DNA of 64,000 nt from Arthrobacter sp. Leaf234 (lineage in GTDB: Bacteria > Actinomycetota > Actinomycetes > Actinomycetales > Micrococcaceae), in the NCBI RefSeq assembly GCF_001422665.1, contig NZ_LMLU01000001.1, forward strand, positions 29,282-93,281. Direction: 5' to 3'. Below the pieces are notes generated by a model. That model ran no database searches. It saw nothing but the letters and a program-made list of their open reading frames with translations, and was not told the origin of the DNA. Positions 1 through 64,000 of this stretch are shown here, in pieces; the stretch's first letter is position 1, and each line of letters begins with the position of its first letter. Both the position numbers and the translations under genes were made by a program.

Positions 1-17
1 GACGACGGCTGGTCCGG

Positions 18-1202
18 TCAGAGGCCGCCGTCACGCCCGCCCGTGGCCCGGCGGAGTGCCTGCTCGAGGTCGGCCCACAGGTCCTCGGGGTTCTCGATGC
101 CGACGGACAGCCGGACGAGGGCCTCGGGCACGGTCGCCGGCTCGGCGGGCTGGCGACGGCGGCGCTCCACGAGGGACTCCACGCCACCGAGGGAGGTCGC
201 CGGGAGCCAGAGCCGCACCGCCTCCACCACGGCGTCCGCGGTGGCGACGTCGTCGAGCTCGATGCTGACGATCCCGCCGAAGCCGTTGAACTGGGCGGCG
301 GCGCGCTCGTGTCCGGGATCCGAGGCGAGACCGGGATAGCGCACCCGGCGGACGGCCGGGTGGTCGGCGAGGTGCAGCGCGAGGAAGGCCGCCGTCGACT
401 GGCTCCGCTCCATGCGCAGGGCGAGCGTCCGGAGTCCGCGGAGGGCCAGCCAGACCTCGAACGGCCCGGCGATCGCCCCGTGGAGGGTGCGGTGCGCCAG
501 CAACCTCCCGCGCAGCGCCGCGTCGGACGTGGCGAGCGCCCCGAGGACGACGTCGGAGTGGCCCGCCAGCCACTTGGTCACCGAGTGCAGGACGACGTCG
601 ACCCCCGCTTCCAGCGGCCGGTGCACCATGGGCGTGTTGAAGGTGTTGTCCGCGACGACGAGGGCACCGTGGGCATGCGCCGCGTCCGTCAGGACGGCCA
701 GGTCCGCGACCTCGAGCATGGGGTTGGTGGGACTCTCGAGCCAGAGCATCACCTGGCCGGCTTCGAAGCGGTGCGCGAGCGCGTCGAGCGTACCGAGCAC
801 CGCGTCCGTGTCCGCGATGTCCACGGCCAGCAACTCGAAGCGGCCCTGTGCCGCGAGGTCGCCGGCGAGGCTGATGGAGCCGGCGTAGGCGTGCCGCGGC
901 ATGACCACAGCTCCTCCGGTCGGCACGAGGGAGAGGGCTGCGGCAGCTGCGCCCAGTCCGGAGCCGAAGACGAGGGCCGGCAGGTCGGCTCCCTCGAGCG
1001 CCCCCAGGGCCTCCTCGAACGGATCCCAGGTGGGGCTGGAGCCCCGCGCGTAGATGCGGTCGCCGGGTTGCGGCGCCCGGGTCTCGTGGTAGGTCGTGGA
1101 GAGGACGATCGGCACGTTGACGGGTGCGTCGTGCTCCCGCGGCGGTCGTCCCGCCGCGACGGTCAGGGTGTCCGGGGCGAGGTCGGGGTGGTCGGTGGCC
1201 AT
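18..1202 (-). CDS. PLP-dependent trans-sulfuration enzyme (cystathionine gamma-synthase/lyase family)
   Basis: A 394-aa protein of the Cys/Met-metabolism PLP family, which makes or cleaves cystathionine in the cytosol. Seen: YARGSSPTW at about residues 51-59, a substrate/PLP loop ESPTNPMLEV near 156, and the PLP-lysine context SVTKWLAGHSD with Lys about 210. The C-terminal block LGGVESLVERRRR...RLSVGIENPEDL is typical of the family. The length matches the usual 380-400 aa. The ATG at 1202 was chosen because MATDHPDLAPDT gives a normal N-terminus and a TAGGCT hexamer lies 7 nt upstream, suggesting a leaderless message. The open frame extends further upstream, but that part is antisense to tmk. 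Synthase versus lyase cannot be settled from sequence alone. Confidence 0.9.
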   Translation of the reverse strand: MATDHPDLAPDTLTVAAGRPPREHDAPVNVPIVLSTTYHETRAPQPGDRIYARGSSPTWDPFEEALGALEGADLPALVFGSGLGAAAAALSLVPTGGAVVMPRHAYAGSISLAGDLAAQGRFELLAVDIADTDAVLGTLDALAHRFEAGQVMLWLESPTNPMLEVADLAVLTDAAHAHGALVVADNTFNTPMVHRPLEAGVDVVLHSVTKWLAGHSDVVLGALATSDAALRGRLLAHRTLHGAIAGPFEVWLALRGLRTLALRMERSQSTAAFLALHLADHPAVRRVRYPGLASDPGHERAAAQFNGFGGIVSIELDDVATADAVVEAVRLWLPATSLGGVESLVERRRRQPAEPATVPEALVRLSVGIENPEDLWADLEQALRRATGGRDGGL

Positions 1203-1286
1203 GGACCCGAGCCTAGCGCCGCTCCGGTTCACCCCGGCACGCGTGACCCCGCCCGAAGGGTCGCTGCCACTCGGTAGGCTTGGCGC
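1203..1286. promoter_or_regulatory. Divergent leaderless-type promoters for the trans-sulfuration gene and tmk
   Basis: On the minus strand a TAGGCT hexamer (complement of 1210-1215) ends 7 nt before the ATG at 1202. On the plus strand TAGGCT at 1275-1280 ends 6 nt before the GTG at 1287. Both match the actinobacterial TANNNT -10 box, and the spacing would put the transcription start at or next to the start codon. Neither start has a Shine-Dalgarno sequence. Confidence 0.55.
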
Positions 1287-1934
1287 GTGACCTATCCCCT
1301 CCCGCACGGCCTGCCCGGCCTCTTCGTCGCGTTCGAGGGCGGCGACGGCGCCGGCAAGTCGACGCAGGCCTCGCTCCTCTGCACGGCGCTCGAGGAGGGC
1401 GGCCGGACCGTGGTCCGGACCCGCGAACCCGGCGGCACCCCGATCGGGGAGGAACTGCGGTCGCTGGTGCTCGAGCACGGCCACGGGGACATCGACGCGC
1501 GGACCGAGGCACTCATGTTCGCCGCATCCCGCGCCGCCCACGTGCAGCAGGTGATCGTGCCCGCCCTGGGCCGCGGCGACGTCGTCGTCTGCGACCGCTA
1601 CATCGATTCCTCCGTCGCGTACCAGGGCGTGGGCCGGGGCCTCGGCGCCGATTCCGTCCTGGACCTGAATCTCTGGGCCACCGACGGCCTCCGCCCCGAC
1701 CTCACGGTCCTCCTCGACGTGGATCCCGCGGAGGGACGCAGCCGGCGCACCGCCGGCACCGTCGCCGAGGACCGGCTCGAATCGGAGCCCGACGGCTTCC
1801 ACGCCGCCATTCGCGACGCGTTCCTCGACCTCGCCCGCCAGGATCCCGGACGCTACCTGGTGCTGGCCGCCGCTGCTCGACCGGCGGACCTGCACGCGGC
1901 AGTCCTCGCTGCCCTCCCCCGGGCGGCGGCATGA
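1287..1934 (+). CDS. tmk: Thymidylate kinase
   Basis: Phosphorylates dTMP to dTDP with ATP, the step feeding dTTP synthesis. The 215-aa length is normal. Seen: P-loop FEGGDGAGKST at residues 17-27, the RTREPGGTPIGEELR substrate loop, and the DRY motif in CDRYIDSSVAYQG near 100. The LID region is RSRRTAGTVAEDRLE. A GTG start is used, 6 nt after a TAGGCT hexamer. The stop overlaps the start of holB by 4 nt (ATGA), so the two are translationally coupled, an arrangement common in actinobacteria. Confidence 0.96.
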   Translation: MTYPLPHGLPGLFVAFEGGDGAGKSTQASLLCTALEEGGRTVVRTREPGGTPIGEELRSLVLEHGHGDIDARTEALMFAASRAAHVQQVIVPALGRGDVVVCDRYIDSSVAYQGVGRGLGADSVLDLNLWATDGLRPDLTVLLDVDPAEGRSRRTAGTVAEDRLESEPDGFHAAIRDAFLDLARQDPGRYLVLAAAARPADLHAAVLAALPRAAA

Positions 1935-3124
1935 CCGCCGTGGCACACGCCCTGCCCTCGACCGGCGTCTGGGCGGAGCTGCGCGGCCAGGAACAGGTGG
2001 TGGAGCAGCTCCGCCGGGCCGCGCAGTCCGGAGCGCCCACCCACGCATGGCTCTTCACGGGGCCCCCCGGCTCCGGCCGGTCGAACGCCGCACGGGCCTT
2101 CGCCGCCGCTCTGCTGTGCGAGCGTGACCTGTTGGCCGAGCGCGGGTGCGGTACCTGCAAGGCGTGCCGCACGGTCCTGTCCGGGGCGCACGCCGACCTC
2201 ACCAACGTCACGACGGAGAAGGTCACCATCAGCATCGACGAGGCCCGCGAACTCGTCCGGAAGGCGCAGGACAAGCCCTCCACCGGCCGGTGGCGGATCA
2301 TCATCGTCGAGGACGCCGACCGCATGCAGGAGCGCAGCACCAACGTGCTCCTCAAGGCCATCGAAGAGCCGCCGCCGCGCACCATCTGGCTGCTGTGCGC
2401 GCCGAGTCCGGGCGACGTGCTCGTCACCATCCGCTCACGCTGCCGTTCCGTGGGTCTCCGGCTGCCACCCGTGCAGGACGTCGCGGAGTTGCTCGTGGCC
2501 CGGGACGGGATCGATCCCGTGATCGCCGAAGCAGCCGCGCGGGCCGCGCAGAGCCACATCGGGGTCGCCAAGCGGCTGGCGACGGACGACGGGGCGCGCG
2601 AGCGCCGCAACCAGATCGTCCGCCTTCCGCTGACGCTGCGCTCGGTCTCCGGCGCCATGCGGGCGGCCGCGGACCTCGTGCGCCTCGCCGAGGCGGAGGC
2701 GCAGAGCTCCTTCGAACAGCGCGACGCCGAGGAGCGGGCCTCGCTCCTCGCGACCCTGGGCGCTCCCGAATCAGGAACGCTGCCACCCTCGATGCGCGCA
2801 CAGATCCGGCGCCTCGAGGAGGACCAGACGCGGCGGGCGAAGCGGTCGAAGAACGACTACTTCGACCGGGCCCTCACCGACCTCATCTCGTTCTACCGCG
2901 ACGTCCTGATGCTGCAGGTCTCCAGCGGGCAGATGCTCGTCAACGAGCCCCTGCGCCCGGAACTGGAGGACTTCGCCCGGCGTGAAGGCCCCGAGGACAC
3001 CCTCCAGCGACTCGAGGCGATCAACGAGGTGCGGACGCGACTGGTCAGCACGAACGTCTCACCCCTCCTCGCCATCGAGGCCATGACGGTGAGCCTCCTG
3101 TCCCGGAAGGACCTCGACCGATGA
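1931..3124 (+). CDS. holB: DNA polymerase III subunit delta-prime
   Basis: A clamp-loader subunit of the replicative polymerase, 397 aa. Seen: an AAA+ fold with a modified P-loop GPPGSGRSNAARAF near residue 37, a zinc module with C-x8-C-x2-C-x2-C spacing (CERDLLAERGCGTCKAC) near 65-82, and the SRC motif in IRSRCRSVGLRL. The modified P-loop agrees with delta-prime being a non-hydrolysing stator. The start is the ATG overlapping the tmk stop, and the 3' end overlaps the next gene by ATGA, so tmk, holB and the lipoprotein hydrolase form one coupled operon. Confidence 0.93.
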   Translation: MTAVAHALPSTGVWAELRGQEQVVEQLRRAAQSGAPTHAWLFTGPPGSGRSNAARAFAAALLCERDLLAERGCGTCKACRTVLSGAHADLTNVTTEKVTISIDEARELVRKAQDKPSTGRWRIIIVEDADRMQERSTNVLLKAIEEPPPRTIWLLCAPSPGDVLVTIRSRCRSVGLRLPPVQDVAELLVARDGIDPVIAEAAARAAQSHIGVAKRLATDDGARERRNQIVRLPLTLRSVSGAMRAAADLVRLAEAEAQSSFEQRDAEERASLLATLGAPESGTLPPSMRAQIRRLEEDQTRRAKRSKNDYFDRALTDLISFYRDVLMLQVSSGQMLVNEPLRPELEDFARREGPEDTLQRLEAINEVRTRLVSTNVSPLLAIEAMTVSLLSRKDLDR

Positions 3125-4746
3125 CCCAGGATCCATCCCTGACCCGGCCCGTGACCCCGCCCGTGACCCCGCGCGGAATCGCGCCCGTGAGCCCTCCCGC
3201 CCGGCGCCGCCCGCCGTTCGCCCTCCTCGCCGGAGTCGCTGTCGTCCTCGGGCTGGCCGGCTGCACGCTGTCCTCCCCCTCCCAGACGTCCGCGGACGGC
3301 TCGGTCAGTGTCGAGACCGCCGATCCCGCCGCCATCGGGGACGTCCCCGAGGACCTGCGCAGCTTCTACGAGCAGGAGGTGCGCTGGGAGGACTGCGAGG
3401 AGGAGTTCTCCTGCGCGACCATCGAGGTCCCGCTCGACTACGCGGACCCGGGACGCGCGAGCATCGACATCTCGGCCATCCGCGCGGACGCGACGGGTGA
3501 CGCCCAGGGCACGCTCCTCGTCAACCCGGGTGGACCCGGGGGATCAGGCGTGGCCATCGTCCGGGATTCCCTGGACTACGTGGCGAGCGAGCGGCTGCGG
3601 GAGGACTACGACATCCTCGGCTTCGATCCCCGCGGCGTGGGCCGCTCGACCCCCGTGCGCTGCTACGACGCCGCCGAGCAGGACGCAGCCCGCCAGGAGT
3701 CCTACCCGGTCGACGCCTCGGACGACGAACTACTCGCACTGCTCACCGCCGAGGCGAAGGAGTTCGCCGACCTCTGCGCCGAGCGGACGGGCGAGGTGCT
3801 CGGCCACGTCGACACCGGGTCGGCCGCACGCGACATGGACATCCTGCGCGCCCTCGTCAGCGATCCGACACTGACCTACCTCGGCTTCTCCTACGGGACC
3901 CAGCTCGGTGCCACCTACGCCGAGCTCTTCCCCGGGCGCGCAGGGCGGCTGGTGCTCGACGGGGCCATCGACCCCTCGCTCAGCAACGAGGAGATCACGC
4001 TCGGTCAGGCCGACGGCTTCGAGAAGGCGGTCCGCGCCTACGTGGCGGACTGCCAGCAGGGCGCGGAGTGCCCCTACAGCGGGTCGGTGGACGACGGCGT
4101 CCGGCAGATCCAGGAGTTGTTCGCCGCCGTGGAGCGGGAGCCCATGACGGCGGACGACGGACGGCTGGTACCGGTCTCGACGTTCGTCCAGGGCTTCATC
4201 CTGCCGCTGTACGACAACGGGAACTGGCCGACGCTCACGCAGGCCGTGACCGACGCCCTCGACGGCGACCCCTCCGCCATGCTGTATCTGGCGGATCTGT
4301 CCGCGGAGCGACGCCCGGACGGCACCTACGCCTCGAACTCCACCGCGGCGTTCCTCGCCGTGAACTGCCTCGACTACCCCATGACGAGCGACCCCGCGGA
4401 GATGAAGGCCGACGAGCAGCGGCTCATCGAGGCGTCCCCGACCTTCGGCCGCTTCCTGGCCTACGGTGGCGTCACCTGTGCGCCCTGGACGTACCCGCCC
4501 GTCGCCGAACCCGCCCCTCTCAGGGCTCCCGGCGCCGATCCGATCCTCGTCATCGGCACCACCGGCGATCCGGCGACGCCCTACGCGTGGTCCACGGCCC
4601 TCGCGGACCAGCTCGAATCCGGCGTGCACGTCACCTGGGAGGGTGAGGGCCACACCGCCTACGGCAGGTCGAACGACTGCATCCTCGATCTCGTGGACGA
4701 CTACTTCATCGACGGGACGGTGCCGGCGGACGGTGTGCGGTGCTGA
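3121..4746 (+). CDS. Secreted alpha/beta-hydrolase lipoprotein (tripeptidyl-aminopeptidase-like)
   Basis: A 541-aa exported hydrolase of the actinobacterial SlpD/SlpE-type family, which trims peptides or esters outside the cell. Seen: an N-terminal basic and proline-rich stretch, a hydrophobic helix and the lipobox LAGC with Cys about 48, so it is probably lipid-anchored. The oxyanion segment LVNPGGPGGSG is followed by the nucleophile elbow GFSYG (Ser about 259) and a C-terminal TAP-like domain with Asp in TGDPATPY and His in GEGHTAYG. The substrate is unknown. The last 46 nt overlap the convergent HAD gene tail to tail. Confidence 0.88.
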   Translation: MTQDPSLTRPVTPPVTPRGIAPVSPPARRRPPFALLAGVAVVLGLAGCTLSSPSQTSADGSVSVETADPAAIGDVPEDLRSFYEQEVRWEDCEEEFSCATIEVPLDYADPGRASIDISAIRADATGDAQGTLLVNPGGPGGSGVAIVRDSLDYVASERLREDYDILGFDPRGVGRSTPVRCYDAAEQDAARQESYPVDASDDELLALLTAEAKEFADLCAERTGEVLGHVDTGSAARDMDILRALVSDPTLTYLGFSYGTQLGATYAELFPGRAGRLVLDGAIDPSLSNEEITLGQADGFEKAVRAYVADCQQGAECPYSGSVDDGVRQIQELFAAVEREPMTADDGRLVPVSTFVQGFILPLYDNGNWPTLTQAVTDALDGDPSAMLYLADLSAERRPDGTYASNSTAAFLAVNCLDYPMTSDPAEMKADEQRLIEASPTFGRFLAYGGVTCAPWTYPPVAEPAPLRAPGADPILVIGTTGDPATPYAWSTALADQLESGVHVTWEGEGHTAYGRSNDCILDLVDDYFIDGTVPADGVRC

Positions 4747-5447
4747 TCGGAGGCTGCCGCACCGCCTGACTGCAGCCACTGCGGCAGCCCGCACATGGAG
4801 GGCAGGACGGCGTCGGCGCCCGCCCGGCGCAGCTCCGGCTCGCTGTGCGCGCCCGTGAGGACACCGATGACCGCACCGGCGCCGGCGCGCCTGCCGGCGA
4901 TCAGGTCCGACGTCGTGTCCCCCGCCACCAGGACCGACCGGACGTCCTCGATGTCGAGGGCGAGCACCGCCGTGAGGATGATGTCGGGATAGGGCCGTCC
5001 GCGGCCGGCGTCGGAGGGGCAGAGGCTGAGATCGGCGAGTCCCATCCAGCCCAGCGACGCCAGGATCATGTTCTGCGTATGGCGTCCGAAACCGGTGGCC
5101 AGGCAGATCTTCAGGCCCGCGTCACGCAGGGCGAGGATCGCCTCCTCGGCGCCCGGGATGGGCTGCACCCCGTGCCGGGCCAGCAGGGTGTCGTACACCT
5201 GCTCGAAGGTCCGGTTGACGTCGAGCGCCGTGGGCGTGTCGGCGAAGAGGTGGCGGAAGACGAGTTCCTTCGAGGTGCCCATGGTGCGGCGGGCATACGC
5301 CGTCATCGAGGTGAAGGCTTCCGTGCCCTGGGCGACACCGTGGGAGGTCAGGGCCCGGGTGAACGCCTCCTCCTGCAGGGCGCCCTCGTCGACGGTGGTC
5401 CCCGCCATGTCGATCACTGCGAGGGTGAATGGGCGGTCCTGCGTCAT
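4701..5447 (-). CDS. Phosphonatase-like HAD hydrolase
   Basis: A 248-aa haloacid-dehalogenase phosphatase. Seen: motif I DMAGTTVD with nucleophile Asp13, a helical cap, ATGFGR as motif II, and the acidic motif near VLVAGDTTSDLIAGRRAGAG. The DxAGTTVD form of motif I is characteristic of the phosphonoacetaldehyde hydrolase branch. No other phosphonate genes are nearby, so a general small-molecule phosphatase role is as likely as phosphonate breakdown. The ATG at 5447 was chosen because MTQDRPFTLAVID leads straight into motif I. Its 3' end overlaps the upstream lipoprotein gene on the other strand. Confidence 0.86.
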   Translation of the reverse strand: MTQDRPFTLAVIDMAGTTVDEGALQEEAFTRALTSHGVAQGTEAFTSMTAYARRTMGTSKELVFRHLFADTPTALDVNRTFEQVYDTLLARHGVQPIPGAEEAILALRDAGLKICLATGFGRHTQNMILASLGWMGLADLSLCPSDAGRGRPYPDIILTAVLALDIEDVRSVLVAGDTTSDLIAGRRAGAGAVIGVLTGAHSEPELRRAGADAVLPSMCGLPQWLQSGGAAASDQHRTPSAGTVPSMK

Positions 5448-5588
5448 GCGGCGTCCCCTTTGCCGGCCGAGCCCGTTCCGGTCTCGGTGACGGGTAGGAG
5501 CCACGCTTCGCGACAGGGCTGGCCCGCCAGGAAACGGGAAGCGGCGCAGGCGTGAACGGGAGACGAATTCGCGTCAGGTCCGGCCATT

Positions 5589-5616
5589 TTGACCACGAGC
5601 GGGACCTGCCTATAAA
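5589..5616 (+). promoter_or_regulatory. Promoter of tRNA-Thr
   Basis: TTGACC (5589-5594) and TATAAA (5611-5616) are separated by 16 nt. This is a near-consensus sigma-70-type promoter. The predicted start lies about 45 nt before the mature tRNA. Confidence 0.7.
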
Positions 5617-5666
5617 GTTGTGGCTTGTGGATCGGCGTCGGGCTCAGCCCCGGACCGGGAAGCATT

Positions 5667-5742
5667 GCCTCCTTAGCTCAGTCGGTAGAGCGTCTCACTC
5701 GTAATGAGAAGGTCGCCAGTTCGACTCTGGCAGGAGGCTCCA
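5667..5742 (+). tRNA. tRNA-Thr(CGT)
   Basis: A full cloverleaf: acceptor GCCTCCT pairs with AGGAGGC, the anticodon loop is CTCGTAA with anticodon CGT (codon ACG), the T-loop is TTCGACT, and CCA is encoded at 5740-5742. It is followed by a strong terminator. Confidence 0.97.
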
Positions 5743-5746
5743 GCAG

Positions 5747-5778
5747 AAGCCCCGGACGGTTCGCCGCCGGGGCTTTTC
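5747..5778 (+). terminator. Terminator after tRNA-Thr
   Basis: AAGCCCCGG (5747-5755) pairs with CCGGGGCTT (5767-5775), followed by a short T run. It lies 4 nt after the tRNA. Confidence 0.85.
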
Positions 5779-5895
5779 CGTGTCCCGTGGCCGTTCGGAG
5801 CCCCGGGGTCCGATGACGACGACGGCGGACACCGAAGCAGCCGCCGTCGTCCCCGTCCCGTAAGGGATCGGCATCAAGGGCCTCCCCGAGGTCGA

Positions 5896-6138
5896 TCAGC
5901 GCATGGCCGGGCCCGACTCGGAGGACGTGGTGAGCTCCCCGAGGAACCGATGGCACGTCGCGGCGCGCTCGGAGTCCTGGGCCATGACCTGCTCGAAGAA
6001 CTCGGCGATGTCGTCGCGGCCGGCGTTGCGGGCGTCACGGACGTACTGGCCGTAGTCATGCCCCGCCTTCAACGAGTGATATTGCAGCGAGATCAGGTCG
6101 AACGAGACGTCGTCGAATCCGGTTTCTCCGGTAGCCAT
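5896..6138 (-). CDS. Small conserved-looking helical protein
   Basis: An 80-aa protein I cannot name. It is predicted to be mostly helical, with a run YHSLKAGHDYGQYVRDARNAGRDDIAEFFEQV that resembles one arm of a ferritin-like or general helical bundle. There is no signal peptide or membrane segment. The start is supported by a strong Shine-Dalgarno GGAGGT just upstream of the ATG at 6138. It stands alone between tRNA-Thr and the aldo/keto reductase. Confidence 0.7.
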   Translation of the reverse strand: MATGETGFDDVSFDLISLQYHSLKAGHDYGQYVRDARNAGRDDIAEFFEQVMAQDSERAATCHRFLGELTTSSESGPAMR

Positions 6139-6292
6139 CAGGCACCTCCATGTAGGGGATGAACAGGTGCAGGAAACGCTAGGTCGCGCTCCGTGGGGGC
6201 GGCAACGACGATTCGCGGGCCCACGGGTTCCGCCTGCGCGGGAGCGGTCTGCTAAGGGCGCCGCGGCGTCACACCCGCGGCCCGGAACGACG

Positions 6293-6321
6293 AGAGCCGC
6301 CCGGCGCTGCCGGGCGGCTCT
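6293..6321. terminator. Hairpin after the aldo/keto reductase
   Basis: A perfect 13-bp stem, AGAGCCGCCCGGC (6293-6305) with GCCGGGCGGCTCT (6309-6321), and a 3-nt loop. It lies 30 nt beyond the stop of the minus-strand reductase. There is no T run, so it may end transcription only weakly or protect the mRNA 3' end. Confidence 0.65.
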
Positions 6322-6350
6322 GAAGATCCTGCCAGGATCCCGAGTGGGGA

Positions 6351-7190
6351 TCAGGCGAAGTCGGACGTCGCGGGGTCGGCTCCGATGCGGCCTTCCGCAC
6401 CCTTGTCGAGGGCGTTGATGGCCTCGACGTCCTCGTCCTCGAGCGTCACGTCGAGGGACTCCCAGTTCTCGATGATGCGCGACTCGGTCACCGACTTGGG
6501 GATGACCACGTTCCCGAGCGCGAGGTGCCAGGCGAGGACCACCTGGGCGGGGGAGGCGTTGCGCTTCTGCGCGATGTCCTGCAGGACGGCGTCGTCGAGC
6601 AGTCCCTTACCGGAACCGATGGGCGACCACGACTCGTGGAGGATGCCCTTCTCGGCCTCGAACGCGCGCAACTCCGCTTGGTTGAGGTAGGGGTGCGTCT
6701 CCACCTGGTTGATGACGGGCACCACGCCGGTGGCGTCGATGATCTCGGTGAGGGCCTCGACCGTGAAGTTCGAGACACCGATGCTCTTCACACGACCCTG
6801 CTTCTGCAGTTCGATGAAGGCCTTCCAGGTGTCGAGGTACTTGCCCTGCTGGGGCTGCAGCCAGTGGATGAGGTAGAGGTCCAGCGTCTCGAGGCCGAGG
6901 CGCTCCATGGACGCGTCGAACGCCTTGAGCGTGCTGTCGTAGCCCTGATCCGCGTTCCACAGCTTGGTGGTGATGAACATGTCGTCGTGGCTGAGCCCCG
7001 ATGCCGCGATCGCACGGCCCACGCCGGCTTCGTTCCCGTAGATCTTCGCCGTGTCGATGTGGCGGTAGCCGGCCTTGAAGGCCTTGCCCACGACGTCCTC
7101 GGCGACGTTGTCCTCGACCTGCCATACGCCGTAGCCGAGCTGCGGGATGGTGTGGCCGTCGTTGAACGTAAGGTGTGGTGATGTAGTCAT
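6351..7190 (-). CDS. Aldo/keto reductase
   Basis: A 279-aa NADPH-dependent carbonyl reductase with the (beta/alpha)8 fold. Seen: FNDGHTIPQLGYGVWQV at the N-terminus, GYRHIDTAKIYGNE carrying catalytic Asp and Tyr, Lys in ITTKLW, His in LYLIHWLQP, and the cofactor loop IPKSVTESRI near 233. The length is that of the 2,5-diketo-gluconate reductase type. The ATG at 7190 (MTTSPHLTFNDG) was preferred over an upstream in-frame codon. The physiological substrate cannot be told from sequence. The next gene is divergent, with about 110 nt of relatively AT-rich DNA between. Confidence 0.93.
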   Translation of the reverse strand: MTTSPHLTFNDGHTIPQLGYGVWQVEDNVAEDVVGKAFKAGYRHIDTAKIYGNEAGVGRAIAASGLSHDDMFITTKLWNADQGYDSTLKAFDASMERLGLETLDLYLIHWLQPQQGKYLDTWKAFIELQKQGRVKSIGVSNFTVEALTEIIDATGVVPVINQVETHPYLNQAELRAFEAEKGILHESWSPIGSGKGLLDDAVLQDIAQKRNASPAQVVLAWHLALGNVVIPKSVTESRIIENWESLDVTLEDEDVEAINALDKGAEGRIGADPATSDFA

Positions 7191-7301
7191 ACAGGCGGGA
7201 ACCACCCGCTGCGCCGGATTATTTCTGTTTCACCTGACAACTATCAGTCTGCGTGGCATGTCGCCGCTCGCGGCCGGGGCGCAGGCGGCCGGACGACGGG
7301 G

Positions 7302-9083
7302 GTGGATCTGCTGGACGAGACGTCCCTGCACGACGCCGCCTACCGCTACGCCTTCCGTCGCTCGCTCTCGGTGCGCCTTGCCTCGTCTGCCGCCCACGAG
7401 GCCACCGGTCACCTCCCGCCGCCGTCGCCCGGGTGGCCTGCGCTCCCGGCGCCTCCCGTGCTGCCGGACGTGGACGACGGACGGGACGACCGACGGGGCG
7501 ACGTGCTGGGCGACGTCCTGGTCGCGGCGAGGTCGGCACTGGAACGCTTCCTTCCGCCTGACCTGCCGCCCCGCGTCCCGGACGATCCGGACCTGAGGTC
7601 CGCCCTGTCGGCGCTCCGGCCGGACGAGCGGGAGTTCCTCCTGCTCCGGCACTGGGACGGCCTCGAACCCGCCGAGGCTGCGCGTGCCACCGGTCAGGCC
7701 GTCGACCAGCTGCGGATCGTCGAGGACGCCGTCGCGCGGCGGTTGGCCGGCACGGAGGAGCCCCACCCTGCGGAAGGGCTCCCGGCTGTGGGGAACGACC
7801 GTCCGGGACCGCGACGGGGTACGGGTGGGACCGACGGACCGGGCGCTGCGCCGGATACTCCGCTGCACACGGCCCGGCCCGGCCCTGATCCGCTCACCGA
7901 GCGGTTACGGCGGGCTGATCCTGCAACGACCGTCACCGAGGCGCAGCTCGACGCGAGCCGGCCCCTGCCCGCACCACGGATGCCCCCGCCCGGCCCGTCA
8001 GCAGGCCGGGGCGTCCCACCTGCCGGACACGACCTCCGCGAGCGGCCGGAGCAGTCCGGCAGCGAACCTCGCCGCCACGACGTCGACGACGAGGACGGGC
8101 TGTTCACCGCCCGGGACACCCGCGTCGGTGTCCCGAGGCCCGGAGTGCACGGCGCCCGGGCCGGCCGGGTGCCGACCGCCGTCGGTGCGGCGTGCCTGCT
8201 CGCGCTCGTCGCGGTCCTCGCCAGCGTGATCGTTCCGCGCCCTCCCTCCGGTCCGTCGGAAGGCGTCGAGCGCCTGTACGGCCTGGCGGACGTCGTCGCG
8301 ATCGTCTCCGACGCGGCAGTCGAACCGACCACGGTGGACGGCGACGTGCGGATCCTCCAGGCCTCCGTGGTGGTGCAGATCGTCAAGGGCGAGGCCGACG
8401 GCGACGTCCTGACCGTCGACGTGACCGGACGGAGCACCCTCGAGCGCCCCTACAGCAGGAACTTCTTCCCTCCGCACCAGCTCCTCTTCCTGGTGCGCGA
8501 CGGCGACGGGGTGCTCTCCCCGATCGAGGGGGAGGGCTCGGTGCTGACCCTCGTCGATCGGCGGTCGCCCGAGGCCACGACGGTCTCCGGGGACCCTGCA
8601 CCGCTGCCGCCGGAACTGCGCGATGCCATCGACACGCTCCCCGCGCCGGAGCTTGCCCTGGCGACGAGCGGCGTGGAGCCGGGTGGGCTCGATCCCGCGG
8701 ACATCGTCGGCATCCTTCCCGCGGAGGGGCGCTCTGCGCAGAATCTGCCCGCGAACCAGCTTGGGACGTTCCGGATGGCTGCCAACGGCGGCAGGGCCTG
8801 CGTGTGGTTCGAGTTCAACGGTCGCTCAGTGGTGCTCCGCTGGCCCGAGGGCTTCTCCGCGTACGAGCGCGAGGAGGTTCTGTCCTACCCCGACGGCGAT
8901 CCGCGGGTCGGGCGGCGCGTCCTGACCGTCCTCAACGAGCGCGGCTACCCGTACGTGGACGAGAACAGGCCGACCCCGTACATCCGCGGTGTGGCCACCG
9001 GTGAACGGGCCACGTGCGGCGGCAAGGAGCTCGATGTGTGGGACATAGCGGCCGGACCGGGCAGCACGCTGCTCTTCTACTGA
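7302..9083 (+). CDS. Sigma-region-4-like / single-pass membrane protein
   Basis: A 593-aa protein of unknown function. Seen: residues about 75-150 contain LSALRPDEREFLLLRHWDGLEPAEAARATGQ, which reads like sigma-factor region 4.2 (a helix-turn-helix usually found in ECF factors). A proline/arginine-rich linker follows, then one hydrophobic helix VGAACLLALVAVLASVIVP near 290-310, then a globular C-terminal part of about 280 aa. No sigma region 2 is visible, so it is unlikely to act as a sigma factor by itself. A membrane-tethered DNA-binding regulator or a family degenerate in DNA binding are both possible. The start is a GTG behind a weak purine-rich site. Confidence 0.7.
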   Translation: MDLLDETSLHDAAYRYAFRRSLSVRLASSAAHEATGHLPPPSPGWPALPAPPVLPDVDDGRDDRRGDVLGDVLVAARSALERFLPPDLPPRVPDDPDLRSALSALRPDEREFLLLRHWDGLEPAEAARATGQAVDQLRIVEDAVARRLAGTEEPHPAEGLPAVGNDRPGPRRGTGGTDGPGAAPDTPLHTARPGPDPLTERLRRADPATTVTEAQLDASRPLPAPRMPPPGPSAGRGVPPAGHDLRERPEQSGSEPRRHDVDDEDGLFTARDTRVGVPRPGVHGARAGRVPTAVGAACLLALVAVLASVIVPRPPSGPSEGVERLYGLADVVAIVSDAAVEPTTVDGDVRILQASVVVQIVKGEADGDVLTVDVTGRSTLERPYSRNFFPPHQLLFLVRDGDGVLSPIEGEGSVLTLVDRRSPEATTVSGDPAPLPPELRDAIDTLPAPELALATSGVEPGGLDPADIVGILPAEGRSAQNLPANQLGTFRMAANGGRACVWFEFNGRSVVLRWPEGFSAYEREEVLSYPDGDPRVGRRVLTVLNERGYPYVDENRPTPYIRGVATGERATCGGKELDVWDIAAGPGSTLLFY

Positions 9084-9120
9084 GCGGCGGGACCATGCGC
9101 AGTGCGGGGGGACGGACCGC

Positions 9121-9576
9121 CTAGCAACCGTCCGGCATCGACCGCTCGGCCTCCTCGACATCATCGGCCACCAATTGGGCCCGCCGGCGGACGTTGTCGA
9201 GGCCGGCGGACGCGACGCCCCACCGTTCGCCGTCGAGCCGTGTCATCGCGGCGGCCTCCGCCGTGGTCGCGAGCGTGTTGCCCGCCCTCGAGAGCGCCCG
9301 GTGCACCTGGAGCAGGGCGCCCGGGATGTCCAGGCCCGTGCTCGGGGAGGACGACTGCGCACGGACGCACACGGACCGCACCCGCGGCAGCATGGCGCCG
9401 AGCTCGTTGGCGACGGTGACCAGTTCGTTGTAGACGTCGTCGTCCTCGATGCCCTCGAGGATCTGGTGGTAACGGTCGAGGCCACGCCGGAAGCGATCGT
9501 GGGCGCGACGCCACACGCCCGTACCGAGTTCGGCGTCGTCCTTCCGTCCCTGCCGCGCCGCCGCGAAGAATGCCAC
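9121..9576 (-). CDS. Uncharacterised helical protein downstream of bpa
   Basis: A 151-aa protein with no family I recognise. It is rich in helix-forming residues: RFRRGLDRYHQILEGIEDDDVYNELVTVANELGAMLPRVR and LLQVHRALSRAGNTLATTAEAAAM look like two or three amphipathic helices. There is no signal peptide or TM segment. The GTG start at 9576 lies 7 nt after the bpa stop on the same strand, so it is almost certainly cotranscribed with bpa, and a link to proteasome function is a reasonable guess. Confidence 0.72.
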   Translation of the reverse strand: MAFFAAARQGRKDDAELGTGVWRRAHDRFRRGLDRYHQILEGIEDDDVYNELVTVANELGAMLPRVRSVCVRAQSSSPSTGLDIPGALLQVHRALSRAGNTLATTAEAAAMTRLDGERWGVASAGLDNVRRRAQLVADDVEEAERSMPDGC

Positions 9577-9583
9577 CCAGGCG

Positions 9584-10219
9584 CTACAGGTACTGGCCGG
9601 GGCCGTGGGTGTCCGCGGACGCCTGGGCCGGGCGGGCGGGCGGGGTGCGGCGCGGCTCGCCGTCCTCCCCGACGACGACGCCGGGCGCGATCACCGTGCC
9701 GGGGGGGAGCTGTCGCAGCTGGAGGCGGGCGGCGAGCTGCTGGTTCGCCATCTGCTGCGCCGCGAGGGCCGCCTGGATCCCGTGGAACAGGCCCTCCAGC
9801 CAGCCCACGAGCTGCGCCTGCGCGACCCGCAGCTCAGCGTCGGTGGGCACCGAATCCTCGTCGAACGGCAGGTTGATGCGGTGGAGTTCCTCGACGAGCT
9901 CGGGTGCGAGACCGTCCTCGAGCTCCTTGACCGAACGCTCGTGGATGGACGCCAGCCGCGTGCGGCCGGCGTCGTCGAGGGGCGCGCTGCGGACCTCCTC
10001 GAGGAGCTGCTTGAGCATCGTGCCGATGCGCATGACCTTCGCCGGCTCGTCGACGAGCTCGGCGAGGGTCGCGGGACGTCCGTCCTGCGACCCCTGGGCA
10101 CCCTGTGCAGCATCGAGCTGCTCCGGTGTGCCGATGGTGCCCGTCTGCGGCTCGTCCGGAGTGCCCGGACCGGTCGCGGGGGCGGTCCGGAAAGGGCCTG
10201 CGGGCTGCTGTTCCGTCAT
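9584..10219 (-). CDS. bpa: Bacterial proteasome activator Bpa
   Basis: A 211-aa ring-forming, ATP-independent activator of the 20S proteasome. Seen: the conserved core LVDEPAKVMRIGTMLKQLLEEVRSAPLDDAGRTRLASIHERSVKELEDGLAPEL, a helical bundle. The extreme C-terminus is GQYL, the peptide that docks into the proteasome alpha-ring and opens the gate in this family. The N-terminal ~45 residues are Pro/Gln/Gly-rich and probably disordered. The ATG at 10219 (MTEQQPAG) was chosen over an in-frame ATG 36 nt upstream. Its presence predicts that the genome encodes a 20S proteasome elsewhere. Confidence 0.93.
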   Translation of the reverse strand: MTEQQPAGPFRTAPATGPGTPDEPQTGTIGTPEQLDAAQGAQGSQDGRPATLAELVDEPAKVMRIGTMLKQLLEEVRSAPLDDAGRTRLASIHERSVKELEDGLAPELVEELHRINLPFDEDSVPTDAELRVAQAQLVGWLEGLFHGIQAALAAQQMANQQLAARLQLRQLPPGTVIAPGVVVGEDGEPRRTPPARPAQASADTHGPGQYL

Positions 10220-10256
10220 GACGCTATGCTCCCACAACCGTCGGGAGCCGGGCACG

Positions 10257-10859
10257 TCAGATCCAGCCTTGCTCCCATGCCCTGGCCGCGGCCGCGTGGC
10301 GCGACGGTGCGTCCAGCTTGGCCATCGCGGAGGAGACGTAGTTGCGCACCGTCCCGGGGGCCAGATGCAGCTCTCGGGCGATGGTCTGGAGGCTCGCTCC
10401 CTGGTGCCCGTGCCGGAGCACGTCGAGCTCGCGCGCCGTCAGGGGGCAGGACTCCCCCGTGAGCGCGCTCGCGGCGATGTCCGGGTCCACGTAGCGACGT
10501 CCGGCGGCGACATCGCGGATGACCTCGGCCAGCTGGTCCGCCGGCGTGGACTTCGGGACGAAGCCTGACACCCTGCTCGTCAGCGCCCGCCGCAGGACAC
10601 CCGGCCGCGCGTGGCGCGTGACGATGACGACGCGCGTCGCGACACTCCGGAGGATCTCCTCCGCGGCGTAGATCCCGTCCGTGGGCGGCATCTCGAGGTC
10701 GAGCACGCAGACGTCCGGGACGTGCAGCTGCGCGAGCCGCACGGCATCCGTCCCGTTGTCGGCGCTCGCCACGACCTCGAGGTCCTCCTCCAGCCCGAGC
10801 AACGCCTCCAGCGCCCCGCGGATCAGGTGCTCGTCATCGGCGAGGACGATCCTGATCAT
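10257..10859 (-). CDS. LuxR/NarL-family response regulator (DesR-like)
   Basis: A 200-aa two-component response regulator. Seen: an N-terminal receiver with acidic pocket DDE at 8-10, phospho-acceptor Asp54 in VCVLDLEMPPTDG and Lys in FVPKS near 106. The C-terminal LuxR HTH LTARELDVLRHGHQGASLQTIARELHLAPGTVRNYVSSAMAKL spans about 137-180. Its ATG overlaps the end of the sensor kinase gene by 4 nt, so the pair is coupled. A perfect palindrome in the promoter shared with the divergent ABC transporter is its likely binding site. Confidence 0.93.
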   Translation of the reverse strand: MIRIVLADDEHLIRGALEALLGLEEDLEVVASADNGTDAVRLAQLHVPDVCVLDLEMPPTDGIYAAEEILRSVATRVVIVTRHARPGVLRRALTSRVSGFVPKSTPADQLAEVIRDVAAGRRYVDPDIAASALTGESCPLTARELDVLRHGHQGASLQTIARELHLAPGTVRNYVSSAMAKLDAPSRHAAAARAWEQGWI

Positions 10860-12187
10860 GGCCGGCCCCGGTCGCCGGCCGTCGACGAGGGCGCCGGGAC
10901 CGCCGTACCGGCGGGTGCTCCGGCCGCCGTCATCGCCGGAGCGGGAGCGGTACCGGCAGGTGCTTCGGCCGTCAGGACGAACGATCCGCCGTCGCCCCGG
11001 GCCGTGACGCGCCCGCCGATCGCCTCGAACCGGCGCCGCAACCCGTCGATCCCCGACCCGCCCGCACGACCACCGCCGGTACCGGGGACGCCGTCGTTCC
11101 GCACCACCAGGACGCGCCGGGCGTCGGAGCACTCCAGCCTCAGCTGCACCGCGCCTGCTTCGCTGTGCCGGAGGATGTTCGTCGTCGCCTCCCGGATGAC
11201 CAGGCCGAAGAAGGTGCGGAGCTCGGCCGGCAACCCCTCGCCGTCGACGTCCACGGAGCAGGAGATCCCCGCCGCGCCGAGCACCTCCGCCGCGTTCGCC
11301 GCCTCGGCGGCCAGCGAGACCGCCCGGTAGCCGTGGACGAGGGCCCGGGTGTCCTCGAGCGCCGTCCGCGCGAGCTGCTGGGCCTCGGTGATCTGGACCC
11401 GCGCGGCTTCCGGATCGGTGTCGAGCAGGCGCCCGGCGAGCTCGGTCTTGAGGGCGATCACCTGGAGGTGGTGGCCCTGGATGTCGTGGAGGTCCGCGGC
11501 GAAGCGCAACCGCTCCTGCACGACCGCCAGCTCACCGGAGGTCCGGCGGCTGTCGTCGAGACGCACCACGATCTCCCACCACCAGATGCTCCCGACGAAC
11601 AGCAGGGGGGTCATGAGTGCCCACAGCGCGACCGATGCGAACCCCCCGGTGTCCGCGACCGCGCTCTGCCCGCTGTTCCCGAGGAGCACGCCGAGCATCC
11701 CGTGCAGCACCAGGACGGGCACCGTGAGGGCGAGCACCCGGGTGCGCTCACGCCGGGTGACGACGACGGCCACCGCGTTCGAGGCGAACCAGAGCGGCAG
11801 GGCGGCCACCCACAGCGTGTGGGACTGCAGCAGCCCGAGCACGTACAGCGCCCCCGCGGGGAGGAGGAGCCACAGCGTGTACCTCCGGGCGGGAAGCCCC
11901 CCGCCCAACCCGTTGCGGAAGAACCAGCAGTAGCGCACGAGAGCAGCGAGGGAGGTGACGGCGAGCAGGACCAGCGCGACATCGAGGAACTGCAGGCCGT
12001 AGGAACCGCCGCTGAGGAGCAGGAGGGTGTTCACGAGGCCGACGACGACGACGTAGAACACGATCGAGGCGATCGTGTACCGCCAGGTGGCGCGAACCCC
12101 GCGGCCCGCTTCCAGGGCCGTCACCACCGCGTCGACCGCCTCCGTCCCCTCGTCCGGGGGACGTGATCGATCCGTGAAGAGCGCCAT
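10856..12187 (-). CDS. Sensor histidine kinase, DesK-like (HisKA_3)
   Basis: A 443-aa membrane kinase. Seen: about six hydrophobic segments between residues 35 and 215, then the dimerisation/phospho-acceptor motif FAADLHDIQGHHLQVIALKTELAGR (His near 244). After this comes an HATPase domain with VIREATTNILRHSEA as N-box and GGSGIDGLRRRFEAIGGRV as G-box. The C-terminus carries an Ala/Pro-rich tail. The ATG at 12187 was chosen because TACGAT ends 7 nt upstream (leaderless type); an in-frame ATG at 12196 is the alternative. The signal is unknown; the short extracytoplasmic loops suggest membrane or drug-stress sensing. Confidence 0.92.
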   Translation of the reverse strand: MALFTDRSRPPDEGTEAVDAVVTALEAGRGVRATWRYTIASIVFYVVVVGLVNTLLLLSGGSYGLQFLDVALVLLAVTSLAALVRYCWFFRNGLGGGLPARRYTLWLLLPAGALYVLGLLQSHTLWVAALPLWFASNAVAVVVTRRERTRVLALTVPVLVLHGMLGVLLGNSGQSAVADTGGFASVALWALMTPLLFVGSIWWWEIVVRLDDSRRTSGELAVVQERLRFAADLHDIQGHHLQVIALKTELAGRLLDTDPEAARVQITEAQQLARTALEDTRALVHGYRAVSLAAEAANAAEVLGAAGISCSVDVDGEGLPAELRTFFGLVIREATTNILRHSEAGAVQLRLECSDARRVLVVRNDGVPGTGGGRAGGSGIDGLRRRFEAIGGRVTARGDGGSFVLTAEAPAGTAPAPAMTAAGAPAGTAVPAPSSTAGDRGRP

Positions 12188-12194
12188 GCCGTCC

Positions 12195-12224
12195 ATCGTA
12201 GGACCATGACATCTGTCATGGTCC
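12195..12224. promoter_or_regulatory. Perfect palindromic operator plus -10 box between the two-component system and the ABC transporter
   Basis: GGACCATGACA (12201-12211) and its exact reverse complement TGTCATGGTCC (12214-12224) flank a 2-nt spacer. On the minus strand the palindrome abuts the TACGAT -10 box (complement of 12195-12200) of the kinase gene. The inner TGACA-N2-TGTCA core fits a dimeric NarL/LuxR-type regulator, so the adjacent response regulator is the obvious candidate. Confidence 0.7.
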
Positions 12225-12300
12225 GGGCGTGCGGACCTGCACGGGCACGCGTGACGCCCGGGCACTGACCCTGCCGCCCCGGGCTCGGAAGGATGGAGGA

Positions 12301-13287
12301 ATGACCACGACTCCCAGCTCCCAGTCCACGTCCACCCGGGCCGTCGAACCCGACACCATCGCGGTCGCCGCCTCGGGCCTGCGCTGCTCCTACGGTTCGT
12401 ATGAGGCCGTCCACGGGATCGACCTCAGTATCCGCAACGGCGAGTTCTTCGCCCTCCTCGGGACCAACGGTGCCGGGAAGACGACGACGATGGAGACCCT
12501 CGAGGGGCACCGCCCGGCGAGCTCGGGGACCGTCTCCGTCCTCGGTGGTGACCCGTACCGCGACAAGGCGTCGATCCGGCCACGCATCGGCATCATGCTG
12601 CAGGAGGCCGGCTTCGCGGACGACCTCACGGTCGAGGAGACGTGCCGGCTCTGGCTCCGCCTCTCCTCCGCCGATCCGCGGGGCCGCGACGCCGCCGAGG
12701 TGATCACCCACGGCCTCGACGTGCTGGACCTGGCCGGCAAGGCCTCCACCCGGGTGAAGATGCTCTCCGGCGGCCAGCGCCGTCGCCTCGACCTGCTGCT
12801 CGCCACGGCCGCCGAACCGGACCTCCTGTTCCTCGACGAGCCCACTACGGGCCTGGACCCCGAGTCCCGCGAGCGCACGTGGGACCTGGTCAGCGCACTC
12901 AATGACGACGGGACCACCGTGGTGCTCACCACCCACTACCTCGAGGAGGCGGAGATGTACGCGGACCGCCTGGCGATCATGCACGACGGCGCGATCGCCG
13001 TCGAGGGAACGCTCGCCGACGTACTGGCCCGCGAACCCGCGGTCATCGCCTTCGAGGTCGACGCCGCGGTCGACGTCCTGCCGCTGTCGGCCCTCGGCCT
13101 GGAGCCGGACTTCACCCCGACACCGTCCACCACCCGGGTGACCCTGCCCACGGGGGACCTGCAGGGCGATCTCTGGAAAGTGCTGTCCTGGGCCGACTCG
13201 CACCGGCTGCACCTGGACCGTCTCTCCGCGTCGGAGGCCTCCCTCGCCGCTGTCTTCCGCCGGGTCAGCCTCGGCGCCTCCGCCTGA
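12301..13287 (+). CDS. ABC transporter ATP-binding protein
   Basis: A 328-aa ATPase of an ABC-2-type exporter. Seen: Walker A GTNGAGKTTT near residue 56, signature LSGGQRRRLDLLLA near 157, Walker B LLFLDEPTTGLD, and the H-loop TTHYLEEAE. A C-terminal extension of about 100 aa follows, as in drug-export ATPases of the DrrA/NatA type. The ATG at 12301 has the Shine-Dalgarno GGAGGA directly before it. It is divergent from the DesK/DesR-like pair and followed 36 nt later by its permease, so the four genes form one regulatory module, probably for drug or lipid-stress resistance. Confidence 0.94.
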   Translation: MTTTPSSQSTSTRAVEPDTIAVAASGLRCSYGSYEAVHGIDLSIRNGEFFALLGTNGAGKTTTMETLEGHRPASSGTVSVLGGDPYRDKASIRPRIGIMLQEAGFADDLTVEETCRLWLRLSSADPRGRDAAEVITHGLDVLDLAGKASTRVKMLSGGQRRRLDLLLATAAEPDLLFLDEPTTGLDPESRERTWDLVSALNDDGTTVVLTTHYLEEAEMYADRLAIMHDGAIAVEGTLADVLAREPAVIAFEVDAAVDVLPLSALGLEPDFTPTPSTTRVTLPTGDLQGDLWKVLSWADSHRLHLDRLSASEASLAAVFRRVSLGASA

Positions 13288-13323
13288 TCCATCCCCTCCG
13301 ATCCCCGACACCTGGAGACCTTC

Positions 13324-14091
13324 ATGACCGCCCTCACCCCTGCCTCGACCCGGGGCCCGTCCGCCGCGCAGCGCGTGCTCGCGATCGCCCTCATGGAACT
13401 GCGGATCATCGTCCGCAACAAGACCGTGCTGACCGGCGCGGTGATCATGCCCGTCGGCATGGCCGTCTACCTGTACTTCATCGGCGCCGACCAGCTCGCC
13501 GAGCCGTCCGGCGCGGCCGTCCTGGGAGGTCTGACCCTCATGCTCGTGGCCCTGCTCGGTGTCTACCTGACAGCGACCACCACGCTCGCCACCCGGAGGC
13601 AGGAGCTCTTCCTCAAGCGCCTGCGGAGCGGGGAGTCCTCGGACACGGTCATCTGGCTGGGCATGCTCACGCCCATCGTCGTGCTCGTCGCGGCGCAGCT
13701 CGCGGTGATCACGGCGGGCTTCGGGATCGCCGGTGTCGAGGCGCCGGCCCAACCGCTCGTCGTCCTCGGCGCTGTCCTCGGATTCCTGGCCCTGTGCGCC
13801 ACGGCCGGCATGCTCACGAGCATCTACACGCCGTCGGCGGCGGCCGCGCAGATCACCACCCTGCCGTTCATCGCCGCCGTGGTCGGCTCGTTCTTCTGGA
13901 CCGCCTTCGACGACGGCTTCGAGTTCGCCTCACGCCTCACCCCGGGCGGGGCCCTGCAGAACCTGCTCATGACCGGCTGGGGCGTCGAGCCCCTCGGTGC
14001 GTCCACGGCAGGTGCCGCCGTCGTGCTCCTCGCCTGGACCGTGCTGCCCTACCAGGTGGCCGCCCGGCGCTTCCGCTGGGAGAAGCGCTGA
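13324..14091 (+). CDS. ABC-2 type transporter permease
   Basis: A 255-aa integral membrane partner of the preceding ATPase. Seen: about six hydrophobic helices (e.g. VLTGAVIMPVGMAVYLYFIGA, TLMLVALLGVYLTATTTLA, LVVLGAVLGFLALCATAGML) and the cytoplasmic loop TRRQELFLKRLRSGESSD, a hallmark of ABC-2 permeases. A Shine-Dalgarno-like CTGGAG precedes the ATG. The exported substrate is unknown. Confidence 0.92.
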   Translation: MTALTPASTRGPSAAQRVLAIALMELRIIVRNKTVLTGAVIMPVGMAVYLYFIGADQLAEPSGAAVLGGLTLMLVALLGVYLTATTTLATRRQELFLKRLRSGESSDTVIWLGMLTPIVVLVAAQLAVITAGFGIAGVEAPAQPLVVLGAVLGFLALCATAGMLTSIYTPSAAAAQITTLPFIAAVVGSFFWTAFDDGFEFASRLTPGGALQNLLMTGWGVEPLGASTAGAAVVLLAWTVLPYQVAARRFRWEKR

Positions 14092-14104
14092 GCCCCGGAC
14101 ACGG

Positions 14105-14137
14105 TGAAGCCCGGTCCTCGCGGAGGACCGGGCTTCA
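14105..14137. terminator. Bidirectional terminator between the permease and ybdD
   Basis: A perfect 15-bp stem (14105-14119 with 14123-14137) and GCG loop between two convergent genes. Confidence 0.85.
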
Positions 14138-14155
14138 TCGGTGGAACGGGTGTCG

Positions 14156-14365
14156 CTAGCAGCAGCGCCCTTCGGGGTTGGCATCCTGCCGGTCGGTCCG
14201 GTCCCGCCAGAACTCGCGCTCCGTCATCGGGTCGCCGCCCGCGTGGGAGCGCTCGTAGTGGTCGAGGTACGTCTGGTACGCGTTCTCGCCCATCACGCCC
14301 TTGAACAGCCAGGCCAGTTCCCGGGCGGTGTCACGCGCCCGGTGCAGGACATCGGGGACGGTCAT
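14156..14365 (-). CDS. YbdD/YjiX-family small protein
   Basis: A 69-aa protein of the family that regularly follows cstA. Seen: WLFKGVMGENAYQTYLDHYERSHAGGDPMTEREFWRDRTDRQ, with the conserved Y-x3-Y...H-x3-PMTxxEFWR pattern, and a C-terminal CC. The start codon overlaps the cstA stop by one base (TGATG), so it is translationally coupled to CstA. Its family is thought to assist CstA-type carbon-starvation transporters. Confidence 0.92.
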   Translation of the reverse strand: MTVPDVLHRARDTARELAWLFKGVMGENAYQTYLDHYERSHAGGDPMTEREFWRDRTDRQDANPEGRCC

Positions 14366-16641
14366 CAGTGGCCCGACCGGGCGGGCCGCTTGCCGGGTTC
14401 GAGGGCGGACCACTGCGCCTCGAGGTCCTTCTCGGCCGGCGTGGCCACGAGGCCCGCCGGAGCGAAGATGCGCGACGCCGTCGGGGCGTCCTCGGCCCCC
14501 GGGCCACCGCCCTGGCGGTAGGCCTTGATCGTCGCGAGGATCGCCGTGGCGATCACGATGATCGAGAGCACCACGAACACGATGGAGAGCGTGCCCTGGA
14601 TGAAGGTGTTGCGGACCACCGCCTCCATGGCGGCGACGGTCTTCGCGGTCCCGAAGCTCTCCTCGCCCGCGTCGAGGGCGTTCCTGAAGGCCGTGTGCTG
14701 CGCCCAGTACCCGATGGCCGGGGTGGGCGAGAAGATCTTCAGGAACGACGCCGTGATGGTCACGACGGCGGCGAAGGCCAGCGGGAGCGCGGGGATCCAG
14801 AGGAACTTGAAGAGCCCGCGCTTGGCGCAGATGGCCATGCAGACCGCGAGCGCGATCGCCGCGAGGAGCTGGTTCGCGATGCCGAACAGTGGGAAGAGCG
14901 TGTTGATGCCGCCGAGCGGATCGGTGACGCCCATGATGAGGATCGCCCCCCAGCCGGCCACCATGATGGCGGTGCAGATCCACGCGCCGGTCCGCCACGA
15001 GGTGTCGCGGAAGCGGGGCACGAAGTTGCCGATGCTGTCCTGCAGCATGAAACGGGCCACGCGGGTCCCGGCGTCGACCGCCGTGAGGATGAACAGCGCC
15101 TCGAACATGATGGCGAAGTGGTACCAGAACGCCATCATGCCCGCGCCGCCGAAGACGCCCTGCATGATCTGGGCGATCCCGACGGCGAGGGTCGGAGCGC
15201 CGCCGGTGCGGGACACGATCGACTCCTCGCCGACGTTCGTCGCCATGGTGCTGAGCGCCTCCTGCGTCAGGTTGACGCCGGTGAGTCCGAGCCCGTTGAC
15301 GAACGCGACGGCACCCTCGATGGTGCCGCCCGTCGCAGCGGCCGAGGAGTTCATCGCGAAGTAAATGCCGCGGTCGATCGACAGGGCTGCGACGAGCGCC
15401 ATGATGGCCACGAAGGACTCCATGAGCATGCCGCCGTACCCGATGAAGCGTGTCTGGCGCTCCTTCTCGATCATCTTCGGCGTGGTGCCGGACGCGATCA
15501 GCGCGTGGAACCCGGAGAGGGCGCCGCAGGCGATGGTGACGAAGAGGAACGGGAAGAGCGTTCCGGCGACCACGGGGCCCGCGCCGGTGGTGGCGTACTC
15601 CGTGACGGCAGGGACGCTGATCTCGGGGCGGGTGACGACGATCGCGACGGCGAGCATGACGATCGTGCCGATCTTCATGAAGGTCGAGAGGTAGTCGCGC
15701 GGTGCGAGCAGGAGCCAGACGGGCAGGACCGCGGCGATGAAGCCGTAGATGATGATGCCCCAGGCGATGGTGATGCGGTCCAGCGTGAAGAGCTCGACGC
15801 CCCAGGCGGTCTCCGAGATCCAGCCGCCGCCGATGATCGCGAGCAGGAGCAGGACGAAGCCGATCAGGGACACCTCGGTGACCTTGCCGGGCCTCAGGTA
15901 GCGCAGGTAGACACCCATGAAGAGGGCGATCGGGATGGTCATCGAGACGGAGAAGACGCCCCAGGGGCTCTCGCCGAGGGCGTTGACGACGACGAGCGCC
16001 AGGATCGCGACGATGATGATCATGATGGTGAGGGTCGCGACGAGCGCCGCCGTCCCGCCGATGACGCCCAGTTCCTCCCGGGCCATCTGGCCGAGCGACC
16101 GGCCGCCGCGGCGCATGGAGAAGAACATCACGAGGTAGTCCTGGACGGCGCCGGCGAAGATGACGCCGATGATGATCCAGAGCGTGCCGGGCAGGTAGCC
16201 CATCTGCGCGGCCAGCACGGGTCCTACCAGGGGCCCGGCACCGGCGATGGCGGCGAAGTGGTGCCCGAACAGGACGCGGCGGTCGGTGGCGGCGTAGTCC
16301 TTGCCGTCGGCCTTGTACTCCGCCGGAGTCGCCCGGCGGTCGTCCGGCTTCAGCAGGTTGCGCTCGATGAACTTCGAGTAGAACCGATAGGCGATCAGGT
16401 AGGTGCAGACCGCCGCGAACACGAACCAGATGGCGTTCACGGTCTCGCCGCGCACGATGGCGAGGATGGTCCAGGAGACACCACCGAGGAGGGCGATGCC
16501 CACCCACAGCGCGATCTTCGCCGGTGTCCACCGGCGGTCCTCTGCTTCGGCCTGCTCCGGGTCGACGGCGACCGGCGGCAGGTCCGGATTCGTCACCAGC
16601 ACGTCGGCGTGCCGGTGGGATCCGCTCTGCTTGTTACTCAT
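14365..16641 (-). CDS. cstA: Carbon starvation protein CstA (pyruvate/peptide transporter)
   Basis: A 758-aa membrane protein with about 16-18 hydrophobic helices. CstA-family proteins import pyruvate or peptides under carbon limitation. Seen: the conserved stretch ACGALSGFHALIASGTTPKMIEKE near residue 380, PLVGPVLAAQMGYLPG near 140, and the C-terminal carbon-starvation domain. The ATG at 16641 was chosen for its Shine-Dalgarno GAGGAGC; an in-frame ATG 33 nt further upstream lacks one. It forms an operon with the downstream ybdD gene. Confidence 0.95.
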   Translation of the reverse strand: MSNKQSGSHRHADVLVTNPDLPPVAVDPEQAEAEDRRWTPAKIALWVGIALLGGVSWTILAIVRGETVNAIWFVFAAVCTYLIAYRFYSKFIERNLLKPDDRRATPAEYKADGKDYAATDRRVLFGHHFAAIAGAGPLVGPVLAAQMGYLPGTLWIIIGVIFAGAVQDYLVMFFSMRRGGRSLGQMAREELGVIGGTAALVATLTIMIIIVAILALVVVNALGESPWGVFSVSMTIPIALFMGVYLRYLRPGKVTEVSLIGFVLLLLAIIGGGWISETAWGVELFTLDRITIAWGIIIYGFIAAVLPVWLLLAPRDYLSTFMKIGTIVMLAVAIVVTRPEISVPAVTEYATTGAGPVVAGTLFPFLFVTIACGALSGFHALIASGTTPKMIEKERQTRFIGYGGMLMESFVAIMALVAALSIDRGIYFAMNSSAAATGGTIEGAVAFVNGLGLTGVNLTQEALSTMATNVGEESIVSRTGGAPTLAVGIAQIMQGVFGGAGMMAFWYHFAIMFEALFILTAVDAGTRVARFMLQDSIGNFVPRFRDTSWRTGAWICTAIMVAGWGAILIMGVTDPLGGINTLFPLFGIANQLLAAIALAVCMAICAKRGLFKFLWIPALPLAFAAVVTITASFLKIFSPTPAIGYWAQHTAFRNALDAGEESFGTAKTVAAMEAVVRNTFIQGTLSIVFVVLSIIVIATAILATIKAYRQGGGPGAEDAPTASRIFAPAGLVATPAEKDLEAQWSALEPGKRPARSGH

Positions 16642-16683
16642 GATGCTCCTCGAGTGCGAGAGTGTGGTGCACACGAAGGTAGC

Positions 16684-16712
16684 AACGTAGTGAGGCGTGC
16701 GTCACATGGCAA
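16684..16712 (-). promoter_or_regulatory. Promoter of cstA-ybdD
   Basis: On the minus strand TTGCCA (complement of 16707-16712), a 17-nt spacer and TACGTT (complement of 16684-16689). This leaves a leader of roughly 35 nt that contains the Shine-Dalgarno sequence. Confidence 0.55.
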
Positions 16713-16838
16713 GCCTGCCGTCGGGCGGCGAGCGCCGAACGCGCGTGGGTGTGCGCCGAACGGCTCGGCGGCGGCCCGGCCGCTCCCGTGCTTCCACCCA
16801 TGGGCGGGACCACGCGAGCGGCTGCCACTGCTCAGGTC

Positions 16839-17063
16839 CTACCGGCGCGCGTCGTCCCGCGCCGCAGGGGGTTCGTCGTCGTCGTTCGCGTTGAGGCCCT
16901 CGCTGATGCTCGAGTGCGTCCTCGTGCGCCCGTCCGCCGGCTCGTCCGCGTCGTCGGTGGGACCGTTGTCGACGCCGTCGGGCACCTGGTCGCCGAGGTT
17001 CTCGGCGAAGCTGTCGGCCGCCTGCTCCAGCCCGCCCTCGTGCCCGTCTCCGCTCGTACCCAT
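16839..17063 (-). CDS. Small acidic low-complexity protein
   Basis: A 74-aa protein, rich in Asp, Gly and Asn (GDQVPDGVDNGPTDDADEPADG), predicted to be disordered, with no recognised family. Support for its being real is a good Shine-Dalgarno (AAGGAG) 8 nt before the ATG at 17063 and a reading frame free of rare codons. It may be a stress-related disordered protein, but that is a guess. Confidence 0.5.
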   Translation of the reverse strand: MGTSGDGHEGGLEQAADSFAENLGDQVPDGVDNGPTDDADEPADGRTRTHSSISEGLNANDDDEPPAARDDARR

Positions 17064-17184
17064 GGCAGTGCTCCTTCCGTCGGTCGTCGATCCAGCCTCG
17101 CACAGCGCCGGCCGAATCGGAAGCATGCTGATGATCGTGCTGCGCCGACCCACTTCGTGCGCTCCACCGGCGCCTGCGCAGCTC

Positions 17185-18159
17185 CTACCCGAGCGCCAGC
17201 AGGACCTTCCCCGTGTGCTCGCCCGAGTCGAAGTAGGCGTGGGCCTGCGCCACCTCGGCGAGCGGGAAGATCCGGTCGACGAACGGCTTGACCGCACCCG
17301 AGGAGACCAGCGGCCAGACGTTCTCCTCGACGGCCGCCATGATCATCGCCTTCTCCTCCGCCGGCCGGGCCCGCAGGGTGGTCCCCGCGACACTCGCGCG
17401 CTTGCCCATGAGCATGCCGAGGTCCAGCCCGGCCGTCGAGCCACCCTGCAGCCCGATGACCACCAGCCGTCCGCCCGTGGCCAGCGCCTCGAGGTTGCGC
17501 GACAGGTACTTCGCCCCGACGACGTCGAGGATCACGTCCACGCCCCGACCGCCCGTCGCGGCGAGGACCTCCGCCACGAAGTCCTGCCTCCGGTAGTCGA
17601 TGAGGGTCCGCACCCCGAGGCCCCGGGCGACGTCGAGCTTGGCCGGCGACCCGGCGGTCACGTGGGGCACGGCCCCGAGGGCCAGGGCCACCTGGATCGC
17701 CATGACGCCGATCCCTCCGGATGCGCCGTGGATGAGGACGTGCTCGCCCCTGCGCAGGCCGGCCTGCAGCACGAGGTTCGACCAGACGGTCGCTGCGGTC
17801 TCGGGCAAGCCGGCGGCGTGGGTGAGGTCCACCCCCTTCGGCGCGCGCACCACCTGACCGGCGGGCACCGCCACCCGTTCGGCGTAGCCCCCACCCGAGA
17901 GGAGCGCGACGACGGCCTCCCCTCGCGCGAGATCCGAGGTCCCCGGCTCGGCGATCCGCCCGGACACCTCGAGGCCGGGCACGGTGGACGCGCCGGGAGG
18001 TGGCGGGTACAGCCCGCGCCGCTGCTGGACGTCGGCCCGGTTGAGCCCGGCGGCGACGACGTCGATCAGGACCTCGCCATCGCCCGCCACGGGGTCCTGG
18101 ACCTCCTGCACGGACAGCACCTCCGGCCCTCCGGCACCCTCGATCACCACTGCGCGCAT
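17185..18159 (-). CDS. NAD(P)H-quinone oxidoreductase (zinc-free MDR family)
   Basis: A 324-aa medium-chain dehydrogenase/reductase that reduces quinones or enones with NADPH. Seen: a GroES-like N-terminal half with GLNRADVQQRRGLYPPPPG, the Rossmann motif LIHGASGGIGVMAIQVALALG near 144, and the C-terminal KPFVDRIFPLAEVAQAHAYFDSGEHTGKVLL typical of PIG3/QOR proteins. The zinc-binding cysteines of alcohol dehydrogenases are absent. The start ATG at 18159 gives MRAVVIEGAGGPEVL, the family's usual N-terminus. Confidence 0.93.
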   Translation of the reverse strand: MRAVVIEGAGGPEVLSVQEVQDPVAGDGEVLIDVVAAGLNRADVQQRRGLYPPPPGASTVPGLEVSGRIAEPGTSDLARGEAVVALLSGGGYAERVAVPAGQVVRAPKGVDLTHAAGLPETAATVWSNLVLQAGLRRGEHVLIHGASGGIGVMAIQVALALGAVPHVTAGSPAKLDVARGLGVRTLIDYRRQDFVAEVLAATGGRGVDVILDVVGAKYLSRNLEALATGGRLVVIGLQGGSTAGLDLGMLMGKRASVAGTTLRARPAEEKAMIMAAVEENVWPLVSSGAVKPFVDRIFPLAEVAQAHAYFDSGEHTGKVLLALG

Positions 18160-18222
18160 GCCCGGCTCTCCCGTCCCTCGATGGTTGGGCGTCCCACGCC
18201 CTTTCGTGAAACACTATCGGCG

Positions 18223-18310
18223 GGAAGGTTGTCCGAGCGGCCGAAGGAGCTGGTCTTGAAAACCAGTGGGCGGTCACCCCGTCTCAAGGGTTCGAATCCC
18301 TTACCTTCCG
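18223..18310 (+). tRNA. tRNA-Ser(TGA)
   Basis: Class II cloverleaf: acceptor GGAAGGT pairs with ACCTTCC, the anticodon loop is CTTGAAA (anticodon TGA, codon TCA), with a long variable arm and discriminator G. CCA is not encoded. Confidence 0.97.
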
Positions 18311-18315
18311 CTCCC

Positions 18316-18346
18316 GAGGAGGCTCCGCAGTGCGGGGCCTCCTCTT
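18316..18346 (+). terminator. Terminator after tRNA-Ser(TGA)
   Basis: GAGGAGGC (18316-18323) pairs with GCCTCCTC (18337-18344), followed by TT. Confidence 0.7.
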
Positions 18347-18474
18347 CTCGTGGTCGACGTGCCGGATCCACGTCCGTTGGTCCGCCCGGATCGTGGTGCG
18401 GTCCGTCGCCGTCCGGTACTGTCCCGAGGAGCAACAGCCGTGCCGCGGTGGACGCGGCTGACGACGGGGTCTCG

Positions 18475-19005
18475 ATGCGTACTGGGAACATCAGTGGAAC
18501 GGACGAGCGCCGGAGCGCCGGGTCGGTCAGGCGCCGTGCGGTGGCCGCCTCGCTCCTGGCCCTGATGGCGTCCTCGGGGTGCAGCCTCCTGCCGACCCCG
18601 GAGCCGGACCGGGACGCCCAGGGCACGGTCACCGCCGAGGCGGGGACGGACGCGCTCCCGATCGCCGTGGGCGACTGCATCGACGACCCGGGCATGACCG
18701 ACGTCTCCGACATCACCGTCCTGCCGTGCGCGGAGCCGCACACGTTCGAAGCCTTCGCGACGACCACCATGCCCGACGGCGACTACCCCGGCGAGGCCGC
18801 CGCGAACACCGCGGCGGGCGAGTTCTGCGCCGGCGAGTTCACGGGGTTCGTGGGTGTGGAGCACGACGCCTCCGTGCTCGAGCTGCTCGTCTTCTACCCG
18901 GTGGAGGAACGCTGGGATACCGAGGCGGACCGCCGGATCCTCTGCTTCGTCGCCGAAGCCGGCGAGACCCCTGTGACCGGTTCGCTAGAGAACGCCGGCC
19001 GATAG
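18475..19005 (+). CDS. Lipoprotein with septum-formation-like domain
   Basis: A 176-aa exported protein. Seen: RRRAVAASLLALMASSGC is a signal peptide with lipobox ASSGC (Cys about 36). The remainder has conserved-looking cysteines in VGDCIDD, VLPCAEPHTFEAF, GEFCAGEF and RILCFVAE. The pattern DC-D...PC..PH..E matches the actinobacterial septum-formation domain family. The exact role is unknown. The ATG at 18475 was chosen because the signal peptide follows at once. It ends before a hairpin terminator. Confidence 0.8.
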   Translation: MRTGNISGTDERRSAGSVRRRAVAASLLALMASSGCSLLPTPEPDRDAQGTVTAEAGTDALPIAVGDCIDDPGMTDVSDITVLPCAEPHTFEAFATTTMPDGDYPGEAAANTAAGEFCAGEFTGFVGVEHDASVLELLVFYPVEERWDTEADRRILCFVAEAGETPVTGSLENAGR

Positions 19006-19033
19006 GCCCCTTTCGTCCACGGATCACCGCCAT

Positions 19034-19066
19034 TGGCACCCGTTCTTCCGGTGCCACTGGCTTTTT
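19034..19066 (+). terminator. Terminator after the lipoprotein gene
   Basis: TGGCACC (19034-19040) pairs with GGTGCCA (19050-19056), with a five-T run at 19062-19066. Confidence 0.75.
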
Positions 19067-19224
19067 GGTAACCCATTGTTAACGATGTTCTGGTTGGCTA
19101 CTCCCGGGGATAGGAATGTCACCTGCGTCACATATGGTGCACATGCCAACGCGCCCACCCCTCCAGCGGGTCGGCGGGCTTCACTCGCGGCCGTCACGGC
19201 CATCGTCAAGGAGAGTACGAACGA

Positions 19225-22200
19225 ATGGGTAATTCGTCATGGAAGGGAGCGCTCGGTGCGGCGCTGTCGGTAGGGCTCATGGCCTCGCCGATGATCGCAC
19301 TGCCGGCGAGCGCGGTGGAGACACCGCCGGCCACCGCGTCCGTCACAGGAGACGGCGTCATCATCAACGAGGCCTATGTCTCGGGTGGGTCCGCCGGGAC
19401 GCCGTTCACCAACAAGTTCGTGGAGCTCTACAACCCGACCGACGCGCCGGTGAGCCTCGACGGCTGGTCGCTGCAGTACCGCGGAGCGACGTCCACCGCC
19501 GCCCCTACGGCCACCGCACTCCGGGGCACCATCCCGGCGAAGGGCTACTTCCTGGTCCAGGGAGGCAGCAACGGCACGGCCGGAGCAGCACTCCCGACTC
19601 CCGACCTCACCGCGCCCGGCCTCAACGTCGGAGCGCCCGGTGGCGTGATCGTCCTGTCGAACCAGGCCGCCACCGTCGGCGACCTGCCGTCCGGCAGCAT
19701 CGTCGGAACGCCCGGCGTCGTCGACGCGCTCGGCTACGGCAGCGCGAACGCCTTCGAGGGTTCGGTCGCCACCACGCCCGGTTCCGGCAGCACCAGGTCC
19801 ACCGCCCGCACCGCGTTCTCCGACACGGATGTCAACGGCGCCGACTTCAGCCTCCAGGAGGCCACGCCCACCAGCAGCGCCGCCACCCCGGGCGGCCCGA
19901 CCCCCACGCCGACACCCACGCCGACGCCGACCCCGACGCCGGGCGTCGTCACGCCCATCCGCGACATCCAGGGAACGGGCAGCGCGACGCCGCTCTCCGG
20001 CCAGACCGTCACCACACGCGGCAAGGTCACCGCGGCGTACCCCACGGGCGGATTCGCCGGGTTCTACCTCCAGACCGCGGGAAGCTCGGCGACAGCCGAC
20101 CAGACCGCCTCGGACGCCGTCTTCGTCTACTCCCCCGCGACGGTCGCCTCCGTCGCCGTGGGTGACTACGTGGAGGTCACCGGGACCGCCGGTGAATTCG
20201 CGGGCCTGACGCAGATCACCGTCGCGGCCGGCGGCACCACCGAGCTCACCGAAGCGGCCGAGGAGCCCAAGGCCTCCGCCATCGCACTGCCTGCCACCGA
20301 GACTGCGCGTGAGGCAGTCGAGGGCATGCTCCTCCAGCCCGCCGACACCTTCACCGTCGCCGACAACTACACGCTCAACCAGTACGGCGAGGTCACCCTC
20401 GCCGCCGGTACGGAGCGCCTCCTCCAGCCGACCGATGTCGCCCGCCCCGGTACGCCCGAGAACACGGCGGTCATCGCCGACAACGCGGCGCGCGGCATCC
20501 GGCTCGACGACGGCGCGTCGACGAACTTCTTCGCGCAGGCGAACCGCGGCAAGGTGCTCCCGTACCTCACCACCGCGCAGTCCGTCCGCGTGGGCTCCAC
20601 CGCGCAGTTCACCTCGCCGGTGGTCCTCGACTACCGCAACAGTGCCTGGAAGTTCCAGCCTCTCGCCGAGCTCGACGGCGCCAACCCCGGTGGCGTCCAG
20701 CCCGTGCAGTTCACGGGCGAGCGCCCGGCGGCACCGGCCGAGGTCGGTGGAGACGTGAAAATCGCGTCCTTCAACGTCCTCAACTACTTCCCGACCACCG
20801 GTGACGACCTCGCCGGCTGCACCTTCTTCACCGACCGCGCCGGCAACCCGATCACCATCAACGGTGGCTGCGACGCCCGTGGCGCGGCGGACAAGGAGAA
20901 CTTCGAGCGCCAGGAGGCGAAGATCGTCGCGGCGATCACCGCCCTCGACGCCGACGTCGTGACCCTCATGGAGATCGAGAACTCCGCCAAGTTCGGCAAG
21001 GACCGCGACGCCGCGCTGGCCACCCTCGTGGAGGCACTGAACGAGAAGGCGCCGGGCACGTGGGACTACGTCCGCTCCCCTGCGGCCGTCCCGGCCCTCG
21101 CGGACGAGGACGTCATCCGCACCGCCCTCATCTACAAGAAGGCCGTCGCGGAGCCGGTCGGCGAATCCGTCATCCTCGACGACGACGTCGCGTTCTCGAA
21201 TGCGCGGAAGCCGCTCGCCCAGGCCTTCAAGCCTGTCGGCGGCTCCGGCGCCGAGACGTTCGTCGCGATCGTCAACCACTTCAAGTCGAAGGGCTCCGGA
21301 CCCAGTTCGGGCGCGGACGCCGACAGCGGCGACGGCCAGGGCGCCTGGAACGCGGCTCGCGTCGCCCAGGCACGCGCCCTCGTGGCCTTCGCGGACTCGG
21401 TGAAGGCCACGGCGAAGACCGACCGCGTGTTCCTCACGGGCGACTTCAACTCGTACACGCAGGAGGACCCCATGCAGGTCCTCTACGAGGCGGGCTACGT
21501 CAACCAGGGCGAGAAGGACGGGAACTACTCCTACGTCTTCTCCGGCCTGAGCGGCTCCCTCGACCACATCTTGGCCTCTCCCGCGGTCGATGCCACGGTC
21601 TCCGGCGTGGACACCTGGAACATCAACTCGGTGGAGTCCGTCGCGCTGGAGTACAGCCGGTTCAACAACAACGTCACCGACTACTACGTGGCGGATCCGT
21701 ACCGCGCCAGCGACCACGATCCCGTGATCGTCGGATTCGACCTCGCCGCCGCGGACACGACCACGGACGTCAACCTCCTCAACATCAACGACTTCCACGG
21801 CCGCATCGATGCCAACACCGTGCGGTTCGCGGGCACTGTCGAGAAGCTCCGCGCCGAGTTCGGCGAGGACGGCACCGCGTTCCTGTCCGCAGGTGACAAC
21901 ATCGGCGCTTCCCTCTTCGCCTCGTCCCTGCAGGACGACGAGCCCACCCTCGACGTCCTGAACGCCCTGGGCCTGGAGGCCTCGGCCGTGGGCAACCACG
22001 AGTTCGACAAGGGCTTCGACGACCTCACCGGTCGCGTCAGCGACTCTGCGGGCTTCCCCTACCTCGGCGCGAACGTCTACACCAAGGGCACCACCGATCC
22101 CGCGCTCGACGAATACACGATCATCGACGTCGACGGCATCGATGTCGCCGTGATCGGCGTCGTCACCGAGGAGACGGCGACGCTGGTCAGCCCGGGCGGC

Positions 22201-23742
22201 ATCGAGAACGTCGACTTCGGCGATCCCGTGGCGGCCGTGAACCGCGTCGCTGCGCAGATCGAGGAGCAGGATCTCGCGGACGTCATCGTCGCCGAGTACC
22301 ACGAGGGCGCCGGTGACGGTGTCGTCGAGGGTGCGACCATCGAGGAGGAGATCGCCGCGGGAGGCACCTTCGCCCGCATCGTGAACGAGACCACGCCCCT
22401 CGTGGACGCGATCTTCACCGGCCACACCCACAAGCAGTACGCGTGGGACGCTCCGGTCCCCGGTGCAACCGGGACCACCCGCCCCATCCTGCAGACCGGT
22501 TCCTACGGCGAATTCATCGGCCAGATCACCCTGACGGTGGACACCGCCACGGGAGACGTGCAGTCCTACACCGCCCGGAACGTCGCGCGCACCACGGACA
22601 CCGACGCCACCCTCGTCAGTACCTTCCCGAGGGTCGCCGAGGTCAAGACCATCGTCGACGCGGCGCTCGCGCAGGCGGCGATCATCGGCAACCAGCCGGT
22701 CGGCTCGGTCACCCAGGACATCACGACGGCGTTCACGGGCACGACGCGTGACGATCGCGCCTCCGAGTCCACGCTGGGCAACCTGGTGGCCGACTCGCTC
22801 CGAGCGAGCCTCTCACCCGCCGAACGCGGCGGAGCGCAGATCGGCGTCGTCAACCCCGGCGGACTCCGCAATGAGCTCTACTTCGCACCGGACGGGGTCG
22901 TGACCTTCGCAGAGGCCAATGCGGTCCTGCCCTTCGTCAACGACCTCTGGACCACCACGCTCACGGGCGCGGAGTTCAAGGCCGTCCTCGAGCAGCAGTG
23001 GCAGCCGGAAGGTAGTTCACGCTCCTTCCTGGCGCTCGGCCTCTCGGACAACGTGAGCGTGACCTACGATCCGGCCCTTGCACGCGGCTCGCGGATCACC
23101 TCGGTCCTCGTCGACGGACAGCCGCTCGACCCGGCGAAGGACTACCGCATCGGTACCTTCAGCTTCCTCGCACAGGGCGGCGACAACTTCACCGCCTTCC
23201 GCGAGGGAGCCGACACGCGTGAGTCGGGCCTGGTGGACCGCGATGCCTGGATCGACTACATCCGTGCCAACAGTCCGCTGTCGCCGTCGTTCGATCGCCG
23301 CAGCGTCCAGGTCCAGGGAGCTCCGACCACGGTGAAGGCCGGCGCAGCCGTCTCCTTCGCCGTCTCGAAGCTGGACCTCACCTCGCTGGGCAGCCCGATC
23401 AACACCGCCCTCGCTGCGAGCTACGTTGCAGCGGACGGGACGAGCACCGAGCTCGGCACCTTCCCCGTCACCGGTGGGGGCGCCACGGTCGAGCTGACCA
23501 TCCCGGCGGCGGCCGGCGGCCAGGGCCGCATCATCCTGACCGCAGCACCGAGCGGAACGACCGTCACCCTGCCGGTGACGGTGGAAGCTGTCGCCGAGCC
23601 CGAGGTCCCCGTCAAGCCGGGCAAGCCCGAGAAGCCCGTCAAGCCGGAGAAGCCGGTCAAGCCCGGTAAGCCCGAGAAGCCGGAAAAGCCCGTCAAGCCG
23701 GGCAAGCCGATCAAGCCCGAGAAGCCGGGCAAGCCTGCCTGA
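19225..23742 (+). CDS. Secreted ExeM/NucH-type endonuclease fused to 5'-nucleotidase
   Basis: A 1505-aa extracellular enzyme for taking apart nucleic acids and releasing phosphate and nucleosides. Domains in order: a Sec signal peptide (about 1-30, cleavage after ALPASA); a lamin-tail domain (about 42-195); a Pro-Thr linker of seven PT pairs (about 222-238); an OB-fold domain (about 245-490); an endonuclease/exonuclease/phosphatase domain from VKIASFNVLNYF (about 511-835); a metallophosphatase domain from NINDFHGRID (about 852) with GDNIGAS, GNHEFDKGF and GHTHKQYA; a 5'-nucleotidase C-terminal domain (about 1150-1360); and a KPxKP-rich tail (about 1460-1505). The tail has no LPxTG, so the basic tail may bind the wall by charge. 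A Shine-Dalgarno AAGGAGA precedes the ATG. Confidence 0.93.
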   Translation: MGNSSWKGALGAALSVGLMASPMIALPASAVETPPATASVTGDGVIINEAYVSGGSAGTPFTNKFVELYNPTDAPVSLDGWSLQYRGATSTAAPTATALRGTIPAKGYFLVQGGSNGTAGAALPTPDLTAPGLNVGAPGGVIVLSNQAATVGDLPSGSIVGTPGVVDALGYGSANAFEGSVATTPGSGSTRSTARTAFSDTDVNGADFSLQEATPTSSAATPGGPTPTPTPTPTPTPTPGVVTPIRDIQGTGSATPLSGQTVTTRGKVTAAYPTGGFAGFYLQTAGSSATADQTASDAVFVYSPATVASVAVGDYVEVTGTAGEFAGLTQITVAAGGTTELTEAAEEPKASAIALPATETAREAVEGMLLQPADTFTVADNYTLNQYGEVTLAAGTERLLQPTDVARPGTPENTAVIADNAARGIRLDDGASTNFFAQANRGKVLPYLTTAQSVRVGSTAQFTSPVVLDYRNSAWKFQPLAELDGANPGGVQPVQFTGERPAAPAEVGGDVKIASFNVLNYFPTTGDDLAGCTFFTDRAGNPITINGGCDARGAADKENFERQEAKIVAAITALDADVVTLMEIENSAKFGKDRDAALATLVEALNEKAPGTWDYVRSPAAVPALADEDVIRTALIYKKAVAEPVGESVILDDDVAFSNARKPLAQAFKPVGGSGAETFVAIVNHFKSKGSGPSSGADADSGDGQGAWNAARVAQARALVAFADSVKATAKTDRVFLTGDFNSYTQEDPMQVLYEAGYVNQGEKDGNYSYVFSGLSGSLDHILASPAVDATVSGVDTWNINSVESVALEYSRFNNNVTDYYVADPYRASDHDPVIVGFDLAAADTTTDVNLLNINDFHGRIDANTVRFAGTVEKLRAEFGEDGTAFLSAGDNIGASLFASSLQDDEPTLDVLNALGLEASAVGNHEFDKGFDDLTGRVSDSAGFPYLGANVYTKGTTDPALDEYTIIDVDGIDVAVIGVVTEETATLVSPGGIENVDFGDPVAAVNRVAAQIEEQDLADVIVAEYHEGAGDGVVEGATIEEEIAAGGTFARIVNETTPLVDAIFTGHTHKQYAWDAPVPGATGTTRPILQTGSYGEFIGQITLTVDTATGDVQSYTARNVARTTDTDATLVSTFPRVAEVKTIVDAALAQAAIIGNQPVGSVTQDITTAFTGTTRDDRASESTLGNLVADSLRASLSPAERGGAQIGVVNPGGLRNELYFAPDGVVTFAEANAVLPFVNDLWTTTLTGAEFKAVLEQQWQPEGSSRSFLALGLSDNVSVTYDPALARGSRITSVLVDGQPLDPAKDYRIGTFSFLAQGGDNFTAFREGADTRESGLVDRDAWIDYIRANSPLSPSFDRRSVQVQGAPTTVKAGAAVSFAVSKLDLTSLGSPINTALAASYVAADGTSTELGTFPVTGGGATVELTIPAAAGGQGRIILTAAPSGTTVTLPVTVEAVAEPEVPVKPGKPEKPVKPEKPVKPGKPEKPEKPVKPGKPIKPEKPGKPA

Positions 23743-23777
23743 CACGCTCCACCACGACTCCGGTCGTCCTGAAGGAC

Positions 23778-23814
23778 GAGAGGGACCTCCACCGCCACGG
23801 TGGGGGTCCCTCTC
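23778..23814 (+). terminator. Terminator after the nuclease/nucleotidase gene
   Basis: GAGAGGGACC pairs with GGTCCCTCTC around a second internal stem CCACC/GGTGG. It separates this gene from the convergent flavoprotein gene. Confidence 0.8.
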
Positions 23815-23884
23815 CTGTGTCACGGGAAGCACTGAACCAGGGTCCGGCCCGTCGCAGCTCCGCTGACCAGGCGCTGCGCTCAGC

Positions 23885-25999
23885 TCAGGAGGAGGTGGAT
23901 GCCGTACTCGAGGTATGGACTGCCGCGCCAGTGGCAGCAGAAGTGGCAGCAGAAGTGGCAGCGGAAGTGATGGCACCGGCGATCGCATCAGCATCCAGGA
24001 GCGTCCTGGCTCCCGCTCCGAGCGGGGCTCCGGCCTCGGCCGCGATGGCCGTGCCCCACTGGACCGATGCCAGCTGCAGCCCGATCACGAACAGGGATTC
24101 CTGCTCCCGTCCCGTGTTGTTCACGGCGCGGTACGGCGGTGCGGTGACGTCGAGTCCGGCGGAGGTCACCGGGACGCCGTCCTCCGCCATGAAGGTGCGT
24201 GGACGCACCGTCCCTTTCGCCAGCAGGTCCCGCATCAGCGGGGAGAGGCTCGTGGACACGCGGTTCGCCGGCATCATCGCCTCGACGAGGTAGCGGGCGG
24301 TGAACGCCTCCCCCCTCACCCAGGGCGAGGCCGCACGGAACAGTCCTTCGTCCGGGTCGAAGCCGAAAGCCGGGTTCGGCCCGACGAAGCGGACGATCCC
24401 CGCACGCACCAGCGCCGCAAGCTGCGCGATCCGCAGCGGCGGTGGCCCGCTCGCCAGCCCCTCCACGAGGGGCTCGAACCAGCCGCGCAACTCCGCGTTC
24501 CACGACGCACCGGAGATCCCGCCGTCGGCCACGGCCTCCTTGATCACCGACCGGCCCGCGTTCATCGCGCCGATCGCCATCTTGAGGGGATCGTCCTCGC
24601 CCCTGGCCGAGCCCGCAGCATCCTCGTCGAGATACGCCAGGACCGCCGCGGAGAATTCCTCGCCGTCGTCGAACCGACGTCCCGCGAAGGGATGCGCGAG
24701 GCTCTCGACGTCGATGCGTCGGTCCGCCGGAACGAGCGCGCCGATCGACGCCGCGGCCGCGGACTCCCACGCCGGGCCATCGAGCTTCAGCGCCGTGTCG
24801 AGCTCGCCGAGCAGCACCTCGGGCGTACCCGTCAGGCAGTGCGGTTCCACCCGGCAGAGCGTGGAGTAGTACGCCCAGAGGGTGTCGCGATGCAGCAGGG
24901 GCCAGAGGTCGTGGTCGAAGCCAGGCTGGATCCCGGATCGGCGGAAGGCCAGGACGCGTTCCACGGTGCAGAACCTCAGCCGGACGCTCCGAGGGATGTA
25001 GGACTCGAGGGACGCCTTGGCCCGGTAGGGCACACCCCGGCGGGACGCGGCCACGAGGCGTGGCTCCTTCCCGGACGGCGCGTACTCGAGCCGGCCGTCC
25101 CCGGCGCTCGAGAAACGGCCGCCCCTCCCCTCCGTCATCTGGATCATGGCGTCGAAGAAGTTGAGCCCCAGGCCCCGGATCAGGACGGTCTTGCCGGCGG
25201 GCAGCCGGTTCCACGCCACGTCGGCCGGTACGGCGGGCGGCCAGTACTGGAGACCGTGCCTGGCTGCCGCGTCCTGGAGCTTCTCCTGCTCGGGTGTCAG
25301 GGTCGCCGGGAGATGCCCGACGGCGAGCACCACGTCGTCGGCCCGGAGGACCTGGCCGTCGTCGAGCCCGATGTCCCACCCCTGCCCGGCTGCACGGTCT
25401 GCACGGTCTGCACGGTCTGCACGGTCTGCACGGTCTGCACGGTCTGCACGGTCTGCACGGTCTGCACGGTCTGCACGGTCTTCACGGTCTTCACGGTCTT
25501 CACGGTCTTCACGGTCGAGACTGACCGCCTCCTTGCGGTGATGGACGATCGAGACCCCGGAAGGGGCGAGGCGCACCACCTCGCCGAACACCCAGGCGAG
25601 GTACCGGCCGTAGAGGGCCCGGCTGGGGAAGCCACTGGAGGTGAGCGTCGTGCACTCCGTGCGATCGTCGACGGTCAGGCCACTGATCAGTCCATCCACG
25701 GCACGCCTGCGCCACGCATCGAAGGACAGTGCGACGGGTGGCGCCGCCATCCGGTCCGCGGCGTCGCCGACGGGCACCACGGTCGGGTACAGGCAGGGGG
25801 TGTTCATGAGGAACAGCCGGGACTGGTCCGTGCGCCAGATGTGGCCGGGCCCCGGATCATGGGGCTCGACGACATGGATGACGAGGTCCGGAGCAGCATC
25901 ACCGCGATGCCGGTGACCCGCGACGAGCCGCTCCACCACCGACGTACCGCGGGGCCCGCCGCCGATGACGGCTACCTGCCGCGCCTCCCTGTTGTCCAC
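23885..25999 (-). CDS. FAD/NAD(P)-binding flavoprotein with a DRA/DRE repeat insert
   Basis: A 704-aa protein of the NAD_binding_9-type flavoprotein family. Seen: the FAD Rossmann motif VAVIGGGPRGTSVVERL at residues 9-25, HVVEPHDPGPGHIWRTDQSRLFLMNTP, and the second nucleotide-binding region VLAVGHLPATLTPEQE. At about 162-203 the fold is interrupted by 4 DRE and 10 DRA triplets, a highly charged run encoded by a 9-bp tandem repeat, presumably in a surface loop. The last ~35 residues are low-complexity Ala/Ser/Thr (TSAATSAATSAATG). The GTG start at 25999 lies 6 nt after TACTCT. The substrate is unknown; relatives are sometimes found in siderophore or amine oxidation. Confidence 0.85.
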   Translation of the reverse strand: MDNREARQVAVIGGGPRGTSVVERLVAGHRHRGDAAPDLVIHVVEPHDPGPGHIWRTDQSRLFLMNTPCLYPTVVPVGDAADRMAAPPVALSFDAWRRRAVDGLISGLTVDDRTECTTLTSSGFPSRALYGRYLAWVFGEVVRLAPSGVSIVHHRKEAVSLDREDREDREDREDRADRADRADRADRADRADRADRADRADRAAGQGWDIGLDDGQVLRADDVVLAVGHLPATLTPEQEKLQDAAARHGLQYWPPAVPADVAWNRLPAGKTVLIRGLGLNFFDAMIQMTEGRGGRFSSAGDGRLEYAPSGKEPRLVAASRRGVPYRAKASLESYIPRSVRLRFCTVERVLAFRRSGIQPGFDHDLWPLLHRDTLWAYYSTLCRVEPHCLTGTPEVLLGELDTALKLDGPAWESAAAASIGALVPADRRIDVESLAHPFAGRRFDDGEEFSAAVLAYLDEDAAGSARGEDDPLKMAIGAMNAGRSVIKEAVADGGISGASWNAELRGWFEPLVEGLASGPPPLRIAQLAALVRAGIVRFVGPNPAFGFDPDEGLFRAASPWVRGEAFTARYLVEAMMPANRVSTSLSPLMRDLLAKGTVRPRTFMAEDGVPVTSAGLDVTAPPYRAVNNTGREQESLFVIGLQLASVQWGTAIAAEAGAPLGAGARTLLDADAIAGAITSAATSAATSAATGAAVHTSSTASTSS
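23931..23966. repeat. 12-bp tandem repeat at the 3' end of the flavoprotein gene
   Basis: Three near-identical copies of GTGGCAGCAGAA (the third with one change) encode the TSAA repeats of the C-terminal tail. The unit is a multiple of three, so copy-number changes keep the frame. Confidence 0.8.
25391..25516. repeat. 9-bp minisatellite, 14 copies
   Basis: Ten perfect copies of TGCACGGTC (25391-25480) followed by four perfect copies of TTCACGGTC (25481-25516), with no spacers. On the coding (minus) strand they read GACCGTGCA (Asp-Arg-Ala) and GACCGTGAA (Asp-Arg-Glu). Confidence 0.97.
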
Positions 26000-26089
26000 G
26001 CGTCAAGAGTATCCAACGCGTCCGGCCGACCCCGCCGTACCCGCCGCCCGCGACGGCACCCCCTCCGGAGGCCTGCATAGGATGGGCGC
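26000..26089. promoter_or_regulatory. Divergent leaderless-type promoters for the flavoprotein and S9 peptidase genes
   Basis: On the minus strand TACTCT (complement of 26006-26011) ends 6 nt before the GTG at 25999. On the plus strand TAGGAT (26078-26083) ends 6 nt before the ATG at 26090. Neither start has a Shine-Dalgarno sequence. Confidence 0.55.
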
Positions 26090-28186
26090 ATGACGCAGCC
26101 CACGGAGTCGTCCGCGACCACAGAGACCACCGATGACCCGTTCCTCTGGCTCGAGGACATCTACGGGGAGAGGCCGCTGGCCTGGGTGCGCGGCGAGAAC
26201 GCAGTGACCGAGCAGGCCCTCGTGACGCCGGGCTTCGAGGACAGCGAGCAGCGCATCCTCGAGGTCCTCGACTCCACCGACCGGATCCCGATGGCCGGGA
26301 AGCACGGCGACTTCTACTACAACTTCTGGCGGGACGCCGAACACCGCCAGGGCGTCTGGCGCCGCACCACCTGGGAGAGCTACACCGCGGCGGACCCGGA
26401 CTGGGACGTCCTCCTCGACGTCGACGCCCTGAGCGCGGCTGAAGGGACGGAATGGGTGTGGTCGGGCGCCCTGTTCCTCCGTCCCGAGGAGGGCAGGCCA
26501 CACCGGAGGGTCCTCGTGGTCGTCTCACCCGACGGTGGGGACGCGGCCCGCTACCGTGAATTCGACCTCGGCACCCGCTCCTTCGTCGACGGCGGCTTCG
26601 ACGTCCCGACGGCGAAGAGCCGCATCAGCTGGGCCGGACCGGATGCCCTCTACGTCGGCACGGACTTCGGCCCCGGCTCCATGACCTCCAGTTCCTACCC
26701 GCGCACGGTGCGGATCCTCAGCCGCGGGGAGGACCTCGCGAGGGCCGAGCCGTACTTCGAGGTGGACGAAGACCACATGGTGGCCATGGTGCTGCACGAT
26801 CCGACCCCGGGCTTCGAGCGGGACCTCGCCGTGGACACCCTCGACTTCTACACCCGGCGCAGCTACCTCCGGGAGGACGGGGCCTGGCGGCTGATCGAGG
26901 TGCCGGAGGACGCCTCCATCTCGCTGCACCGCGAGTGGCTGGTGGTCCGCCCGCGCTCCGACTGGGCGGTCGAGGGCACCACGTTCGGTGCGGGCGCCCT
27001 GCTCGTCATCGGGTTGCGAACCTTCCTCGACGGCGATCGCTCCTTCGAGGTGGTCTTCGAGCCGGATTCCGCCACTTCCCTCCAGTCCTGGAGCTGGACC
27101 CGCAACCACCTGCTGCTCAACCTCCTGCACGACGTCTCGTCGGAGATCCGCATCCTCGACCCGTCGGACGGCTGGAAGGCGGAGCTGCTCGATGACTGTC
27201 CGCCGCTCCACTCCGTGGACGCCTATGCCGTCGACGACGAGGACGATCTCGCGGGTGACGACTACTGGCTCATCGCGACCGGGTTCCTGACGCCGTCGAC
27301 CCTGTACCGGGGCACGATCGGAGGAGGGCACTCGGTGGTGAAGGCGTCGCCGTCCTCCTTCGACGAGGACCTCTTCACGGTCGAGCAGCATTTCGCGATC
27401 TCGAGCGACGGCACGCGCGTGCCCTACTTCCAGATCGCCGCACATGGCCTCCAACTCGACGGCGGCAATCCCACGCTGCTGTCCGGGTACGGGGGATTCG
27501 AGCACTCCCTGACCCCCGCCTACAGCGGCGTCATCGGGCGGGGCTGGCTCGAGCGGACGACGCCCGAGGGACGACACGGTGTCTACGTGCTGGCGAACAT
27601 CCGCGGCGGTGGTGAATACGGGCCGCAGTGGCACCACGCCGCCCTCCACGCCGACCGTCATCGGGCCTATGAGGACTTCGCGGCCATCGCGGCCGACCTC
27701 GTGGAGCGCGGGGTGACCCGGCCCGCCCTCCTGGGCTGCACCGGCCGGAGCAACGGGGGGCTGCTGGTCGGCAACATGCTCACCACGTATCCCGAGCTGT
27801 TCGGTGCCATCTCCTGCGGCGTCCCGCTGCTGGACATGCGGCGCTACTCGAAGCTCTCCGCGGGCTACTCGTGGATCGCCGAGTACGGCGATCCGGACAA
27901 GCCCGAGGAGTGGGAGTACGTGCGGACCTTCTCGCCGTACCACCTCCTGCGTGACGACGTCGAGTACCCGAAGACGCTCATCTGGACGGCGACGAGCGAT
28001 GACCGCGTCGGCCCGGTGCAGGCGCGCAAGATGGCCGCGAGGATGAAGGAGATGGGAATCGGGGACGTCTGGTTCCACGAAGCCCTCGAGGGCGGTCACG
28101 CCGGCGCCGCCGACAACCGCCAGGCGGCCCGGATGCACGCCCTGAGCTTCGAGTTCCTGTGGCGAGCGCTGACGGGCTCCCTCTGA
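26090..28186 (+). CDS. S9 family peptidase (prolyl oligopeptidase)
   Basis: A 698-aa cytosolic serine peptidase that cuts short proline-containing peptides. Seen: N-terminal DPFLWLEDIYGERPLAWVRGEN, the family signature, a beta-propeller region in the middle, then a C-terminal alpha/beta-hydrolase domain. The latter has nucleophile Ser554 in GCTGRSNGGLLVGNML, Asp in WTATSDDRVGP and His in LEGGHAGAAD. There is no signal peptide. The nucleophile motif GRSNGG replaces the commoner GGSNGG. The start is an ATG 6 nt after TAGGAT. Confidence 0.94.
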   Translation: MTQPTESSATTETTDDPFLWLEDIYGERPLAWVRGENAVTEQALVTPGFEDSEQRILEVLDSTDRIPMAGKHGDFYYNFWRDAEHRQGVWRRTTWESYTAADPDWDVLLDVDALSAAEGTEWVWSGALFLRPEEGRPHRRVLVVVSPDGGDAARYREFDLGTRSFVDGGFDVPTAKSRISWAGPDALYVGTDFGPGSMTSSSYPRTVRILSRGEDLARAEPYFEVDEDHMVAMVLHDPTPGFERDLAVDTLDFYTRRSYLREDGAWRLIEVPEDASISLHREWLVVRPRSDWAVEGTTFGAGALLVIGLRTFLDGDRSFEVVFEPDSATSLQSWSWTRNHLLLNLLHDVSSEIRILDPSDGWKAELLDDCPPLHSVDAYAVDDEDDLAGDDYWLIATGFLTPSTLYRGTIGGGHSVVKASPSSFDEDLFTVEQHFAISSDGTRVPYFQIAAHGLQLDGGNPTLLSGYGGFEHSLTPAYSGVIGRGWLERTTPEGRHGVYVLANIRGGGEYGPQWHHAALHADRHRAYEDFAAIAADLVERGVTRPALLGCTGRSNGGLLVGNMLTTYPELFGAISCGVPLLDMRRYSKLSAGYSWIAEYGDPDKPEEWEYVRTFSPYHLLRDDVEYPKTLIWTATSDDRVGPVQARKMAARMKEMGIGDVWFHEALEGGHAGAADNRQAARMHALSFEFLWRALTGSL

Positions 28187-28254
28187 GGGGATCGCCAGGA
28201 CGGGATCGCTTCGAGCGGCCCTCGAGGGCCGCAGCCGACGCCCGACCGGCGGTT

Positions 28255-28284
28255 TTGCTCTTGCCGACCCCTTCTGGGTAACCT
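28255..28284 (+). promoter_or_regulatory. Promoter of tRNA-Ser(GCT)
   Basis: TTGCTC (28255-28260), an 18-nt spacer and TAACCT (28279-28284), 22 nt before the tRNA. Confidence 0.5.
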
Positions 28285-28306
28285 TGGGAGGCTAGAGATA
28301 GCCGAT

Positions 28307-28394
28307 GGAGACGTGCCAGAGCGGCCGAATGGGCTTCACTGCTAATGAAGTGTGGGCCTAAAGCCTACCGGGGGTTCAAATCCCCCCGTCTCCG
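28307..28394 (+). tRNA. tRNA-Ser(GCT)
   Basis: Class II tRNA: acceptor GGAGACG pairs with CGTCTCC, the anticodon loop is CTGCTAA (anticodon GCT, codons AGC/AGT), with a long variable arm and discriminator G. CCA is not encoded. Confidence 0.97.
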
Positions 28395-28397
28395 CTG

Positions 28398-28425
28398 AAA
28401 AGCCCCCGTGTGAACGGGGGCTTTT
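28398..28425 (+). terminator. Terminator after tRNA-Ser(GCT)
   Basis: AAAAGCCCCCGT pairs with ACGGGGGCTTTT around a GTGA loop, with a five-T tract. It can also serve the convergent recQ gene. Confidence 0.92.
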
Positions 28426-28440
28426 TCGCTGTCCGGCTGT

Positions 28441-30555
28441 CTACGCCTTCAGGGCGAGGGCGAACGGCAGCACGCCGTCGGCGCCGGCCGCGCGAAGTGC
28501 CCGGCCGGCCTCGGTGATGGTCCAGCGGCTGTCGGCGAAGTCATCGACGAGCAGCACCGGGCCGGGATTCGCCGCGAACCACGCCGCACCCTCCTCGGGA
28601 ACGGCGAAGTGGTCCCATACCTGGGCGAGGCGGAAGGCGCTGTTGCCACCCGGCTGTCCCTGCGGGAAACCGTGGGGCGTGGTCAGCTGCCCGAGGTAGG
28701 GGATGCGGCCCACCCCGGCGAGTGCCGTCGCCAGGGAGCCGATGAGCTGGGGACGCCGACGCGACGGGACGCTCACGACGGCGACGGGCCGCTCGGCCCA
28801 GCCCCACTGCGCCAGCACCCGCACGACGGCCTCGACGACGGCGGGATCCAGCGGTGCGTCCGGCGTGGAGTCCGCCATGAGTTCCCGCAGCCTGTTGCCC
28901 CAGCCGAGATCCGTCAGTCGCGCCAGGGCCCGCCCGGGGAGGCTCGTCTCCCCGGGCTTGAGCTTCCCCTTGAGCGGCACACCGAGCTTGTCCATGCCGC
29001 TCGGCCACTGCCCTCTGGGCTCCAGCTCGACGCCCACGCGGCTGAGGGCCTGGTTCGCGGAGTCCGACGCCTCATGGGCCACCTCGTCCGAGTACCAGGG
29101 CCCGGCGCAGTTGTCACAGCGACCGCAGGCCGTGGCCGCCGGATCGTCCAGCGACCTCGACAGGAACTCCATGCGGCACCCGCTGGTGTTCTCGTAGTCG
29201 AGCATGGCCCGCTGCTCCACGATGCGCGCCTCGCTGATGCGCCGGTACCGGTCGGCATCGTACGTCCACGGCGCGCCGGTGCTCTCCCATCCGCCCGTGA
29301 CCTTGCGGACGGCGCCGTCGACGTCGAGCACCTTGAGCAGGAGTTCGAGGGGCGAGCGCTTCAGGTTCACGCGGGTCTCGAGCGCCGGCGTGGACAGGAC
29401 GACGCCGGGCTCCAGCGCGTCGAGCACCCGGACGGCCGCGTCCTCGGACGGCATGGAAGCGGTGGCGAAGTACGCCCAGATGTCGCGGTCCTCGGCACCC
29501 GGCAGCAGGAGGACGTCGGCGTTGGGTGTCCCGCGGCCGGCGCGGCCCACCTGCTGGTAGTAGGCGACAGGCGACGATGGCGCGCCGAGGTGCACCACGA
29601 AGCCGAGATCCGGCTTGTCGAATCCCATGCCGAGCGCGCTCGTGGCGACGAGAGCCTTGACCTCGTTGTTCTTCAGTGCAGCCTCGGCCGCCTCCCGGTC
29701 GGTGGGGTCGGTGCGTCCGGTATAGGCCCGGACCGCGTGGCCGTTCTCCCGCAGGAGCCGGGCGGTGTCCTCGGCGGCGGACACGGTGAGCGCGTAGATG
29801 ATGCCGCTGCCCGGCAGGTCGAACAGGTGGGTGAGGAGCCACGCGAGGCGCGAGCGCGGGCTCGGCAATCGGAGGACGCCGAGCCGGAGGGACTTCCGTG
29901 CGAGCTCGCCGCGCAGGGTGAAGACGTCGGTACCGCCGGCACCGAGCTGCTCCTCGACGTCCTCCACCACCCGGGAGTTGGCCGTGGCGGTGGTCGCGAG
30001 GACGGGGACGCCCTGCGGTAGTCCCATGATGAGGTCGCGGAGCCTGCGGTAGTCGGGGCGGAAGTCATGCCCCCAGTCGGAGATGCAGTGGGCCTCGTCG
30101 ATCACGAGCAGACCCGTCCGCCGCATCAGTTCGGGGAGGTACAGCTCCCGGAACGACGGGTTGTTCAGGCGCTCGGGCGAGACCAGCAGGACATCCACCT
30201 CGTCCGCCTGGAGCTTCGCCGTGATGTCCTGCCACTCGGTCTGGTTCGCCGAGTTGATGGCGACGGCACGCACACCGGCGCGTGCTGCAGCGGCCACCTG
30301 GTCCCGCATCAGTGCGAGCAGGGGCGAGACGATGAGCGTCGGGCCGGCCCCCCGCGAGCGCAGCAGCAGGCTCGCCACGAAGTACACCGCGGACTTGCCC
30401 CATCCGGTCCGTTGCACCACGAGCGCGCGCCTGCCACTCTCGACGAGCGCCTCGATGGCCTCGAACTGTCCGTCGTGGAACCGTGCCTCGGGTGAGCCCA
30501 CGAGGGTGTGCAGGATGGCGGTGGCTTGCTCGTTCAGGGTGGTGGTGGGCGACAT
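28441..30555 (-). CDS. recQ: RecQ-family DNA helicase with C-terminal phosphoribosyltransferase-like segment
   Basis: A 704-aa ATP-dependent 3'-5' DNA helicase. Seen: Walker A in VVQRTGWGKSAVYF near residue 46, DEAH box LLVIDEAHCISDWGHDFRPDYRRL, motif V/VI ALGMGFDKPDLGFVVHLG...QQVGRAGRG, and a zinc module CRMEF...CGRCDNC. The last ~50 residues contain VLLVDDFADSRWTITEAGRALRAAGADGVLP, which resembles a PRPP-binding loop. This ComF-like tail is seen in actinobacterial RecQ-like helicases. The ATG at 30555 was chosen because it opens the helicase domain and GATACT ends 6 nt upstream. It is divergent from manB. Confidence 0.9.
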   Translation of the reverse strand: MSPTTTLNEQATAILHTLVGSPEARFHDGQFEAIEALVESGRRALVVQRTGWGKSAVYFVASLLLRSRGAGPTLIVSPLLALMRDQVAAAARAGVRAVAINSANQTEWQDITAKLQADEVDVLLVSPERLNNPSFRELYLPELMRRTGLLVIDEAHCISDWGHDFRPDYRRLRDLIMGLPQGVPVLATTATANSRVVEDVEEQLGAGGTDVFTLRGELARKSLRLGVLRLPSPRSRLAWLLTHLFDLPGSGIIYALTVSAAEDTARLLRENGHAVRAYTGRTDPTDREAAEAALKNNEVKALVATSALGMGFDKPDLGFVVHLGAPSSPVAYYQQVGRAGRGTPNADVLLLPGAEDRDIWAYFATASMPSEDAAVRVLDALEPGVVLSTPALETRVNLKRSPLELLLKVLDVDGAVRKVTGGWESTGAPWTYDADRYRRISEARIVEQRAMLDYENTSGCRMEFLSRSLDDPAATACGRCDNCAGPWYSDEVAHEASDSANQALSRVGVELEPRGQWPSGMDKLGVPLKGKLKPGETSLPGRALARLTDLGWGNRLRELMADSTPDAPLDPAVVEAVVRVLAQWGWAERPVAVVSVPSRRRPQLIGSLATALAGVGRIPYLGQLTTPHGFPQGQPGGNSAFRLAQVWDHFAVPEEGAAWFAANPGPVLLVDDFADSRWTITEAGRALRAAGADGVLPFALALKA

Positions 30556-30636
30556 GCCCCCAGTATCCCAGCCACCTCCCCCACTCGCCCCGGGCTCCTC
30601 CGCCCTGTGGGCAACGGACGTCATGACACCACCCGA

Positions 30637-30642
30637 TACACT
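30637..30642 (+). promoter_or_regulatory. -10 box of a leaderless manB message
   Basis: TACACT ends 7 nt before the GTG at 30650, and no Shine-Dalgarno sequence is present. Confidence 0.55.
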
Positions 30643-30649
30643 TCCAAGC

Positions 30650-32056
30650 GTGATCAAACTCCTCGACCTCTCTGCATCCTTCAAGGCCTATGACGTGCGC
30701 GGGATCGTCGGCGAGACCATCACCGTCGACTCCGTCCGGGCCGTCGGAGCAGCCTTCGTGGATTCCCTGGACCTCGCGGGCGAGACCATCCTGGTCGGAG
30801 GGGACATGCGCCCGTCGTCGCCCGAATTCTCGAAGGCCTTCTCCGAGGGAGCCACCCGCCGCGGCGCGAACGTCCTCTTCCTCGACCTCATCTCCACCGA
30901 CGAGCTCTACTACGCGAGCGGAACGCTCGACGCCGCCGGCGTGACCTTCACGGCCAGCCACAACCCGGCCGAGTACAACGGCATGAAGATGACGCGCCCC
31001 GGCGCGGTCCCGGTGTCTTCCGAGACCGGCCTCGCCGACGTGCAGGAGCGCGCGGAGCGCTACCTCGCCGATGGCAGCATCCCGGCGGTGGAGGTCCAGG
31101 GCGAAACCAGCGTCCGTGACGTCCTCGAGGAGTACTCGCGCTTCCTGCGCGGCCAGGTGGACCTCTCGTCGTCGCGCCCGCTCAAGATCGTGGTCGACGC
31201 CGGCAACGGCATGGCCGGCCTGACCACTCCCGCGGTGCTCGGCGACCGCCTGCTGCCGGCCCTGCCCTTCGAGATCGTGCCCCTGTACTTCGAGCTCGAC
31301 GGTTCGTTCCCCAACCACCCCGCCAACCCGCTGGAGCCGGAGAACCTGCGTGACCTTCAGGCCGCCGTCGTGGAGCACGGCGCCGACATCGGGATCGCGT
31401 TCGACGGCGACGCCGACCGCTGCTTCATCATCGACGAGCAGGGCCAACCGGTCTCGCCGAGCGCCATCACCGCGATGGTCGCCCGCCGCGAGATCGCCCG
31501 CGCGCAGGCGGCCGGCGAGGCCGAGCCGGTGATCATCCACAACCTCATCACCTCCCGCGCGGTCCCGGAACTGATCAGGAACGACGGCGGCCGCCCCGTC
31601 CGCACCCGTGTGGGCCACTCGTTCATCAAGGCGGTCATGGCGAAGGAGGGCGCGGTGTTCGGAGGCGAGCACTCGGCGCACTACTACTTCCGCGACTTCT
31701 GGAACGCGGACACGGGCATGCTGGCGGCCATGCACGTCCTGGCCGCGCTCGGCGAGCAGGACGGCCCGCTGTCGGAGCTCGGCCGCGAGTACGAGCCCTA
31801 CTTCTCCTCCGGCGAGGTCAACTCGAAGGTCGCCGACGTCCAGGCGTCCATCGGGCGCGCCCGCACCGAGTTCGAGCAGGACGGCGTGGTGGTGGACGAC
31901 CTCGACGGCCTCACCTTCACGCCCGACCACGGGGACTGGTGGTTCAACCTCCGGCCCTCGAACACCGAACCGTATCTCCGCCTGAACGCCGAGGCCGTCG
32001 ACCCGCAGACCCTCGAGGACCTGGTGCAGCGCGTCGTCGCCGTGATCCGCGACTAG
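30650..32056 (+). CDS. manB: Phosphomannomutase/phosphoglucomutase
   Basis: A 468-aa alpha-D-phosphohexomutase that interconverts hexose 6- and 1-phosphates for GDP-mannose and cell-envelope glycan synthesis. Seen: SFKAYDVRGIVGETI at the N-terminus, phosphoserine loop TASHNPAEYNGMK near 103-115, metal site DGDADR near 255, sugar loop GGEHSAH, and phosphate-binding RPSNTEPYLRL near 440. The GTG at 30650 is favoured by the TACACT hexamer 7 nt upstream; an in-frame ATG at 30623 would add nine residues. The chemistry is secure, but mannose versus glucose preference is not. Confidence 0.94.
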   Translation: MIKLLDLSASFKAYDVRGIVGETITVDSVRAVGAAFVDSLDLAGETILVGGDMRPSSPEFSKAFSEGATRRGANVLFLDLISTDELYYASGTLDAAGVTFTASHNPAEYNGMKMTRPGAVPVSSETGLADVQERAERYLADGSIPAVEVQGETSVRDVLEEYSRFLRGQVDLSSSRPLKIVVDAGNGMAGLTTPAVLGDRLLPALPFEIVPLYFELDGSFPNHPANPLEPENLRDLQAAVVEHGADIGIAFDGDADRCFIIDEQGQPVSPSAITAMVARREIARAQAAGEAEPVIIHNLITSRAVPELIRNDGGRPVRTRVGHSFIKAVMAKEGAVFGGEHSAHYYFRDFWNADTGMLAAMHVLAALGEQDGPLSELGREYEPYFSSGEVNSKVADVQASIGRARTEFEQDGVVVDDLDGLTFTPDHGDWWFNLRPSNTEPYLRLNAEAVDPQTLEDLVQRVVAVIRD

Positions 32057-32092
32057 CGGAGCCGCCACCGGCACCACCGGCACCACCGACGA

Positions 32093-32128
32093 CGAGAGGC
32101 CCCCTCCATCGGAAGGGGCCTTTCGTGC
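32093..32128. terminator. Terminator between manB and pckG
   Basis: AGGCCCCCTCC (32097-32107) pairs with GGAAGGGGCCT (32111-32121) with one mismatch, followed by TT. It lies between convergent genes. Just upstream (32065-32088) are nearly three copies of CCACCGGCA. Confidence 0.75.
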
Positions 32129-32137
32129 GAGCAACCG

Positions 32138-34015
32138 TCAGGCGTTGCTGAAACGCTGCTTGAGCTCGTCGAGCTGACCCCTGAGCTCGGCGGGCAGGGA
32201 CTCCCCGAAGCGGTCGTACCACTGCCCGATCCCCTCGAGTTCCTCGGCCCATTCGACGGCGTCCACGTGCACGGCCGCCTCGACCTCGGCAGGCGTCATG
32301 TCGAGCCCGCTCACGTCCAGGGCCTCACCCGTGGGGACGTACCCGATGGGCGTCTCGACGGCGTCCGCCGTGCCCTCGAGCCGCTCGACGACCCACTTGA
32401 GGACGCGGGAGTTGTCGCCGAAGCCCGGCCAGGCGAAACCGCCGGACGCCGTCCGGCGGAACCAGTTCACGAGGAAGATCTTCGGCAGGCGGGCCTGGTC
32501 CGCGCCGGCGCTGAGGGTGAGCCAGTGGCGCAGGTAGTCGCCGGCGTCGTACCCGATGAAGGGAAGCATCGCCATCGGGTCACGCCGCACGCGCCCGATC
32601 TCGCCGGCGGCCGCGGCCGTCGTCTCGGACGAGAGCGTGGAGCCCATGAAGATCCCGTTGGCCCAGCTGCGGGACTGGGTGACGAGGGGGACGGTCGTCT
32701 TCCGGCGTCCGCCGAAGAGGATCGCGGAGAGCTCGACGCCGTCGGGCCTGTTGAACTCCTCGGCGAGCATGTCGATCTGGTCGATCGGCGTGCAGAACCG
32801 GGCGTTCGGGTGCGCGGCGGGATGGTCCATCCCGGCGCTCCAGTCACGGCCCTGCCAGTCGGTGAGGTGCGCGGGCACCTCCTCCGTCATGCCCTCCCAC
32901 CAGACACCGCCGTCGTCGGTGAGGGCCACGTTGGTGAACACCGAGTTGCCCTTGGCGATGGCACGCATCGCGTTCGGGTTCGTGTGCCAGCCCGTGCCGG
33001 GTGCGACGCCGAAGAGACCGGCCTCGGGATTGACCGCCCGCAGCTCGCCCTCCTTGCCGAAGCGCATCCAGGTGATGTCGTCGCCGAGGGTCTCGACCTT
33101 CCAGCCGTCGATCGTGGGATCGAGCAGGGCGAGGTTGGTCTTGCCGCAGGCCGACGGGAAGGCAGCCGAGAGGTAGTAGGTCTTGTCCTGCGGCGAGGTG
33201 AGCTTGAGGATCAGCATGTGCTCGGCGAGCCAGCCCTCGTCCCGCGCCATGACGGATGCTATCCGCAGGGCGTAGCACTTCTTGCCGAGCAGGGCGTTGC
33301 CGCCGTATCCGGAGCCGTAGGACCAGATGGAGCGTTCCTCGGGGAAGTGCACGATCCACTTCTCCTCGTTGCACGGCCACGGCACGTCGGCCTGGCCGGG
33401 TTCGAGCGGGGCGCCGAGCGAGTGCAGCGCGGGCACGAAGGGCGCGTCCAGCTCCGTCATGCGGTCCAGGACGGCGCTCCCGATGGTGGCCATGATGCGC
33501 ATCGAGGTGACCACATAGGCGCTGTCGGTGATCTCGACCCCGAACTTCGGGTCCTCGGCGTCGAGGTGTCCCATGACGAACGGGATGACGTACATGGTGC
33601 GCCCGCGCATCGACCCGGTGAACAGGCCTTTGAGCTTGGCCTTCATCTCACCGGGATCCATCCAGTTGTTCGTGAATCCGGCTTCCCGCTCGTCCGTGGA
33701 GCAGATGAAGGTCTGCTCCTCCACGCGCGCAACATCCTTCGGGTCCGAGAACGCTGCGAAGGAGTTGGGAAAGGTCTCGGGGTTCAGCCGGACGAAGGTC
33801 CCTGCGTCGACGAGCTCGTCGGTCAGCCGCGTGTTCTCCGCCTCGGAGCCGTCGACCCAGACCACGTCGGCGGGCTGCGTGAGCTCGCGGACCTCCTCGA
33901 CCCAGGCGAGGAGGCCCGGGTGCGTGGTCGGTGCTGCTCCTGGCGAGGACGCGCGCCGGGCGCCGTCCTCGGTGGTCGTGGTGCCGGGTGCGGACTGCCG
34001 TACGGGATCGCCCAT
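32138..34015 (-). CDS. pckG: Phosphoenolpyruvate carboxykinase (GTP)
   Basis: A 625-aa gluconeogenic enzyme converting oxaloacetate and GTP to PEP, GDP and CO2. Seen: the P-loop with reactive cysteine [13 protein letters not shown], kinase motif [18 protein letters not shown], and the mobile-lid/metal region [19 protein letters not shown]. The N-terminal ~30 residues (Thr/Ala/Pro-rich) are extra and probably flexible. The ATG at 34015 (MGDPVRQ) has an upstream purine-rich AAGGGAAG; an upstream in-frame extension would be non-conserved. With CstA and ManB it suits growth on organic acids or peptides. Confidence 0.96.
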
Positions 34016-34306
34016 GGATCTTCCCTTCGTCGGGTGCTCGATGTGTACCGATGCTAGGGGCGCCGTGTTTCCGTTCCGGGGCGGATGCGCGAAACATCGG
34101 GAGTACGCTGGGCTCGATCCGCGCAGCAGCAGTGATGTCGAGCGCTTACGTTCCAATCTTCTGTGATGAAGGTCACGTAGACCGGTATAGTCAAAGGTGA
34201 ACGAGCGGGCTGATTAGGCGTCACGCACGATCCACGCTAAAGTTGTCTACGGCCAAACGGCCCGCTTGTAGGACGGATTCGCAGTGCGGATCGACGACTT
34301 ACGGAT
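34016..34306. other. Intergenic region between pckG and tRNA-Arg
   Basis: 291 nt with no convincing gene. A TAGCAT hexamer (complement of 34051-34056) could be the pckG -10 box. On the plus strand a strong TATAGT at 34186-34191 follows the short palindrome GGTC-ACGTA-GACC (34171-34183). TTGTCT at 34243-34248 is a weak -35 candidate for the tRNA. Confidence 0.4.
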
Positions 34307-34382
34307 GCGTGCGTAGCTCAACGGATAGAGCATCTGACTACGGATCAGAAGGTTGGGGGTTCGAATCCCTTCGCGCGCACCA
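34307..34382 (+). tRNA. tRNA-Arg(ACG)
   Basis: Acceptor GCGTGCG pairs with CGCGCGC (one G-T pair), the anticodon loop is CTACGGA with anticodon ACG (read as inosine after TadA editing), the T-loop is TTCGAAT, and CCA is encoded at 34380-34382. tadA, whose product edits this tRNA, lies at 39854. Confidence 0.97.
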
Positions 34383-34396
34383 CGGTTCTGACGGAC

Positions 34397-34440
34397 CACA
34401 TGAAGAAGGCCCCGACTCAGGTCGGGGCCTTCTTCATGTG
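34397..34440 (+). terminator. Very long hairpin terminator after tRNA-Arg
   Basis: A perfect 20-bp stem (34397-34416 with 34421-34440) and a TCAG loop. The core is GAAGAAGGCCCCGAC. There is little T-tract beyond the TTCTTC inside the arm. Confidence 0.85.
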
Positions 34441-34476
34441 GTTGCCCACCTGCCGGGTCGGTGGAAGGCTCTGCCT

Positions 34477-35895
34477 ATGAGCGAATCGAAGACCACGGAT
34501 GTCATCATCATCGGCGCCGGCGCAGTGGGCGAGAACGTCGCGGGGCGGGTGGTGCAGAAGGGCCTGACCGCCGTGCTGGTCGAGTCCGATCTCGTGGGCG
34601 GCGAATGCTCCTACTGGGCCTGCATGCCCTCCAAGGCCCTCCTCCGCCCGGGTACGGTCCTGAGCGCAGCCCGCGCCGTCGCCGGTGCGCGCGAGGCCGT
34701 CACCGGCACCATCGACCCGCAGCAGGTCCTCGCCCGCCGCACGTCCTTCACCTCCCACTGGGACGACGCGTCGCAGGAGGAGTGGGTCGCCTCCGCCGGG
34801 ATCACGCTCGAGCGTGGCTGGGCCACCGTCACCGGCGAACGCGAGGTGAGCATCAGCCACAAGGACGGGTCGGAGAGCCGGTACCGCGCCACGCACGCCG
34901 TCGTGCTGGCCACAGGATCGACGCCGACCATCCCTCCCATCGACGGGCTCGCGGATCTCGACTACTGGACCACGCGTGAGGCGACGTCGGCCGAGACGGT
35001 CCCGGCGAGCCTCGCGGTCCTCGGCGGCGGTGTCGCGGGGGTCGAACTGGCCCAGGCCTATGCCCGTCTCGGGGCCGAGGTGACCGTGATCGCCCGGAGC
35101 GGCATCCTCGGTGGCTATCCCGCAGAGGCGTCCGGGCTCGTGCTCGCAGCCCTCCGCGGCGAGGGCATCACCGTTCTCACCGACACCGCGACGAATGCCG
35201 TGCGGACGGTGGACGGGATGTTCGTGCTGGACGTCGGCGACGGCGACACCGTCACCGCCGAGCGCCTTCTCGTCTCCACCGGACGCCACCCCCACACCAC
35301 CGGGCTGGGGCTCGAGGAACTCGGACTCGACCCGAAGAAGATCCGTGGCGACGCCACGGGCCTGGTGCCCGACGCCGGGGGCTGGTTCTACGCCGTCGGC
35401 GACGCCGGCGGGAGGGTGCAGCTGACGCACCAGGGCAAGTACGAGGCACGGATGACCGGGGATGCGATCGCGGCCCGGGCCGCGGGCGCGCTCGGCGCGA
35501 CCGCCGAGGACTGGAGCCCCTACGCCGCGACTGCGGACGACGTCGCCGTCCCCCAGGTGGTCTTCACCGATCCCGAGATCGCGATGGTCGGCCGCACGCT
35601 CGAGCAGGCCCGCAAGGACGGGGTCAACGCGTCGGAGACCTCGCTGCCGATCGCCGTCGCCGGCTCCTCGCTGCACGGCGACGACTACACCGGCTGGGCG
35701 CAGATCGTGGTCGACGAGGACCGCAAGGTCCTGGTCGGGGTGACCTTCGCCGGCCCGGAGGTCTCGGAGCTGTTGCACTCGGCGACGATCGCCGTCGTGG
35801 GTGAAGTGCCCCTGCACCGCCTGTGGCACGCCGTCCCCGCCTACCCGACCGTGAGCGAGGTCTGGCTCCGGCTGCTCGAGAAGTACGGGATGTAG
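34477..35895 (+). CDS. Class I pyridine nucleotide-disulfide oxidoreductase (mercuric-reductase-like)
   Basis: A 472-aa FAD-dependent reductase. Seen: FAD motif DVIIIGAGAVGENVA at 9-23, redox-active GGECSYWACMPSK near 44-56 (C-x4-C), the NAD(P) motif AVLGGGVAGVELAQAYARLGAEV near 185, second FAD motif FYAVGDAGG, and the dimer-interface HAVPAYPTVSEVW with the catalytic His/Glu. It therefore keeps every catalytic feature of the lipoamide/glutathione/mercuric reductase fold, but has no N-terminal heavy-metal domain, and no mer or E2/E3 genes are nearby. The ATG at 34477 follows GGAAGG. Its 3' end faces the SixA-like gene, 9 nt away. Confidence 0.9.
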   Translation: MSESKTTDVIIIGAGAVGENVAGRVVQKGLTAVLVESDLVGGECSYWACMPSKALLRPGTVLSAARAVAGAREAVTGTIDPQQVLARRTSFTSHWDDASQEEWVASAGITLERGWATVTGEREVSISHKDGSESRYRATHAVVLATGSTPTIPPIDGLADLDYWTTREATSAETVPASLAVLGGGVAGVELAQAYARLGAEVTVIARSGILGGYPAEASGLVLAALRGEGITVLTDTATNAVRTVDGMFVLDVGDGDTVTAERLLVSTGRHPHTTGLGLEELGLDPKKIRGDATGLVPDAGGWFYAVGDAGGRVQLTHQGKYEARMTGDAIAARAAGALGATAEDWSPYAATADDVAVPQVVFTDPEIAMVGRTLEQARKDGVNASETSLPIAVAGSSLHGDDYTGWAQIVVDEDRKVLVGVTFAGPEVSELLHSATIAVVGEVPLHRLWHAVPAYPTVSEVWLRLLEKYGM

Positions 35896-35904
35896 CGGCC
35901 GGGG

Positions 35905-36441
35905 CTACCGGAGGCTGGAGGCCCGCCGGACCACGAAGTCCGTCACGTCGGCGTCGCGCCCGTCGAGCTCGGCCCACTCGCCGTCGTACGTCAGCACGGT
36001 GAGGCCCGCCGTCGGGTAGTCCGTGGCCAGGTCCATCACGGCACGCTCGTCCGACTTCACGGAGGCCAGGCGCATGGCGAGTTCCTGGACGCCCGGGTTG
36101 TGGGCGATCACGAGCAGGCTGGTGACGGTCGGCGGCACGTGGTTGATGAGCGCGAGCATCTCGGACGGGCGGGCCGCGTACAGCTCGTCCTCGAGCTTCG
36201 GTGTCGGAGCCTTGTCCCCCAGCTCCTTGCAGATCCAGGTGCAGGTCTGCCGTGTCCGCAGCGCGGAGGAGACGAGGATGGAGTCCGGGACGGAATCGTG
36301 CTCGACCATCCACCGGCCGATCAGTGGCGCATCAGCGTGGCCGCGAGAGCTCAGGGAACGCTCGTGGTCGGACACGCCCTCCTGGAACTCGGCCTTCGCA
36401 TGGCGCAGGAGCATGAGCTTCTTCAGGTGGTGGGAGGCCAT
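35905..36441 (-). CDS. SixA-like histidine phosphatase
   Basis: A 178-aa phosphatase of the phosphoglycerate-mutase/histidine phosphatase superfamily. Seen: catalytic LMLLRHAKAEF (RHG-type motif with RHA), SSALRTRQTC, and LLVIAHNPGVQELA carrying the second His. The size and RHAK motif match SixA, which dephosphorylates phosphohistidine proteins. The ATG at 36441 lies 6 nt after TAGACT (complement of 36448-36453), a leaderless arrangement. Confidence 0.9.
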   Translation of the reverse strand: MASHHLKKLMLLRHAKAEFQEGVSDHERSLSSRGHADAPLIGRWMVEHDSVPDSILVSSALRTRQTCTWICKELGDKAPTPKLEDELYAARPSEMLALINHVPPTVTSLLVIAHNPGVQELAMRLASVKSDERAVMDLATDYPTAGLTVLTYDGEWAELDGRDADVTDFVVRRASSLR

Positions 36442-36478
36442 CCCCGCAGTCTATGGCTTCCCGTGGCCCTGCAGCAGG

Positions 36479-37285
36479 CTAGATCGAGTACTCCGGAGCG
36501 GCCCAGACGACCACCTCGGGGTGGTCGTAGAAGCGGTAGCCCTGGCCCCGGACGGTGCGGACCGTGTTGGCGAGCCGCCCGAGCTTCGAGCGGAGGCGGC
36601 GGATGTGCACGTCGATGGTGCGTTCGTTGGGCACCTCGTCCGCATTACGCCACAGGCCGCTGAGGAGCTCCTCGCGCCCCACGGTCCGGGTGGCGTTCTC
36701 GACGAGGTAGTTGAGGAGCTCGAACTCCTTGAAGGTGAGGTTCAGCGTCTCGCCGTCGAGGTGGACCTCACGGCGCGAGAGGTCGATGAGCACGCCGGTG
36801 GGCCGGGCGGGCTGCGGCTGGGACTGGGGCGCCGTCACCTCGGCCCGCTGTCGCCGGGCTACCGTGGGATCGCCGAGCGCCGCACGCACGACGTCGATGT
36901 CCGAGCCCGGAGCATCGGCGGGCGCCAGCGCCACGGCCGCGTGGCTCTCCGCCGTCGGGACCAGGGAGCGGACGTAGGCCCGGACGTCCTGCGCGAGCTT
37001 CGAGAACGTGGTCCCGGCCTCCGCCGCAGTGGCCTCGTCGAGCGCGACGTACAGCACGAAGCCGCGAGCGGTCGTGTCGCCCGTGACCGCCTGGGGGCCG
37101 GGGACGCCGTTGGGTGCGACGACGGGGATGGGGGCGCTCATCGGCTGCGTGTCGGCGCCGGGCACCGCCTGGAGCCGGTGCTGGCCTACGGCGTGCGGCT
37201 GGAAGGCCGGGGCGAACTGCTGCCGGAGCTGCCGACCCTGCGGCGAGCGGAGGGAGATGTGGACGTAGCCTGGGTTCACTGACAT
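36479..37285 (-). CDS. Winged-helix (OmpR-type DNA-binding) regulator without receiver domain
   Basis: A 268-aa transcription regulator. Seen: a C-terminal OmpR/PhoB-type winged helix, LTFKEFELLNYLVENATRTVGREELLSGLW...ERTIDVHIRRLRSKLG...VRTVRGQGYRFY, about residues 165-255. The N-terminal 150 residues are not a receiver: there is no Asp pocket or K-T pair, and the sequence GFVLYVALDEATAAEAGTTFSKLAQDVRAYVRSL suggests a small alpha/beta domain. The target and signal are unknown. The ATG at 37285 has GAGG upstream. A long upstream region with paired direct repeats may hold its own operator. Confidence 0.88.
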   Translation of the reverse strand: MSVNPGYVHISLRSPQGRQLRQQFAPAFQPHAVGQHRLQAVPGADTQPMSAPIPVVAPNGVPGPQAVTGDTTARGFVLYVALDEATAAEAGTTFSKLAQDVRAYVRSLVPTAESHAAVALAPADAPGSDIDVVRAALGDPTVARRQRAEVTAPQSQPQPARPTGVLIDLSRREVHLDGETLNLTFKEFELLNYLVENATRTVGREELLSGLWRNADEVPNERTIDVHIRRLRSKLGRLANTVRTVRGQGYRFYDHPEVVVWAAPEYSI

Positions 37286-37745
37286 GGAAGCAACCTCGTG
37301 AAGTGTGCCGTCATCGCGGCTCGAATGCGGGATGTGCCCGGTCGGGATGAAGAATGATGCCCGCCGTTGGGCTTGAAGTGCGTGGATCGGGTGTGATCGT
37401 TACGCGTGCATTCGATAACAGCGGAGTGCCGCCCGGGACATGGCGTCCGGGGAGGGAACTACGGCTGCTGATGCGTGTGAGGTGGTGGTCACGTGACGAA
37501 TTATTGCACGTAACAATCGCCTACGCGCAAGTAACAATGCCCCGGAGTCCAGCATGCGGTCAACCGGCCTTGTGGACGGGCAGCAAGGCCATCTCGGGTA
37601 CGGGGCTCCGTGGCCCGATTTCGTCCGCCGGCAGGAGCCGAACCGCTCCCTTTGTCCACTCGCGGACGCCTGAGCGGCGTATTTGGGGGTCATCGCAGGA
37701 CCCCGTCAGGTCGGGCAGGACCTCATGGAGGGCCCTCCCGTTCCG
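37286..37745. other. Intergenic region with direct repeats upstream of the winged-helix gene
   Basis: 460 nt with no convincing gene, less GC-rich than its surroundings. GTAACAAT occurs twice in direct orientation (37510-37517 and 37531-37538), 21 bp apart, i.e. about two helical turns. The first copy is preceded by GTCACGTGAC (37491-37500 region), itself palindromic. Both could be regulator sites. Confidence 0.5.
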
Positions 37746-39083
37746 TCAGGCGGACATCCGCTCCTCGCGCTTCCGCCCTGCCCGCGCCAGCAGGAACAGG
37801 ACCGAGCCCACGACGACGTAGGCCAGCGCCCCCAGCCACACGACGCCGGTCTGCTGCGCCAGGAGCACGACGCTCGCGATGATGGCGAGCATCGGCATGA
37901 TGCGCGGGACCGAGAAGTGGGGATGGTCCACCGTGTCCTTCTTGAGGACCAGGACGCTCACATTGGCCGACAGGAACACCAGGAGCAGGAGGAGCACGGT
38001 GGTCTCCGCCAGGGTCGAGACGTTGCCGATGAGCGTCAGGACGATCGTCAGCCCGGCGACGACGACGATCGACACCCACGGGGTGCGGCGCTTCGGCAGG
38101 CAGCGCCCGAACGCCCGCGGCAGCAGGCCCGCCTCCGCCAGGCCGTAGCCGACCCGGCTCGCCATCACCATGAACAGCAGGGCTCCGTTCGCGATCGCCA
38201 CCAGCGCGATGATGCCGAAGAGCCACGGCGGGACGGCCACGCCGCTGGCCGTCACGACGTCGAGCAGTGGGGCGGTGGACACCGCCAGCTCGGCCGGGGG
38301 CAGCACGATCACCGCGCCGACCGCGATCAGCAGATAGACGACGGCTGCCGTGCCGATGGCTCCGAACAGGGCGCGGGGGTAGGCCCTCGAGGGGTTCTTC
38401 ACTTCCTCCGCCATGTTCGCAGCCGCCTCGAAGCCCAGGAAGGAGAAGAAGGCGATGACCGACGCCGCGAAGGCGCCCTGCAGCGCCGGTACCTCGGGGG
38501 CAAACTCGAGGAGCCTCGACGGTTCTCCGTTGCCGCTCCCGAACACCACGGCGGCGAGGACGATCACGAGGACGAGACCAGTCACCTCGATGACCGAGGC
38601 GATGAGATTCGCTGTGAGGGATTCCTTGACACCGCGGAGGTTGATCAGCGTGAGCAGGACGATGAACACCACCGCCGCCGGGGCCGCCGGTACATCGATG
38701 AGCGCGGCCAGGTAGTCGCCGGCGAAGGCGTTGGCCAGCGCGGCAGCCGTGGTGATACCGGAGGCCATCATGAGGAAGCCGACCAGGAAGGACAGGTAGG
38801 GGATGTTGAAGGCACGCTCGGCGTATCGCGCCGCGCCGCCGGCGTGCGGGTACTTGGTGATGAGCTCGGCGTACGTCCCGGCGGTCAGCAGGGCCACCAC
38901 CAGCGCGATGAGCAGCGGAAGCCAGATGACCCCGCCCACGTCGGCTGCCATGCTGCCGACCAGCGTGTAGATCCCTGCGCCGAGGGTGTCCCCGACGATG
39001 AAGGCGAAGAGCAGCGGCGCACCGATGGCCCGCTTGAGCGCGCCCTCCGTGCTGGGCTCGGACGTGCTGGTCCCGTTCGTCAT
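37746..39083 (-). CDS. APC-family amino-acid permease
   Basis: A 445-aa secondary transporter. Seen: about 12 hydrophobic helices starting with APLLFAFIVGDTLGAGIYTLVG (the GxGIxx unwound TM1 that binds substrate), the conserved YAELITKYPHAGGAARYAERAF after TM2, FFSFLGFEAAANMAEEVKNPSRAYPRAL (TM6 region), and a short basic C-terminus. It belongs to the cationic/neutral amino-acid branch, but the substrate cannot be read off. It is followed by 460 nt without a gene. Confidence 0.93.
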   Translation of the reverse strand: MTNGTSTSEPSTEGALKRAIGAPLLFAFIVGDTLGAGIYTLVGSMAADVGGVIWLPLLIALVVALLTAGTYAELITKYPHAGGAARYAERAFNIPYLSFLVGFLMMASGITTAAALANAFAGDYLAALIDVPAAPAAVVFIVLLTLINLRGVKESLTANLIASVIEVTGLVLVIVLAAVVFGSGNGEPSRLLEFAPEVPALQGAFAASVIAFFSFLGFEAAANMAEEVKNPSRAYPRALFGAIGTAAVVYLLIAVGAVIVLPPAELAVSTAPLLDVVTASGVAVPPWLFGIIALVAIANGALLFMVMASRVGYGLAEAGLLPRAFGRCLPKRRTPWVSIVVVAGLTIVLTLIGNVSTLAETTVLLLLLVFLSANVSVLVLKKDTVDHPHFSVPRIMPMLAIIASVVLLAQQTGVVWLGALAYVVVGSVLFLLARAGRKREERMSA

Positions 39084-39194
39084 CGCCCCATTGGACCGGC
39101 TCGCGGCGACGGGCGCAACCCTTCGACGTGGACCGTTCCGCAGGAGTACTGTCCACCGCTGCGCGGTGCTCTGTGCAGCGGTGCGTCGTGGCGG

Positions 39195-39830
39195 CTAGCC
39201 GACGACGCCGTACAGGCGGTCGCCGGCGTCGCCCAGGCCGGGGACGATGTACGACTTCTCGTTGAGCTTCTCGTCGATGGACGCGAGCACGATGGTGACG
39301 TTGCGGCCTTCGAGCTCCTCCTGCAGCGTCGCGAGCCCCTCGGGGGCAGCGAGCAGGCAGATGCACGTGATGTCCGCGGCGCCGCGGGCGAACAGGAACT
39401 TGATCGCCTCACGGAGTGTGCCGCCCGTGGCCAGCATCGGGTCGAGGACGAAGACCTGACGGCCCGTCAGGTCGTCGGGAAGGCGTTCGGCGTAGGTGAT
39501 GGCTTCGAGGGTCTCCTCGTTGCGGGCCATGCCCAGGAACCCGACCTCGGCGGTCGGGACGAGGCGCGTCATACCCTCGAGCATCCCGAGTCCGGCGCGG
39601 AGGATCGGGACCACCAGCGGCGTGGGCTTCACCAGGCCGGTTCCCTCGGTCTTCGTGACGGGGGTCTCGATGTGCACCGTCTCGACACGGACGTCACGCG
39701 TGGCCTCGTAGGCCAGGAGGGTGACGAGCTCCTCGGTGAGGAGGCGGAACACCGGCGACGACGTCTCCTTGTCCCGGAGGACCGTGAGTTTGTGGGCTAC
39801 CAGGGGGTGGTCGACTACCAGTACGCGCAT
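39195..39830 (-). CDS. upp: Uracil phosphoribosyltransferase
   Basis: A 211-aa pyrimidine-salvage enzyme making UMP from uracil and PRPP. Seen: [29 protein letters not shown] at the N-terminus, [16 protein letters not shown], the PRPP loop [18 protein letters not shown] near 128, and the uracil-binding end [16 protein letters not shown]. Family length is exact. The ATG at 39830 has no Shine-Dalgarno but lies 6 nt after TACTTT, whose bases overlap the divergent tadA promoter. Confidence 0.97.
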
Positions 39831-39836
39831 GGGTCA

Positions 39837-39846
39837 AAAGTACCAT
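39837..39846. promoter_or_regulatory. Overlapping divergent -10 boxes for upp and tadA
   Basis: On the minus strand TACTTT (complement of 39837-39842) ends 6 nt before the upp ATG. On the plus strand TACCAT (39841-39846) ends 7 nt before the tadA ATG. The two hexamers share the TA at 39841-39842, and only 23 nt separate the two start codons. Confidence 0.6.
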
Positions 39847-39853
39847 TGGAGCC

Positions 39854-40351
39854 ATGCCCCCCTCCCTCGCGCCCGCCGACGCCCGGCACCGGTCCTGGAT
39901 GGGATCGGCGCTCGAGGCGGCCGAGCGCACGCGGGGCGGCGGGGACGTCCCGATCGGCGCCGTCGTCGTCGGACCCGACGGCTCCGTGCTCGGCACGGGC
40001 TGGAACCAGCGCGAGGAGCTCGGGGACCCGACGGCGCACGCCGAGGTGCAGGCCATCCGCGCCGCCGCTGCTGCGACGGGTGCCTGGCGGCTCGAGGGCT
40101 GCACCCTCGTGGTGACGCTGGAGCCGTGCGCCATGTGCGCCGGCGCGTCCGTCCTGGCGCGCATCCCCCGCGTGGTGTTCGGCGCCTGGGACGGGAAGGC
40201 CGGAGCATCGGGATCGGTGTTCGACGTGCTCCGCGAGCCCCGGCTCAACCACTGGACCGAGGTGTTCCCGGGCGTCCGCGAGGAGGAGTGCGCGCACTTG
40301 CTGAGGGAGTTCTTCGTCACTCGACGGACCGGTCCCGCGAATACTGCGTAG
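39854..40351 (+). CDS. tadA: tRNA-specific adenosine deaminase
   Basis: A 165-aa zinc deaminase that converts A34 to inosine in tRNA-Arg(ACG), whose gene lies 5.5 kb upstream. Seen: HAEVQAI with the zinc His and catalytic Glu near residue 61, and PCAMCAGAS with two zinc cysteines near 91-94. The VPIGAVVV N-terminal strand and FGAWDGKAGASGSVFDVL agree with TadA rather than cytidine or guanine deaminases. The start is an ATG 7 nt after TACCAT. Confidence 0.93.
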   Translation: MPPSLAPADARHRSWMGSALEAAERTRGGGDVPIGAVVVGPDGSVLGTGWNQREELGDPTAHAEVQAIRAAAAATGAWRLEGCTLVVTLEPCAMCAGASVLARIPRVVFGAWDGKAGASGSVFDVLREPRLNHWTEVFPGVREEECAHLLREFFVTRRTGPANTA

Positions 40352-40390
40352 GCTGAGGAAATCCGCAGTATCCCTCTCGAAGGAGCAGAC

Positions 40391-40879
40391 GTGGCAGATC
40401 AGCAGGACGGTTTGAAGGAAGTACAGGACATCCTCGGCAAGGCCGACATCGCGATCCTCACCACGGTGAACCTCGACGGCCAGCTCGTGAGCCGGCCGCT
40501 GGCTCTCCAGGCGAAGGACTTCGACGGCGACCTCTGGTTCTTCACGGAGGACCCTTCCCCCAAGGCGGAGGAGATCCGCGCCAACCCGCAGGTGAACGTC
40601 TCGGCGAGCACGGGCAAGGGCTATGTCTCTATCGCCGGCACGGCGACGCTCACCAAGGACCAGGCGAAGATCGATGAACTCTGGGGGCCGTCGGTCTCCG
40701 CGTGGTTCGAGGACGGCCGTGACGATCCCTCCGTCGCCCTCATCCACGTCGACGCCCACACCGCCGAGTACTGGTCGATGGACGCACCCCGTGTGGTCTC
40801 GGCCGTCAAGATGGTCAAGGGACTCGTGACGGGAAGCAAGCCGAGCTCAGGTAAGAACGACGTCGTCGAGCTCCCCTAG
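40391..40879 (+). CDS. Pyridoxamine-phosphate-oxidase-fold protein (general stress protein 26-like)
   Basis: A 162-aa split-barrel flavin-binding protein. Seen: ADIAILTTVNLDGQLVSRPLALQAKDFDGDLWFFTEDPSPKAEEIRANPQVNVS, the FMN-binding half-barrel, then GYVSIAGTATLTKDQAKIDELWGPSVSAWFEDG and VDAHTAEYWSMDAP. This matches the general-stress/pyridoxamine 5'-phosphate oxidase-like family rather than PdxH itself. GTG start with AAGGAG at the right distance. The role is probably flavin or F420 binding during stress. Confidence 0.9.
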   Translation: MADQQDGLKEVQDILGKADIAILTTVNLDGQLVSRPLALQAKDFDGDLWFFTEDPSPKAEEIRANPQVNVSASTGKGYVSIAGTATLTKDQAKIDELWGPSVSAWFEDGRDDPSVALIHVDAHTAEYWSMDAPRVVSAVKMVKGLVTGSKPSSGKNDVVELP

Positions 40880-40896
40880 CCCCCACCGATCCCGTT

Positions 40897-40926
40897 TTGG
40901 GACTCGGGCGCTGCACCCGGTAAAGT
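40897..40926 (+). promoter_or_regulatory. Promoter of tRNA-Ser(CGA)
   Basis: TTGGGA (40897-40902), an 18-nt spacer and TAAAGT (40921-40926), 9 nt before the tRNA. Confidence 0.6.
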
Positions 40927-40935
40927 AGCGGCGTT

Positions 40936-41025
40936 GGTGACGTGTCCGAGCGGCCGAAGGTGCAACACTCGAAATGTTGTTTGGTGTAAAAGCCAACGTG
41001 GGTTCAAATCCCACCGTCACCGCCA
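40936..41025 (+). tRNA. tRNA-Ser(CGA), integration site of the element
   Basis: Class II tRNA: acceptor GGTGACG pairs with CGTCACC, the anticodon loop is CTCGAAA (anticodon CGA, codon TCG), with a long variable arm, discriminator G and CCA encoded at 41023-41025. Its T-arm and 3' acceptor strand are repeated at 49865-49888, so the element's attachment site restored an intact gene here. Confidence 0.97.
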
Positions 41026-41026
41026 C
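41003..41026. other. attL
   Basis: A 24-bp core identical to 49865-49888. It covers the T-loop, the acceptor 3' strand and CCA of tRNA-Ser(CGA). The match continues as TGAGAAGGCCCC after a one-base offset. Confidence 0.95.
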
Positions 41027-41028
41027 TG

Positions 41029-41074
41029 AGAAGGCCCCTGCTTCCCCGTATTTATGAGGAGGGAGGGGCCTTCT
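41029..41074 (+). terminator. Element-supplied terminator for tRNA-Ser(CGA)
   Basis: AGAAGGCCCCT (41029-41039) pairs with AGGGGCCTTCT (41064-41074). It replaces the longer host hairpin that now lies beyond attR, so the element brought its own substitute. Confidence 0.75.
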
Positions 41075-41085
41075 TCGCTGTCCCG

Positions 41086-42219
41086 TCAGGGGCGTGCCCA
41101 CATCCTGCCCACACTCGCCGCTGATACGGCATGATCTAGAGCGTCCGAAATACCGTCCAGGTCCTCATCGAAAAGGTCCGCGTAGACGTCCAGCGTCATG
41201 GCGGCAGAGCTGTGACCGAGCATCCGCTGCACTGCCTTGACGTTCGCGCCAGCCGAGACGGAAAAGCTGGCAGCGGTGTGCCTCAGATCGTGCGGCGTGA
41301 TCCGCGGTACGCCTGAGCGCTTCACGGCACCGGCGAACCAGCTCATGTTGTCCTCGTGCACCCGGGCCAGCCGGAGGTACTTGCCGTCCTCGCCCGGAAA
41401 AACTAGATCTTCTCGTTCCTTGCCCTCACATTGCTTCGCGATGTCAGCCAGCAAAAACTTTGGGAACGGCACCGACCTCTTCTTATGGCTCTTCGGGGTG
41501 CCGACCTCGATGACGGAACCAACCTGGACCGCGTTTTCCTCAACCAGCAGGCGTCTGCGCAGCATATCGAGGTGCTTGACGCGAAGCGCCGTTGCCTCGC
41601 CCCACCGGAGCCCGCAATAGGCCAGGAGAAGGATCAGTGTCGGGTACTTGCTCGTAGCCGCCAGCTCGTGAACCTGCTCGTGGCTGAGGTAAACGTGAGC
41701 TTTGCGCACTTTCCGCGGCAAGCTGACGCCACGCGCAGGATTGCTGAGAGTCCGCCTGTCGCTCACGGCATCGTCAAGAATGGCAGCCAGGATGCCATAG
41801 GCGCGGATGACAAGAGTCGCACTTTTCGGTTTACGCGCCGGGACCGCTGTTATGTCACCTTTCGTGAGATCCGAGACCCATTGCTGCACCGCGGTCTTTC
41901 GTATGTCAGCTACAGCGATGTTGCCCCACACAGGTCTCACGTGGGTCCTCCACGCCGATTCCACCGGGCGCAGCGAGGAGGGCTTGAGATGTGTCTGGCG
42001 TGCCAGCCACGCGTCTCCCAGTGGGCCGATCAGAGCCCGTGCCTCTGTTGCATCGATGAACTCGCCCCGGAGCTTGGAAACCTCAACGGTGGCGGCGAAA
42101 GCCTCGGCATCACGCTTGGTCCGAAAGCCTCGCTTGTCAGTCTGCTTCCGATCGGGCCTCCGATAGCGCACCCGATATCGGCGGCCACCGACGGTCTCGT
42201 AGGCCTCAATGGTCGCCAT
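41086..42219 (-). CDS. Tyrosine-family integrase
   Basis: A 377-aa site-specific recombinase. Seen: an N-terminal arm-binding region with RYRVRYRRPDRKQTDKRGFRTKRDAEAFAATVE, a core-binding SAM-like domain (about 65-165), and a catalytic domain. The latter has Arg in LAYCGLRWGEATAL, Lys in GTPKSHKKRSVPFP, H-x-x-R in ITPHDLRHTAAS, His in MLGHSSAAMTL and nucleophile Tyr in DVYADLFDEDL. All catalytic residues are present. The gene lies next to attL, and its 3' end contains the arm-type repeat. Its start overlaps the repressor gene by 14 nt, so repressor and integrase share one transcript. Confidence 0.97.
   Translation of the reverse strand: MATIEAYETVGGRRYRVRYRRPDRKQTDKRGFRTKRDAEAFAATVEVSKLRGEFIDATEARALIGPLGDAWLARQTHLKPSSLRPVESAWRTHVRPVWGNIAVADIRKTAVQQWVSDLTKGDITAVPARKPKSATLVIRAYGILAAILDDAVSDRRTLSNPARGVSLPRKVRKAHVYLSHEQVHELAATSKYPTLILLLAYCGLRWGEATALRVKHLDMLRRRLLVEENAVQVGSVIEVGTPKSHKKRSVPFPKFLLADIAKQCEGKEREDLVFPGEDGKYLRLARVHEDNMSWFAGAVKRSGVPRITPHDLRHTAASFSVSAGANVKAVQRMLGHSSAAMTLDVYADLFDEDLDGISDALDHAVSAASVGRMWARP
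41095..41113. repeat. Left arm-type repeat
   Basis: TGCCCACATCCTGCCCACA, identical and in the same orientation at 49762-49780. It starts 69 nt inside the attL core and overlaps the last codons of the integrase gene. It holds two TGCCCACA units. Confidence 0.75.
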
Positions 42220-42697
42220 CGCTCTGCGCTTTCGGGTTCCACGGCATTTTCAGCCCACTCATGGTGAATTGACTCCGCTCAACCTTCCCCTCTGCTTTCG
42301 ACGTAGAGCTCTTGACCTTGAACCAGGAAGGAAGGGAATCGGCTTGAAAACGGAGCACTGTGACTTCACCCAGAGGCTTCTCCCCAACAGCCCACTTCCA
42401 AAGTTGAGCATTGCTAACACGATTACCCGCAAGATCGCCCTCCTCCGACTGGCGACCGTGCGGAAGCAGCAGTGAAAGTGGTGACACGTTCAGCACTAAG
42501 GCCAGAGCCATGAGGTCATCAACGTCCACCCTGCGGTCTCCAGCCTCGATGCGCCGTAACCCCAAGGGCGGAATGGGCCGCCCCACATCAGCGAGCCGCC
42601 GAGAGAGCTCAGCGTAGGTCATCTCCCCGCGGGCCCGTTTCACGTTGCCCATCACTTCCCTGCCAGTCGCACCTAGTGCGTGTTCTTTGCCTGCCAT
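42206..42697 (-). CDS. XRE-family repressor
   Basis: A 163-aa DNA-binding protein. Seen: an N-terminal HTH, VKRARGEMTYAELSRRLADVGRPIPPLGLRRIEAGDRRVDVDDLMALALVLNVSPLSLLLP, of the Cro/C1 type. A C-terminal region of unknown fold follows. It lies first in the repressor-integrase operon. Its ATG is 6 nt after a TAGTCT -10 box, so the message is probably leaderless. The GATCAAAAAT sites in its own promoter make autoregulation likely. Confidence 0.87.
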   Translation of the reverse strand: MAGKEHALGATGREVMGNVKRARGEMTYAELSRRLADVGRPIPPLGLRRIEAGDRRVDVDDLMALALVLNVSPLSLLLPHGRQSEEGDLAGNRVSNAQLWKWAVGEKPLGEVTVLRFQADSLPSWFKVKSSTSKAEGKVERSQFTMSGLKMPWNPKAQSDGDH

Positions 42698-42703
42698 ACG
42701 CCC

Positions 42704-42811
42704 AGACTAGGGATCAAAAATAGAGGTGTCAAGATCAAGCTTGCGCATGCTCGTTCAATGGTGGTTACATGACATTACGAGATCAAATTTGACCTTAAAG
42801 CGATCAAAAAT
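42704..42811. promoter_or_regulatory. Lysogeny-type control region of the element
   Basis: On the minus strand TTGACA (complement of 42727-42732), a 17-nt spacer and TAGTCT (complement of 42704-42709), 6 nt before the repressor ATG. GATCAAAAAT lies inside that spacer (42712-42721) and again just before alpA (42802-42811). Further GATCAA half-matches are at 42733 and 42781, the latter as GATCAAATTTGA containing the palindrome TCAAATTTGA. The region is markedly AT-rich. Confidence 0.72.
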
Positions 42812-42820
42812 GGAGGAATA

Positions 42821-43027
42821 GTGGAGAACGATCTGATGACGCCGTCCGAGTTGGCAGCACGACTGGGCAAGTCTCGACCGGCACTTGCCCAGTGGAGGTA
42901 CCTAGGAGTCGGGCCACAGTTCATCAAGCTTGGACGAAACATCCGCTACCGACGGCGAGATGTCGAGACTTGGCTGGATCGGCAGACAATCAGCCGCACT
43001 GGCGAGCAAGTCGGGAGCGCCCAATGA
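42821..43027 (+). CDS. AlpA/MerR-like helix-turn-helix protein (probable excisionase)
   Basis: A 68-aa DNA-binding protein with MTPSELAARLGKSRPALAQWRYLGVGPQFIKLGRNIRYRRRDVETWLDRQ, the short winged-helix of the HTH_17/excisionase family. Such proteins direct the integrase towards excision or activate element genes. GTG start behind GGAGG (42812-42816). It is divergent from the repressor, and its stop overlaps the next gene by ATGA. Confidence 0.88.
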   Translation: MENDLMTPSELAARLGKSRPALAQWRYLGVGPQFIKLGRNIRYRRRDVETWLDRQTISRTGEQVGSAQ

Positions 43028-43737
43028 AACGGAGAGGGTTTTCCCCCTTGACCTGGCTGGCCGAGATGCTCCGGACTCCCGAGTTGCACGGACAGGATAA
43101 GGCGCGGCTCGTCGGTGCGGCGATGCTCAGGTACGCCCGCGCGGACGGAAGCAACGCCCACCCGGGACGCGTTCGGCTCGCGGCGGACCTAAACGTGAGT
43201 ACGAACACGATAGACAGGGCACTCCAGCGGTTGGTTGCCGCCGGATGGATGGTTCGAGTCCAATCTGGATCCACCAGCTCTATACGCAACTGGGCTGACG
43301 TCTATGAACTGAGAATGCCGCCGACAACGGTTTCCGCTCGGCCCGTCCCTGATGAGCCCCTGCCTGCGTATGTAAAACATGGACGTCCTTCCCACTCATT
43401 CCAGCCCTCTGATCCTTGGGATCAGTCACCAAATCCCTTGGACCAGTTCCCAAATGGTGCTGACCACTCACCACTGCTTTGGGCACCCAACTGCTTTTCT
43501 CCATCTGCCTTTTCACATCTTTCCGATTCGGGGGAATCGGGACCGCCTGGCGGCGGCCACGAGATCGCACCCCTAGGCGGCACGGAGCTCGACGTAGACG
43601 ACATAGATCAGATCTCTGCCCAGGTGAACTACTTCGAGGGGTACGAGGAAGGGACGGCGCAGGGAATGCTGCTGAGCGGCAGTCACCCGAAGGCCGTACT
43701 GAATATGATTCGCGCGCAGAGAGAAGGACGAAGGTGA
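43024..43737 (+). CDS. HTH_36-type winged-helix protein (replication/regulatory)
   Basis: A 237-aa protein. Seen: residues about 10-105, LTWLAEMLRTPELHGQDKARLVGAAMLRYARADGSNAHPGRVRLAADLNVSTNTIDRALQRLVAAGWMVRVQSG, form the HTH_36 domain found in plasmid and phage replication initiators. The rest is Pro/Ser-rich, with a conserved-looking end QGMLLSGSHPKAVLNMIRAQREGRR. The start overlaps the excisionase stop (ATGA) and the stop overlaps the next start (TGATG), so three genes are coupled. No origin was identified. Confidence 0.78.
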   Translation: MKRRGFSPLTWLAEMLRTPELHGQDKARLVGAAMLRYARADGSNAHPGRVRLAADLNVSTNTIDRALQRLVAAGWMVRVQSGSTSSIRNWADVYELRMPPTTVSARPVPDEPLPAYVKHGRPSHSFQPSDPWDQSPNPLDQFPNGADHSPLLWAPNCFSPSAFSHLSDSGESGPPGGGHEIAPLGGTELDVDDIDQISAQVNYFEGYEEGTAQGMLLSGSHPKAVLNMIRAQREGRR

Positions 43738-43994
43738 TGGAGCTAGAAGACGGAGTCCGAGACACACTGGCGCTCGTGCTGCCGTGCCAGCGCGACAGAG
43801 ACCGCGCTATCGCAATCGCGGTGAAACTGACGGAGGACGAGCTTGTGTCCGCGGGGCCCACGGGCACGGAACCATCTATCGTCGTGCCTGTGAGGCGGGA
43901 CAGGTACGGCCGGCTGGACTGGTCATCCGTCGTGCCAGTGAACCCCGAGTCCGCTGCCGACTGGGATGCTCGGGTTTGGAGGGAGCGTCCCTGA
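43737..43994 (+). CDS. Small protein of unknown function
   Basis: An 85-aa protein with no recognised family. It has a helical N-terminal half (RDTLALVLPCQRDRDRAIAIAVKLTEDEL) and a short strand-rich region VPVRRDRYGRLDWSSVVPVNPES. It is translationally coupled to the HTH_36 gene and ends 16 nt from the convergent HNH gene. Confidence 0.62.
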   Translation: MELEDGVRDTLALVLPCQRDRDRAIAIAVKLTEDELVSAGPTGTEPSIVVPVRRDRYGRLDWSSVVPVNPESAADWDARVWRERP

Positions 43995-44010
43995 GGAGCA
44001 CGTCCGACCG

Positions 44011-45186
44011 TCAGGTATTCAGTGCGTGACCCTGCCACGTGCGCCATGCCTGTTCAAGAGCATTTTTATGAGGTCGTGCGGGTAGGTGATGCAACGTTTG
44101 CACAGTAATTCCAAGCTGCGAAGCGCCCGGCCCCTTCCGACTCACCTCAATAGCGAGAGTCTGCGGATTGATTCCCCAGTAGCCGCGGTCGAGGGCGAGA
44201 TGATGGTTGGCGCAGATTGCTAGACCGTTACGGGCGTCGTCGGACCCTTTGTTCTTTTTGGGCACCAGGTGTGCGGCTTGTACTAGTCCAGGAACAGCTG
44301 TGGGGCAGACCGCACAGCGTTCTTTGTATCGTGCGAGGACTGCGAAGGCGAAGCGTTTCTGGTTCGGGCGTGTTGCACGAAGTGCTTGTGCTGCTCCATT
44401 TAGTGAGTCGTCTGTGGTTGAGAAGGGGTCCTCTACTGCAGAGTTGGGCAGGAGCTCGTCATTGGTGAAGGTGACGAGGAGCGCCTTTAGGTCGTCGCTA
44501 AAGTCTTCGATGTAACCCCGGTAAACGGTCTTGGTCCCGCGCTCGGCCGTTGTATTGACGAACACGGGCATGCCGAAAGTGAAGGCAGCCCTGGCGGCTT
44601 CAATTTCGGACCTGTCTCGGGGTTTGTCTTTCGTTTGCGGGAAGTGGTAGACGACGCCGGTTTCGGTGAGCTCGTCGTCGTAGCTCGTCCCGGTATGTAG
44701 GAAGGTCAATGCGATACCGGCTGGGGAGACCACGCTGACGGTTCGCGTCTTGTCTGCGTAGATGCCTCGTTGGCCGCTGTGGAAACCTAGCTCATTCACT
44801 AGTTGCGGTCGGACTTCGGTCGGGCCGCCCTTGGCCCGCAGTTCTTCCCACATCCTGGCGCGCCGCGCTCGTTCCAGGCCTAGGGCATCGTCTTCTGTTG
44901 ACGTTATGCCCAGGCCGGTAGGCGTGAGAGACCAGTGCTGATGGGGCGACGGATGAGCGAGACCTTCGCGGACCATCCGGCTGTACTGGGTAGTGGTTCG
45001 TTTATGCCAGCGAGGCTCGTTGTTGGCCGCGCTGGGGAACGGCTCATGATCTTTTGGCGTCCAATCGAATCCCCGGTAGATACGGTTGAGCGCGGCGGTC
45101 GCGGTGAGAGTCCCGCTGGGTTCTCCGCTAAGAACGAAGAGTATACGGCGGCGTAGCTCGGGGTGCTGGGTAAGGTCGGGGGCCAT
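44011..45186 (-). CDS. HNH endonuclease with Mrr-N-like winged helix
   Basis: A 391-aa nuclease, probably a modification-dependent or type II-like restriction enzyme. Seen: residues about 8-88, RRRILFVLSGEPSGTLTATAALNRIYRG...TTTQYSRMVREGLAHPSPHQHWSLTPTGLG, resemble the Mrr N-terminal winged helix. A central region (about 115-230) is of unknown fold with GVVYHFPQTKDKPRD and PVFVNTTAERG. A C-terminal HNH_2 domain follows: CAVCPTAVPGLVQAAHLVPKKNKGSDDARNGLAICANHHLALD. No methyltransferase gene is adjacent, so type IV action is more likely. The start at 45186 is the first ATG before conserved sequence. It is less GC-rich than the flanks. Confidence 0.82.
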   Translation of the reverse strand: MAPDLTQHPELRRRILFVLSGEPSGTLTATAALNRIYRGFDWTPKDHEPFPSAANNEPRWHKRTTTQYSRMVREGLAHPSPHQHWSLTPTGLGITSTEDDALGLERARRARMWEELRAKGGPTEVRPQLVNELGFHSGQRGIYADKTRTVSVVSPAGIALTFLHTGTSYDDELTETGVVYHFPQTKDKPRDRSEIEAARAAFTFGMPVFVNTTAERGTKTVYRGYIEDFSDDLKALLVTFTNDELLPNSAVEDPFSTTDDSLNGAAQALRATRPNQKRFAFAVLARYKERCAVCPTAVPGLVQAAHLVPKKNKGSDDARNGLAICANHHLALDRGYWGINPQTLAIEVSRKGPGASQLGITVQTLHHLPARPHKNALEQAWRTWQGHALNT

Positions 45187-45621
45187 ATACGCATAATGCC
45201 CTGCTGAATAGACAATTTCTGGGAACTCGCGATCCGGCGGGCGCTGGGCGCGAAATTTTTGTCGTTTCAAGTTAAACTTTTCACAACGCCAACCTCCGGG
45301 CGCGGAGTGGTCAAGGAATGAGGCGCTTAGCGGCGTAAGTTCTGAGGGCCCTTTGCCCGTCCGGAGTGGGGCGTCAGGGACACGAGTTACGGGCACGCTG
45401 GCATGATCAGCCGAAGTGAGACCGTGGCCGGCCGTCCCGCCGCTGCAACTGTTCCGCCGACGTGCCACGCCGGCCCGGTCCTGAGGCCCTCTAGCGGGGG
45501 TAAGGGACCCGGCCTTGCTGTGACGCCGTCCGTGTCGAAAACGTGCTCCGGTTCCTCCACCCACTCCTGCGCTGACCCCTGCCATGTGGGGGGCGCTTTC
45601 CTGCCCCTGGAGGGCTGAAAA
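45187..45621. other. Intergenic region between the HNH and capsid genes
   Basis: 435 nt. The first ~100 are AT-rich and contain the palindrome AAGTT-A-AACTT (45269-45279), probably part of the HNH promoter. The rest is GC-rich; an open frame 45403-45618 is not convincing. GGAGGG at 45609-45614 is the capsid gene's ribosome-binding site. Confidence 0.5.
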
Positions 45622-46809
45622 ATGAGCAATACACGCAAAGAATCCATCCGGACCGCTGCAGCTGCTGCTGCGAAGCGCGCCACAGATATTGCAGCGAAGG
45701 CCGAAGCCGATAACCGCGATATGAACGCCGACGAGCTGGCGGACTACGGCCACGCGATGACGGAAGCGAAGGACGGTCTGGCACGGCTCCGGCAGCTCGA
45801 CAAGGACGACGACGTAACCGAGCAAATGCGGAAGCTGAGTAATGACCTTTTCGGACCGGGCGACGGCGGGTCCCACAGCGGCGCGAAGCGCCTGGCGCTG
45901 ACCGGTGCCGGCCGGAAGGAATCCGCCCGGGCCATCGCCGGGAAAATGATGACCGGCGACGGGTTCGGTAGGAAAGCCCTCACGGACTCCGGCTCAATCG
46001 TGACCCCGGTTCCCATCCAGGGCGACGTTGCGAGCATGGGTCGGGTGCCGGCCTCGCTGCTGGAAGTCCTCCCGGTCCTCCAGCACGAGTCGCCCACCTT
46101 CAAGTTCCTGCGCCAGACACGGCGGGAGAATAACGCGGCGATTGTCGCGCCGGGCGCGGTGAAGCCGACCAGCCTCTATACCGTCGAGGGCGCGCCCGGC
46201 GAGCTCCGGGTCTTCGCTCACCTGTCGGACCCCGTGGACAAGTACCTGCTGCAGGACGTCGCGAGCCTGGAACGGTTCATAGCTGACGAGATGCTTGCCG
46301 GCCTCAACGCCGCGGTGGAGGCCGAAGTCCTCAACGGCGACGGCACGGCCGGGCACCTGCGCGGCATCCTCGCGACCTCCGGTATCCAACTGCAGGCCGC
46401 GGCCGCCGATGACGTGACGACGGTCCGCGCCGGCATTACGAAGCTCGAAGCGGCCGGGCATGACGCGTCCGTGATCGTGCTGTCTCCTGCAGGATGGGCG
46501 GACATCGAAACGGCGCGCAATACCTCCGGCGCGTTCGACCTCGCCGGCCCCGTGGACCGGGCCGCGCGGAAGCTGTGGGGTGTGCAGGTGGTTCTCTCCA
46601 CGACGGTGCCGGCTAATACTGGGCTGGTCTTTGATGCCTCGGCCCTGGCCGTGGACACGGATCTCGCTGGCATCGAAACGAAGTGGAGCGACGCTGGCGA
46701 GCTCTTCGACCGGAACCAAGTGAAGGCCCGCGTGGAGGGCCGATTCAGCGTTTCCGTTTTCCAGCCCTCCGGCGTCGTGGAATTCACGCTGCCAATGCTT
46801 ACGCCGTAG
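45622..46809 (+). CDS. HK97-type phage major capsid protein
   Basis: A 395-aa capsid subunit. Seen: an N-terminal helical scaffold-like (delta) region of about 110 residues, KRATDIAAKAEADNRDMNADELADYGHAMTEAKDGLARLRQL, then the HK97 fold beginning SGSIVTPVPIQGDVASMGRVPASLLEVLPV. Typical elements follow: FKFLRQTRRENNAAIVAPGAVKPTS, KYLLQDVASLERFIADEML, VLSPAGWADIETARNTSGAF, WGVQVVLSTTVPANTGLVFDASAL and the end VEGRFSVSVFQPSGVVEFTLP. It is full length with a good ribosome-binding site, so not an obvious relic. No protease, portal or terminase gene accompanies it, and its GC content is higher than that of its neighbours. Confidence 0.92.
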   Translation: MSNTRKESIRTAAAAAAKRATDIAAKAEADNRDMNADELADYGHAMTEAKDGLARLRQLDKDDDVTEQMRKLSNDLFGPGDGGSHSGAKRLALTGAGRKESARAIAGKMMTGDGFGRKALTDSGSIVTPVPIQGDVASMGRVPASLLEVLPVLQHESPTFKFLRQTRRENNAAIVAPGAVKPTSLYTVEGAPGELRVFAHLSDPVDKYLLQDVASLERFIADEMLAGLNAAVEAEVLNGDGTAGHLRGILATSGIQLQAAAADDVTTVRAGITKLEAAGHDASVIVLSPAGWADIETARNTSGAFDLAGPVDRAARKLWGVQVVLSTTVPANTGLVFDASALAVDTDLAGIETKWSDAGELFDRNQVKARVEGRFSVSVFQPSGVVEFTLPMLTP

Positions 46810-46872
46810 GTGCGAATACGGTGAGCGAGAAGTTGCCAATGTAGGACGCGGAGCAAAGCATGAGGCGTGGCG

Positions 46873-47715
46873 CTAGTGGGACGCCGGACTCCAGCGGCCC
46901 CGCCTCCACGTCGCCCGCCCCAGTTTGACGACTGATCGGTCGGCTTTTTGGTTCAGGTGAACGGTCGGTGCATTCTTCGGCAGCGGTGGGAGCACCCGCC
47001 CCTTATCCCTCGCGAAGTCCTCTGCTCGTGCGAAGAGCTCGTACCGTTCCTGGTCCGCATAATTCTCTTCTCGCTCATCGTTGACTGTTTTCCATGCGTC
47101 TGCATAAGCAGCGTAGTGAGGTAGGGCACCAGGATCACTCCTGACGGAACTGACGTGCTGCTGCAACTTCCTGTCCACCCACGAGGTGATTTCGCGTACG
47201 CGGCGTTCATAGGGTCTCCAAGGCTGTATGTACGCCGCGAACATGCCGTCGGTATCTAGGAAGTCGAAGGCTTCTCTTAAATCCTTCTCGAGGCGTGCAT
47301 CGTGCAACCAACTGAGCTGGACCTCGCACTGCTCTATGAGGTCAAGCACCTGTCTGTTCACATCCGCCTTTAGGCGCTGAGGGTGCCAGCCCTCGTCATC
47401 GTAGATCTGACCAACTGTCGCCCCCCGCAACTTTTGATTGAGAACGACGATTTCGCGCGCTGCACTGTGCGAAAGACTGGTCATCTGACGTTCCGTTACT
47501 GCATCGCGGTCGACTATCCAAAACCAAAAGGCAGCTACTACCGCAACCATTCCTCCTAGAGCGGTGCCAACTGCCGAGCTCCAGAAAGTCTCTTGAGTGT
47601 CGGACTCCACAGCGAAGTAAATCCCATATGCGAACAGCGCGCCGGTGATGACTACGAGGCAAACGAGTGTGAGGAGGTGACGTGATCCCGCTGGTTTAGT
47701 TCTGCGCACGAGCAC
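46873..47715 (-). CDS. Two-TM membrane protein of unknown function
   Basis: A 280-aa protein. Seen: two N-terminal helices (LLTLVCLVVITGALFAYGIYFAV and TALGGMVAVVAAFWFWIVD), then a soluble, helical domain of about 210 aa with LIEQCEVQLSWLHDARLEKDLREAFDFL. This topology is common among membrane-linked defence or sensing proteins of phage origin, but no family is recognised. GTG start; a GTG two codons later is an alternative. It is AT-richer than the chromosome and lies on the same strand as the PIN/ImmA pair. Confidence 0.68.
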   Translation of the reverse strand: MLVRRTKPAGSRHLLTLVCLVVITGALFAYGIYFAVESDTQETFWSSAVGTALGGMVAVVAAFWFWIVDRDAVTERQMTSLSHSAAREIVVLNQKLRGATVGQIYDDEGWHPQRLKADVNRQVLDLIEQCEVQLSWLHDARLEKDLREAFDFLDTDGMFAAYIQPWRPYERRVREITSWVDRKLQQHVSSVRSDPGALPHYAAYADAWKTVNDEREENYADQERYELFARAEDFARDKGRVLPPLPKNAPTVHLNQKADRSVVKLGRATWRRGRWSPASH

Positions 47716-47981
47716 AGACGTTACACCTGAGGCTTGGCAGCTCCTCGGTCGTAGCGGGCGCTATGCAGCGGTACGGCAAGTCCGGTCGCGTGATTCTCGT
47801 TCTTCGCCCCATGGGGAAGGGGGGTTCGAATCAACGAGTCATCATCTGCCGGCCCCGAGTGCCGGTAGGGGTTCCTCCCCCTCCGATGCGTCGAGGGGGT
47901 CGCGCGCACGCGCGCGAGCCGGCATTTGCTGCCCGTGCTCACGGACGCTTGGCAGATGCGAGTTCGCGCCTTTAGAATCCG

Positions 47982-48512
47982 CTACTGCAACTCACGATAG
48001 TGGGTAGGCATGCGACGAGGATGCCTACCCAAATCGCACATCTGCTCCAAGAGCTGAAAGGCCTCTTGCGCCGTCGTGTCGCCCATCGCGACTAATGTCT
48101 CAAAGGTGGACCGCGTATCCCAGGTCATTATTCCTAGTTGCTGGGCGAAATCGAAGGCGTCGTAGTCGTCCGTAATCCAAATGGCATCTTGATACGCCGC
48201 GTCGTTGTGTATCAGATAGCAGGTCTCAGCCTCACCGAGATGTTGTGTGGGCTTCAGAGCGCTGCCGGACAGGCGCGCCTGGCGTATCCGGTCCACCTGT
48301 TCAGCATCATCGATCTCGATTGGCTCCCCTAACAGGGAGTGATCCATCAGCGCAGATAAGCTGGGCCAGACGTTTGACGACTGCCGGGCTTCGGCATAGA
48401 CGGCCTGCGTCCACCGTCCGCGCTCCGACAGCACCGCCTTCAGAAGATCAATCCTGTCGACACAGGCATAGTTGCAGAGCACGGTGTTATCCGGAAACAG
48501 AAGGGCCGTCAC
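47982..48512 (-). CDS. PIN-like protein (probable toxin)
   Basis: A 176-aa putative RNase. Seen: MTALLFPDNTVLCNYACVDRIDLL with the first PIN-type Asp, LGEAETCYLIHN with the central acidic residue, and WITDDYDAFDFAQQLGIMTWDT with the third Asp pair, i.e. the D...E...DD pattern of PIN domains. The GTG start overlaps the stop of the XRE-ImmA gene by 4 nt, so the two are coupled. Toxin-antitoxin use is inferred from this arrangement. Confidence 0.75.
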   Translation of the reverse strand: MTALLFPDNTVLCNYACVDRIDLLKAVLSERGRWTQAVYAEARQSSNVWPSLSALMDHSLLGEPIEIDDAEQVDRIRQARLSGSALKPTQHLGEAETCYLIHNDAAYQDAIWITDDYDAFDFAQQLGIMTWDTRSTFETLVAMGDTTAQEAFQLLEQMCDLGRHPRRMPTHYRELQ

Positions 48513-49612
48513 TTCTGAATCGCAACCGGCCGTAGTAGGTCGATCACATCATGACTCGACATTTCCAAGAGGGCTGCCAATGGCCGAGCTGACGTCGCTC
48601 CGTTGTAAAAGTGCTCTAGGTGCTCATTCAGCAGGCGGGGCGGAATACGACTTGCCTCAGACCGCGCGCGTTCGCTACTGATGAGCTGGGGTCGGCCAGC
48701 TGTAAGGGCGCAGCTTTCCGCGGTTACGCTCTGCCACTTCGAGACGGAACTGCTAGTAAGCAGACCGAGATTGACCAGCCGCCAAGCCATTGACGTAGGT
48801 GACACCCGGAAGTGGTTTACTAGCGCAGCGAAGTGCGCCGGGTCACCTAGATTCTGAGCCATTTTGCGTACTTCGTCAGCAGGCATGAGGAAAGAAGCCG
48901 CGAACGAGTTGGCTCGCTTTTCTGACATCTGGCTGCTGTGAGGAGGAACCGCCTCCGCTATGAGCGTTTGAGCGTCTCCCGCCAGGATGTGACCAAGTTC
49001 GTGCGCCAAGGAGAACCGCTGCCGAGCCCAATTGCTCGTGCGGTCCAATACAATCAGCCGGTCCAACTCCGTCTGCCAGGCACAACCATCAAGACCACCA
49101 GGGAGACTCACAATAGCCACGTCTACTGAGAAGACTTCTTCCAGTAGTGCTGGGAGGTCTAGACTCGCTGTCGAATCCATACCGCGATCGCGCACCATCG
49201 ATAATGCATCAGTAGCAAGCCGGTCGGCTTGATCGATATACATGGTAGTTGCGGCCAAATTCGGCAGAGGTGCTATTGCCCTTGGTGGATCGGCAAGCAT
49301 TTGCAACTGCTCGCTCGCGGTGCTGAATCTGCTTACAAGGTCAGAAATCTGGTCGTGAGAGGGCGCAGCAGCGAGGGCGGTCCGGGCAGCGATGGCCGGA
49401 GTTGCCTTGTGCTGGCCAGTCAAGAGCCATTCAACCGTCGTTCCGGCTGATTGAGCTGCTAGCGCGAGCTCTGTAGTGGTGAATTTTCGAGTACCGCTGA
49501 GCGATTTACTGAGGCGGTCGGGGGAAGTGGCGATGAGTTCGGCGAAGTCGGTCTGGTTGAGACCGCTCGTCTGCATGATTTGCCGAACACGCTCTACGAG
49601 TGTGTCGTCCAT
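48509..49612 (-). CDS. XRE-ImmA/IrrE metalloprotease (probable antitoxin/regulator)
   Basis: A 367-aa two-domain protein. Seen: an N-terminal XRE HTH, RVRQIMQTSGLNQTDFAELIATSPDRLSKSLSGTRKFTTTELALAAQSAGTTVEWLL, then a C-terminal ImmA/IrrE (COG2856) peptidase with zinc motif FSLAHELGHILAGD and EKRANSFAASFLMP. The pairing with a following PIN-like gene is a known toxin-antitoxin layout in phages and prophages (RosmerTA-like). The ATG at 49612 was chosen because TAGACT (complement of 49620-49625) ends 7 nt upstream. Confidence 0.85.
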   Translation of the reverse strand: MDDTLVERVRQIMQTSGLNQTDFAELIATSPDRLSKSLSGTRKFTTTELALAAQSAGTTVEWLLTGQHKATPAIAARTALAAAPSHDQISDLVSRFSTASEQLQMLADPPRAIAPLPNLAATTMYIDQADRLATDALSMVRDRGMDSTASLDLPALLEEVFSVDVAIVSLPGGLDGCAWQTELDRLIVLDRTSNWARQRFSLAHELGHILAGDAQTLIAEAVPPHSSQMSEKRANSFAASFLMPADEVRKMAQNLGDPAHFAALVNHFRVSPTSMAWRLVNLGLLTSSSVSKWQSVTAESCALTAGRPQLISSERARSEASRIPPRLLNEHLEHFYNGATSARPLAALLEMSSHDVIDLLRPVAIQK

Positions 49613-49761
49613 GAGTACAAGTCTAGCGCGGTCCATTGCGATTTTCGCAACTGTACGGCCCCTGATCCGAGCAGGTTCCGCCCAAGCGAGAGAGGACAGA
49701 CGACCGCGCGTGTCAGCCACCGGCGCATGCGTACCTTTCGTCGACCACCGTGCACACATAC

Positions 49762-49780
49762 TGCCCACATCCTGCCCACA
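49762..49780. repeat. Right arm-type repeat
   Basis: An exact 19-bp copy of 41095-41113 in the same orientation, ending 84 nt before the attR core. A partial unit, TGCACACATA, precedes it at 49751. Confidence 0.75.
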
Positions 49781-49864
49781 TCAACACTGAGTTGGAGTGG
49801 TTGTCTGTGACGTATTGCCGCGACGTACCGTGGATTTCGAGCTAGCTCACAGGGTGGAAGAGGT

Positions 49865-49888
49865 TTCAAATCCCACCGTCACCGCCAC
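49865..49888. other. attR
   Basis: The second copy of the 24-bp tRNA-Ser 3' end, followed by the original host sequence. It marks the right boundary of the element. Confidence 0.95.
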
Positions 49889-49891
49889 CTG

Positions 49892-49935
49892 AGAAGGCCC
49901 CGGTTCCCCTGCAGGCAGGGGAACCGGGGCCTTCT
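49892..49935 (+). terminator. Original host terminator of tRNA-Ser(CGA)
   Basis: A perfect 21-bp stem (49892-49912 with 49915-49935) with a 2-nt loop, containing AGAAGGCCCCGGTTCCCC. It is now separated from the tRNA by the element. Confidence 0.85.
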
Positions 49936-49990
49936 TGCTGCGCGGAACGGGACGAAGCAGCGCTGGACGCCCAGCGGGCACGCGCTCGCG

Positions 49991-50566
49991 TCAGTGGACG
50001 ACGTCGTAGACGGCCTTCACCACGCCATTGGGGTAGGCCTCGGACTCGCGCAGATGCAGGTGCTGCCGGTTCCTGTCCACCGTACTGAAGAGTCCCTTGC
50101 CTGCACCCAGCAGGACGGGGAACACCAGGAGGTTGTACCGGTCGATGAGATCGGCCTCGGCCAGAGCCCGCGCGAGCTCGGCGCTCCCGTGCGCGAAGAT
50201 CGCACCTCCGTCGCCCTGCTTGAGTGCGGCGACGTCCTCGACGGAGCGCAGGATCTCCGTCGGGCCCCACCCATCGACAAGCGCGTGCTCCTCCAGACCG
50301 GTCGAGACCACGTACTTGGGGAGGTCCTTGTACACCGCGTGGTCCTCGGAGCCGGCCCAGACCGGGGCGAACGCCTCATAGCTCCGGCGCCCGAACATGA
50401 GCGCCGTCGTCTCCTCCAACTCCTCACCCTTGAGGGCGAAGGCCTCGGGCAGGAACTCGGTACTGAGCACCCATCCGCCACCGCGGTGCCCCTCTTCGAC
50501 ACCGCCCGGTGAATCGACGACTCCGTCCAGCGACATGAATCCCGTCCATACCAGTTCCCGTGACAT
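49991..50566 (-). CDS. RibD C-terminal/dihydrofolate-reductase-fold protein
   Basis: A 191-aa NADPH-binding reductase-like protein. Seen: MSRELVWTGFMSLDGVVDSPGG, ALMFGRRSYEAFAPVW and KYVVSTGLEE, then IFAHGSAELARALAEADLIDRYNLLVFPVLLGAGKGLF, the RibD_C signature. Members of this stand-alone group are usually of unknown substrate. The start is supported by GGAGGT 6 nt upstream. Confidence 0.9.
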   Translation of the reverse strand: MSRELVWTGFMSLDGVVDSPGGVEEGHRGGGWVLSTEFLPEAFALKGEELEETTALMFGRRSYEAFAPVWAGSEDHAVYKDLPKYVVSTGLEEHALVDGWGPTEILRSVEDVAALKQGDGGAIFAHGSAELARALAEADLIDRYNLLVFPVLLGAGKGLFSTVDRNRQHLHLRESEAYPNGVVKAVYDVVH

Positions 50567-50919
50567 CGGATACCTCCATTGCGTTGTTCGATCGTCTACC
50601 CGTCCACGGTAGACGCGGCAGGCAGCAGGAACTCATCGGGTGCCCGGGTGAGTGGCTCCACCTCCACGGCAGGCTCGTCGGAACAATCGACGGTTGTGGG
50701 TACGGGGGAACCAGTGGCGACCATCACATGATTCGGGAGTTCTTCCCATTCGTCGGGCTCCTGATGTGCCGTTCGACTCCTGATGATTGACGGTGCGGGG
50801 CTCGTCGTGACGTCGTCCGATTCGGTCGGGGAATTCATGACGGCGGTCGGTCCGATCCGGGTCTCGCAGCGCACCGCCCTGACGAGCTGACGGAACGACG
50901 ACTCGGTAGAGTCAGGAGC
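50567..50919. other. Intergenic region
   Basis: 353 nt with no convincing gene. The only pattern noted is CTCCTGATG occurring twice near 50758 and 50777. TAGAGT at 50907-50912 is the likely -10 box of the following gene. Confidence 0.4.
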
Positions 50920-51147
50920 ATGACCAGGGGGACGAACGGACAACCGCAGTCATCACCGCGATCGCGGACGCGCAGTTCCCTGCGCGACGCGCTGATCTAC
51001 GGCTTGGCCGGCGCCATGCTCGCTCTGGCCTTCGTGATGACGGTGCCCACCGTTGGCACCTGGTCCACGATCCTGGGTACGTGCGTCATCGGGCTCATGG
51101 CCGTCGTATGCGTTGCGAAGGCGATCATCGCGCTGCGCCAGGACTGA
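50920..51147 (+). CDS. Small two-TM membrane protein
   Basis: A 75-aa protein of unknown function: a basic, Ser/Arg-rich N-terminus of about 22 residues, then helices ALIYGLAGAMLALAFVMTVP and STILGTCVIGLMAVVCVAKAIIAL. The start is an ATG 7 nt after TAGAGT. It lies 19 nt before the CrtO-like gene and is probably cotranscribed with it. Confidence 0.65.
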   Translation: MTRGTNGQPQSSPRSRTRSSLRDALIYGLAGAMLALAFVMTVPTVGTWSTILGTCVIGLMAVVCVAKAIIALRQD

Positions 51148-51166
51148 CGGGAGGCCTCCGGCAGGT

Positions 51167-51715
51167 ATGACGGCGGATCGTGACCAGCAGATCCCGTCTG
51201 CGATCATCGGCCTCACCATCGGTCTCACCCTGTCGGTGGGTGGCTGGTTCGCGATCGGCCCCGACCATCCCGTGTTCGCTGTGACGGTACAGGGCGGCTT
51301 CCTTCTCATGGCACTGCTCACGGGCCCAGCCCTGGTCGACGTCGGCCGGACCCGCTACCGGGTGCGGGCCTACGAACCACGGCTCTACGCCTGGTTGGGT
51401 GCCGACCTGGTGCGGCGGGTCCTGGATGCGGTGGGGTGGAACCGGATGATCGGTCGGATGCGCACGGCGGAGAGTGGAGCGTCGATGCTCACCCGTTACC
51501 TCCGGGGAACTGAGCAGTCGGAGACCGCCCACCTCCTGGGTGCTGCTGCGACGGTGGTGGTGGCCGCTGTCGCTGCAGCGACGGGGCACCCCCAAGGGGT
51601 TCTCCACCTCCTGCTGGTGGGGTTCGTCCTGCACGGGTACCCGGTCATGATCCAACGTACTGTCCGCTTCAGGATCACCAGCCGCCGGACTGGCAGGTCC
51701 GCGGACGCGTCCTGA
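51167..51715 (+). CDS. CrtO-like (diaponeurosporenoate acyltransferase family) membrane protein
   Basis: A 182-aa membrane protein with about four helices. Seen: YEPRLYAWLGADLVRRVLDAVGWNRMIG, LRGTEQSETAHLLGA, and LLLVGFVLHGYPVMIQRTVRFRI with the conserved N/HxYPxxxQRxxRxRI-like ending of the CrtO acyltransferase family. No other carotenoid genes are nearby, so its job here is uncertain. The ATG at 51167 follows GGCAGGT. Confidence 0.6.
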   Translation: MTADRDQQIPSAIIGLTIGLTLSVGGWFAIGPDHPVFAVTVQGGFLLMALLTGPALVDVGRTRYRVRAYEPRLYAWLGADLVRRVLDAVGWNRMIGRMRTAESGASMLTRYLRGTEQSETAHLLGAAATVVVAAVAAATGHPQGVLHLLLVGFVLHGYPVMIQRTVRFRITSRRTGRSADAS

Positions 51716-52041
51716 CGAATCGTCGGCGTGAGCCATGGAGGACCCCGTGGCATGACGTGGAAGGTCACCCGGGCGATGCCCCCGACGCCGTCGCCCGCGC
51801 TCCTCACCCCGGCCCGGGCACACCGGAACGGGCGCGCTGGAACGGCCGGCTCGAGCCGACGTGCGGACCGTGACCGACCGCACCATCCGGGCGCCTTGAC
51901 CTTGTTCCGGGCACAGCCTCTTCACTGGTGAGCACCTGGAACAATCCAGCCCGGCACGACGCTCGTGACGCCACGAAGAGAACGTGGTGGGTGCGGCGGA
52001 GGAACCAGCGTCCGCTGCCGGAAGGGACGAAGGAGAACACC
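51716..52041. other. Intergenic region
   Basis: 326 nt with no supported gene or strong hairpin. The Shine-Dalgarno AAGGAG of the next gene is at 52030-52035. Confidence 0.4.
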
Positions 52042-52566
52042 GTGGACAACCCGTGCGAAGCCATCAGGGAATGGGTGCAGCAGCTGCCCGAACTGGTCCA
52101 GCCGCTCGGCGTCGGCGTCGCCGGCATGGTCCCCTATATCGAGGGTGAGGGTGCGGCCGGCATCGGCATCATCCTTGGGATCAATCCGGTGGTGGCGGCG
52201 CTCGCCGCGATGATCGGCAACTTCCTGAGCGTGCTCGCCGTCGTGACCATCAGTGCGCGTGTCCGCGAGAGAGTCGTGGCCGGTCGCGGGAACGACGGCG
52301 CTCCGACGGATCCTGCATCCCGCGCCCCGTCGGAGCGGCGCGCCAAGGGTCAGCGCCGGCTGCAGGGCTGGCTCTCCCGATTCGGTGTGCCGGGCGCGAG
52401 TCTCCTCGCCCCGCTGGCGCTCCCCACGCAGCTCACCGCCGCATTCTTCGCAGCATCCGGGGTCCGGACGGAGCGGGTCCTGTTCTGGCAGGCGATCGCC
52501 ATCCTCCTGTGGACCGGCGTCATCGCGGCCCTCGCGACCGGGTTCGTGGGGTTCCTCGGCTGGTGA
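52042..52566 (+). CDS. Small multi-drug export family membrane protein
   Basis: A 174-aa protein with about four helices. Seen: LGVGVAGMVPYIEGEGAAGIGIILGINPVVAALAAMIGNFLSVL, whose P-Y-I-E-G motif is diagnostic of this family, and RFGVPGASLLAPLALPTQLTAAFFAASGV, then a last helix ILLWTGVIAALATGFVGFLG. The transport role is inferred from the family name and is weakly proven. GTG start with a good Shine-Dalgarno. It is followed 55 nt later by a MerR gene on the same strand. Confidence 0.82.
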   Translation: MDNPCEAIREWVQQLPELVQPLGVGVAGMVPYIEGEGAAGIGIILGINPVVAALAAMIGNFLSVLAVVTISARVRERVVAGRGNDGAPTDPASRAPSERRAKGQRRLQGWLSRFGVPGASLLAPLALPTQLTAAFFAASGVRTERVLFWQAIAILLWTGVIAALATGFVGFLGW

Positions 52567-52621
52567 CGGCGATACTTGACGGACGGGCGGGCGTGGCGCG
52601 ATCGCGGAAGGACGGACGAGC

Positions 52622-53377
52622 ATGGCGTGGAGTACGCGGGAGATCGCCGAACTGGCGGGGACGACGGTCAACACGGTCCGTCACTACCACCAGGTCGGGC
52701 TTCTCGAGCAGCCGGACAGGATGTCCAACGGCTACAAGCAGTATGAGGTCCGGCACCTCGTCCGTCTCCTGAAGATCCGCCGGCTGCGGGACCTGGACGT
52801 GCCGCTCGACCAGATCGACGAGGTGACCCTCGACGGACATTCCTCCTCCGAGGCACTGAGGGCCATCGACGCGGACCTTGCCACGAGCATCGAGAGGCTG
52901 CAGCGCGCCAGGGCGGAGATCCAGGCGATCCTGCAGGGCTCATCGGTGACCGGCGTCCCGGCGGGTCTCGAGGACGTGGCACGCTGGTTGTCCGAGCCGG
53001 ACCAGTCGCTGATGCTGATCTACGCCCAGCTGTACGACCACGAGGCGATGCAGGACCTGCGGACCATGATCCGGGAGGATCCGGAGTCGCCGGGCAGGGA
53101 GTTCGACGCGTTGGCGCCTGACGCCGACGAGCCAGCCCGTGCAGAACTCGCGGAGCGCTACGCGCCGACCATCGCGAAGGCCCTCCGGGACTACCCATGG
53201 CTCACGGAGCCAGGGAAGCACCTGTCCAAGAGCGTGGAGGTCACCCGGAACACGGTCGTCGAATCGCTGGCGGCCCTCTACAACCCGGCGCAGCTCGACG
53301 TCCTGGCGCGGGCAAGCGCCCTCGCCGGCGTCGCTCTCGCGGAGGAGCAGGTCACCGCCGGGAAGCAGACGCCCTGA
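52622..53377 (+). CDS. MerR-family transcriptional regulator
   Basis: A 251-aa regulator. Seen: MerR HTH and wing STREIAELAGTTVNTVRHYHQVGLLEQPDRMSNGYKQYEVRHLVRLLKIRRLRDLDVPLDQI at 4-66, a coiled-coil (DADLATSIERLQRARAEIQAIL) and an alpha-helical effector domain of about 150 aa. The effector part has no metal-binding cysteines, so a drug or organic ligand is more likely. It may control the small-multidrug gene just upstream. Confidence 0.9.
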   Translation: MAWSTREIAELAGTTVNTVRHYHQVGLLEQPDRMSNGYKQYEVRHLVRLLKIRRLRDLDVPLDQIDEVTLDGHSSSEALRAIDADLATSIERLQRARAEIQAILQGSSVTGVPAGLEDVARWLSEPDQSLMLIYAQLYDHEAMQDLRTMIREDPESPGREFDALAPDADEPARAELAERYAPTIAKALRDYPWLTEPGKHLSKSVEVTRNTVVESLAALYNPAQLDVLARASALAGVALAEEQVTAGKQTP

Positions 53378-53521
53378 CATCGGTGACGGAAGCGTCCGCG
53401 AGCGGCACACCCGACACCCGGCCTCCGCCGTCCGGCACGGCCGGACCATCAACCCTCGCCCGGGGACCCGCGGAGCGGACGCCGCGGCTCCCCCGGCGAG
53501 TCCGCCCGGAGAGGACCGGAC

Positions 53522-54373
53522 TCACAGTGCGGTGTCCTGGCCCGTCTTCGACAGGGTGAAGATGCCGTAGCGCATCGCACCCGTGCGGTAGGCCAGGATC
53601 AGGCGGGGAAGGCTCAGCATGAAGACGCGGTTGCGTCCGCGGGCGGCGAGGTGACGCGTCTCGCGGTCGACGAGCAGGGCCTTGAGGAACCGGCCGACGC
53701 AGATCGTCCAGGTGCGTGCGACCCTGCGGCTGACGTCCTCGTAGCCGATCACCGTGAAGCCGGCCGCCTCCGCCAGCGCCTCGTACTCCTCGCGCGTACC
53801 CATGGAGGGCAGGCGGCCCTCCCTGCAGATCGGCTCGAGGAGATGCCGCACCTTCCACCCGCCGGCGCCGGTCTCGGCCAGCCAGGCGCAGACGACGAAG
53901 CGGCCACCGGGAGCGAGCACGCGGTGGGCCTCGCCGAAGAACCCGGCTTTGTCCTCCATGTGCTCGCTCGACTCGATGGCCCACGCGGCGTCGGCGGAGG
54001 CTCCGGCCAACCCGTTGACGAGCCAGTCACCGAGCCGCACGTCGACGCCGTCCATGGGACGCGATGCGGCATACTCCGCCTGCCCGGCCGAGAGCGTGAA
54101 GCCGGTCACCCGGACGCCGCGGGAGGCCGCGAGTTGCCGGGCCGTCGATCCGTAGCCGCAGCCGATGTCGACGCACTCCTCCCCGGGCCGGAGGTGCAGT
54201 CGATCGGCGACCGTCTCACTGAGCGCGTCGACGGCCTGGGCCGGCGACTCGCGACCCGTGGTCCAGAGCCCGTGGTGAACGTGCTCACCCCATACCCTTC
54301 GGTAGATCGGATCGAGCTCGTCGTAGTGATCCGCGACCGCCGCGGTGGTCTGGGAGCTGGCTGGGATGATCAC
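53522..54373 (-). CDS. SAM-dependent methyltransferase
   Basis: A 283-aa class I methyltransferase of the tocopherol/cyclopropane-type group. Seen: DHYDELDPIYRRVWGEHVHHGLW at the N-terminus, the SAM motif VDIGCGYGSTARQLAASRGVRVTGFTLSAGQAEYA near 66-100, ESSEHMEDKAGFFGEAHRVLAPGGRFVVCAW, and a long C-terminal lid. The Y-D-x3-x-Y...W..HH.G.W pattern suggests small-molecule or lipid substrates. The GTG start at 54373 lies 6 nt after TAGCGT. Confidence 0.88.
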   Translation of the reverse strand: MIIPASSQTTAAVADHYDELDPIYRRVWGEHVHHGLWTTGRESPAQAVDALSETVADRLHLRPGEECVDIGCGYGSTARQLAASRGVRVTGFTLSAGQAEYAASRPMDGVDVRLGDWLVNGLAGASADAAWAIESSEHMEDKAGFFGEAHRVLAPGGRFVVCAWLAETGAGGWKVRHLLEPICREGRLPSMGTREEYEALAEAAGFTVIGYEDVSRRVARTWTICVGRFLKALLVDRETRHLAARGRNRVFMLSLPRLILAYRTGAMRYGIFTLSKTGQDTAL

Positions 54374-54482
54374 GCCGTCACGCTACCGCCCCGATCCGTA
54401 CCACCGGAAGGGGCGGGCACGACGACGATCGACGCCCGGCCCGGCGCCCACCGGCTCGCGTCCCCGGCCAGGAGTGCCGGCG

Positions 54483-55250
54483 TCAGTCCCCGTCGCCGGC
54501 CGCGGCAGCCTTGATGGCGTCCTTCTCGGCGCGCAGGGTCTCCGTCTCATGCTGCTCCTCGGCCTTCTCCTGCCGGATGACCACCGCGAACAGCTTCTCC
54601 ATCTCCTTGGCGACGCCCGCTGCCGACGCCGGGTTCTGGCCGGTCACCAGGCGGCCGTCGACCACGACCTTCTCCTCGAAGACATCCGCCGACACGTGGG
54701 TGGCGCCCTGCTCCTCGAGCCGGTCCGCCAGGAAGAAGGGGATGACCGTGTCCTTGCCCGCGGCGACCTCCTCGTCGTTGGTGAAGGCGGCCACCTTCCG
54801 GCCCTCGACCAGGCGGAACCCGTTGTCCAGCTCCACGTTCACCAGCCCGGCCGGCCCGTGGCAGACCGCTCCGACCAGGCCGCCTGCGTCGTAGACGCTC
54901 GCCACCAGCTTCTGGAGACCTTCGCTGTCCGGGAAGTCCCACATGGTCCCGTGCCCGCCCACGAGGTAGACGGCGTCGTACTGGGCGGGGTCGACGACGT
55001 CGACGCGGGCCGTGTTGTAGAGACCGGCACGCGTGGTCTCGTCCTCCGTGAAGGCGACCTGCACGGGATCCGAGGTGTCCACCTCGTCGCGCGGAGGCTG
55101 CCCGCCCTGGATCGATGCGAAATCGACGAAGTGCCCGGAGTCCGTGAAGACCTTCCAGGGATGGGCGGCCTCGGCCACGTTGTAGCCGGTCTTCTCCCCG
55201 GTGTCGCCGATCTCGGAAACGCTGGTCAGAACCATGAGGATCTTCTTCAT
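54483..55250 (-). CDS. DJ-1/PfpI-family class I glutamine-amidotransferase-like protein
   Basis: A 255-aa protein of the Hsp31-like branch. Seen: MKKILMVLTSVSEIGDTGEKTGYNVAEAAHPWKVF, YLVGGHGTMWDFPDSEGL and the nucleophile elbow GAVCHGPAGL. The C-terminus is rich in Glu, Lys and Ala and probably extends as a helix. The family includes glyoxalase III and stress chaperones. The start ATG has GAGGAGC upstream. Confidence 0.9.
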   Translation of the reverse strand: MKKILMVLTSVSEIGDTGEKTGYNVAEAAHPWKVFTDSGHFVDFASIQGGQPPRDEVDTSDPVQVAFTEDETTRAGLYNTARVDVVDPAQYDAVYLVGGHGTMWDFPDSEGLQKLVASVYDAGGLVGAVCHGPAGLVNVELDNGFRLVEGRKVAAFTNDEEVAAGKDTVIPFFLADRLEEQGATHVSADVFEEKVVVDGRLVTGQNPASAAGVAKEMEKLFAVVIRQEKAEEQHETETLRAEKDAIKAAAAGDGD

Positions 55251-55402
55251 GGGGTGCTCCTCTCGTCAGCCTCCCACCCTACGCCCGGCCCCGCCGCACG
55301 CCATCCGGCGCCCTCGTCGTCGTCGTCGGCCTATGGCGCACCATCACGGCCGTCCGCGCACCCCGAGTCCTGCCGCCGGGGCGCCCGCGATAGCCTGAAC
55401 GC

Positions 55403-55858
55403 ATGGCAATACGGGTGCTCGCAGTGGGCCGCAAGCACGAGAGCTGGGTGTCCGAGGGGATCGAGCGGTACGCGAAGCGGCTGAAGAAGCCCTTCGATCT
55501 CTCCTGGCAGCTGATCTCCCACTCGGCGCGCGAGAACGACGCCGCCCGCAAGGAGGAGTCCGAGCGGCTGCTCGGCAGGCTCGGCTCGGACTTCGTGATC
55601 CTGCTCGACGAACGCGGTACGGCCGTCGACTCGCCCGCACTGTCCCGAACCCTCCTCGCACCGCTCGAGTCCTCCCGCGGTGTCACGATCATCATCGGCG
55701 GTGCCTACGGTGTCGACCGGCCGGTGCACCAGCGGGCCGACTTCGTCTGGTCCCTCTCCCCGCTCGTCTTCCCGCACCAGCTCGTCCGGTTGATCCTCGC
55801 GGAGCAGGTGTACCGCGCGCAGGAAATCGCAGGCGGACGGTCCTACCACCACGAATGA
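55403..55858 (+). CDS. rlmH: 23S rRNA (pseudouridine1915-N3)-methyltransferase
   Basis: A 151-aa SPOUT-class enzyme that methylates pseudouridine 1915 in helix 69 of 23S rRNA. Seen: IRVLAVGRKHESWVSEGIERYAKRLKKPFDLSWQ, VILLDERGTAVDSP, the knot region TIIIGGAYGVDRPVHQRADFVWSLSPLVFPHQLVRLILAEQVYRA, and the conserved C-terminal HHE. The ATG lies 6 nt after TAGCCT. Confidence 0.97.
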   Translation: MAIRVLAVGRKHESWVSEGIERYAKRLKKPFDLSWQLISHSARENDAARKEESERLLGRLGSDFVILLDERGTAVDSPALSRTLLAPLESSRGVTIIIGGAYGVDRPVHQRADFVWSLSPLVFPHQLVRLILAEQVYRAQEIAGGRSYHHE

Positions 55859-55935
55859 AGGCCGGTCCGGTAACAATCGCACCACGCCCCGCCCGCGCCC
55901 TCGGCGGCTGCCGCACCCGGACGTAGGGTGAGGGA

Positions 55936-56676
55936 ATGACTACTCTGCTGGGGAGCAAGCGTTGGATCGCGGCCGTGATGGCCGCCGGGGCACTGGCGGC
56001 GGTGACCGGCTGCACCGCCTCCGGATCCGACGGCGGGACGGCGGCGACGTCCGCCGGAACCGCAGGCGCGTCCGCCATCCCCTCGGCCGCCCCGACCACT
56101 GCACCGTCCACAGCCCCATCCGCCGCCCCCTCCGCCGCACCGGGTCCCACGGGGACCGCACCCGCCTCCGCAACGCCGTCGGCGTCTGCTGCCCCGGGCG
56201 ACGCCCCGTCGCCGTCCGCCTCACCGAGCCCCTCGGTCGCCGTGCCGACCGCCGGTGGTCCCTGCACGGCGGCGCAGCTGACCGGTGCGGTGGAGGACCA
56301 GCTCGGTGGCGGTGCCGCGGGCAGCGTCTACCGCACACTCGTCCTCACCAATGCCTCCGACCGGGAGTGCACCGTCCAGGGGTACCCGGGCGTCTCCTAC
56401 GTGGACGCGGCGGGCACGCAGATCGGAGCTCCCGCGGAGCGCGACGGGACGGCGGCGGCCGCCGTCACCCTCGCGCCGGGAGCCTCCGCGAGCACCACCC
56501 TCCAGCAGACCAACGCCGAGAACTACGGGGCGGACTGCGGCATCACGCAGGCCGCGGGTGTACGCGTGTACCCCCCGGGCGCGACCGACTCGCTCGTCCT
56601 GCCGCAGGACATCCCGGCGTGCTCGGCAGCGTCGATCGTGCTCATGCGGGTGGGAACACTGCAGCCCGCGTCCTAG
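55936..56676 (+). CDS. DUF4232 lipoprotein
   Basis: A 246-aa exported protein. Seen: a signal peptide with lipobox AVTGC (Cys about 26), about 75 residues of Ala/Pro/Ser/Thr-rich linker, then the DUF4232 domain CTAAQLTGAVEDQLGGGAAGSVYRTLVLTNASDRECTVQGYPGVSYVD...CGITQAAGVRVYPPG...IPAC. Function unknown; such proteins sit on the outer membrane face of actinobacteria. The ATG follows TAGGGT by 6 nt. The 3' end overlaps the convergent membrane gene by 35 nt. Confidence 0.9.
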   Translation: MTTLLGSKRWIAAVMAAGALAAVTGCTASGSDGGTAATSAGTAGASAIPSAAPTTAPSTAPSAAPSAAPGPTGTAPASATPSASAAPGDAPSPSASPSPSVAVPTAGGPCTAAQLTGAVEDQLGGGAAGSVYRTLVLTNASDRECTVQGYPGVSYVDAAGTQIGAPAERDGTAAAAVTLAPGASASTTLQQTNAENYGADCGITQAAGVRVYPPGATDSLVLPQDIPACSAASIVLMRVGTLQPAS

Positions 56677-57235
56677 CTGCTGCAGGAGGGCCGCCCCGGG
56701 GCCGGTTCGACGGCTGCTGCCGGCCCGTCTCCCGCAGGCGCCACGCCGCGAAGCCGATGAGCGCGGCGGTCGACAGTGCGAGGACCAGCGTCAGCCACGG
56801 CCGGTCGGCGACGATCGACGCGAGCCCGAGGACGGCTGTGGCCACCCCGGCGGTCACCATGACGCGCCCCCGCTCCAGCAGCCCGTACATCGCGAGGCCG
56901 ATCCCCAGGACCACCCACGCACCCAGGCCGTGGAACGCCGCCACGGCCCCGCCGAGCAGCGCCCCGAGCTCGACCACGACGGCAAGGACCAGGTAGGCGC
57001 CCGTCCGGGCGCTGATCGCCGGCGGGTGACGGATGAGCCAGGGGGCCGTCACGAGGACGAGCACGAGCGTGCTCACGACGAAATAGGCCGCGATCCGGCC
57101 GGTGTCGCCGTCGACCAGGACCGCGGCGACCGCCCCGCCGAGGAAGAGCACGCCGATCGCGGCCACTGGCACCCAGTTGTTCGACAGGTGTCCGGCATCT
57201 CCCGGTCGCTGCGCTCTGCCTGCTCCGGCCGTCAT
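56642..57235 (-). CDS. Multi-TM membrane protein
   Basis: A 197-aa protein with about six hydrophobic helices (e.g. VPVAAIGVLFLGGAVAAVLVD, IAAYFVVSTLVLVLVTAPWLI, WVVLGIGLAMYGLLERGRVMVTAGVATAVLG) and a basic, Pro-rich cytoplasmic tail. No function recognised. It converges on, and slightly overlaps, the DUF4232 gene. Confidence 0.78.
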   Translation of the reverse strand: MTAGAGRAQRPGDAGHLSNNWVPVAAIGVLFLGGAVAAVLVDGDTGRIAAYFVVSTLVLVLVTAPWLIRHPPAISARTGAYLVLAVVVELGALLGGAVAAFHGLGAWVVLGIGLAMYGLLERGRVMVTAGVATAVLGLASIVADRPWLTLVLALSTAALIGFAAWRLRETGRQQPSNRPRGGPPAAARTRAAVFPPA

Positions 57236-57377
57236 GCCCTGCTCCCGTCAGCCGTTCCGTCCAGCCCTTCGTCGAAACCTACTGCGCGCCACCCCCGTTC
57301 CGCGGCAGCCCCGCGGTGCGGCGGACGGCGCATCCGCGGAAGGCCCGAGTGTCGGTGCGCTGGGGCATGATGATGGG

Positions 57378-60300
57378 GTGACGACGCCGGTGCTGACGAG
57401 GTTCACCCCCGCGACCCATGAGTGGTTCGCCGGGGCCTTCGCCGAGCCCACGCCGGCGCAGGAGGGCGCGTGGTCCGCGATCTCCGCGGGCTCCAACGCC
57501 CTCGTCGTCGCCCCGACCGGCTCGGGTAAGACCCTCGCGGCGTTCCTTTGGGCCCTCGATCGGCTCATCGCCTCGGGCGAGGGGAGTGGCGATGCCGACG
57601 AGGACGCCCCCGAGGTACCGGCGAAGGGCCGGAAGGCCCCACCGAAGAAGCCGAGGCGCACCACGCGCGTCCTCTACATCTCACCCCTGAAAGCGCTCGG
57701 CGTCGACGTCGAGCGGAATCTCCGCGCGCCCCTGATCGGCATCACGCAGACCGCGAAGCGCCTCGGGCTGCCCGCCCCGAGCATCACGGTGGGCGTCCGT
57801 TCGGGCGACACGCCGCAGGCCGAGCGGCGGGCCATGCTGACGCGTCCGCCGGACATCCTCATCACCACGCCCGAATCACTGTTCCTGATGCTCACGTCGA
57901 AGGCGCGGGAGACGCTGATGGAGGTGGACACCGTCATCATCGACGAGGTCCACGCCGTCGCCGGCACCAAGCGCGGCGCGCACCTCGCCGTATCCCTCGC
58001 CCGCCTCGACGCCCTGCTGGACAAGCCCGTGCAGCGCATCGGCCTGTCCGCCACCGTGGAGCCGAAGGAGACGGTGGCGCGCTTCCTCTCCGGGAACGCA
58101 CCGGTGGAGATCGTCGCACCGCCGTCGAAGAAGCAGTGGGACCTGACGGTCACGGTGCCGGTGGAGGACATGACGGAACTCGGCGGGGCCGTGGCCACGG
58201 GGGACGACGACGGCGACTCCGTGCCCCAGGCCAGCATCTGGCCGCACGTCGAGGAGAAAATCGTCGACCTGATCGGCCAGAACCGGTCCACGATCGTGTT
58301 CGCCAACTCGCGCCGGCTCGCCGAGCGGCTCACCGCGCGGCTCAACGAGATCCACGCGGAGCGCCTCGAGCGTGACGCCGTGTGGGCGGCCGGCGGTGAC
58401 CCCGACGCCCCTGACGCCCCTGACGCCCCCGACGCGACGGCGGCGTCCTCCTCCGCCCAGCCCTATGCCCATACGACCGCGACACCCGCGCAGATGATGG
58501 CGCAGGCCGGCCAGAGCACCGGCGCCGAACCGCTGCTGGCGCGCGCCCACCACGGCTCGGTGTCGAAGGACCAGCGTGCCCTCATCGAGGACGACCTCAA
58601 GTCAGGGCGCCTGCGCTGCGTGGTCGCGACGAGTTCCCTGGAACTCGGGATCGACATGGGCGCGGTGGACCTCGTGGTGCAGGTCGAGTCGCCGCACTCC
58701 GTGGCGAGCGGACTGCAGCGCGTCGGGCGCGCGGGGCACCAGGTGGGCGAGGTGTCGCAGGGCGTCCTGTTCCCCAAGCACCGTGGGGACCTCGTCAACA
58801 CGACCGTGACGGTGGAGCGCATGCTCGCCGGGCAGATCGAGCCCCTGTACATCCCCACCAATCCCCTGGACATCCTGGCCCAGCAGACCGTCGCGGCAGC
58901 AGCGCTGGGCACCATCGACGTCGAGGAGTGGTTCGACGTCGTCCGCGCATCGGCCCCGTTCGCCACCCTCCCCCGCTCGGCCTTCGACGCGACCCTCGAC
59001 CTCCTCGCCGGCCGGTACCCCTCCGACGAGTTCGCCGAGCTCCGGCCCCGCATCATCTGGGACCGCGTCGAGGGGACCATCACGGGCAAGCCCGGAGCGC
59101 AGCGCCTCGCCGTCACGTCCGGCGGCACCATCCCCGACCGCGGGCTCTTCGGCGTCTTCCTCGTGGGCTCCGAGGGCGAGGGCCCCCGCGCGGGCGGGCG
59201 CCGCGTCGGTGAACTCGACGAGGAGATGGTCTACGAGTCCCGCGTGGGAGACGTCTTCGCGCTCGGCGCCACGAGCTGGCGCATCGAGGAGATCACGCAC
59301 GACCGCGTGCTCGTGTCCCCGGCGTTCGGCCAGCCGGGCAAACTGCCCTTCTGGAAGGGCGACTCCCTCGGCCGGCCGGTGGAACTGGGCCGCGCCCTCG
59401 GCGCCTTCAACCGGGAGATGTCCGGGAGCACGCCCGAGAAGGCGCAGGAACGGTGCGAGAGGATCGGTCTCGACGCCTGGGCGGCGGGGAACCTCATCAC
59501 GTACCTGACCGAGCAGCGCGAGGCCACCGAGGTGGTCCCGAACGACCGCACGCTCGTCGTCGAGCGTTTCCACGACGAACTCGGCGACTGGCGCGTGGTG
59601 CTCCACAGCCCGTTCGGCATGCCCGTGCACGCCCCCTGGGCCCTCGCCGTCGGCGCGCGGCTCGAGCAGCGGTACGGCATGGACGGGTCCGCCATGGCCT
59701 CCGACGACGGCATCGTGCTGCGGGTGCCGCTCATGGACGACGAACCACCGGGCGCCGATCTCTTCCTGTTCGACGCGGAGGAGCTGGACGGGATCGTGAC
59801 CGCAGAGGTGGGCGGCTCCGCACTCTTCGCCTCGCGGTTCAGGGAGTGTGCCGCGCGGGCCCTGCTCCTGCCGCGCCAGAACCCGAGCAAGCGCACCCCG
59901 CTGTGGCAGCAGCGCCAGCGTTCCGCCCAGCTGCTCGACGTCGCCAAGAAGTACCCGACCTTCCCGATCGTGCTCGAGACCGTGCGTGAGTGCCTGCAGG
60001 ACGTCTACGACCTCCCGGCGCTGAAGGACCTCGCCGCGTCGCTGGAGCGCCGGGAACTCCGGATCGTCGAGGTCACCACGCAGCAGCCCTCGCCGTTCGC
60101 CCGGTCCATGCTGTTCGGGTACGTCGCCTCGTTCCTCTACGAGGGAGACTCGCCGCTGGCCGAACGCCGGGCCGCGGCCCTGTCCCTCGACCCGACCCTC
60201 CTCAACGAACTGCTGGGCCGCGCGGAACTGCGCGAGCTGCTCGACGCCCGGGTCATCGCCGAGACGGAGCTGGAGCTGCAGCGCCTGAAGGCGGACCGGC

Positions 60301-62393
60301 GGGCCCGCGGGCTCGAGGGCGTCGCCGACCTGATCCGCATCCTCGGGCCCCTCACCGTCGGGGAGATCGCCGAGCGGCTCGACGCACCCGCCGGCACCAC
60401 GGCACCGGCCGACGGTGCCGGAGCCACGCCGATCCGTGACGACGCCGGCGCCGGGGACGCCACCGCCAGGGACGCCACCGCGGGGGACCCCGCCGCGGCG
60501 GGCGACCCGGGCGAGGGCGCACCGCTCCGCGGTACGGCGTCGGTGGACCTCGTCCGGCAGCACGTCGCCGTCCTCGTCAAGGCCAACCGCGCGCTCACCG
60601 TGAACATCGCCGGAGTCGAGCGGATCTCCGCCGTCGAGGACGCCGCCCGCCTGCGCGACGCCATCGGCGTCCCCCTGCCGATGGGCATCCCGCTGGCGTT
60701 CATCGAGCCAGTCGCGGATCCGCTCGGCGACCTCGTGGGCCGCTATGCCCGCACGCACGGTCCCTTCACCGCCGCCGAGGCGGCGGCCCAGCTGGGCCTC
60801 GGTGTCGCCGTCGTCACGGGATCGCTGCAGCGCCTCGCCGGCGCCGGGCGCGTGGTCGAGGGGGAGTTCCGGCCCGCGGAATCGGTCCCCGTCCTCGACA
60901 TCTCCGCGGACTCGGGTGCCGCTCCGGGCACCATCACCCTCCACGCGCCGGCCTCCAGCGAGTGGTGCGACGTCGAGGTGCTGCGCCGCCTCCGCCGCAG
61001 GTCGCTCGCGGCGCTGCGCCAGGAGGTCGAGCCCGTCGACCCGACCGCCTACGGCAGGTTCCTGCCTGCCTGGCAGCACATCGGGTCGGGCCTGCGGGGA
61101 CTCGACGGCGTGGTCACCGTGATCGACCAGCTCTCCGGCGTCCCGATCCCCGCCTCGGCGTGGGAGCCCCTGATCCTCGCCCAGCGCGTGGCGAACTACA
61201 CCCCGGCCATGCTCGACGAGCTGACCGCGACGGGCGAGGTCGTCTGGTCGGGGGCCGGGTCGCTCGCCGGGAACGACGGCTGGATCGCCCTGCACCTGGC
61301 CGAGAACGCACCCCTCACGCTGCGCCCCGACCCGGCCTTCGAGCCCACGTCGCTGCACTCCGCGCTGATGGATCTGCTGGCCGGCGGTGGCGGCTACTTC
61401 CTCCGGCAGCTGACCAACCTGCTCGATGTCCAGGAGGCCACCTCGGACACCGCCGTCGTCACCGCATTGTGGGACCTCGTGTGGGCGGGCCGCATCAGCA
61501 ATGACACCTTCACGCCGGTGCGCTCGCTGCTGGCCAACGGGAAGACGGCCCACAAGCAGCGCCCCGTCCCGGCACGCGCCCGCACCTCGCGGGCGGGGCG
61601 GCTCGGCCGCGCCCCGGGGAAGTCCCTGACGGGCGCCTCCATGCGTCTCAGTGCGGCAGCCGAGGACGGCGGGGCGGGCGGCTACCAGCGGCCCACGCCT
61701 CCCCTGGCCGCGGGCCGCTGGAACATGCTGCCCGCGGTGGAGGCCGAGACGACGCTCCACGCGCATGCCACCGCCGAGCTCCTGCTCGACCGCTACGGCG
61801 TGGTCACGCGCGGCGCCGTCGGCAACGAGGGCATCCCGGGCGGATTCGGCCTCATGTACAAGGTGCTGGCGCGGCTCGAGGAGATGGGCCGGTGCCGACG
61901 CGGCTACTTCATCGAGCACCTCGGTGCGGCGCAGTTCGCCGTACCGGCGACGGTGGACCGCCTGCGGTCCTTCAGCGCCGACAACCAGCTGCCCACGGCC
62001 CAGGACGTGCTGGGCGGTGAGGCCGCGCCCCTGAACGCCGTCGCCCTGGCCGCCACGGATCCCGCGAACCCCTACGGGGCGGCCCTCAGCTGGCCGCAGG
62101 CGGACGGCGGGCACCGTGCCGGGCGGAAGGCCGGCGCGCTGGTGGTACTCGTGGACGGAGCTCTGGCCCTCTACGTCGAACGGGGCGGCAAGACCCTCCT
62201 GACGTTCACCGAGGATGCCCTGGTCCTCCGTGCCGCGGCGCTGGCCCTCGTGCTGATCATCCGGCGCGGCGCGGCGGACAAGATGGCACTCGAGAAGGTG
62301 AACGGCGGCGAGATCCTCGACACGGACATCGGGCGCGCGCTCGCCGACGCCGGTTTCTACACCACACCGAAGGGACTGAGGATCCGTGCCTGA
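57378..62393 (+). CDS. lhr: Lhr-family ATP-dependent helicase
   Basis: A 1671-aa SF2 helicase of the long Lhr type, used in DNA repair. Seen: Walker A [20 protein letters not shown] near residue 36, [23 protein letters not shown], and motifs V/[39 protein letters not shown]. Winged-helix and core Lhr domains (about 500-900) and a long C-terminal region follow. Two low-complexity inserts occur: [12 protein letters not shown] near 345 (9-bp tandem repeats at 58404-58430) and an Ala/Asp/Gly-rich stretch near 1010-1050. The GTG at 57378 leads into the [11 protein letters not shown] helicase N-terminus. It overlaps nei2 by 8 nt. Confidence 0.95.
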   Translation: [1671 protein letters not shown]

Positions 62394-63204
62394 GGGGGAC
62401 ACCGTCTGGCGGGCGGCCCGTGAACTGCACCGGGCACTCGCGGGCCGGGTGCTGACGCGCTGCGACGTCCGCGTGCCGAAGTTCGCCACCGTCGACTTCA
62501 CGGGGGACACCGTCCAGGAGGCCGTGTCCCGCGGGAAGCACCTGCTGATCCGTGGCGGCGGGGACGACGGCTGGGACATCCACTCCCACCTGAAGATGGA
62601 GGGGCTCTGGCACGTCTACGCTCACGGCGAGAAGTGGCGGCGCCCCGCCTTCAAGGCGCGGTGCATCCTCGAGACGGAGGACGCCGTCGTCGTCGGCTTC
62701 GAACTCGGCTTCCTGCGGGTGATCTCGCGTGCGGAGGAGGACGACGCCGTCGGGTACCTCGGACCGGACCTCCTGGGGCCGGACTGGGATCCGGACGAAG
62801 CGCTTCGGCGGCTCCGCGACCAGCCCGAGCGGCCCATCGGGCTCGCCCTGCTCGACCAGCGGAACCTCGCCGGGATCGGCAACGTGTACCGGTGCGAGCT
62901 GTGCTTCCTCGCCGGGGTGCATCCGCTGACCCCCGTGGGCGAGGTACCCAATCTGCCGCGCATGGTCGAGCTGTCCAAGAAGCTGCTGGAGGCGAACAAG
63001 GCCCGCAGCACCCGGGCGACCACGGGCCAGCTCCGCGGCAACACGCTCTGGGTCTACGGCCGGTCCCGCCGCGGCTGCCTGCGCTGCGGTACGCCCGTGG
63101 CGCTGGAGCAGCTCGGGGACAGGGAGACCGAACTCCGCGAGCTCTACTACTGCCCGCACTGCCAGCCCCGGGTGGAAGCACCCGCGGGAGCGGCACTACC
63201 CTGA
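62386..63204 (+). CDS. Fpg/Nei-family DNA glycosylase (endonuclease VIII, Nei2-like)
   Basis: A 272-aa base-excision repair enzyme. Seen: catalytic N-terminus PEGDTVWR after Met removal (Pro2, Glu3), GKHLLI with the catalytic Lys near 53, the H2TH region IGLALLDQRNLAGIGNVYRCELCFLAGVHP, and a zinc finger CLRCG...YYCPHCQ at the C-terminus. PEGDT marks the Nei branch rather than MutM. Its GTG start overlaps the end of lhr by 8 nt, so both repair proteins are made together. Confidence 0.95.
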   Translation: MPEGDTVWRAARELHRALAGRVLTRCDVRVPKFATVDFTGDTVQEAVSRGKHLLIRGGGDDGWDIHSHLKMEGLWHVYAHGEKWRRPAFKARCILETEDAVVVGFELGFLRVISRAEEDDAVGYLGPDLLGPDWDPDEALRRLRDQPERPIGLALLDQRNLAGIGNVYRCELCFLAGVHPLTPVGEVPNLPRMVELSKKLLEANKARSTRATTGQLRGNTLWVYGRSRRGCLRCGTPVALEQLGDRETELRELYYCPHCQPRVEAPAGAALP

Positions 63205-63208
63205 CGGG

Positions 63209-63253
63209 ATGAGTCACCACCGGATGGACCACCACGGGCAGGTCACGCCCTGA
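63209..63253 (+). CDS. 14-codon His-rich leader reading frame
   Basis: ATG at 63209 begins MSHHRMDHHGQVTP and ends with TGA at 63251-63253, which overlaps the ATG of the next gene (TGATG). TACCCT at 63197-63202 ends 6 nt before the ATG, so the message would be leaderless and start with this frame. Whether it is translated is inferred. Confidence 0.4.
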   Translation: MSHHRMDHHGQVTP

Positions 63254-64000
63254 TGGCGATGCGCTCTCCCCTGCCCGTGCGCAACGGCGTCAATGCCACG
63301 CGGCTGCGGCTCCCGGCGGAGGGCCCGTGGGAGACGGCCCTCGACTACATTCTCGACCGCTTCGACCATGTCGACCCCGACGGCATCGGCAAGCGCTTCG
63401 ACCGCGGCGAGGTCGTGGCGCTCGAAGGCGAGGTGCTGACGCGCACCACCCCGCTCGGCGAGCACACCTTCGTCTGGTACTACCGCGAACTGCCCGTCGA
63501 GGAACGGCTCCCGGTCGAGCTGTCGATCCTCCACCAGGACGAGCGGCTGCTCGTCGTCGACAAACCACACTTCCTGCCGACCACTCCGGGCGGCATGTAC
63601 GTGGCGGAATCGGCCCTGGTCCGCCTCCGGGTGGAGCTCGGCCTGCCGGACCTGATCCCCATGCACCGCCTGGACAGGATGACGGCGGGCGTCCTGATGT
63701 TCGCCGTCGACCCCGCGACGCGGGGCGCCTACCAGTTGCTGTTCGAGAACCGGCGCATCAGCAAGGAATACCGGGCCGTCGCGCCCGTCCGCCCGGAGCT
63801 GGGCCTGGACACGGCCCCGCTGGACGTCCGGAGCAGGATCGTGAAGTCGCGCACCTACCTCCTGGCGCAGGAGGTGGAGGGACCCGCGAACACGCACACG
63901 ACCGTCAGCCTCCTGGACGAGCGGGCGGGGCGCGGGCTGTACCGCCTGCAGCCGCACACGGGCAAGACGCACCAGCTCCGGCTGCACATGGCCTCTCTCG
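63253..64000 (+). CDS. RluA-family pseudouridine synthase (truncated by window end)
   Basis: At least 249 residues. Seen: a short N-terminal domain, then the synthase core LSILHQDERLLVVDKPHFLPTTPGG, the catalytic motif MHRLDRMTAGVLMFA (Asp in HRLD), ENRRISKEYRAV and RLQPHTGKTHQLRLHMAS. It modifies rRNA or tRNA uridines; the target is unknown. The C-terminus lies outside the window. The ATG at 63253 overlaps the stop of a 14-codon frame and has no Shine-Dalgarno, so it probably depends on coupled translation or starts inside a longer message. Confidence 0.92.
   Translation, partial: MAMRSPLPVRNGVNATRLRLPAEGPWETALDYILDRFDHVDPDGIGKRFDRGEVVALEGEVLTRTTPLGEHTFVWYYRELPVEERLPVELSILHQDERLLVVDKPHFLPTTPGGMYVAESALVRLRVELGLPDLIPMHRLDRMTAGVLMFAVDPATRGAYQLLFENRRISKEYRAVAPVRPELGLDTAPLDVRSRIVKSRTYLLAQEVEGPANTHTTVSLLDERAGRGLYRLQPHTGKTHQLRLHMASL

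Follow-up and report, generated by a model that had tools for sequence, protein, structure and literature searches.

The 64,000-nucleotide window from Arthrobacter sp. Leaf234, i.e. the whole stretch of DNA that was analysed, contains an 8.9-kb element inserted in a tRNA-Ser(CGA) gene, whose sole recognised virion gene encodes a major capsid protein. With modest confidence, we interpret this element as a PICI-like phage satellite. Elements with a lone capsid gene form an old and widespread family, which probably relies on a helper virus for all other parts of the particle.

Borders and gene content

The distribution of features in the element was established from its att repeats, tRNA detection and HMM scans (Pfam, PHROG, PADLOC) of its ten genes. 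The features are as follows (positions in the window; L and G numbers below designate loci and genomes):

41003-49888: element, 8.9 kb, inserted in tRNA-Ser(CGA)
40936-41025, plus strand: tRNA-Ser(CGA) (ARAGORN), integration target, restored by the element
41003-41026, plus strand: attL core, 24 bp, identical to the attR core
41029-41074, no strand: terminator-like hairpin (inverted repeats I1, I2), resembling a hairpin at 49892-49935
41086-42219, minus strand: tyrosine integrase, 377 aa (PF00589 5e-23, phrog_1 2.7e-68)
41095-41113, plus strand: left end repeat, two TGCCCACA units with 11-bp spacing, candidate arm site of the integrase
42206-42697, minus strand: HTH repressor-like protein, 163 aa (phrog_11503 6e-26; HTH_3 under the Pfam cut-off)
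42821-43027, plus strand: excisionase-like HTH_17 protein, 68 aa (PF12728 6e-10, phrog_66 5e-9)
43024-43737, plus strand: HTH_36 protein, replication-initiator-like, 237 aa (PF13730 1e-7; phrog_27344, phrog_391, phrog_270)
43737-43994, plus strand: small ORF, 85 aa, its C-terminal part kept 5' of the capsid in L010 and L011, the two elements closest to this one (tblastn)
44011-45186, minus strand: HNH nuclease, 391 aa, between small ORF and capsid (PF13391 2e-10, PADLOC HNH 3e-11)
45285-45621, no strand: conserved non-coding stretch 5' of the capsid gene, putative packaging site or leader
45622-46809, plus strand: HK97-fold major capsid protein, 395 aa (PF05065 1.5e-26), with an N-terminal helical, delta-like domain
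46873-47715, minus strand: membrane protein, 280 aa, two hydrophobic stretches by eye, no family match
47982-48512, minus strand: PIN-like protein, 176 aa, candidate toxin (PADLOC PDC-S70 6e-5 as only match)
48509-49612, minus strand: HTH-ImmA (Peptidase_M78) regulator, 367 aa (PF06114 1e-16, phrog_2439 7e-29, PADLOC capP/RmrA)
49751-49780, plus strand: right-border end repeats
49865-49888, plus strand: attR core, 24 bp

The borders drawn in a preliminary description of this DNA proved to be real, as indicated by the 24-bp att repeat, the inner end repeats and a relative in which the site is empty. A direct repeat with this exact core links 41000-41047 with 49862-49909, and its similarity extends into the terminator-like hairpin at both ends. 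The joined flanks align unbroken with the empty site of the relative (G007; query 1-249, 94%); against the window's own genome the match is split in two halves. Within the window the 19-bp end repeat is found only just inside both element ends, with 3 matches at up to 3 mismatches versus 0.01 expected. Among relatives it is common to L012 and L082, reduced to a single unit in L083 and not found in L014, L016, L084 and L085, a patchiness which counts against the satellite reading. The GC content is about 0.64-0.72 in the flanks and 0.56-0.65 in most of the element; a single 500-bp block at 0.69 lies inside the capsid gene.

Like PICIs, the element combines a specific attachment site with an integrase. 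The integrase gene is intact and shows purifying selection among relatives; in the genus it has 9 occurrences, its own included, distributed over 8 of 38 genomes. The capsid was not found alongside integrase relatives in L082, L085 and L086, nor anywhere in the G010 genome, and these capsid-less relatives also count against a satellite. Integrase, repressor and excisionase had been named from the sequence, and all three have HMM support, the repressor through its PHROG match. The HTH_36 protein is the only candidate replication protein recognised in the element; primase-like genes are present in the relatives L013 and L016.

The remaining genes resemble cargo. The nuclease, first described as Mrr/HNH-type, matched HNH families and nothing labelled Mrr, and had no tblastn match in the relatives compared. 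A 96% identical copy of the membrane protein adjoins the capsid in an Arthrobacter agilis element; none was found in IMG/VR or plasmids. For the proposed PIN-ImmA pair, ImmA has several HMM matches and the PIN part is weak, having no Pfam match; the HTH-ImmA regulator is a candidate partner of the PIN-like protein. Apart from the nuclease, the cargo sits after the capsid, and the same slot in L013 holds a PADLOC candidate defence pair (PDC-M02A/B). The genes from capsid to attR, together with the HNH nuclease, are probably defence cargo that is expressed while the element is resident, and their domains suggest an antiphage role. The satellite interpretation given earlier is supported in part, by same-plan relatives, an undecayed capsid and a defence candidate in L013; "Mrr" was not found.

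The capsid gene and its relatives

The capsid protein is full length and its predicted structure has the HK97 fold (AlphaFold2, with Foldseek matches to D3, phiXacJX1 and HK97). The capsid in the element of Arthrobacter agilis UMCV2 matches it at 91%. Recruitment to a non-viral shell, e.g. an encapsulin-like compartment, appears very improbable: an encapsulin does occur among the Foldseek matches (rank 41), but phage capsids rank first, the protein retains its helical N-terminal domain and the capsid travels with integrase genes. The dN/dS among the closest capsids (0.155-0.172) and the absence of internal stops from all 9 genus copies indicate a gene that is intact, under purifying selection across relatives and not decaying; capsid decay, the outcome named at the outset as speaking against a satellite, was thus checked and not seen.

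As first described, this full-length HK97 capsid is the only virion gene recognised: scans of the ten genes gave no other, and models of TerL, portal, protease and adaptor had no match in the window, so that the remnants or decay of virion genes that define a defective prophage were not seen. A delta-like domain normally requires a prohead protease. The absence of this protease although the capsid has such a domain counts against the satellite reading, as does the lack of a recognised terminase small subunit in the window element. Could portal, terminase and tail genes be complete but unrecognisable, in a self-packaging element? The membrane protein and the small ORF, which have no family, would leave room for this; at about 8.9 kb and ten genes, however, most of them in other roles, these two unassigned genes (one a membrane protein, the other an 85-aa ORF) make it extremely improbable.

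To place the element among its relatives we examined lone capsids in the genus and family. They number 9, in 8 of 38 Arthrobacter genomes. In 345 family genomes, 27 of 49 long PF05065 capsid loci had no PF04860 portal within 15 kb, the unit of this census being the open frame between stops, not the annotated gene, with frames below 380 aa (short capsids) excluded and portals other than PF04860 escaping it. The census was cross-checked with TerL, portal, protease and adaptor models: none of the 27 lone loci matched, and the TerL and portal models matched in all 23 phage controls. Over 30 lone loci, 29 were without any such match, the exception being L077 (adaptor). Of 19 short-capsid loci fetched (L142-L161 minus L157), 12 had a TerL match and 7 had none. 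Pfam profiles give a similar picture for the protease (PF04586 absent in 22/23 lone-capsid genomes, present in 5/8 phage-type controls). PF03354 (TerL) matched in 3/8 such controls and 1/23 lone-capsid genomes (G128, on another contig); this profile being insensitive, the absence of terminase rests on our own TerL model. As a terminase probe phrog_2 was dropped, being positive in 11 of 14 control genomes. Some lone loci are shortened by contig ends, the weakest being L015 (G001), with about 1 kb before the capsid; in L014, L033, L125 and L135 the contig ends soon after or within the capsid.

An IMG/VR search with the window capsid alone gave no match. With a capsid alignment, 49 loci were obtained, of which 47 had a portal or protease match; the others were L077, with the adaptor only, and L033, with none of these. 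The ten genome_contigs loci comprised 7 full phages and 3 lone capsids (L023, L024, L026). An integrase or recombinase was present in 18 of the 19 family loci fetched, and its type differs around closely related capsids. In L017 and L016 a Terminase_4 small subunit adjoins the lone capsid. The preliminary description had called for the same plan in related genomes and for a look at full prophages at this site: relatives of the same plan are present at the same and at other sites, and a full prophage at this site was seen in none of the loci fetched (L014, L083, L085 and L086), of which three are truncated by the end of a contig.

In the capsid tree, a single clade (support 100/100) unites 21 of the 27 lone capsids placed and contains no sampled phage capsid, and the split holds with the closest phage capsids included. 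Integrase and integration site vary within the clade. Four of 31 lone capsids (L122, L123, L128, L133), the phage rows L163, L165 and L167 and the short-capsid row L089 were not recognised by the A4 model and were for this reason left out of the tree. Retention of the capsid gene by chance in a decayed prophage would fit the small size of the element, and the six placed lone capsids outside the clade, which count against the satellite reading, may include relics. We nevertheless find such decay quite improbable here, given the purifying selection and absence of stops described above, the lack of any other detected virion gene in the window, and the grouping of 21 lone capsids in one split with varying integrases around close capsids.

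A small protein family lies 5' of 15 lone capsids and was not detected in any of the phage loci examined. The model of this partner protein was built from sequences chosen by eye 5' of lone capsids. Its occurrence there follows from how the model was made, and only its absence from phage loci is a test. By eye the protein looks helical. The window element has no clear copy; its small ORF matched the model marginally (E 0.003, in a 2-sequence search).

A proposed life cycle and the search for a helper

We infer that a lone-capsid satellite would supply the shell and borrow portal, terminase and tail. Infection by a helper would lift the repressor, the excisionase and integrase would cut the element out of the chromosome, and its replication would be started by the HTH_36 protein. 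The element's capsid protein would then build, or co-build, a shell around the helper portal; the helper terminase would fill it with element DNA, possibly via the conserved non-coding stretch, and a helper tail would complete the particle. The expected outcome is satellite-sized particles, at a cost to the helper.

The non-coding stretch may be a cos/pac-type packaging site or a leader. It is 76.8% identical to L011 over its full length and 78.5% identical to L010 over 45371-45625, and these two loci gave the only good matches among the lone and phage loci fetched. It had no match in 50,697 phage records (distant mode), and the genus search gave a 22-bp match in G011 (E 5e-4).

No helper phage was identified, which counts against the satellite reading. 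The element had no match in phage DNA records (near mode) and no near match in plasmid records, and identity between its capsid and the best-ranked phage capsids is about 31%. The host genome contains no PF04860 portal; a helper must therefore be external or of another type.

The lone capsid could instead poison the head assembly of a helper, as a dominant negative or decoy, in an element whose role is phage interference and not particle transfer. The absence of a recognised packaging gene in the window element and of a prohead protease, together with defence-type cargo here and in L013, would agree with this. We regard it as unlikely: interference alone has no obvious need of a shell-forming fold conserved across a deep clade, a terminase small subunit is present in two relatives, and for four lone capsids the best-ranked phage matches reach only 28-37% identity, which makes co-assembly with those phages doubtful.

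Beyond the satellite reading of this one element we propose, more tentatively and at somewhat under an even chance, a long-lived satellite lineage supplying the shell only: a minimal capsid-forming satellite with hybrid particles, a capsid clade of its own and a dedicated partner protein, in this family no rarer than full prophages of this capsid class. If this is true, a satellite can replace the helper's shell alone, with portal, protease and terminase all helper-derived, and it becomes directly testable which contacts in HK97-type heads govern the size of the capsid and its compatibility with a portal. The common small "remnant prophages" of actinobacteria would be candidate active satellites spreading defence genes, and simple test elements would be available in harmless soil bacteria.

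Comparison with known satellites

Classical PICIs are not known to carry phage structural genes; the window element has a full major capsid protein and is therefore not filed as one. The available part of PMC13376191 describes phage satellites as lacking phage structural genes. In the available parts of PMC6092414 and PMC12409344, classical PICIs and SaPIs have an integrase at one end, regulators, a replication gene and often accessory genes at the far end, sometimes with a terminase small subunit, a layout (terminase apart) common to the Arthrobacter element, with the HTH_36 protein as candidate for the replication gene. SaPIs are described there as reshaping the helper capsid via small helical proteins (CpmB, Rcm) and bringing no capsid protein, unlike the Arthrobacter element, which carries its own.

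The cf-PICIs also encode their own capsid, of similar fold (EcCI2, 9gyi, Foldseek rank 35). According to the part of PMC11389934 available, their capsids are three radiations inside the phage capsid tree, and the corresponding part of PMC10690885 lists capsid, protease, portal, connectors, terminases and HNH, without tails. In contrast to this full capsid and packaging module, the Arthrobacter element has the capsid alone, plus an HNH protein in a different setting. Mulch and Flayer of Streptomyces, in the same part of PMC10690885, are likewise actinobacterial and encode a capsid of their own together with HNH and membrane proteins; they differ in having a module of terminase, portal, capsid, scaffold and adaptor, and known virulent helper phages.

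The gene plan agrees with that of the Mycobacterium candidate PICIs, defined in the available part of PMC10654092 as regions with integration machinery and a major capsid protein gene that are not full prophages, a combination also found in the window element. These have tyrosine integrases at tRNA genes or a serine integrase elsewhere, and some have terminase genes or cargo; their mobilisation by phages is given there as not yet demonstrated. phiRv1 and phiRv2 are filed among them, so the phiRv-type likeness first suggested for this DNA is apt at the level of gene plan, in another host genus. The Arthrobacter element differs in its lone capsid, with an absence of head genes measured against controls, and in its cargo; its relatives differ in having a capsid clade separate from those phages that were sampled and in the small upstream protein family. 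Elements with integrase and capsid are thus already described in Mycobacterium, and the Arthrobacter element is a further variant.

Organization and borders of the element

The gene content of the 8.9-kb window element, in order, is as follows:
41003-49888, the whole element, bounded by two identical 24-bp cores of the tRNA-Ser(CGA) 3' end
leftward, tyrosine integrase and HTH repressor
rightward, excisionase-like HTH_17 protein, HTH_36 initiator-like protein and a small ORF
leftward, HNH_2 nuclease, after the small ORF and before the capsid
rightward, capsid, the sole virion gene recognised in the element
leftward, three genes past the capsid: membrane protein, PIN-like protein, HTH-ImmA protein

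The preliminary description held one capsid to be the only virion gene, and this stands: no other was recognised, and TerL, portal, protease and adaptor models were silent in the window. An AlphaFold2 model of the capsid from 27 sequences has a mean pLDDT of 74, falling below 50 at residues 80 to 140. Foldseek groups it with the phage capsids D3, phiXacJX1 and HK97 (E 1.3e-21 to 7.9e-20); residues 1-77 are largely helical and resemble a delta domain.

A terminator-like hairpin is found at each element end and the direct-repeat similarity extends into both, so that the element restores the tRNA end together with a similar terminator. Just inside both ends sits a 19-bp repeat in which two TGCCCACA units are spaced by 11 bp; it has 3 matches where 0.01 would be expected. 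Because paired units also flank L012 and L082, two related loci at tRNA-Tyr, they suggest integrase arm sites. A third related locus, L083, has a single end unit, and the paired units were not found in L014, L016, L084 and L085. In the relative G007 the joined flanks of the element have an uninterrupted match (94%), so this genome holds an empty site.

Lone capsids in Arthrobacter and in the Micrococcaceae

The distribution of the capsid family PF05065 was analyzed in 38 Arthrobacter genomes, where it occurs at 12 places in 11 genomes. Three are phage-like (portals in G022 and G033, a terminase nearby in G004) and the remaining nine, spread over 8 genomes, are lone. The two capsids closest to that of the window (91% and 82% identity) are accompanied by serine recombinases in Tad pilus loci; these two elements and the window element have in common the capsid and the non-coding stretch preceding it. 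In one of the two, that of A. agilis, the membrane protein is 96% identical to that of the window. In G017, a lone capsid with 32% identity to the window's adjoins the same tRNA-Ser(CGA). The capsid thus persists through changes of integrase and of site. Related elements with this plan, which the preliminary description proposed to look for, therefore exist at the same tRNA gene and at other sites.

Three serine-recombinase lone-capsid elements (L010, L011 and L013, from G002, G006 and G008) are all inserted within Tad pilus genes or next to them, the ORFs there being recognised by eye as TadC/CpaF-like; this suggests a common attB. Four other loci (L082, L083, L085 and L086) carry the integrase family of the window element, at tRNA-Ser(CGA) or tRNA-Tyr. 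No capsid was found in them, contig ends cutting L083 and L085, and they may represent satellites of that integrase lineage that lack a capsid.

In the 345 family genomes, PF05065 was found at 90 places in 74 genomes and the portal PF04860 at 33 places in 32 genomes. At 49 of the PF05065 places the open frame has 380 residues or more; the two profile searches put a PF04860 portal within 15 kb of the capsid in 22 of these and none in the other 27. Nineteen of these 27 lie outside the genus; their loci were fetched, and 18 contain an integrase or recombinase. TerL, portal, protease and adaptor models were then run on 30 lone loci (these 19, the genus loci, L026, L033 and L077), the window being scanned separately. 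They were silent in 29; L077, which is outside the 27 census places, has an adaptor match. All 23 phage controls were matched, each with TerL and portal. The protease PF04586 is missing genome-wide from 22 of 23 lone-capsid genomes and was found in 5 of 8 phage-type control genomes. From the portal counts, the models and the integrases, lone capsids are no rarer than full phages of this capsid class in this family. The same plan occurs outside the family, in Microbacterium (L026) and on an IMG/VR contig (L033).

Selection, descent and possible role of the capsid

Decay of the capsid in all copies, which the preliminary description would have counted against a satellite, is not what we observed: pairwise capsid dN/dS among the three closest elements is 0.155-0.172 (dS 0.31-0.78). 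For two further lone-capsid pairs the ratio is 0.12 and 0.27; for the integrase it is 0.11-0.18, and for the membrane protein 0.12.

A tree of 81 capsids took in the phage capsids nearest to the lone ones (added after the first trees). In it, a branch supported at 100/100 separates 21 of 27 lone capsids from all others, and the lone label requires 3 changes. In the first tree it required 4 against a shuffled mean of 22, with 0 of 500 shuffles as low. Four lone loci were not placeable. Since 6 of the 27 are placed outside the main branch, lone capsids either arose more than once or include some relics.

Selection maintains a capsid that has no portal, protease or terminase beside it, which is best explained if a helper phage supplies these three and the element contributes the capsid. 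A satellite using its own shell, by hybrid shell assembly, is the leading mechanism, towards which we lean modestly. Two points weaken it: a prohead protease is missing, and known phage capsids are distant (28-37% identity for the best-ranked phage matches of four lone capsids). The main rival is interference alone, in which the capsid would have no role in satellite transfer.

Many lone loci encode, upstream of the capsid, a small protein of about 65-115 aa that looks helical by eye. A model of it matched 15 distinct lone loci (17 rows, two of which repeat a locus already counted) and no phage locus (139 loci, 27,744 ORFs scanned); the model having been built from those same lone loci, only its absence elsewhere is a test. 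No clear copy is present in the window element. SaPI capsid-size switchers are also small helical proteins (PMC12409344), and the upstream protein might conceivably act likewise. A Terminase_4 small subunit adjoins the capsid in two relatives. In the capsid-less L082, a protein without Pfam match is linked to this family solely through a model that included it. At L016 6801-7822 (G016), a terminase small-subunit gene is seemingly part-duplicated and broken by runs of N.

Cargo and comparison with known systems

Genes past the capsid vary from element to element: membrane protein, PIN and ImmA in the window, the PADLOC candidate defence pair PDC-M02A/B in L013 (E 7e-69 and 6e-139), an ImmA protein in L015, a PIN_3-like protein marginally below the Pfam cut-off in L026, and a DUF3800 protein near the capsid in L011, where the right border is not fixed. 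Several further ORFs downstream of lone capsids have no family or PADLOC match. One of them, past ImmA at L015 2786-3796 (G001), is nucleotidyl cyclase-like by eye, without Pfam or PADLOC match, and is possibly another defence gene. The lone capsid faces, in convergent orientation, a small protein that begins with a hydrophobic stretch near its N-terminus at L017 11871-12401 and at L026 11250-11744. This arrangement is also that of the window, but no similarity to the window membrane protein was detected. The window HNH nuclease separates the small ORF from the capsid and has no match in the relatives compared, so it looks like an additional insertion.

In its order of integrase, divergent regulators, initiator, virion gene and cargo, the window element has a PICI layout (PMC6092414). 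Capsid-forming PICIs possess a full head module (PMC10690885), whereas the window element has a capsid alone. An actinobacterial prophage survey called "intact" any region with an integrase and at least one structural domain, and supposed that many smaller elements could be satellites (PMC10023795). Closer to our case, PMC10654092 lists Mycobacterium integrase and capsid regions, phiRv1/2 included, as candidate PICIs, mobilisation being unproven there; the window element is likewise an integrase and capsid region. No account of single-capsid Arthrobacter elements or of a capsid clade of such elements was found in searches of the openly licensed literature; with the Mycobacterium candidates already on record, the Arthrobacter lone-capsid type is a new variation on a known theme.
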